A stretch of 23,767 bases of DNA, from positions 1 to 23,767 of the IMG/VR virus record IMGVR_UViG_3300011115_000171; one strand, given 5' to 3'. Position numbers and translations under genes: made by a program. This stretch comes from a virus. Under the pieces are notes generated by a model. The model saw nothing but the letters and a program-made list of their open reading frames with translations. It was not told the origin of the DNA and ran no database searches. Below are positions 1-23,767 of this stretch, one piece after another (the stretch's first letter is position 1; each line of letters starts with the position of its first letter).

Positions 1-2
1 CC

Positions 3-455
3 CCCAAGTCTAAGGCGCGCAAAACGCAAGCAATGGAAACGGTTGTTAAACAAATTGAGTTGGAACGCCAAGCCGCCGAGATGCGTCAATTTTTAATCTA
101 TGAAGCCGATGCAAGTTTTAATGAGATGTGGAATCGGTTTGAAGCTGAGTTAAACAGGCTCACCCGTGAAAAAGATAGGGAAGAAGCCAACGCAAAAAAA
201 AAGCACAACAGACAAGCCTACGCCGTCAACAGATGTGGGATCGGTGGGAAATTGGGATTGCTTTGTTTATTGCCATCTTTGTCATTGCAATGGCGTTTGG
301 GGGGCTTATGTGGTATATCCATGAACAGGCTCAAGAAAAGAAAAAAGACCGTTTTAGCCGTCAGGAATTTGAAAAACGATGGGTTACGGATAAGCGGACA
401 AAAGAATGTTGGCTTGAATATCAATCAACGGGGGAAATCCCCACTTATTGCGTAA
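3..455 (+). CDS. Partial protein of unknown function, 5' end outside window
   Basis: The frame is open to the left edge, so the ATG at 33 need not be the start. The first ~67 residues of this stretch are charged and helical (rich in E, K, R, Q, A), which looks like real coding sequence. From about position 204 the frame continues to a TAA at 453-455, but that part reads like an out-of-frame version of the gene at 233-469. The switch point coincides with a run of nine A residues at 194-202 containing an in-frame A_AAA_AAG heptamer. The product may therefore be a -1 frameshift fusion with the downstream membrane protein, or may overlap it by 223 nt. I do not recognise the family. Confidence 0.5.
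   Translation, partial: PKSKARKTQAMETVVKQIELERQAAEMRQFLIYEADASFNEMWNRFEAELNRLTREKDREEANAKKKHNRQAYAVNRCGIGGKLGLLCLLPSLSLQWRLGGLCGISMNRLKKRKKTVLAVRNLKNDGLRISGQKNVGLNINQRGKSPLIA
197..203 (+). promoter_or_regulatory. Candidate -1 ribosomal frameshift site (A_AAA_AAG)
   Basis: In the zero frame of the left-edge gene the codons are GCA AAA AAA AAG (192-203), so the heptamer A_AAA_AAG is correctly phased. This is the slippery sequence used by E. coli dnaX. A -1 slip enters the frame of the membrane protein at 233-469 with no intervening stop. A purine-rich AGGGAAG element lies upstream at 177-183, as in dnaX, though its spacing here (about 15 nt from AGGGA) is longer. I see no convincing downstream stem. 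The frameshift is inferred. A homopolymer sequencing error is the main alternative. Confidence 0.4.
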
Positions 456-469
456 AGGATATTAAATGA
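233..469 (+). CDS. Small membrane protein of the lysis region
   Basis: The 78-residue product has one strong transmembrane segment at about residues 7-28 (IGIALFIAIFVIAMAFGGLM), followed by a charged region with two cysteines (about residues 58 and 73). It sits immediately upstream of the holin and overlaps it by ATGA, so it belongs to the lysis cassette. An inner-membrane spanin-like or auxiliary lysis role is possible, but no family is recognised. No Shine-Dalgarno is visible before the ATG at 233 (CGCCGTCAACAG precedes it). The frame is open upstream to 179, so the protein may be made as the C-terminal part of a frameshift product from the preceding gene. Confidence 0.6.
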   Translation: MWDRWEIGIALFIAIFVIAMAFGGLMWYIHEQAQEKKKDRFSRQEFEKRWVTDKRTKECWLEYQSTGEIPTYCVKDIK

Positions 470-873
470 TTGGATTAGATTCACTTTTATCTATTGGTGG
501 TAAGTTAATTGATAAACTTATCCCCGACCCCGAAGCCAAAGCCCGTGCTAACTTGGAGTTGGCAAAATTAGCCCAAGATGGCGAATTGGCAAAGATGGCT
601 AACGAGACTAAAATGTTTGAGGTTGATCAAACCAACATAACGGAGCGTTGGACGGCAGACATGGCATCGGACTCTTGGTTATCCAAGAACATTCGTCCTA
701 TATGCCTTTTAACCATTTTGTTGGCTTATTTTATTTTTACAACCATGTCGGCTTTTGGATATAACGCTAACGAAGGGTACGTAAATTTGCTGGCTGGCTG
801 GGGTCAGTTAGTGATGGGCGCATATTTTGCAGGCAGGACGGCTGAGAAGATTATGGAAATGAAGAAGAAATGA
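466..873 (+). CDS. Holin, GTA_holin_3TM-like
   Basis: The product should permeabilise the inner membrane at the end of infection and so admit the endolysin to the cell wall. The 135-residue protein has an Ala/Lys/Glu-rich amphipathic N-terminal half. A WTADMASDSWLSKNIRP block (about residues 62-78) then precedes two hydrophobic segments (about 79-95 and 105-122) and a basic tail. This layout resembles the 'holin of 3TMs, for gene-transfer release' family. The start has an AAAGGA Shine-Dalgarno. Its ATG overlaps the upstream stop and its own stop overlaps the endolysin start, both as ATGA. The placement directly before an M15 endolysin supports the call. Confidence 0.8.
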   Translation: MIGLDSLLSIGGKLIDKLIPDPEAKARANLELAKLAQDGELAKMANETKMFEVDQTNITERWTADMASDSWLSKNIRPICLLTILLAYFIFTTMSAFGYNANEGYVNLLAGWGQLVMGAYFAGRTAEKIMEMKKK

Positions 874-1313
874 ATTTATCCACGCATTTTACTTTAGAAG
901 AATTAACACACACGGATCATCGTGAATTGGAGAACATACCAAATGAATCAGAAATTAAAAACCTTTATCGATTGGCTGAGTTCCTTGAAACAGTTAAAAC
1001 CGTACTTGGCGGTAAGCCGATTATGGTCAACTCTGCGTTTCGGTCGGAAGCCGTAAATACAGCCGTAGGATCAAAAAACACCTCTCAGCATAGGGTAGGG
1101 TGCGCCGCAGATATTCGAGTGCCTGAGATGACTCCTGATGCCGTTGTAAAGGCTATTATTGCGTCAGGGATTGGATACGATCAGGTTATTCGAGAATTTG
1201 CAACGCCAACAGGCGGTGGTTGGACGCATATTAGCGTACCCAACACGGCGGTTGCACAGCCGCGTCGCCAAGCGTTAATTATTGATAAATTGGGAACACG
1301 GGTTTATTCTTGA
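870..1313 (+). CDS. Endolysin, peptidase M15 family
   Basis: This is a zinc peptidase expected to cleave peptidoglycan cross-bridge peptides at lysis (D-Ala-D-Ala carboxypeptidase-like / L-Ala-D-Glu endopeptidase type). The 147-residue length fits a single catalytic domain. Visible motifs are SAFRS (residues 55-59), SQHRVGCAAD (72-81, giving zinc ligands H74 and D81), a candidate catalytic Glu in VIREF (E109), and WTHIS (H120, third zinc ligand). There is no signal peptide, so export would depend on the holin. The gene is translationally coupled to the holin by ATGA. Its last 10 bp overlap a possible convergent micro-ORF. Confidence 0.9.
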   Translation: MNLSTHFTLEELTHTDHRELENIPNESEIKNLYRLAEFLETVKTVLGGKPIMVNSAFRSEAVNTAVGSKNTSQHRVGCAADIRVPEMTPDAVVKAIIASGIGYDQVIREFATPTGGGWTHISVPNTAVAQPRRQALIIDKLGTRVYS

Positions 1314-1408
1314 ATTAATAACATCATCCAAACCAACAGGAATAAAAATAACATCCCTACGGCACACCCAATGCCAAGGATTGTGCAAAGAATGATCCAA
1401 TTAGTCAC
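1304..1408 (-). CDS. Putative 34-aa single-pass membrane micro-protein
   Basis: Reading from a GTG at 1408-1406 gives 34 residues and a TAA at 1306-1304. Almost the whole product is one hydrophobic helix (residues 5-32, rich in I, L, V, M, F, W) with short polar ends (VTNW start, QE end). The GTG overlaps the stop of the upstream minus-strand gene by 8 bp, which is the coupling style of this operon. An AAGG lies about 9 nt upstream. It fills the otherwise empty convergent gap between the lysis genes and the leftward operon. It could be an auxiliary membrane or antiholin-like peptide; that role is speculation. Confidence 0.4.
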   Translation of the reverse strand: MTNWIILCTILGIGCAVGMLFLFLLVWMMLLIQE

Positions 1409-1625
1409 GTTTCATGCGCCTTATAAATATGGCAAAGGATGCGGTGGTGTCTCCCCCATTAGTCAGTTTGTCAAATTCTTTAGCCACTTCTTCAATTACG
1501 TCGTTTCTTAATTTATCGTAAAACTCTTGAGGCGACATTTCTTTATCCTTATAAAAAGATTTGTTTAATCTAATATTAAGTTCGTTAAGGCTCTCCAAAC
1601 TCTTGCTCTGCTTTTTCGAAGTCAT
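1401..1625 (-). CDS. Hypothetical charged small protein
   Basis: The 74-residue product starts MTSKKQSKS and is dominated by charged, probably helical sequence with a basic C-terminus (FIRRMKRD). I chose the ATG at 1625. A longer frame would begin at 1688 but would run much further into the preceding gene. The chosen start overlaps that gene by 41 bp and has only a weak AAGAAAG ribosome site. Family and function are not recognised. It is near the distal end of the leftward early operon. Confidence 0.55.
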   Translation of the reverse strand: MTSKKQSKSLESLNELNIRLNKSFYKDKEMSPQEFYDKLRNDVIEEVAKEFDKLTNGGDTTASFAIFIRRMKRD

Positions 1626-1815
1626 TTTTAAACTTTCTTTGTATGCAAATAATGTCTTTTTCAGACAAAAAATCCAAGATGGACTCATCGTTCAAGCATA
1701 CATCGAACCCATATTCATCGAGCGTTGCAATCAATTCAGACGCATTGGGGTAATCCCTATTAAAGTCTTCGTCTTCGGGCAAGTTGGGTAAGTCGGCTAC
1801 ATCTATTGAAATCAT
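1585..1815 (-). CDS. Hypothetical acidic small protein
   Basis: The 76-residue protein is acidic in its N-terminal half (LPNLPEDEDFNRDYPNASEL) and more basic near the end. It has no membrane segment or recognisable motif. Its ATG overlaps the stop of the upstream gene as ATGA, which supports the start. An acidic small protein in an early phage operon could be an inhibitor or DNA mimic, but nothing in the sequence shows that. Confidence 0.6.
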   Translation of the reverse strand: MISIDVADLPNLPEDEDFNRDYPNASELIATLDEYGFDVCLNDESILDFLSEKDIICIQRKFKNDFEKAEQEFGEP

Positions 1816-2081
1816 GTGTTCTTTTCCTTGAGTTTGTCTTGTATGGCATTGGCAAAATCAATCATGCAATCCATAGTTATTTTTTCACAGTCACAAGTCA
1901 TGCCAATAATTTCTACTTCAGTCAGCCCTACCCATTTGCGCTCTTTCTCTGCTACCAGTTTGGCAAATTTATAAATGTCTTTATCGGTACATACAAATAA
2001 TTCGCTTTCTTCTTCACTTGGCTTGCCATGCGAAACAAACTCTGCCTCCATAGCCATCTCAATGATTTCATCTTGTGTCAT
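1812..2081 (-). CDS. Modular small phage protein ([11 protein letters not shown]-module, LKEKNT C-module)
   Basis: The 89-residue product begins [15 protein letters not shown] and ends WVGLTEVEIIG...LKEKNT. The N-terminal block is shared with the protein at 2997-3260, and the DNA is identical over 31 bp. The C-terminal block is shared with the protein at 2078-2656. The middle contains an FAKLVAEKERK helix, also echoed in the 2997-3260 protein ([11 protein letters not shown]). These look like exchangeable modules of small accessory phage proteins. Biochemical function is unknown. It is coupled at both ends by ATGA overlaps. Confidence 0.7.
   Translation of the reverse strand: MTQDEIIEMAMEAEFVSHGKPSEEESELFVCTDKDIYKFAKLVAEKERKWVGLTEVEIIGMTCDCEKITMDCMIDFANAIQDKLKEKNT
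2051..2081 (-). repeat. 31-bp direct repeat, copy 1
   Basis: This segment is identical base for base to 3230-3260. It encodes the first ten residues ([10 protein letters not shown]) of two different genes of the operon. Identity at synonymous positions points to recent duplication or recombination rather than conservation of protein alone. Confidence 0.9.
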
Positions 2082-2656
2082 GTGTTCTTCTCCTTGAGTT
2101 TTCTCTGCACTTCTCCAATCAAAGCCGCATACTCTAAATCGTATCGACTCATTATTAGTATTTCCTCATCCGTAAGACCTACCCATGTGCGTTGTGGCGG
2201 GGTGGTGTAAAGAGGTGTCACGTTTTGCACCATTTCGTCTATGTACGGCTTTGCCTGCGAAAAAACGTTAAACGCCCATTGCCTTCCACGTAGGTCGTTT
2301 GTTCGGTACTTGGCTTGGTCGTATCTCCACGCCACAGGCTCATCCTTCGCTTCTGATGCGGCCAACTGCTTGCCAGCAAGGAACGCAACTTCCATGTTGT
2401 ATTTTGTAAATTTTGACTCGTCACCAATATCGCCATCTCGATATGCTTTGGGCAACCAATCCCAAAACTCAGGACATGGTGAACCGTGTGTCTCATCCTT
2501 CGCTTCTAGTGCGGCTTTAATGGCGGTGATGGCATCACGACATTGAACAACCTCGTACAAACCGCCTGAGATAGACGCATCCAACACCTTGGGAGAATCA
2601 TCTAAAACGCCTTCCAACGCCTCCAATGCAAGGCGTAATGCTTCGTGTTTGGTCAT
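2078..2656 (-). CDS. Mosaic phage hypothetical protein
   Basis: The 192-residue protein starts [16 protein letters not shown] and has an Ala-rich helical N-terminal region that includes [15 protein letters not shown] central WRYDQAKYR segment follows, then [21 protein letters not shown] and an LKEKNT end. The 'EPVAW...[10 protein letters not shown]' layout is typical of widespread, rapidly reassorting accessory phage proteins with no assigned activity. The last ~35 residues match the C-terminal module of the 1812-2081 protein. ATGA overlaps link it to both neighbours. Within the gene, the EAKDE segment occurs twice (about residues 51-55 and 101-105), which suggests internal duplication. Confidence 0.7.
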
Positions 2657-3000
2657 GCTTGTCCCCTTAACTTCAAGCCTCGCTCATTTAAACGCTCAAC
2701 AATTTCTTTAAGGCTTTTGCGCCCTAAGTTGGGAGTTTTCAGCAAGCGTTGCTCGGTGCATCCGGTCAACTGCGTGATTGTGTAAATTTCTTCGGCTTTA
2801 AGGCAATGCTCAGACCGCACGGTCAAGTTAAGTTTTTCAATTGCATCATCAACCACAGCCTCACGCAAAGCCCACCTATCAATAATTTCCTGTCTGCGTT
2901 CAATCATGTCTTCTGCAACACGGTACGCATCACGGGCAGATTGCGGAGCAACCTTCAACACTTCCAGTGCCAAGTGGTCAAGTAATTCTTCTTTAGTCAT
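2653..3000 (-). CDS. Stand-alone RNA polymerase alpha-CTD homologue
   Basis: The 115-residue protein has a short helical N-terminal region (about 1-50). Residues 54-112 then align without gaps to the C-terminal domain of bacterial RNA polymerase alpha ([14 protein letters not shown] and [15 protein letters not shown]). The host domain binds UP-element DNA and activators. Residues equivalent to E. coli R265, C269, G296, K298, S299 and E302 are present as R62, C66, G93, K95, S96 and E99. N268 is His65 and E261 is Asn. There is no alpha-NTD, so it should not assemble into polymerase in the normal way. It might compete for promoter DNA or activators, or redirect host transcription early in infection (inference). 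The start at 3000 has AAGGA 6 nt upstream and an ATGA overlap. Confidence 0.85.
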
Positions 3001-3260
3001 TGGTAGTCCTTGCATGAATGTTGTTGGGCGGTTTTACGGTTAATCCAAGTGCCGGTGCAACCCGTACATTTAAACACCCCCGCAGCGAGTGAAAATTTAC
3101 CAGTTAACTTTGGCTTAGGTAACTCAAGTTCTTCTGCATAAATTCTGTCACGCTCTCTCTGCGCTACTAAATTAGCAAACGCTACAAGACCGTCTGCGTA
3201 GGTTGGTTTGCCTACAAGCCCCGCCTGTTTAGCCATCTCAATGATTTCATCTTGTGTCAT
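2997..3260 (-). CDS. Modular small protein with C-terminal zinc-knuckle-like motif
   Basis: The 87-residue product begins with [10 protein letters not shown], the same module and DNA as the 1812-2081 gene. A helix follows ([13 protein letters not shown]). The last third contains CTGC-x12-HSC (C65, C68, H81, C83), a plausible single zinc site that could bind nucleic acid or a protein partner. I chose the ATG at 3260, which overlaps the previous stop as ATGA, over an in-frame GTG at 3293. Function is unknown; the zinc site is inferred from spacing alone. Confidence 0.65.
3230..3260 (-). repeat. 31-bp direct repeat, copy 2
   Basis: Identical to 2051-2081, at the 5' end of a different gene of the same operon. 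It is a likely homologous-recombination point for module exchange or deletion of the genes between the copies. Confidence 0.9.
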
Positions 3261-3556
3261 ATCAATTCTCGCTGAATCGGTGAAACGTGCCACTCTCTTT
3301 CGTTACGCCCTGATTTAGATTTAACCGTCCGACCCGTTAAGGCAATTTCGCCATCCCGTTCTAATTCATGTAACCGCCTAGCCACTTGCATGGATTCAAG
3401 CCCTGTTAGTGCGGCAATGCCATCTTTACCTAGTGCGCCGTTCTTGGTCAAACAATCCACAATGATTTGGGCGTGGCGTTGGGCAAGGTCTTTTGCAGAC
3501 CCTGCCGCCTGCCAACTGGTCAAAGGGTCGGTGTTTCTAACTCTTGGATGCAACAT
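3257..3556 (-). CDS. Winged-helix DNA-binding protein
   Basis: The 99-residue protein starts MLHPRVRNTDPLTSWQAA, a recurrent opening in phage regulatory proteins. A helix-turn-helix-like stretch follows (LTKNGALGKDGIAALTGLESMQVARRLHELERDGEIALTG, about residues 36-75), with the helix-helix-hairpin pattern of a MarR/winged-helix fold. The end is basic (KSKSGRNERE). It probably binds DNA and may adjust expression of the early operon; the target is unknown. The start has an AAGGA Shine-Dalgarno 6 nt upstream. The stop overlaps the next gene as ATGA. Confidence 0.7.
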   Translation of the reverse strand: MLHPRVRNTDPLTSWQAAGSAKDLAQRHAQIIVDCLTKNGALGKDGIAALTGLESMQVARRLHELERDGEIALTGRTVKSKSGRNEREWHVSPIQRELI

Positions 3557-3565
3557 GGTTATTCC

Positions 3566-3835
3566 TTAAAAGGGGATACTTTGATCCATATCTTCATTTC
3601 CTTGGTTAAAAGGTTTATTAGGTGCGTATTCTTTAAGTTCGTAAGCGTTAGCCCAACCATCCCAACCGCCCTTCATTACGGGCAAACAATCAATTTTTAT
3701 CTTGAAATCACCTTTCCTGCTATCTTGAAAAATATTGCCAATTTCAAGGTATCGTTTTTTTTCTTCGCCCGTAGTTTTGTCAATGTATGTGCCTGAAATT
3801 ACTTTTAAAACTTTAATTTTCTTTAAATCGCTCAT
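3566..3835 (-). CDS. Small SSB-like protein with acidic IPF tip
   Basis: The 89-residue product is beta-rich in its first 65 residues (VLKVISGTYIDKTTGEEKKRY...IGNIFQD...IKIDCLPV). It ends NEDMDQSIPF, closely resembling the acidic D-D-D-I-P-F tip by which bacterial SSB recruits exonucleases, RecO and other repair proteins. The body is much shorter than a usual SSB OB fold. It lies directly after the YqaJ exonuclease and ERF genes, where phage recombination modules often carry an SSB. A role in single-strand binding or in docking recombination partners is likely but inferred. It is coupled to the exonuclease gene by ATGA. Confidence 0.65.
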   Translation of the reverse strand: MSDLKKIKVLKVISGTYIDKTTGEEKKRYLEIGNIFQDSRKGDFKIKIDCLPVMKGGWDGWANAYELKEYAPNKPFNQGNEDMDQSIPF

Positions 3836-4455
3836 GGTTGGCTTTCAATGTAGTTGGTGAATTGTGTGACTTTTTCCATCATTTCTGACAAAAACTTCTT
3901 TATTTCTATTTCCATTTCAAGCACAAATTTATCATCACGATTAACACGTTTGACAAACAATTGCGCCTTGGGTGGAAATCTTGGGTCGAATACGACGTAA
4001 TCGCACCACTCACGCCCCGTGCAGGCCATTTGCATCTGCATTTGAATAAAATATTTGTTTGGCACGTTACCCGTTAAAATTGTTTCCATCATGGTATTGC
4101 TATTCGGGCATTTCACTTCAATGCCGCCAAACAACCCCACATAGCCGTCAGGACTCGCCCCTGCGCGTTCAATCGTTGGATGGGGTACAAACCCCACTTC
4201 CTCAACCAAAACGCCCTCACGCGCCTCATACGCACTTCTAGCAAAGGGTTCTTGAGCCGTGCCCCACTCCATTGCAGAGTTGGTAAAAGAATCGGCTTTT
4301 TGATTCGTTACCACTTCTAGGACTAATTGGGTCATGTATGCGTCCCGACTTGCGGAATAACCCGTTTTTGTTCGTGCCATTACATCGGCTACGCGGGAAG
4401 CCGTCACTTTGCCCAGGCGTTGCTTAAACCATTCTTCCGTGCGTTGCTCATCCAT
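3832..4455 (-). CDS. YqaJ-family viral exonuclease
   Basis: This is the processive 5'-3' exonuclease partner of an annealing protein, converting duplex ends to 3' single strands for phage recombination (lambda Exo fold, PD-(D/E)XK). In the 207-residue product the nuclease motifs are in order: WGTAQEPFAR (Glu69), GASPDGYV (Asp103), GIEVKCP (Glu113, Lys115) and a Gln-rich IQMQMQM helix (138-144). I chose the ATG at 4455 because AAGGAGC lies 7 nt upstream; a longer frame reaches 4515. It overlaps the end of the ERF gene by 8 bp, consistent with a two-component recombinase. Confidence 0.9.
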   Translation of the reverse strand: MDEQRTEEWFKQRLGKVTASRVADVMARTKTGYSASRDAYMTQLVLEVVTNQKADSFTNSAMEWGTAQEPFARSAYEAREGVLVEEVGFVPHPTIERAGASPDGYVGLFGGIEVKCPNSNTMMETILTGNVPNKYFIQMQMQMACTGREWCDYVVFDPRFPPKAQLFVKRVNRDDKFVLEMEIEIKKFLSEMMEKVTQFTNYIESQP

Positions 4456-5023
4456 TTGCTTGCTCCTTTTTTGCTTTTTCAATACGTTTCTTTTTAGCGG
4501 CAATAATTTGACCAATTAGTGCTTGGTCGCCCATGCAAGCGTCATGCGCTATTTTGTAGACCTTGGTTAATTCGTCAGAATTGGCAGACCCCTCAATAGC
4601 GGCAAGGTGATCCTCAAGGTTAACCTTTGGGTGTACTTTAAGGTCTACCTTACGGGATGCGGCGTTACCGTCGTCATCTTCGGGGGCTTGACCCGTAGCC
4701 GCCATCAAAGATGCACGACGAATGTAAGTCAAGCACGACATAAACCCTTGAGGGTCGTGTTTTGGTGCGGGAAAGAATAACTTACCACAATCCAATCGTT
4801 CACCCGATTCGTGCAAAAAACTTGTTTCACACACAATGCCGTCAGGGTGTTCGGATGTGGTTTGAAATAAGAATATTCCGTTTGCGTTTAAAGCCGATAT
4901 GACCGATTCCACGCATGAGGCAAGGTCTACATACTTAGAACGGAAATGAGGGTTAACAGAGTTCTTTAGAGCTGGTTGAAAGGCAATTTGAGCCTTAACC
5001 AAAGCGGTACTAATTTGTTTCAT
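4448..5023 (-). CDS. erf: ERF-family single-strand annealing protein
   Basis: The product should coat and anneal complementary single strands made by the neighbouring exonuclease. The 191-residue protein shows the ERF signature NPHFRSKYVDLASC (24-37), then SALNANGIFLFQTTS and the core FMSCLTYIRRASLMAATGQAPEDDDGNAAS. A lysine-rich C-terminal tail ends the protein. ERF members vary in the tail, so length is not diagnostic. The ATG overlaps the upstream stop as ATGA; the Shine-Dalgarno is weak, suggesting dependence on coupling. Confidence 0.88.
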   Translation of the reverse strand: MKQISTALVKAQIAFQPALKNSVNPHFRSKYVDLASCVESVISALNANGIFLFQTTSEHPDGIVCETSFLHESGERLDCGKLFFPAPKHDPQGFMSCLTYIRRASLMAATGQAPEDDDGNAASRKVDLKVHPKVNLEDHLAAIEGSANSDELTKVYKIAHDACMGDQALIGQIIAAKKKRIEKAKKEQANG

Positions 5024-5208
5024 AATTCGATGCTTTCAAGGGTTGTTGTCATGTCTTTGATGTGGTCTTTTAAGATGTCGATTTCTTGGCATAACTCAAT
5101 GATGTGATGTTGAAGTTGACCAATGTGGTAAAAGTTTTTAAATTCTGGAGCAAGATATTCGTTGCTCTTTTGTTGGCAATCCGCAATGATTTTGTCGGCT
5201 TGGTTCAT
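5020..5208 (-). CDS. Small coiled-coil protein
   Basis: The 62-residue product (MNQADKIIADCQQKSNEYL...) has a heptad-like C-terminal half (LQHHIIELCQEIDILKDHIKDMTTTLESI) likely to form a coiled coil. The start at 5208 is supported by GGAG 7 nt upstream and an ATGA overlap with the membrane micro-protein before it; an in-frame TTG at 5220 is less likely. No family is recognised. Adjacency to the annealing protein may reflect co-expression only. Confidence 0.6.
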   Translation of the reverse strand: MNQADKIIADCQQKSNEYLAPEFKNFYHIGQLQHHIIELCQEIDILKDHIKDMTTTLESIEL

Positions 5209-5339
5209 AGCGGTCTCCAAACTGTCAAATCTAAAATAATGACGATAATTGCCACAATGGTGACAACGGCAAGCACACGGTTAAACGTGCGTTTGGGCTT
5301 GTGTGGACCATCAATGGGGGGGTAATAGGTGTGTTTCAT
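5205..5339 (-). CDS. 44-aa single-pass membrane protein
   Basis: Reading the minus strand from the ATG at 5339-5337 gives a 44-residue protein. The N-terminus is polar and basic, starting MKHTYYPPIDGPHKPKR. One transmembrane helix follows (VLAVVTIVAIIVIILDLTV, 22-40), then the short tail WRPL. Positive residues before the helix predict an N-in orientation. TAGGAG lies 6 nt before the start and overlaps the stop of the previous gene; the stop overlaps the next start as ATGA. The signals are strong for so short a gene. Function is unknown: early phage membrane peptides of this type can act in exclusion or host takeover, but that is inference. Confidence 0.75.
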   Translation of the reverse strand: MKHTYYPPIDGPHKPKRTFNRVLAVVTIVAIIVIILDLTVWRPL

Positions 5340-5347
5340 GCTAACTC

Positions 5348-5548
5348 CTAGCGAGTTAAGTACAACAAGTTGCCGCTTTTGATCGCTGTGTCACGGGCAA
5401 GATAACTAAACATCTGGACAACATAATTGTCTTCATCACGCACCACTATGTAGTTGTGATATTGCATTTCGGAAATGCTTTTTTGTTTTAGGCGTTCTGC
5501 CTCTTTTATAGCTTGGTTAACTGAGTACCAACTGTTCGTAATGTTCAT
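5348..5548 (-). CDS. First gene of leftward early operon, hypothetical
   Basis: The 66-residue product (MNITNSWYSVNQAIKEAERLK...) has a helix followed by beta-like segments (NYIVVRDEDNYVVQMFSYL). No domain is recognised. The start is secure: AAGGAG lies 6 nt upstream and the divergent promoter is about 50 bp away. Its TAG stop is part of the TAGGAG ribosome site of the next gene, so the two should be translationally coupled. Confidence 0.7.
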   Translation of the reverse strand: MNITNSWYSVNQAIKEAERLKQKSISEMQYHNYIVVRDEDNYVVQMFSYLARDTAIKSGNLLYLTR

Positions 5549-5596
5549 ACTAACTCCTTAAAGACCGCTTGCATTGTGCTACGGCATGGGGGTTAT

Positions 5597-5625
5597 TGTA
5601 TAGGTTTCTATACGGATGTAAACAA
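5597..5625 (-). promoter_or_regulatory. Leftward early promoter (sigma70-like)
   Basis: On the minus strand TTGTTT (5625-5620) is followed after exactly 17 nt by TATACA (5602-5597). This places transcription start near 5590, about 40 nt before the first leftward gene. The match is 4/6 at -35 and 5/6 at -10. The -10 and spacer are covered by the palindrome at 5598-5613. Confidence 0.6.
5598..5613. promoter_or_regulatory. Operator-like palindrome 1
   Basis: GTATAG-GTTT-CTATAC is a perfect 6-bp inverted repeat with a 4-bp spacer. It overlaps the -10 and spacer of the leftward promoter, so a bound repressor would block it. Its right half (CTATACGGATG) recurs as CTATACGCATG at 5687-5697, across the start of the HTH gene. 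The natural candidate ligand is the Cro-like protein next door (inference). Confidence 0.55.
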
Positions 5626-5642
5626 TTATTTAATTTATTTTA

Positions 5643-5657
5643 TAGGGAGTTTCCCTA
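5643..5657. promoter_or_regulatory. Operator-like palindrome 2
   Basis: TAGGGA-GTT-TCCCTA is a perfect 6-bp inverted repeat with a 3-bp spacer, midway between the divergent promoters. Its sequence differs from palindrome 1, so it may be the site of a different regulator. A hairpin role is less likely because it lies upstream of both predicted transcription starts. Confidence 0.4.
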
Positions 5658-5660
5658 ATG

Positions 5661-5688
5661 TTGCTTTTTATCCTTTGTCGAGTAAACT
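5661..5688 (+). promoter_or_regulatory. Possible rightward promoter, leaderless start
   Basis: TTGCTT (5661-5666) and TAAACT (5683-5688) are spaced 16 nt apart. Both are imperfect matches. Transcription would start about 7 nt later, at or next to the A of the HTH gene's ATG (5695), giving a leaderless mRNA. No clear Shine-Dalgarno is present, which agrees with that reading. Confidence 0.35.
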
Positions 5689-5694
5689 ATACGC

Positions 5695-5859
5695 ATGACT
5701 AAAGAAGAATTATGCAAACTCGCAGGCTCACAGAGTGAGCTAGCCCGAATCTTGGGAATAACCCGTGCGTCCGTCCATCAATGGAAACACGTTCCAAAGG
5801 GGCGTTTGTATGATTTGTTGAAACTTCGACCCGAATGGTTTAAAAATCAGAAAAAATGA
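5695..5859 (+). CDS. Cro/YdaS-like HTH regulator
   Basis: The 54-residue product starts MTKEELCKLAG and carries a clear helix-turn-helix (SQSELARILGITRASVHQWK, residues 12-31). A VPKGRLYDLLKLRPEWF tail typical of Cro/YdaS-type phage regulators follows. It should bind operators in the adjacent divergent control region and repress early or repressor promoters. It is the first rightward gene, the usual position of cro. A half-site similar to palindrome 1 overlaps its start, suggesting autoregulation. No partner CI-like repressor or integrase is in the window, so the lifestyle cannot be settled. Its stop overlaps an ATG at 5856 as ATGA. Confidence 0.85.
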   Translation: MTKEELCKLAGSQSELARILGITRASVHQWKHVPKGRLYDLLKLRPEWFKNQKK

Positions 5860-5867
5860 TATATACT
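5839..5867 (+). promoter_or_regulatory. Possible promoter for the hairpin RNA
   Basis: TTTAAA (5839-5844) and TATACT (5862-5867) are 17 nt apart; the -10 matches 5 of 6 positions. Transcription would start near 5874, just before a CGTCTA...TAGACG stem (5874-5879 / 5890-5895) and the long hairpin. Such AT-rich matches can arise by chance. Confidence 0.35.
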
Positions 5868-6296
5868 AAAAACCGTCTAGAGTGGCATTTAGACGATGAA
5901 CAGAAGAAATTAACCCCGCAGGGTACTGTGTGGTCTTGTCGTACGGCAAGCGAGTCTTTTGACCTTCTGTTCAATCGTCTTGCTGTTGCTCTCGCCAAGA
6001 GCCAAGACCACAGAGCATCTTGCGGGGTTTTTGCTTTTGGACAACACAATGCGGTACGTCGGTGGTTGTGTCTGAGATACCCCATAACACGAGCAAACCA
6101 AAGTGGGGAACGTGGGCGAATCTTTAGAGCGTGGTGGTTGAAACAGTCTGAAGTAATGCGATGCGATGACCTGGCTCCGAAAAGCAGACATTTAAAGCAT
6201 AGAGCGAACTTTGTTTATGAACACGGTAAGGCTATGCTTTGCTCAAACCTTCACCAAAAAGCATTATTGAATACAAGGGAGATAAACGATGTTTGA
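5856..6296 (+). CDS. Doubtful ORF spanning the control-region RNA
   Basis: An open frame of 146 codons starts with an ATGA overlap on the HTH stop and ends 8 bp inside the replication gene, which is how real genes are joined here. Against it, leucine codons are often CTT, CTC or CTG whereas neighbours prefer TTA/TTG. The product is rich in Trp, Cys and Arg with no recognisable domain. The frame also crosses a 27-bp stem ending in a T-run. I think a noncoding leader is at least as likely. If real, its function is unknown. Confidence 0.3.
   Translation: MIYTKNRLEWHLDDEQKKLTPQGTVWSCRTASESFDLLFNRLAVALAKSQDHRASCGVFAFGQHNAVRRWLCLRYPITRANQSGERGRIFRAWWLKQSEVMRCDDLAPKSRHLKHRANFVYEHGKAMLCSNLHQKALLNTREINDV
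5912..6034 (+). ncRNA. Long hairpin RNA with terminator-like 3' end
   Basis: Positions 5912-5938 pair with 6003-6029 in a 27-bp stem containing two G-U pairs and two mismatches. Its base is AACCCCGCA against TGCGGGGTT and its top is GTGGTCTTG against CAAGACCAC. The 64-nt apical region contains a further GCGAG (5950-5954) / CTCGC (5991-5995) pairing. The stem runs straight into TTTTTGCTTTT, as in an intrinsic terminator. Placed just after the Cro-like gene, it occupies the position of lambda tR1/OOP. It could be a terminator that controls entry into the rightward operon, or a stable regulatory RNA. The structure was read by eye, without energy calculation. Confidence 0.55.
6041..6288. other. 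Stretch without a confidently supported gene
   Basis: Apart from the doubtful frame described above, I see no convincing gene on either strand. It contains an ACACAA / TTGTGT pairing near 6042-6070. A perfect 9-bp stem AAAGCATAG / CTATGCTTT is at 6194-6202 and 6232-6240 (29-nt loop). The ribosome site AAGGGAG for the next gene follows near the end. It may be a structured leader for the rightward operon. Confidence 0.4.
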
Positions 6297-6651
6297 ATCA
6301 GGTTTTGATAGGTTTTGGAATTGTTACCCAAAGACTCCACGTAAGGGGGCAAAGAGTGAATGTCAAAAAAAGTGGGTTAAGTATTATTGCGAAAACCAAG
6401 CTGATCAAATTGTCAAACATATAGAGTGGATGAAAACTACGGAACAATGGTTAAAAGGAAATGGCGCATTTATCCCTGCGCCCCTTGTTTACCTTAATCA
6501 ACAAAGATGGGACGGGGCTGATATACCTGATTTAGTGGTTAAACCTGATCGTGATCCTGAGTTAACAAGATTAGAAGAAGAAACAAAAAAAGCCGTTCCT
6601 ATGCCTGAAGAAGTGCGGCTACGGTTGGCGCAATTAAGGGGCAGAGCATGA
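6289..6651 (+). CDS. Phage replication-associated protein
   Basis: The 120-residue product has the pattern FDRFWNCYPK (6-15), then HIEWMKTTEQWLKGNGAFIPAPLVYLNQQRW (44-74). This block is common at the C-termini of phage replication initiators and replisome organisers and of related stand-alone proteins. It probably helps load the replicative helicase or primosome at the phage origin; the initiator N-terminal DNA-binding domain is absent here. AAGGGAG lies 7 nt before the start. The gene is coupled to the methyltransferase by ATGA. Confidence 0.65.
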   Translation: MFESGFDRFWNCYPKTPRKGAKSECQKKWVKYYCENQADQIVKHIEWMKTTEQWLKGNGAFIPAPLVYLNQQRWDGADIPDLVVKPDRDPELTRLEEETKKAVPMPEEVRLRLAQLRGRA

Positions 6652-7571
6652 ACAAAATAGAATTTGGCGATTGTCGAGAAACAATGCGTAAGTGGAAAGA
6701 ACAGGGCATCAAAGCACAAACTTGCGTAACAAGCCCGCCTTATTATGGATTACGGGATTATGGGCATAATGGGCAAATAGGACTTGAAGAATCCCCCGAA
6801 CAATATGTTGCCAACATGGTTGAAGTTTTTGCTTGTGTTTGGGATGTGTTGGAAGATGACGGCACACTTTGGCTAAACCTTGGTGATTCATATTCTGCGG
6901 GTGGTCGTGGCGGTGGTCAAGAAGGAAGTATCCAACAAGGCAATAAAGGTTCAATTACAGGCGAAGTTTTTGGAACATGGAAAGTGCAAGGATTTAGACC
7001 TAAAAATTTATTAGGCATACCTTGGCGCGTGGCTTTGGCTTTACAAGATTGGGGATGGAATTTAAGACAAGATATTATTTGGAATAAACCTAACCCTATG
7101 CCTGAAAGCGTGACGGATAGATGCACCAAAGCGCATGAATATATTTTTTTGATGAGTAAATCGCAAAAGTATTATTACGACCATGACGCAATTAAAGAAG
7201 AAGCACATACTACTGATAACAGCGACAGAAACAGAGATGAATCTCGATTAAACAATACACCTGGTAGAACTCGTATGAATGGATTAACAACCAATCATTA
7301 CGAAACTAAAAACAAACGAAGTGTTTGGACGGTAAACACAAAACCCTATGAAGGCGCACATTTTGCCGTGTTTCCTACTGATTTAATTGAACCTTGCATA
7401 CTTGCTGGCGCACCAGTTGGCGGTATAGTGCTTGACCCTTTTATGGGAAGTGGAACAACAGCACAAGTGGCACAAAACCTTGGTCGCCAGTACCTTGGAT
7501 GTGAACTCAATCCAGATTACAAACCCTTGCAAGATAAAAGAATAAGTCAACTTTCATTGGAGTTGGTATGA
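6648..7571 (+). CDS. Orphan DNA methyltransferase (N4-cytosine/N6-adenine, beta-type)
   Basis: The enzyme transfers a methyl group from S-adenosylmethionine to an exocyclic amino group of a DNA base. The 307-residue protein has catalytic motif IV first (TSPPYYGLRDYG, from residue 28) and SAM-binding motif I last (DPFMGSGTT, 263-271), the order of beta-class N6/N4 methylases. SPPY rather than DPPY favours N4-cytosine. A variable target-recognition region lies between. No cognate endonuclease is adjacent, so it probably protects phage DNA from host restriction or marks it. AAGGGG lies 6 nt before the start. Confidence 0.9.
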   Translation: MNKIEFGDCRETMRKWKEQGIKAQTCVTSPPYYGLRDYGHNGQIGLEESPEQYVANMVEVFACVWDVLEDDGTLWLNLGDSYSAGGRGGGQEGSIQQGNKGSITGEVFGTWKVQGFRPKNLLGIPWRVALALQDWGWNLRQDIIWNKPNPMPESVTDRCTKAHEYIFLMSKSQKYYYDHDAIKEEAHTTDNSDRNRDESRLNNTPGRTRMNGLTTNHYETKNKRSVWTVNTKPYEGAHFAVFPTDLIEPCILAGAPVGGIVLDPFMGSGTTAQVAQNLGRQYLGCELNPDYKPLQDKRISQLSLELV

Positions 7572-7807
7572 CCCATGAACAAGCCATTACCATCCTTGAC
7601 CGACTCAAATGCGGCATCCACTACCCCAAAAGCGTTGTCGATTACGCCCTTTATCTCACGGGAGACATCGATGTTGAGCCAATTAGACCACTTGATTTGG
7701 ATGGCTCAATTCAGTGGGGCGAAAGAATATGTGTGGCATCGTATCAAGGAACTAGATCAAACGGAACTTTTTCGGGGTATCAAATCCCAGTTTTTAGAAA
7801 GGATTAA
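7568..7807 (+). CDS. Hypothetical phage protein
   Basis: The 79-residue product (MTHEQAITILDRLKCGIHYPKSVVDYALYLTGDID...) resembles small helical phage proteins of replication regions without known activity. The start overlaps the methyltransferase stop as ATGA and has GGAG 6 nt upstream. A competing frame at 7575-7859 is longer but lacks these signals and runs into RusA, so I prefer this one. Confidence 0.65.
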   Translation: MTHEQAITILDRLKCGIHYPKSVVDYALYLTGDIDVEPIRPLDLDGSIQWGERICVASYQGTRSNGTFSGYQIPVFRKD

Positions 7808-7809
7808 GA

Positions 7810-8229
7810 ATGTTTCAAATGATGTTCACAATCCCAGGCGAGCCACGGGGAAAAGGTAGACCACGCTTTGCCCGACAAGGCAATTTTGTCAAAACTTACA
7901 CCGATGCTAAAACCGCAAGTTACGAAGACCAAATTCGGTTTTATGCGTTAAAAGCAATGGGAAGCACCGAGCCAATAAAACGACCCGTAGGCGTTTATAT
8001 TCACATCCGTGTGGGTGTGCCTAAGTCGTACTCCAAAAAGCGCACAGAGGACTGTTTAAGTGGCTTGGAACGCCCAACAAAGAAGCCTGATTGGGATAAT
8101 GTTGCAAAATCGGTTTGTGATGGCATGAATGGGATTGTTTTTGATGATGACACGCAAGTGGTGGACGCTCATGTAACCAAGGTTTATAACGCTGAGGCGG
8201 GGGTGGATGTTATGGTGCAAGAAATATGA
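7810..8229 (+). CDS. rusA: RusA-family Holliday junction resolvase
   Basis: This homodimeric, Mg-dependent endonuclease resolves four-way junctions before packaging. The 139-residue protein begins with the family's FTIPGEPRGKGRPRF. It carries the acidic core KKPDWDNVAKSVCDGMNGIVFDDDTQVV, with D94, D96 and D114 as probable counterparts of RusA D70, D72 and D91. AAAGGA lies 6 nt before the start. The stop overlaps ninB as ATGA, so two recombination functions are co-translated. Confidence 0.92.
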   Translation: MFQMMFTIPGEPRGKGRPRFARQGNFVKTYTDAKTASYEDQIRFYALKAMGSTEPIKRPVGVYIHIRVGVPKSYSKKRTEDCLSGLERPTKKPDWDNVAKSVCDGMNGIVFDDDTQVVDAHVTKVYNAEAGVDVMVQEI

Positions 8230-8510
8230 GGTCGTTAGAACAAAACCGTCTTATGTGGGCAAATCTTGAAGACATTGCCCAACAAGTCGTTTGGTATGGG
8301 CAAAAATTACACAAGGAAGAATGGAAGGATGTGCTAACCGCCGCGCTTAAAAGCCAAAAAGTTGTGCCAGGCTTGGAAGGCGGATTTGTGGTGATTGGGG
8401 CAAGAACAAGCAAGATGACCGTGGCTGAAATGAACGAGTTAATTGAGTTATCGACGGCGTTTGGCACTCAGCAAGGTGTTAAATTTCGTGCGTTTGAGTC
8501 GGAATCGTGA
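8226..8510 (+). CDS. ninB: NinB-like recombination protein, N-terminally short
   Basis: NinB (Orf of lambda) binds single-stranded DNA and acts as a recombination mediator. The 94 residues match the conserved body (RSLEQNRLMWANLEDIAQQV, WYGQKLHKEEWKDVLTAALKSQKVVPGLEGGFVVIGARTSKMT). Lambda NinB is nearly 150 residues; roughly the first 45 are missing. The start is fixed by the ATGA overlap with rusA. The frame extends a little upstream inside rusA without an obvious alternative start. Confidence 0.8.
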   Translation: MRSLEQNRLMWANLEDIAQQVVWYGQKLHKEEWKDVLTAALKSQKVVPGLEGGFVVIGARTSKMTVAEMNELIELSTAFGTQQGVKFRAFESES

Positions 8511-8683
8511 AATGCCCCGAATGTGGGACATATTGTTTTGTTAAAGAAACTAGAACCTCTACACAAAACACACGGCGGCGGCGTTTAGAGTGCGCCAATC
8601 AACATCGATTTTCTACAATAGAAACAATAATTGGAAAAAATGAACCAAGAAAGAATAAATTACCTAAAAAGCCAATATCTTGA
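8507..8683 (+). CDS. 58-aa zinc-ribbon protein (NrdR/Ogr-like)
   Basis: A GTG at 8507 overlapping the NinB stop as GTGA opens a 58-codon frame ending at a TGA (8681-8683). The product begins MKCPECGTYCFVKETRT. It continues TRRRRLECANQHRFSTIE (22-39) and ends in a lysine-rich tail. CPEC plus RRRR-LECANQHRF recalls the zinc ribbon of NrdR and small phage Ogr-type activators (C3, C6, C29, H33 as likely ligands). It may bind DNA or RNA polymerase as a late-gene regulator (inference). It overlaps the next frame by 44 nt. Confidence 0.65.
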   Translation: MKCPECGTYCFVKETRTSTQNTRRRRLECANQHRFSTIETIIGKNEPRKNKLPKKPIS

Positions 8684-8843
8684 GACGGGTCAAACATCAT
8701 GGTTACACCGAGCGTTAGAGGCAGAACATACTTATGCAATACTTGAAGCAGAAATATCACCGAAGCCCAAAGTTGCTAAAATTGGTGACGGAATTGAGTT
8801 GCCAAAACTGCGGATCGACACCAACCCAAGCGGCGCACTCTAA
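8640..8843 (+). CDS. Hypothetical small protein
   Basis: The 67-residue frame starts MNQERINYLKSQYLETGQTSWLHRALEAEH, which looks like a genuine short helical phage protein. Its last ~36 codons overlap the YbcO-like gene by 110 nt in another frame, so the C-terminal part is uncertain. The ribosome site is weak (GGA 4 nt upstream). Confidence 0.45.
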   Translation: MNQERINYLKSQYLETGQTSWLHRALEAEHTYAILEAEISPKPKVAKIGDGIELPKLRIDTNPSGAL

Positions 8844-9060
8844 TTGGCACGGGGGTAAGGGGCGTGGAATCAAGGCATCGGACGAATATATTGCCGCTTT
8901 GTGCCAAACGTGCCACCACGACATCGATGCGGGGAATAAATTAACGAAAGCGCAAAGACGGGAGTTGTGGGAGAGGGCGCATTTGAGGACGGTTCACATA
9001 CTTAGGTTAAATGACCAATGGCCAATTGACATCCCCGTGCCAAACATTACAATTACTTGA
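8734..9060 (+). CDS. YbcO/DUF1364-like zinc nuclease
   Basis: The 108-residue protein has a CQNC pair (23-26), then QAAHSNWHGGKGRGIKASDEYIAALCQTCHHDID with CxxCH and candidate metal ligands. A helical end follows (KAQRRELWERAHLRTV). This is the YbcO/DUF1364 pattern, an HNH-type nuclease family found among ninB/rusA-linked genes of lambdoid phages. The start is uncertain: the ATG at 8734 has no good Shine-Dalgarno and lies inside the previous frame. TTG 8780 or GTG 8783 are alternatives just before the cysteine motif. Confidence 0.7.
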   Translation: MQYLKQKYHRSPKLLKLVTELSCQNCGSTPTQAAHSNWHGGKGRGIKASDEYIAALCQTCHHDIDAGNKLTKAQRRELWERAHLRTVHILRLNDQWPIDIPVPNITIT

Positions 9061-9071
9061 AAGGAAAAATT

Positions 9072-9440
9072 ATGGCTTACAACAACGATGATATTGCCGA
9101 TTTTGTGGCAACATTACTGCATAGTGGCACAGTAACCCATTTTATGCACTTACAAACGAAAGATTTGGGCGTTCATTTGGCACTTGGCGACTATTACACC
9201 CAAATTATTGACTTGGTGGATCAGTTTGCCGAAGCCTATCAAGGGTGCTACGCAACTCGGATTAAGAACTATCCTGAGAATTTTCACAACGCCAAAGACC
9301 CCATTAAATACATAACGGATATGAGGGATTTTGTGGACAAGAACAGAAAATCAATGCCTGACGAAACCCAATTACAGAACATTATTGATGAGATTGCCCA
9401 ATTGATTGACTCAACGCTTTATAGGTTAAGTTTAGAATGA
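9072..9440 (+). CDS. Dps-like helical phage protein (DUF5856-like)
   Basis: The 122-residue product starts MAYNNDDIADFVATLLHSGTVTHFMHLQTK and continues with a LALGDYYTQIIDLVDQFAEAYQG helix. It resembles small four-helix phage proteins related to the starvation-inducible Dps/ferritin-like fold. His in THFMH and acidic residues in the second helix could be metal ligands, but this is unproven. I chose the ATG at 9072 (AAAGGA upstream) over an in-frame TTG at 9057. The gene is coupled to the glycosyltransferase by ATGA. Confidence 0.65.
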   Translation: MAYNNDDIADFVATLLHSGTVTHFMHLQTKDLGVHLALGDYYTQIIDLVDQFAEAYQGCYATRIKNYPENFHNAKDPIKYITDMRDFVDKNRKSMPDETQLQNIIDEIAQLIDSTLYRLSLE

Positions 9441-10117
9441 TTCGCATATTTGCAGGATACGACCCGCGGGAAAGCGTGGGATACCATGTATTTTGCCAAA
9501 GTGTGATTGAGCACACAACTGAACCCGTAGCGATTACCCCGTTTTATGGTAAACAGCGAGACGGAACTAATGCTTTTATTTACCAAAGATTCTTAGTGCC
9601 GTATTTCACAGGATTTAAGGGTCGGGCGATATTTATGGACGCATCGGATATGTTGATGCTGACAAACATTGCTGAGTTACACAAGTTATTTGACCCGACC
9701 AAAGCGGTGCAAGTTGTAAAACATGAATACAAGACCAAGCACAAAAAGAAGTACATTGGTACTAAAATGGAAGCCAAGAACGAGGATTACCCAAGAAAAA
9801 ATTGGTCGAGCATGATATTGTGGAACTGTGAGCATCCTGCAAACCGATGTTTGACACCTGATTATGTGGACGATCATGCGGGAAGTGAGTTACATCGATT
9901 TAGTTGGTTGCCTGAGAAACTGATTGGGGACTTGCCAAAGGAATGGAATGTATTGGTGGGTGAGCAAGACAACCCAAATGCCAAAATAGCGCATTACACT
10001 TTGGGGATACCCGAATTCACTCATTACAAGTATTGCGATTATGCTCAACAATGGTTTAACACTAAAAGCCGAATGTTGGACGGATTGGTAAACATAAAGG
10101 AGAAGGAACTTGCCTAG
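9437..10117 (+). CDS. GT8-like glycosyltransferase
   Basis: The 226-residue protein begins MIRIFAGYDPRESVGYHVF, typical of GT-A enzymes of family 8. It has a nucleotide-sugar/metal motif FMDASDM (D68, D71, in place of a strict DxD) and a late IAHYTLG segment that matches the usual C-terminal His region. It probably transfers a sugar to a phage or host surface component, or to DNA; donor and acceptor are unknown. Start coupled by ATGA. Confidence 0.75.
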   Translation: MIRIFAGYDPRESVGYHVFCQSVIEHTTEPVAITPFYGKQRDGTNAFIYQRFLVPYFTGFKGRAIFMDASDMLMLTNIAELHKLFDPTKAVQVVKHEYKTKHKKKYIGTKMEAKNEDYPRKNWSSMILWNCEHPANRCLTPDYVDDHAGSELHRFSWLPEKLIGDLPKEWNVLVGEQDNPNAKIAHYTLGIPEFTHYKYCDYAQQWFNTKSRMLDGLVNIKEKELA

Positions 10118-10265
10118 TACATCAAAAAAGCAAGCGGACTTTATGCGAGCCGCCGCACACAACCCCAAATTTGCCAAGGAAGCAGGGATTCCCCAAAAGG
10201 TAGCCCAAGACTATGCCAATGCGGACAAGAAGCAAGCATTAGCAAAGGCGTTGGCAAATGCCTAA
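10110..10265 (+). CDS. 51-aa conserved small phage protein (TTG start)
   Basis: Starting at TTG 10110, with AAGGAGAAGG just upstream, the frame encodes MPSTSKKQADFMRAAAHNPK and continues FAKEAGIPQKVAQDYANADK, ending in an Ala/Lys-rich tail. This 'KKQxxFM...HNPxFAK..GIPxxVxxDF' form is a common small protein near terminase genes. It overlaps the glycosyltransferase stop and the next start (8 bp each). Function unknown; a head-associated or regulatory role is possible. Confidence 0.75.
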   Translation: MPSTSKKQADFMRAAAHNPKFAKEAGIPQKVAQDYANADKKQALAKALANA

Positions 10266-11604
10266 CTATGATGACTTAGCACAAGCGTTAGCGTCTGAAG
10301 GCGCGGCGTTTGGGGTGTTTCCTCAAATGGGTAGCAGACGTAAGACCCAAGATGTTGAGGCGGCTAAGAACATTCCCGTGGACATATTGAGAGGTCGAGT
10401 TGCGGGGTTGCTTGGTGCAATTCCTGATTTGCTGAACATGGCGGGTCGAAGCCCAATGCCAACCGAAACATTTGGGGATATGCAATACGAACCAACCAAA
10501 CAATTGCCTTATGGGTCGGAACATTACCTAAAAACATTACCATTAGCACCAACAACCCAAACGGGGCGCGTAGCCAACGAAATGGGGGCATTAGTACCTT
10601 TAGACCCAAGAACAATAATTAAAGCAGGCAAACCCGTAGTAAGTTTGTTAGGCAACGAGTTAGCCCGTGGGATGTACGGCAATGAGGGTTCATTGGCTAA
10701 CGTAATTCCTACGGCAATGAAACCAAAAATGCTTGATGTTTACCACGGCACACCACACCAATTCCCACCGACTGAGCGCAACCCATTGGGTGAATTTGAT
10801 GCGTCCAAGATTGGCACAGGAGAGGGCGCACAAGCCTATGGGCATGGTATTTACACAGGCGGAAACATAAAAACTGGCGAAGAATATGTAAAAACCACCG
10901 CCAGAACTGAAATTGTCGATTCATCTGGAAACACTTTATATAAAGAATTGCCAAAAAGAAAAGTAACTGGAGAGTCTAGGGCCGCAGACGCATTAGATTA
11001 CGCATTTCAAGTTCAAAGTTCAAACCCATACGCATTTGCGGCAAACCAAATAACAAAATTTGGTGAAGGCCCTGATGTGCAAGACGCATTAAAGACATTA
11101 GCCCAATGGGAACAAGCAGGCGCAAAAACTAAAACGGGTTCTGGTTATTTATATAAAGCAGATTTGCCAGACGAAAAAATACCCCAAATGCTTGATTGGT
11201 ATTACCCCGTCCCAGAAGAGATTAGACAAAAAGTTAGTTCTGCTGCATTAGAAAAGTTTGGAAGTGGCTCTACTGGTACAAGTGGGGCGCATTTATATGT
11301 TGAACTTACCAAGGAATTTGAACGCTTAGGAAGTGCTAATCCTAAAGTGGACGCATCAGAGTTTTTAAGACAACAAGGTGTGCCAGGCATCAAATACTTG
11401 GACAACTTTTCTAGAAGACAACCTGAGTGGATAATTGAAAGCCCAAAAGGGGGGCAAAACATTTTTAACTCTGAAGCAGGCGCACAAGAGTTTTTGCAAA
11501 AAAACCCAGAAGGAAAGATGATTGCACCCAAGCAAACATACAACTATGTAATGTTCCCAGGCGAAGAGAAGAATATTAAAATCCTTGAACGACAAGATCG
11601 TTAA
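10258..11604 (+). CDS. ADP-ribosyltransferase-like (ART-PolyVal) protein
   Basis: The 448-residue protein has a ~155-residue N-terminal region with no recognised domain. From residue 160 it has LDVYHGTPHQF and then GTGEGAQAYGHGIYTGG (186-202). It ends with IKYLDNFSRR and NYVMFPGEEKNIKIL. These are the landmarks of the ART-PolyVal domain: an H-G NAD-contact strand, a G-x-G-x-Y element and a terminal beta strand, as found in phage polyvalent proteins. It may modify host proteins with ADP-ribose from NAD, either early or after ejection with the DNA. The catalytic residue is not certain. Placement just before terminase suggests packaging with the virion (inference). Confidence 0.7.
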   Translation: MPNYDDLAQALASEGAAFGVFPQMGSRRKTQDVEAAKNIPVDILRGRVAGLLGAIPDLLNMAGRSPMPTETFGDMQYEPTKQLPYGSEHYLKTLPLAPTTQTGRVANEMGALVPLDPRTIIKAGKPVVSLLGNELARGMYGNEGSLANVIPTAMKPKMLDVYHGTPHQFPPTERNPLGEFDASKIGTGEGAQAYGHGIYTGGNIKTGEEYVKTTARTEIVDSSGNTLYKELPKRKVTGESRAADALDYAFQVQSSNPYAFAANQITKFGEGPDVQDALKTLAQWEQAGAKTKTGSGYLYKADLPDEKIPQMLDWYYPVPEEIRQKVSSAALEKFGSGSTGTSGAHLYVELTKEFERLGSANPKVDASEFLRQQGVPGIKYLDNFSRRQPEWIIESPKGGQNIFNSEAGAQEFLQKNPEGKMIAPKQTYNYVMFPGEEKNIKILERQDR

Positions 11605-11621
11605 AAGAACACTAAATACTT

Positions 11622-11936
11622 ATGTCAGAAACTAAAGTAGTTAAAAGTAGAAAAAAAGCGGGCGGGCGAGTGGCAGGCACACGCAATAAGGTCACACAAG
11701 AGGCTAGAGAGGCCATAGCGATGTTTGTTGACAACAATGCACACCGACTAGAGTATTGGCTGACAAGCGTTGCTCAGGGCGATCCTAAGCACGATATAAA
11801 GCCAAACCCTGCTAAAGCGTTTGAGATGTTTCAAAGCGTAGTGGAATACCATGTACCTAAGTTAGCAAGGACTGAGTTAACGGGTGCTGACCAAGGGGCA
11901 ATAGAGATGGTAATTAAATGGGCAAACGAGAAATAA
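11622..11936 (+). CDS. terS: Terminase small subunit (probable)
   Basis: The 104-residue product starts MSETKVVKSRKKAGGRVAGT, followed by RNKVTQEAREAIAMFVDNNA. This is the basic opening plus HTH-like region seen in many small terminases, followed by an oligomerisation-like helix (AKAFEMFQSVVEYHVPK). It should recognise phage DNA and hand it to the large subunit. It overlaps the large subunit by 19 nt. Small terminases diverge quickly, so the call rests on context as much as sequence. Confidence 0.75.
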   Translation: MSETKVVKSRKKAGGRVAGTRNKVTQEAREAIAMFVDNNAHRLEYWLTSVAQGDPKHDIKPNPAKAFEMFQSVVEYHVPKLARTELTGADQGAIEMVIKWANEK

Positions 11937-13237
11937 TCATTCCTTACGCGCCAAGGAGTGCGTTTATGCCTTTTCACCAAAGGACGGAGCGATGGGCGGT
12001 TTTGGTTTGTCATAGGCGAGCAGGGAAAACGGTTAGCGCAATCAATGACTTGATCAAACGAGCATTATTGAAAGGTGGGCGTGGGTCAAACTATGCTTAC
12101 GTTGCCCCCTACCGTAGCCAAGCTAAAGCCGTGGCATGGGATTATTTAAAATTTTACAGCGCAAATGTGACCAAATCGACCAACGAATCGGAATTGATGG
12201 TTGAGTTGATCAACGGGGCAAAGATTACATTGTTTGGTGCGGATAATGCCAATGCTATCCGTGGCTTGGGATTCAATGGGGTGTACTTGGATGAATACGC
12301 TGATTACAAGCCAAGCGTGTACGGCTCAGTCATTAGACCTACGTTATCTAGCACTATGGGGTGGTGCGTGTTTGGGGGCACTCCGAAAGGGCGCAACAAC
12401 TTTCATGCGGTTTACAAAGTTAGTCAGACAACGCCTGATTGGTTTCTTTTAAGATTACCCGCAAGCGTAAGCAAGATATTGCCTGAATCGGAGTTGAAGG
12501 CGGCGCGTGATCAATTAAGCACCGATCAATACGATTCTGAATTCGAGTGTTCATTCGATGCCGCCATCATGGGGGCTTACTATGGACAGGAAATGAGGCT
12601 GGCGCAAGATGAGGGGCGCATACGGGATTTAAAATTTGACCCCGACGCAGATGTAATGACAGCATGGGACTTGGGTTATCGAGACGATACCGCGATTTGG
12701 TTCTATCAGGTGGTAAGAGGTGAGATACACGTTCTTGATTACTATGCCGTCTCAGGCGCATCCATCGAGGAAATAGCCAAGGTGGTGATTGACAAGGGTT
12801 ATCGGTACACCAAGCATTACCTACCGCATGACGCAAGAGCCAAAACATTAGCAAGCGGTGGAAAGAGCATTGTTGAGCAATTGGCGGTACATTTGGGTGG
12901 CATGAATAAATTATCAATAGTGCCCGAAATTGGTGTGCAAGATGGCATCCAAGCGGTTAGAATGATTCTACCTAAGTGTTATTTTGATCCCATTTGTGAT
13001 GAGGGGTTAGAGGCACTCAGACAGTATCAACGAGAGTACGACGAGGACAAGAAATCATTTCGTCAAACGCCGAGGCATGATTGGTGTTCACACCCTGCGG
13101 ACGCTTTTCGGATGTTGGCGGTTGCTTATCGAGAAAACAAAGCCGACGAGCCACCACCAAAAGGGCGGACATTGCAGACAATCACTTTGGATGAACTTTG
13201 GGATTTTGAACAGACACATAAAGAGGAACGTATATGA
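11918..13237 (+). CDS. terL: Terminase large subunit
   Basis: This is the packaging motor with an N-terminal ATPase and C-terminal RNase H-like nuclease. In the 439-residue protein the Walker A motif is HRRAGKT (32-38) and the Walker B is GVYLDEY (121-127). A GTPKG coupling motif lies at 154-158. The nuclease acidic residues are in TAWDLGYRDDT (D251), LPHDAR (D305) and HDWCSHPADAFRM (D388, D395). All landmarks are intact and the length is normal. Confidence 0.95.
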   Translation: MGKREIIIPYAPRSAFMPFHQRTERWAVLVCHRRAGKTVSAINDLIKRALLKGGRGSNYAYVAPYRSQAKAVAWDYLKFYSANVTKSTNESELMVELINGAKITLFGADNANAIRGLGFNGVYLDEYADYKPSVYGSVIRPTLSSTMGWCVFGGTPKGRNNFHAVYKVSQTTPDWFLLRLPASVSKILPESELKAARDQLSTDQYDSEFECSFDAAIMGAYYGQEMRLAQDEGRIRDLKFDPDADVMTAWDLGYRDDTAIWFYQVVRGEIHVLDYYAVSGASIEEIAKVVIDKGYRYTKHYLPHDARAKTLASGGKSIVEQLAVHLGGMNKLSIVPEIGVQDGIQAVRMILPKCYFDPICDEGLEALRQYQREYDEDKKSFRQTPRHDWCSHPADAFRMLAVAYRENKADEPPPKGRTLQTITLDELWDFEQTHKEERI

Positions 13238-13512
13238 GCCAACCAGTAGCAGAAGTCGGTGGTGCTAAGAACATCACAGCAACGGGCGCAGTTAGCACAG
13301 GCCCTTGCCAGTTGATCGGGTTCTATGTGAACAACACAACCGCAGGCACTTTAGTGCTTCGTGATGGTGGGAGTGGCGGTACGGTTTTGTGCGGAACAAT
13401 TACCCCCGCCATTGGGTTTCACCGTTTCCCTGCCAACATTGGCTCAAGCCTATACGCAACGATTGCGGGCACAGGGCTTGATGTGACGTTCTTCTTTGCC
13501 GCAGGTAACTAA
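13234..13512 (+). CDS. Small beta-rich virion protein (probable)
   Basis: The 92-residue protein is Gly/Thr/Ala-rich and beta-predicted (ITATGAVSTGPCQLIGFYVNNTTAGTLVLRDGGSGGTVLCG...FPANIGSSLY). Similar short proteins lie between terminase and portal genes in many phages and are usually structural. The exact position in the particle is unknown. It is coupled by ATGA to the terminase and by TAATG to the portal. Confidence 0.65.
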   Translation: MSQPVAEVGGAKNITATGAVSTGPCQLIGFYVNNTTAGTLVLRDGGSGGTVLCGTITPAIGFHRFPANIGSSLYATIAGTGLDVTFFFAAGN

Positions 13513-15827
13513 TGGCTTACGAAGATACAGGAGCTTATGAGGGCGACGACCCAGGCCCGTATTGGCACGACCAAATTGAACACGCGACCAAAGTCTTTGA
13601 CAAGTGGGAAAAGCGTGGGCAAAAGGTAGTACGTCGTTATCGGGATGAGCGCGATGCAATAGAGATGCCGAGGATGAAATTTAACATCCTTTGGTCAAAC
13701 ATTAGCGTTCTATTCCCTGCTCTTTACGGCAGACAAGCCAAGCCCGAAGTATCCCGTAGATACATGGATCAAGACCCCGTTGGGCGCATGGCGTGTACGA
13801 TGCTTGAGCGAGTGGTTGAGTATGAGGTTACGCAATTTAGCGACTTTGATGGTGCTATGCGTGGGGTGGTAGAGGATAGATTGTTGCCTGGTCGTGGTAC
13901 GGCGTGGTTGAGATACGAACCCGTGATTGTTAGCGAAACACCTGAGCCAATGATGCCGACAATGGAAGGCACGGAAGAAGGCGCACAGATCACGGATGTT
14001 GAGGAAATCGAGCGTGTTGACTCAGCACATAGCCCCGTGGATTATGTTTATTGGCAAGACTTTATTCACTCACCTGCCCGACATTGGGAAGAAGTATGGT
14101 GGGTAGCGCGGTGGGTCTACATGACCAAGGACGAGGGTATTGAGCGATTTGGTGATGTGTTTAAGAACGTCCCCATGCAAGCCCAAGCCGACGATGTGGA
14201 CTCAAAGAACCCAATGACGGCTAAATCCGCATACGGCAAAAAAGCCAAAGTTGCGGAAATATGGAACAAGCGGACAAAGAAAGTGTGTTGGATTGCCAAG
14301 GGTTATCCGCAAGCACTTGATGAGCGTGACGACCCATTGGAATTAGAGGAATTCTTCCCGTGTCCCAAGCCATTATTGGCGACTACAACCAATGGGTCAA
14401 TGATTCCAGTACCAGACTACTGCGAATATGAAGACCAAGCCCAAGAATTAGACAACCTTACACAGCGCATTTACCTATTGGTGAAAGCCTGCAAAGCGGT
14501 GGGCGTTTTCAATGCCGAGTTTAAAGAATTAGGGCGAATGTTTAGCGAAGGGGTGGACAACAAGTTATTCCCCGTTACCGCATGGGCGGCAATGAGCGAG
14601 AAGGGCGGTCTAAAAGGCGCAATAGACATGATGGACACAAGTGCCATCATCAAGACCTTACAACAACTTTACGCATCAAGAGAAGTTGTCAAGCAATCGA
14701 TCTACGAAATCATGGGCATATCGGACATCCTACGGGGTGCTTCTAATGCTCAAGAGACGCTTGGCGCACAACAGTTAAAGGCTAACTTTGGATCACTCAG
14801 ATTAAGAGCCTCTCAGGGCGATGTAGCGCGTTTTGCAACTGATTTATTCAGAATGAAGGCGCAGATTGTATGTAAGTTTTATCCGCCTGAGTTGATTGTG
14901 GAGATGTCGGGGGTAATGAACACACCCGAAGGTCAAGACCCACAATTGTTGCAAGCCGCGATTCAGATGTTGTCAAACAGCACGATTCGGGATTTCCACA
15001 TTCAAGTCGAGGCAGACTCATTAGCGCAGATTGACGAGCAGGCTGAAAAACAAAACGCACAAGAAGCGGTTAGCGCAATTGGTGGGTTCTTGGAAGCATC
15101 ATTACCGATGATGCAAGGCGCACCTGAAATGTTGCCAATGATGAGCGAGATGTTGTTATTCTTGGTACGCAGATACCGTGCGGGTCGGGGATTAGAGGGC
15201 GCAATTGAAAAAAGCATGAAGGCATTGGAAGACAAAGCCAAACAGATGCAACAGCAACCACCGCCAAACCCTGAGATGATGAAACTCCAAGCCGAGCAAC
15301 AAGCCGAGCAAATGCGGATGCAAGCCCAAGCGCAGACCGAGCAGATGAAGGTACAAGCGCAAGGACAGATTGAGCAAACCAAGGCGCAATTAGAGATGCA
15401 GATGCAACAGGCTGAAACGCAAGCGCAAATGCAACTTGAGCAAATGAAGGAGCAATTCGCACAAGCGATGGCTAATCAAGAGCTTCAAGTCAAGGCAAGA
15501 GAGATGCAAGGGCGTGAGGAATACGAGCGTTGGAAAGCGGAGTTGGATGCGGCGACCAAAGTCTTGGTGGCACGGATTGGGGCGAACCCAGGCGTTGATT
15601 TGCCACTTATGGAAGCACAACAAGCGGCGGCTGAAAAAGTCACGCAAGAGTTGGGCATGAACGTACAGATGGCGGTTCAACAAATGGCGCAATTGGCAGA
15701 CAACATGGCAAATATGCACGGTCAAGCAATGCAAGGCATTGGTGAGGCGGTCAAGAAATTGGGCGCACCGAAAAAGGTTGTTAGAGGCGCAGACGGCATG
15801 GTTATTGGGGTGGAGACAATCCAATGA
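13512..15827 (+). CDS. Portal protein, P22-like
   Basis: The portal forms the dodecameric ring at the capsid vertex that docks terminase and tail. The 771-residue length, the N-terminal KWEKRGQKVVRRYRDER, FNILWSNISVLFPALYGR and the following stem/wing region fit large P22-type portals. Residues ~577-675 are a Gln/Met/Ala-rich coiled coil (repeated QAEQM, QMQAQ, QMKEQ blocks), as expected for the long helical barrel that projects into the head in podoviruses. The C-terminus is again helical. The gene lies between terminase and virion genes. Confidence 0.88.
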   Translation: MAYEDTGAYEGDDPGPYWHDQIEHATKVFDKWEKRGQKVVRRYRDERDAIEMPRMKFNILWSNISVLFPALYGRQAKPEVSRRYMDQDPVGRMACTMLERVVEYEVTQFSDFDGAMRGVVEDRLLPGRGTAWLRYEPVIVSETPEPMMPTMEGTEEGAQITDVEEIERVDSAHSPVDYVYWQDFIHSPARHWEEVWWVARWVYMTKDEGIERFGDVFKNVPMQAQADDVDSKNPMTAKSAYGKKAKVAEIWNKRTKKVCWIAKGYPQALDERDDPLELEEFFPCPKPLLATTTNGSMIPVPDYCEYEDQAQELDNLTQRIYLLVKACKAVGVFNAEFKELGRMFSEGVDNKLFPVTAWAAMSEKGGLKGAIDMMDTSAIIKTLQQLYASREVVKQSIYEIMGISDILRGASNAQETLGAQQLKANFGSLRLRASQGDVARFATDLFRMKAQIVCKFYPPELIVEMSGVMNTPEGQDPQLLQAAIQMLSNSTIRDFHIQVEADSLAQIDEQAEKQNAQEAVSAIGGFLEASLPMMQGAPEMLPMMSEMLLFLVRRYRAGRGLEGAIEKSMKALEDKAKQMQQQPPPNPEMMKLQAEQQAEQMRMQAQAQTEQMKVQAQGQIEQTKAQLEMQMQQAETQAQMQLEQMKEQFAQAMANQELQVKAREMQGREEYERWKAELDAATKVLVARIGANPGVDLPLMEAQQAAAEKVTQELGMNVQMAVQQMAQLADNMANMHGQAMQGIGEAVKKLGAPKKVVRGADGMVIGVETIQ

Positions 15828-16915
15828 GTTTAGTTTTAGCCGATAGGGTTCGGGAGACGACTCAAACGACAGGAACGGGCACTATTACTTTGGGTGGTGC
15901 GGTTCAAGGGTTTCAGTCGTTTAGCGTCATTGGCAACAACAACACAACGTATTACACGATTAACCGTGGGACTGAATGGGAAGTTGGAATTGGGACGTAT
16001 TACGGTGGAACGCTATCAAGAGACACGGTTTATGCGTCATCTAACGGCACATCAAAGGTTAACTTTAGCGCAGGATCAAAAGATGTATTTGTAACTTACC
16101 CGTCTGAAAAGTCGGTTAATCAAGATGCCAATAATCGTGTATTGATTCCTTACGCATCGGGCACAACCAATGTTGGATCGTTAAATGTTGGAGATGCTAC
16201 GGCGCACACGGATACGGGCGTTATAGCGGGGTTTACGGCAAGCGAGCCGTTATATTTATACACAAGCCTGCAAAACACAAGTGCAAGCAACACAAGTTAT
16301 GCGAGTTATGCGGTCAATGATGGTGGTCATACGGCTTATGGCGAACTTGGAATTAACAACGCCAATTACAGTTATACGGCGGCAGGGTTTCCAAATAACG
16401 GGTTTTCTACGCCATTGGCAAGTTTTGTGGAATCCTTTGGTGGGCCTTTAGTTCTTGGATCATGGGATAGTCAAAAGATTAGTTTTATTGTTAATGGTGC
16501 GGTCAACACATCGGACGCAATGACAATTCAAACTACGGGTGTGGTAACAATCCCAAGCGTGGCGGTTACGGGTGGCACGATTGCATCTACACGCATAGAC
16601 CCAAGAGACGTAACGGCAACAACGGCTACATCACTTACACCAAGCGTTGCTAGTGCTGATATTTATGCTTATACTGCATTGGCATCAGCATTAACAATTA
16701 ACGCCCCTACGGGAACACCCACCAATGGCGACAAATTAATATTTAGATTGCTTGATAATGGAACACCAAGGGCATTAACTTGGGATGCCACATACACAGT
16801 TATTGGGGTTACTTTGCCCACAACCACAACGGCAAGCAAAACAACGTATGTGGGTGTTATTTACAACGCATTTAACACTCGTTGGGATGTTATTGCAGTA
16901 ACTACACAGGCTTGA
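15824..16915 (+). CDS. Tail fibre or virion-attached fibre protein
   Basis: The 363-residue product begins MSLVLADRVRETTQTTGTGT, continues ITLGGAVQGFQSF, and has TEWEVGIGTYYGGTLSRDTVY nearby. This is a conserved N-terminal virion-binding module of phage fibres. The rest is Thr/Ser/Asn/Gly-rich beta sequence with no catalytic motif. It probably forms a trimeric fibre or appendage contacting the host; the receptor is unknown. Its ATG overlaps the portal stop as ATGA. Confidence 0.65.
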   Translation: MSLVLADRVRETTQTTGTGTITLGGAVQGFQSFSVIGNNNTTYYTINRGTEWEVGIGTYYGGTLSRDTVYASSNGTSKVNFSAGSKDVFVTYPSEKSVNQDANNRVLIPYASGTTNVGSLNVGDATAHTDTGVIAGFTASEPLYLYTSLQNTSASNTSYASYAVNDGGHTAYGELGINNANYSYTAAGFPNNGFSTPLASFVESFGGPLVLGSWDSQKISFIVNGAVNTSDAMTIQTTGVVTIPSVAVTGGTIASTRIDPRDVTATTATSLTPSVASADIYAYTALASALTINAPTGTPTNGDKLIFRLLDNGTPRALTWDATYTVIGVTLPTTTTASKTTYVGVIYNAFNTRWDVIAVTTQA

Positions 16916-16917
16916 TC

Positions 16918-17139
16918 ATGCAAATCATTTTTGAAAATTCATACAACTCAATCGTTTTTCGTGATGCGTTAAACCTACCCGATGACCATACTTTTACCGA
17001 TGCCGAGTTGGAAACAATGAAGCAAACAAGGTTTGAAAATTGGGTAAAGGCGATTACTCAACCACCACCAAACTATATGCGTGGTGAGGATGGTGAGGTT
17101 CTACATGACGAGGATGGAAACCCCATCCCTGCTGAGTAA
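16918..17139 (+). CDS. Hypothetical small protein between fibre genes
   Basis: The 73-residue product (MQIIFENSYNSIVFRDALNL...FENWVKAITQPPPNYMRGEDGEVLHDEDGNPIPAE) is acidic, with an FxNWVxxIxxPPP segment. I chose the ATG at 16918; an upstream TTG at 16882 would overlap the fibre gene further. It could be a fibre-assembly chaperone, given its size, acidity and position, but this is inference. Confidence 0.6.
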   Translation: MQIIFENSYNSIVFRDALNLPDDHTFTDAELETMKQTRFENWVKAITQPPPNYMRGEDGEVLHDEDGNPIPAE

Positions 17140-18452
17140 TGGCGGCAAGATATTGGGTTGGCGGTGCGGCTACATGGGATGGTACTGCTTTACTCAAATG
17201 GGCATTAACATCGGGTGGTCTTGGTGGTCAAGCCGTTCCTACATCTTCGGATACTGTTTTCTTTGATGCCTCATCAGGTGCTAATACTGTAACAATTGGG
17301 TCGGGTACGGCTATTTGCTCAACCCTGACAATGACAGGATTTACGGGGACATTGGCGTTTGGTACTAATAGTATAACGTGTGCGGGTAGTGGTACTGGCG
17401 TATTTACAGGGGCAACTACTCATTCTGTAACGGGTACGCCATTAATTAATATTACTGGTACAGGAACATTAACTTTATTGCCAGCATCTGTTACAGAAGC
17501 CAATTCAATTAGTTTTACCATTAACAATGCCGCCTCTAATGCGATTGGTGTATCTGGCTCTGTTAAAAATTTAACTTTTGCTGGAACATACACAGGAAAT
17601 TTAACCAACGGGACTAGAACTCTTTACGGAAATTTAACTCTTAAATCGGGCATGACATTATCGGCTGGTGCTAGTGTAACTACCTTTGCCTCAACAAATG
17701 CAACAGTAAGAACAATAACTACTAATAGTAATACACTTGATTTTCCTATTACATTTAACGGAGTAGGTGGTTCATGGCAATTGCAGGACGCTTTAACAGT
17801 TGGAACTAGCAGGGCTATTACGCTAACCAATGGTTCTTTTGATTCAAATACAAAAACAATTACTTGCGGAACATTTAACTTTAGTAATTCAAACACAAAA
17901 ACACTAACACTTGGAACATCTACTGTAACAATAACTGGCGGCACAAGTACATCAGGGTTTCTTGGCTCTAATTCAGGAACAACTTACGATGTAGCAAACT
18001 CAACTATTGTTTTTACAACAACAAGTTCGGCTGTTTTTGTTGGTGGTGCGGCTGGAACTGGTAATTTATATGGCACAATTACTATGTCAGGGTTAGGTGG
18101 AACGCTTTATTTAGGGAATTCTACAAGCACTACAACCGCAGGAAGATGTACAACCTTAAACAACACAGTTTCCCCCTGCACAATTACCAATTCTTGTACA
18201 ACCGCATTTACAGTTACCAATTTCAACGTCAACGGAACGGCAGGAAACCTAGTCGTTTTAAACAGTAATACGCCAGCAACGGCAAGGACAATCACAAAAG
18301 CAAGCGGTATTACAGATGTAGACTATTTAAACATCCAAGACTCAACGGCTACGGGTGGAACATGGAACGCATACAGCTCGACCAATAGCGGTAATAATAC
18401 GGGGTGGAACTTTCTAACCCGTAACAATGGCAACTTTTTGATGTTTTTTTGA
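17139..18452 (+). CDS. Beta-solenoid-like adhesin or fibre protein
   Basis: The 437-residue product starts MAARYWVGGAATWDG and then consists of dozens of short beta segments rich in Thr, Ser, Gly and Asn (repeated TLT, TIT, GTxTLTL patterns). This is consistent with a right-handed beta-helix of the type used in phage adhesins and tailspikes. No obvious catalytic residues are visible. The start overlaps the preceding stop by one base (TAATG). A surface-recognition role is likely; enzymatic depolymerase activity is not supported by anything I can see. Confidence 0.6.
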   Translation: MAARYWVGGAATWDGTALLKWALTSGGLGGQAVPTSSDTVFFDASSGANTVTIGSGTAICSTLTMTGFTGTLAFGTNSITCAGSGTGVFTGATTHSVTGTPLINITGTGTLTLLPASVTEANSISFTINNAASNAIGVSGSVKNLTFAGTYTGNLTNGTRTLYGNLTLKSGMTLSAGASVTTFASTNATVRTITTNSNTLDFPITFNGVGGSWQLQDALTVGTSRAITLTNGSFDSNTKTITCGTFNFSNSNTKTLTLGTSTVTITGGTSTSGFLGSNSGTTYDVANSTIVFTTTSSAVFVGGAAGTGNLYGTITMSGLGGTLYLGNSTSTTTAGRCTTLNNTVSPCTITNSCTTAFTVTNFNVNGTAGNLVVLNSNTPATARTITKASGITDVDYLNIQDSTATGGTWNAYSSTNSGNNTGWNFLTRNNGNFLMFF

Positions 18453-18461
18453 GGAAATTAA

Positions 18462-18821
18462 ATGTTTGGATACGGTGCATTTGCAGAATTACCCTTTGCG
18501 ACAATAGAAAGCACCATCACGCCCATTACTGAGGCGGTCATTGGCGGTCACTTTGGATTTGACGAAAAAGGGCGTAAAAAGAAATGGGATGAGGAGTTAA
18601 GTCTTGAGGCACAACGTAAGGAAAAGTTAAAAGAAGCGTTGTTTGGACTACCACCCGAAGCAAGGGAAGAAATCACAAGCGCACCCACTCAAACAATAAA
18701 TGTTGCAAGCCAAACGGTTATTGATTATGATGCGTTAATGCTTAAGATTGCGGATATTGATCGCAAGGTTAAATTCCAACGTGAAGAAAACGACATAGCA
18801 AGAATTTTGGAGTTAATTTGA
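18462..18821 (+). CDS. Hypothetical virion-region protein
   Basis: The 119-residue product starts MFGYGAFAELPFATIES, a recurrent opening among phage proteins near fibre and scaffold genes. It then becomes charged and helical (EKGRKKKWDEELSLEAQRKEKLKEAL, and IADIDRKVKFQREENDIARI at the end). GAGG lies 8 nt upstream. It may assist assembly; nothing specific is seen. Confidence 0.6.
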   Translation: MFGYGAFAELPFATIESTITPITEAVIGGHFGFDEKGRKKKWDEELSLEAQRKEKLKEALFGLPPEAREEITSAPTQTINVASQTVIDYDALMLKIADIDRKVKFQREENDIARILELI

Positions 18822-19240
18822 GAACAACGTGGATATTCCCATCAGACGGCTCAGAACCTTACGAAAGCAATGGTAGGGGTGAGGCATCAGAGTACATGAT
18901 TCGTGGCGACATAGAGCCGTTTAGAAGCCCTGACGGGGTAATGATTGAGGGCAGAGCGCAATGGCGTGAACATTTGAAGAAGACCGACTCAATCGAGATG
19001 GGTCATTCGGATGTTAAGTATGCTCAAGAACAATGGAACAAGAAGAAATCAGCACATATTGATCGATTGAGGGGGCAAGTAGCGGTGACACAAGAGTTTG
19101 ACCGACCAAGCGCACCTATCAACCCAACCAAGATGAGCAATTTGAACGTGGAGATGGCTAATCGGTTACACAACCGTCCAATGCCTGAACGTAAAGAGAT
19201 GATTAAGATGACATTAGACCAAATGAAAAGGATGAGATAA
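18818..19240 (+). CDS. Hypothetical protein, TTG start
   Basis: The 140-residue product begins at a TTG that overlaps the previous stop as TTGA. It reads MRTTWIFPSDGSEPYESNGR and is charged, with a C-terminus of KEMIKMTLDQMKRMR. The MRTTWxxPxDG opening is common in small proteins upstream of phage scaffold genes. It may be structural or assembly-related; function unknown. Confidence 0.65.
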   Translation: MRTTWIFPSDGSEPYESNGRGEASEYMIRGDIEPFRSPDGVMIEGRAQWREHLKKTDSIEMGHSDVKYAQEQWNKKKSAHIDRLRGQVAVTQEFDRPSAPINPTKMSNLNVEMANRLHNRPMPERKEMIKMTLDQMKRMR

Positions 19241-20296
19241 ATGGAAAATGAAGTTGTCGCACCCGACACGCAACAATCCCTACCCCTTGATACACAAACT
19301 TCTGAGACGGTTGAAACACCAATAGAAGCGGTTGAAAAACCGACAGAAGAACCCAAGACCCGTGCCGATACGATACGAGAGGCATTGGCAAACAAAGATT
19401 CTAAAGACGAAACTAAGCCACAAAAGCGGGAACAACGAGCCGCTAAGTTCCCAACCCCCAAAGACTCAAAAGTAGAACCAACCCAAGCGGTTGATATGCC
19501 CAAATCTCTTAAATTAGAGATGAAAGCACATTGGGAGAAAGCACCGCCCGAACTTAGACAAGCGATTGCCCAACGAGAGGCAGACTTTGAGCGCGGGATT
19601 AACTCTTATAAACAAAGAGACGCGGACGCAAAAGCAATTACTGAGCAATTTGCACCTTACGAATGGATTTTAAAGAACGAGGGCGCTACTCCTGCAACGG
19701 CGATTGGGCCATTGCTTCAAACGGCGGCGTTACTTCGTACAGGCACACCGCAACAGAAATCTCAAGCGGTGGCGCAGATGATTCAGCAATTTCAGATTCC
19801 GTTAGATCAGGTTTCGGCGTACTTTAACAACGAAGCCCCACAACCACAAGATAATCATTACAATCAATTAGCGCAACAAGTACAACAGTTGACTCAGCAC
19901 ATCACTCAGCAACAGTACCAAGCGCAAAAGCAGAATGAAGGTCGGGCACTCTCGGTCATTCAACAGTTTGCGGCTGACCCCGTAAACGTACATTTCGAGG
20001 CCGTCACAGATAGGATGTTATCGCTTCTCCAAGCACCGAACATCTTAGGGGACACCTCAAATATGTCAGAACGCGAGAAATTGCAACTGGCATACGACAC
20101 CGCTATCAGACTTGATCCACAGATTGCACAATCGATATATGCTCAACAGCAACAATCCATGCAAGCACAGAATCAAGCGCAGAGAGCAAAAGCGGCGGCA
20201 GTTCAAGTTCGTGGTGCACCCGCGCCAAGCATGAACACCGCTAACCAAACAGACCGTCGGGCTATCATTGCAAACGCCTTACGGTCAAACTTTTAA
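19241..20296 (+). CDS. Capsid scaffold protein
   Basis: Scaffolds guide coat assembly into a procapsid and then leave. The 351-residue protein has a disordered, Glu/Thr/Pro/Lys-rich first 90 residues. A helical body follows (MPKSLKLEMKAHWEKAPPELRQAIAQREADFERGI...), then a Gln-rich coiled coil (about 183-320). The end is basic (DRRAIIANALRSNF), a typical coat-binding helix. It directly precedes the major capsid gene. Confidence 0.8.
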   Translation: MENEVVAPDTQQSLPLDTQTSETVETPIEAVEKPTEEPKTRADTIREALANKDSKDETKPQKREQRAAKFPTPKDSKVEPTQAVDMPKSLKLEMKAHWEKAPPELRQAIAQREADFERGINSYKQRDADAKAITEQFAPYEWILKNEGATPATAIGPLLQTAALLRTGTPQQKSQAVAQMIQQFQIPLDQVSAYFNNEAPQPQDNHYNQLAQQVQQLTQHITQQQYQAQKQNEGRALSVIQQFAADPVNVHFEAVTDRMLSLLQAPNILGDTSNMSEREKLQLAYDTAIRLDPQIAQSIYAQQQQSMQAQNQAQRAKAAAVQVRGAPAPSMNTANQTDRRAIIANALRSNF

Positions 20297-20310
20297 AAAA
20301 GGGGATTCTT

Positions 20311-21291
20311 ATGGCATACGCCAATTCGAACTACTCCGACGTTTTAGCGACAACCATTGAATCACGTTCGGGCATCGTTGCCGATAACGTGACCAAAAAC
20401 AATGCGTTGTTAACTCGTCTGAGAGAGAAAGGCCGTTACAAGCCTTTCACGGGTGGATCAACAATTCTTCAAGAGTTGTCATTCCAAGCCAATTCAACCG
20501 CTATGTATTATTCGGGTGCTGAAGTTCTAAACATATCTCCCGCAGATGTGATTAGTGCGGCTCAGTTCCCGATTAAACAAGCGGCGGTTGCAGTCACCAT
20601 TAACGGACTTGAAATGCTACAAAATAGCGGCGAAGAACAGATCATTGATTTGTTTGACGCACGTTTAGACGTAGCAGAGGCTTCTATTGAAAACTTGATT
20701 TCTACGGGTATCTACTCTGACGGAACAGGCAACAATGGTAAGCAAATCACGGGTCTACAAGCAATGGTTGTTGCTTCCCCATCCACAGGCGTGGTCGGTG
20801 GTATTGATCGTGCTACATGGTCATTTTGGCAAAACCAAACTTTTGACTTTTCAACCGACATAGGCTCATCTGCTTCTAGTTCTAACATTCAGACAGGTTT
20901 CAACCGTTTGTATGCCAAGACAAGTCGCGGATCAGACGTAGTTGATTTGATTTTGTTGGATAACAACTTTTGGGGCTTCTTTATGAGTAGCTTGCAAAAC
21001 ATTCAGCGTTTCCCAGGCTCATCCAAGATGGCTGAGTTAGGTTTCGTTGCATCCAAATATATGAACGCTGATGTGGTTTTAGACGGTGGTATCGGTGGAA
21101 ATATCCCCGCATCCACAGGCTACTTCCTCAACACGAAGTATATTTTCTTCCGTCCTCACGCAAATCGTAACTTTGTTCCGATTGGTGATGAGCGTATGTC
21201 AACCAACCAAGATGCCATCGTGCGCTTGATTGGGTGGGCAGGGAACATGACGGCTAGCGGCCTTCAGTTCCAAGGCATCATGACTGAATAA
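20311..21291 (+). CDS. Major capsid protein
   Basis: The 326-residue product (MAYANSNYSDVLATTIESRSGIVADNVTKNN...) has the mixed alpha/beta composition of HK97-fold coats: an N-terminal helix, GGSTILQELSF and a spine-helix-like DLFDARLDVAEASIENLIS. A late FFRPHANRNFVPIGDERMSTNQDAIVRLIGWAGNMT completes it. It follows the scaffold gene and has a strong AAGGGG ribosome site, consistent with high expression. Assignment rests on length, context and general fold pattern. Confidence 0.82.
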   Translation: MAYANSNYSDVLATTIESRSGIVADNVTKNNALLTRLREKGRYKPFTGGSTILQELSFQANSTAMYYSGAEVLNISPADVISAAQFPIKQAAVAVTINGLEMLQNSGEEQIIDLFDARLDVAEASIENLISTGIYSDGTGNNGKQITGLQAMVVASPSTGVVGGIDRATWSFWQNQTFDFSTDIGSSASSSNIQTGFNRLYAKTSRGSDVVDLILLDNNFWGFFMSSLQNIQRFPGSSKMAELGFVASKYMNADVVLDGGIGGNIPASTGYFLNTKYIFFRPHANRNFVPIGDERMSTNQDAIVRLIGWAGNMTASGLQFQGIMTE

Positions 21292-21303
21292 GGAGCATAT
21301 AAA

Positions 21304-21837
21304 ATGGCAGATTACGTCACAGACGGTAAAATCGGCGTTGACTTTACGGCTACTTATGCGTCAACATCGGCTGGTTCAACCACACTTTTCCCCGTTACGC
21401 CTGGCACTCGCGTCAACACTAGCAATAATGGTACATACATTTTTGCCCGTGCTGAAAGCGACATTGCCGCCTACGATGCGGTTATTATGAGTACATACGG
21501 AGATAGCGCGTCAATAACGCCCGTTCTTCGTGCCGTACCCGTAACAACCACAAATGCGGCGGCTTTGGGCTACAACATGGTTGGCTTTGCACAAAACGCT
21601 ATTGCTTCTTCCTACTACGGTTGGATTGGCTTGAACGGTGTGCTTAAAGTTAACTTGTTGATTGCTTGCCAACCAAAAGTGCCTTTGTACACAACCGCGA
21701 CTGCGGGTAAACTTGATGACACAACCGTGTCGTCAGGCTACATCCAAGGTATCGTGGCTAACACATCGGCTACAAGTGCTTCTGCACCTTTCTGCGTTGT
21801 CAATAACGCAGGTTTGATGACTTCTAACCCAGTCTAA
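21304..21837 (+). CDS. Probable head decoration protein
   Basis: The 177-residue product (MADYVTDGKIGVDFTATYASTSAGSTTLFPVTPG...) is Ala/Thr/Ser-rich and beta-predicted, like capsid cement or head-fibre proteins encoded next to coat genes. AAGGAG lies 7 nt before the start and an intrinsic terminator follows the stop, so it ends the capsid transcription unit. Placement is the main evidence for its role. Confidence 0.65.
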   Translation: MADYVTDGKIGVDFTATYASTSAGSTTLFPVTPGTRVNTSNNGTYIFARAESDIAAYDAVIMSTYGDSASITPVLRAVPVTTTNAAALGYNMVGFAQNAIASSYYGWIGLNGVLKVNLLIACQPKVPLYTTATAGKLDDTTVSSGYIQGIVANTSATSASAPFCVVNNAGLMTSNPV

Positions 21838-21845
21838 AAACGGAC

Positions 21846-21875
21846 GCTCTCTCCCCATAAGGGAGAGGGCTTTTT
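21846..21875 (+). terminator. Intrinsic terminator after capsid genes
   Basis: GCTCTCTCCC pairs with GGGAGAGGGC over 10 bp (one G-U) around a CATAA loop and is followed by TTTTT. It is nine bases beyond the capsid-operon stop. The 3' arm (GGGAGAGG) is also the only candidate Shine-Dalgarno for the gene starting at 21877. Confidence 0.9.
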
Positions 21876-21876
21876 A

Positions 21877-23508
21877 ATGACATTTGTACCCCTTAAAATT
21901 GTTGGCAAGTGCGTAGCAGATGATGAGACTCTGTTTACACACATGGAAAATGCGGTAGCGCGTGGGTATCCACAGATTACCAAGCAAAATGAAGCCAAGG
22001 GTGGTGCGATTGCGTTGGTGGCAAGTGGGCCAAGCGTAGCGTCACAAATAGATGTCATTAAAAAGATGCAAGCCGATGGTGTGAAAATAGTTGCTATTAA
22101 AGACGCACACGATTGGTTATTAACACAAGGCGTTGTCCCTAATTACGCATTAGCCATTGACCCACAAGAACACAGAATATCGTTTTACACCCCTCATAAG
22201 GGCGTGGAGTACATGATTGCAAGCCAATGCCACAAGGCTATGTTTGACAATTTAGAGGGTTATAACGTCACGATTTGGCATCCTTATGTAATGAAAGGTC
22301 AAAACCGCCCTAAAAATGTTATGTTGGTGGGTGGTGGGACTACATCGGGACTTAGAGCAATTTCGTTGTTCTACGTTATGGGATGGCGACACTTTGCGTT
22401 ATTTGGATACGATTCATGCAACCAAGGCGATAAATTAAGAATTAACGGATCGGGTCTAAAAAACGGCGATGTTTTAAATGAGATACGGATAGAAGAAGAT
22501 GGGGAGACGTTTTACGCTAATCCATCGATGGCATTACAAGCCGAGCATTTTCAGACTTACTACGATTATTTGCCTGACGCAACATTCACGGGTTATGGGC
22601 ATGGGTTAATCCAAGCCATTATTAAGAAACGAGAACAAAATGCGGTTGAGTTACAAGGGCTTATCGACAACAATAAAACGCAGAACAAGCGCACCTCGTT
22701 TATTCATTGGGGCAACAAGACTTCCGCAAGTTGGCGTTACCGCGCCCAAATTCCGAGTGAAGGATGGGCTACCCTTAACGACTTTACGGCAGACACATTA
22801 ATATTTGCCAAACCACAAGCCAATGAGTTGATGCACATGGCAAGGGCTAAAGCACGGGGCGCATGGGTGGTTGTGGACTTTTGTGATGATCACTTTGATT
22901 GGGTTCACTATAAAGAAGCGTTACGCCTTGCGGATGCGGTCACTTGCCCAACCGAGGCAATGGCACAAATTATTAAAGGACACGGACGGGATGCAATGGT
23001 AATTGCCGACCCGTATGAATACCCCGAAGCCAAACCACATTACAACGGAGTAAATTTGTTATGGTATGGTCATGCGGTAAACAGACACAGTTTAGAGCGC
23101 ATCATGCCCGACTTAGAAGGCTATCCGTTACGGGTGGTTTCTAACTTTGGTGGCGCAATTCCTTGGTCACATGAGACTATGTTGGAAGAATTTGCAAGAG
23201 CCGACATTGTTATCATTCCAAAGACGGAAGAATACAAAAGCCCAAATCGGGCAATTGAGGCAATTAGGCAAGGATGTTTTGTGGTGGCTGAACCGCAACC
23301 TTCGCTCAAAGATTTTCCAATTTGGTTAGGTGATATTAAGGAAGGTATCGAATGGACAAAACAACAGAACGTGAACGAACTTATTTCCAAGGCGCAGAAA
23401 TTCGTGACGGAGTGGTACACGCCAAAAATACTAATCGACAAATGGAAGACGTATACGACGTTGCGTACAACCTTGGATGCGGAAAAAAGAAATGGGACGG
23501 TTGGATAA
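21877..23508 (+). CDS. Two-domain glycan enzyme: DUF115/MptE-like plus GT-B glycosyltransferase
   Basis: Residues ~40-260 of the 543-residue protein show AIALVASGPSVASQIDVI, then KIVAIKDAHDWLLTQGVVPNYALAIDPQEH, LVGGGTTSG and HFALFGYDSC. This is the DUF115 / 6-hydroxymethylpterin-diphosphokinase-MptE-like fold, related to Maf flagellin glycosylation proteins. Residues ~270-540 look like a GT4-type transferase (DTLIFAKPQANELMHMARAKA, VNLLWYGHAVNRHSLERI, RADIVIIPKTEEYKSPNRAIEAIRQG). It may build or transfer a glycan on virion or host surface. The start follows a terminator T-run directly. The end overlaps the next gene by 157 nt. Confidence 0.75.
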   Translation: MTFVPLKIVGKCVADDETLFTHMENAVARGYPQITKQNEAKGGAIALVASGPSVASQIDVIKKMQADGVKIVAIKDAHDWLLTQGVVPNYALAIDPQEHRISFYTPHKGVEYMIASQCHKAMFDNLEGYNVTIWHPYVMKGQNRPKNVMLVGGGTTSGLRAISLFYVMGWRHFALFGYDSCNQGDKLRINGSGLKNGDVLNEIRIEEDGETFYANPSMALQAEHFQTYYDYLPDATFTGYGHGLIQAIIKKREQNAVELQGLIDNNKTQNKRTSFIHWGNKTSASWRYRAQIPSEGWATLNDFTADTLIFAKPQANELMHMARAKARGAWVVVDFCDDHFDWVHYKEALRLADAVTCPTEAMAQIIKGHGRDAMVIADPYEYPEAKPHYNGVNLLWYGHAVNRHSLERIMPDLEGYPLRVVSNFGGAIPWSHETMLEEFARADIVIIPKTEEYKSPNRAIEAIRQGCFVVAEPQPSLKDFPIWLGDIKEGIEWTKQQNVNELISKAQKFVTEWYTPKILIDKWKTYTTLRTTLDAEKRNGTVG

Positions 23509-23767
23509 ACGTCGATTTGCACTCCGATATTTCCGACATTAAATGCGACCTTAAAAAACTAGAAATTGGCTCAGATAGCGCAGATGCGGTTGCCGCCATT
23601 CACGTTTTAGAGCATTTCTACGAATACGAAGTTTTTGACGTATTGACCGAATGGAAACGGGTTTTAAAGCCAAACGGTAAGATGATCCTAGAACTTCCAT
23701 GTATGGACAAAGTGTTTGCCTACATTCATAATTGCGTGATCACCAAGACCCCATTAATGCCTTTTAT
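23352..23767 (+). CDS. Class I SAM methyltransferase, 3' end outside window
   Basis: The frame encodes MDKTTERERTYFQGAEIRDG..., then YNLGCGKKKWDGWINVDLH (SAM-binding motif I and following acidic loop). ADAVAAIHVLEHFYEYE and EWKRVLKPNGKMILELPC follow, the standard Methyltransf_11 order; substrate unknown. AAGGAAGG lies 6 nt before the ATG at 23352, so I prefer it to the ATG at 23442, which has no Shine-Dalgarno. The gene thus begins 157 nt inside the glycosyltransferase gene, suggesting a joint role in glycan synthesis or O-methylation of a sugar. It is cut by the window edge. Confidence 0.8.
   Translation, partial: MDKTTERERTYFQGAEIRDGVVHAKNTNRQMEDVYDVAYNLGCGKKKWDGWINVDLHSDISDIKCDLKKLEIGSDSADAVAAIHVLEHFYEYEVFDVLTEWKRVLKPNGKMILELPCMDKVFAYIHNCVITKTPLMPF

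Follow-up and report, generated by a model that had tools for sequence, protein, structure and literature searches.

The window analysed here, 23,767 nucleotides of viral DNA (positions 1 to 23,767 of IMG/VR record IMGVR_UViG_3300011115_000171), encodes on its plus strand a Cro-like helix-turn-helix protein of 54 aa (5695-5859; P22_Cro, 1.3e-08) and, as the first gene downstream of the RNA described below, a replication protein of 120 aa (6289-6651) that matches positions 177-249 of the 288 of phrog_9474 (E 1.4e-13). The window's strongest local inverted repeat lies between the two, with arms at 5912-5938 and 6003-6029. The initial annotation had described a 27-bp stem; both arms, each of 27 nt, are present, but they are 85% complementary (23/27 pairs) and the stem is imperfect. 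The hairpin region has a folding energy of -78.7 kcal/mol, whereas dinucleotide shuffles reach -47.8 +/- 4.2 (z = -7.33; 0/200 shuffles as good), and the opposite strand folds more weakly (z = -3.8). In phage lambda the rightward terminator tR1, which is Rho-dependent and simple, follows cro and lies between cro and O. The hairpin had been placed where lambda has OOP/tR1, and the gene order, with a Cro-like gene before and a replication gene after, is indeed that of the lambda cro-O region; OOP is antisense and the hairpin RNA reads rightward, so that tR1 is the counterpart that fits. In contrast to lambda, the element in the window has a long hairpin with a predicted pseudoknot, a U-tract and a putative promoter of its own.

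A sigma70-type promoter is predicted by consensus scan at 5839-5867 (+), with TTTAAA (5839-5844) and TATACT (5862-5867) separated by 17 nt. The possible promoter noted earlier gains support from the relatives, in which conservation of the -10 element is established by alignment and in several of which TTGACA-17-TATAAT, or else TGTATAAT, stands at the same place. On the opposite strand, a consensus scan of the window found no promoter-like site within the RNA.

An open frame of 146 aa (5856-6296, +) overlaps the whole region. It shares an ATGA overlap with the Cro-like gene, is open for 146 codons in the window, and as a tblastn query recovered 19 related loci, all of which might speak for a real protein with the repeat as its by-product. 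It has no Pfam or PHROG match, however, and in most relatives it is broken by frameshifts and stops while the DNA stays alike, so that conservation lies in nucleotide-level pairing. We judge the frame spurious, and a protein reading extremely improbable. The initial annotation had set an RNA against protein-level selection on this frame; what the relatives have is a broken frame and a conserved, non-coding RNA.

Setting and distribution of the element

Comparison with related loci identifies the long hairpin as the 5' half of a predicted structured non-coding RNA of ~390 nt with two modules (about 5873-6263, +). The single hairpin of ~160 nt first described is thus part of a larger conserved unit, and the pseudoknot helix P2, the 3' half to about 6263, the modularity and the wide spread had been missed. 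By these comparisons, an RNA of predicted structure precedes the replication genes in hundreds of uncultured viruses of bacteria. The profile of this 5' module (module I) gave at least 198 strong matches in the fetched IMG/VR loci, an exact search with the P1 sequence gave 112 IMG/VR stretches, all containing the element, and two further sequence patterns gave at least 119 matches each; this evidence comes from uncultured contigs, and the family size is a lower bound. At E <= 1, Rfam 15 has no family that matches the element, whether in the window or in 14 related loci, save for a sub-threshold match to int-alpA beside one type of 3' module (type B, below), and a blastn search with the element found no match among 50,697 phage and 72,556 plasmid records. 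Three genome-set matches of an 18-mer (L133-L135) were dismissed as chance, as they have no -10 element and their sequence departs at once.

In the loci examined the rightward operon that follows cro opens with the RNA, and 80 loci have a same-strand ORF cluster at the place of the Cro-like gene. ERF and YqaJ genes lie upstream of the RNA on the other strand, and methyltransferase, RusA and NinB genes lie downstream. The replication proteins of relatives are mostly of 115-130 aa and match phage initiators in their C-terminal part only, with the initiator-type domain beginning within the first ~20 residues in most. The replication protein is cut down to the C-terminal initiator domain in nearly all RNA carriers examined, in the window (6289-6651) as in its relatives. 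The RNA carriers appear to be podovirus-like phages in which no integrase or CI repressor was detected: neither a tyrosine integrase (PF00589, the search being for this type as distinct from serine integrases) nor an S24 repressor (PF00717) was found in 31 long records, which may be incomplete. Among the isolates listed, the TerL match of highest identity was to Rhodoferax phage P26218, at 43%.

A hypervariable helix in a terminator-like 5' module

The predicted 5' end of the RNA is formed by hairpin P1, CGTCTAGA-GTGGCA-TTTAGACG (5874-5895), which is the small stem previously seen 5' of the hairpin; its loop GTGGCA is invariant, and its stem carries compensating changes. The long stem, P3, has its 5' arm at 5912-5938, with compensatory changes at the stem base, and its 3' arm at 6003-6029, found both by the inverted-repeat scan and in the consensus structure of relatives. 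The further apical pairing reported earlier resolves into two helices enclosed by P3, namely P4 (5944-5985; 5944-5953 with 5975-5985), which has compensatory changes, and the near-invariant P5, GCTCTCGCCAAGAGC (5988-6002). A consensus of P1, P3, P4 and P5 built from 39 diverse sequences has 18/42 pairs changed on both sides, and this covariation, which the initial annotation had put forward as one of its checks, establishes the structure at the level of sequence comparison. P3 runs directly into the U-tract TTTTTGCTTTT (6028-6039), the T-rich tract noted earlier at 6028-6038, which forms the junction to the 3' module. The signature is that of an intrinsic terminator, with a CCCCGC/GCGGGG stem followed by TTTTT in the window, and is kept in relatives. 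The U-tract, like the promoter, is conserved across aligned or segmented modules: a T run of at least 4 is present in 130 segmented modules, where the segmentation pattern itself required a T run, and also in relatives read by hand.

A further helix, P2, pairs the linker between P1 and P3 (strand a, CGATGAACAGAAG, 5894-5906) with the loop of P4 (strand b, CTTCTGTTCAATCG, 5964-5977) and crosses P3, which makes it a predicted pseudoknot. Both strands are hypervariable. The 130 distinct modules carry 64 different b strands, and as many alleles of P2, which are always self-complementary. The duplex with its own partner has a mean of -14.5 kcal/mol, compared with -5.5 with other alleles, and for 105 of these 130 modules no partner equals or betters its own. 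P2 differs in 44 of 59 module pairs that are otherwise identical at all scored segments, with both strands changed together; these segments were delimited by anchors of our choice, and the identity counts treat sequences as independent. The window module belongs to such a set, in which the b strands AACATTTT, ACCTCTGTT, ACCTTCTGTT and AGTCACTT are carried on one scaffold. Outside the RNA, the contig that carries a P2 allele is not enriched in matches to it (11.6 vs 14.8 for other alleles), and on this ground we set aside the idea that P2 regulates further genes of its phage. P2 therefore most likely pairs within its own RNA or with a second copy of it.

It could be argued that P2 is simply a needed helix of free sequence in a constitutive attenuator or stability element that involves no self-recognition, and that its variety stems from compensatory drift and rampant recombination. 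The A1 and P4 helices are likewise free to vary, with 31 alleles of P4 and 26 of A1, next to 42 of P2, in 90 phages; recombination is rife, and modules and alleles are shuffled across backbones, all of which agrees with such an origin. Against it, among pairs of phages whose O-like proteins are more than 0.9 similar, P2 is identical in 11%, compared with 27% for P4, 63% for A1 and 65% for the 3' tag X (below). P2 thus changes faster than A1, the other free, covarying helix of the same RNA, despite rife recombination. Moreover, the two P2 strands are exchanged as a pair while the stretch between them stays as it is, and a different module repeats the pattern in its loops. We consider drift and recombination in a passive structure an unlikely account. 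A helix that changes faster than its neighbours yet is always self-complementary has the signature expected for self/non-self recognition.

The repetition of the pattern is found in module II, a different 5' module, where a P1 loop of 7-8 nt is complementary to the terminator loop in 10/10 real cases, a count that leaves out two more pattern matches that are not modules. Module III (L237, L245, L268) is distantly homologous to module I. A GC-rich stem with a T run closes each of the different 5' modules. This bears on whether the element acts as a leader for processive antitermination. The put RNA of phage HK022 alters RNA polymerase, which then reads through terminators farther downstream, and a folded RNA of this kind would suit a strongly conserved, promoter-proximal element at the head of a long early operon. 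The U-tract, in contrast, is internal to the element and conserved in all 5' modules, and antitermination elements need no hypervariability; we give this reading a slim chance.

The 3' module and its lock-step direct repeat

Several different 3' modules (types A to E) occur behind the U-tract, and the type A module is also found behind 5' modules of other sequence. The window has type A (6040-6263), whose helices include 6040-6050/6064-6072 and 6079-6085/6103-6109. In an alignment of 54 sequences, 16 of 28 predicted pairs show compensatory changes, with strongly covarying pairs among them; since the minimum energy is not unusual (z = 0.30), the structure of type A rests on this covariation. 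A distant type A-like RNA, lacking module I, is present in MW202512.1 (L278:2430-2730), a circular podovirus with ParB, where the annotation places several tiny hypothetical proteins, probably false ones.

At its 3' limit type A reads CACC-A-X, where X is a tract of ~8 nt that also occurs internally after CTCC-G. In the window the first copy, AAAAGCA, lies at 6180-6186 and the second, again AAAAGCA, at 6257-6263, where conservation ends. Across 67 distinct pairs from relatives the two copies vary in lock-step, with per-position identities of 0.91, 0.96, 1, 1, 0.99, 1, 1 and 0.84 that then fall to near chance, and the base before X nearly always differs between them (G vs A). X is rich in purines (0.78-0.83 vs 0.56). 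No complement that varies with X was detected in the RNA or in 900 nt around it, and mutual information yields identity pairs only; an excess of complements of X at -240 to -220 was traced to the T-rich tract after module I, which is invariant with respect to X. Two other roles were discarded. X is Shine-Dalgarno-like in only 8 of 48 distinct versions, and identity is still 0.87 in cases with the start codon over 30 nt away. Nor does X have a special link to the Cro-like protein, as would be expected of its operator, since it tracks the Cro-like and O-like proteins about equally. A direct repeat is found at the same kind of place in types B1 (GGGTNNAA) and E (AACTAGCATA), and types C and D have there a complementary pair instead, as read by eye.

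These features raise the prospect that the 3' module is a replication origin, in which the first copy of X in the RNA would pair with template DNA at the second copy, and the persistent R-loop would prime replication or open the DNA for a helicase loader. In ColE1, RNA II requires a G-rich stretch upstream whose sequence is matched farther downstream. RNA II forms an RNA-DNA hybrid (R-loop), which provides a precedent, and like it the RNA described here would be a promoter-driven non-coding RNA lying before a replication start, in our case a proposed one, whose folded 5' part controls it (PMC5043065). In contrast to ColE1, no antisense RNA I was seen, the repeat is of 8 nt, variable and purine-rich, and a replication protein is encoded. 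That 8-nt identity rather than complementarity is kept, with no co-varying complement in cis, agrees with pairing to the template, as do the purine bias of X, the absence from the downstream protein of an initiator part N-terminal to its C-terminal match, the lack of iteron-like repeats, which were looked for, and the repeats of types B1 and E, which also end at the 3' limit. The complementary pairs of types C and D are at odds with it; the turn in GC skew near the RNA coincides with a turn in gene direction; and the distant relative MW202512 is without a clear repeat and lies away from the replication gene. Pairing of RNA with template DNA is suggested, as a minor option, because identity of X is kept without a complement; an R-loop origin as such has, in our estimate, a low probability.

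Other 3' modules have features of their own. The type E module (L172, L153, L157) is a different RNA of ~370 nt that is near-invariant in the copies seen, and its direct repeat, of 10 nt, ends at the 3' limit. In L100, the type B module contains a T-loop-like arm, ACGGTTCAAATCCGT, inside ATCATCA/TGATGAT, which is reminiscent of a tRNA-like domain. Two tRNA-like genes lie near the type B RNA of L039 (482-622 and 2647-2727, -), one with a long internal insertion of 83 bases unmatched by the tRNA model. An int-alpA-like RNA (RF02996) scores just below threshold right after type B (L049:5241-5314, L070:929-1002 and L039:2554-2627), with 35.5 vs 35.8 bits in the case of L049 and L070, and the copy in L049 ends with AGGAGG ahead of a gene start; it is a separate element of 71 nt, absent from the window.

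The 3' end of the RNA runs into the start of the first gene, at a median distance of 24 nt, and the window has no terminator after it. This weighs against a trans-acting ornate RNA, in which the 390 nt would fold into a particle or bind a host or phage protein and P2 and the module II loops would build homo-oligomers. The large RNAs GOLLD and ROOL are linked to phages. They are strongly structured and form homo-oligomeric complexes (PMC12286853), and serve as precedent; strong loop conservation, an own promoter, modular domains and possibly intermolecular pairing would fit such an RNA. The element differs from them in having no Rfam match to either family, in its smaller size, its place at the head of an operon, the swapping of two modules and its hypervariable tags. 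We regard this reading as quite improbable.

Possible function at the head of the replication operon

The two-module unit of ~390 nt, the hypervariable pseudoknot and the lock-step direct repeat together change the likely mechanism from that of a lone hairpin. Of the options offered by the initial annotation, a stable small RNA or regulated terminator appears to fit best, and its overall interpretation is partly supported. Our tentative preference, which falls a little short of an even chance, is for a promoter-driven leader RNA that heads the early (replication) operon as a regulated terminator, with P2 as an allele-specific recognition pair. The RNA would start at P1 from its own promoter, and P3 and the U-tract would act as an intrinsic terminator, yielding either a short RNA of ~160 nt or read-through via the 3' module into the replication gene. 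The short RNA would be made by default, and read-through to the replication operon would be under control. In cis, strands a and b of P2 would pair into a pseudoknot and so give the terminator its shape; in trans, once a short RNA is complete, its b loop could pair with the a strand of another transcript still being made, provided that both are of one allele, and thereby tune termination. Replication genes would in this way be under copy-dependent feedback, and sibling phages that carry an identical tag would be excluded. Rare tags would be favoured by such negative frequency dependence, leading to fast turnover of tags.

In module II, the complementary loops appear to follow the same logic as P2, which argues for the regulated terminator. 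Several observations are less comfortable for it. The 3' module is conserved too, so that a terminator-only reading is incomplete, and the lock-step repeat within it is left unexplained. Pairing of a with b in cis would compete with pairing in trans. P4 and A1 also vary, and part of the variation in P2 may be due to drift and recombination. The long multibranched stem is, moreover, unlike a textbook short terminator hairpin. An RNA with two tags would accommodate the repeat: P2, or the kissing loops of module II, would let phages that lack a detectable lysogeny module recognise sibling genomes and shut them down through RNA-RNA pairing, and the 8-nt repeat would mark the phage's own DNA, by an R-loop, as the replication start, replacing the missing initiator domain. 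We hold this combined reading to be distinctly unlikely.

Phages are known to use terminator/small-RNA circuits of the kind proposed for the regulated terminator, as in satellite phage P4 and with IsrK (PMC4825925). In P4, the CI RNA derived from the leader transcript pairs with leader sequences and causes premature termination (PMC4825925). The resemblance to P4 immunity lies in a leader RNA upstream of replication genes, and the regulated terminator would work much as P4 CI does; strands a and b are complementary and hypervariable, and might pair in trans. In P4 the target sites seqA and seqC flank the processed CI RNA, whereas a and b lie inside one terminator module, and there is no sequence or Rfam match to P4. 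The purpose of the P4 system is prophage immunity, which in its strict form was rejected here, as neither PF00589 nor PF00717 was found in the 31 long records. As no lysogeny module turned up, prophage immunity is a less likely purpose than replication feedback or the exclusion of siblings that carry an identical tag. IsrK, from the Gifsy-1 prophage, is similar by description: transcription from a single promoter produces both a terminated small RNA and a read-through form, on which the former acts in trans (PMC4825925). IsrK activates translation of its read-through form, however, and its gene order and target differ from those of the RNA in the window.

The comparisons point to a large and widespread family of structured RNAs in uncultured phages that is absent from Rfam 15, and such an RNA is one that genome annotation can overlook or fill with false small ORFs. 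The 3' repeat makes the idea of an RNA-specified origin directly testable. The hypervariable, self-complementary tag suggests that these viruses may recognise their own kind through RNA; if so, this would be RNA-based recognition among phages without a detectable lysogeny module.
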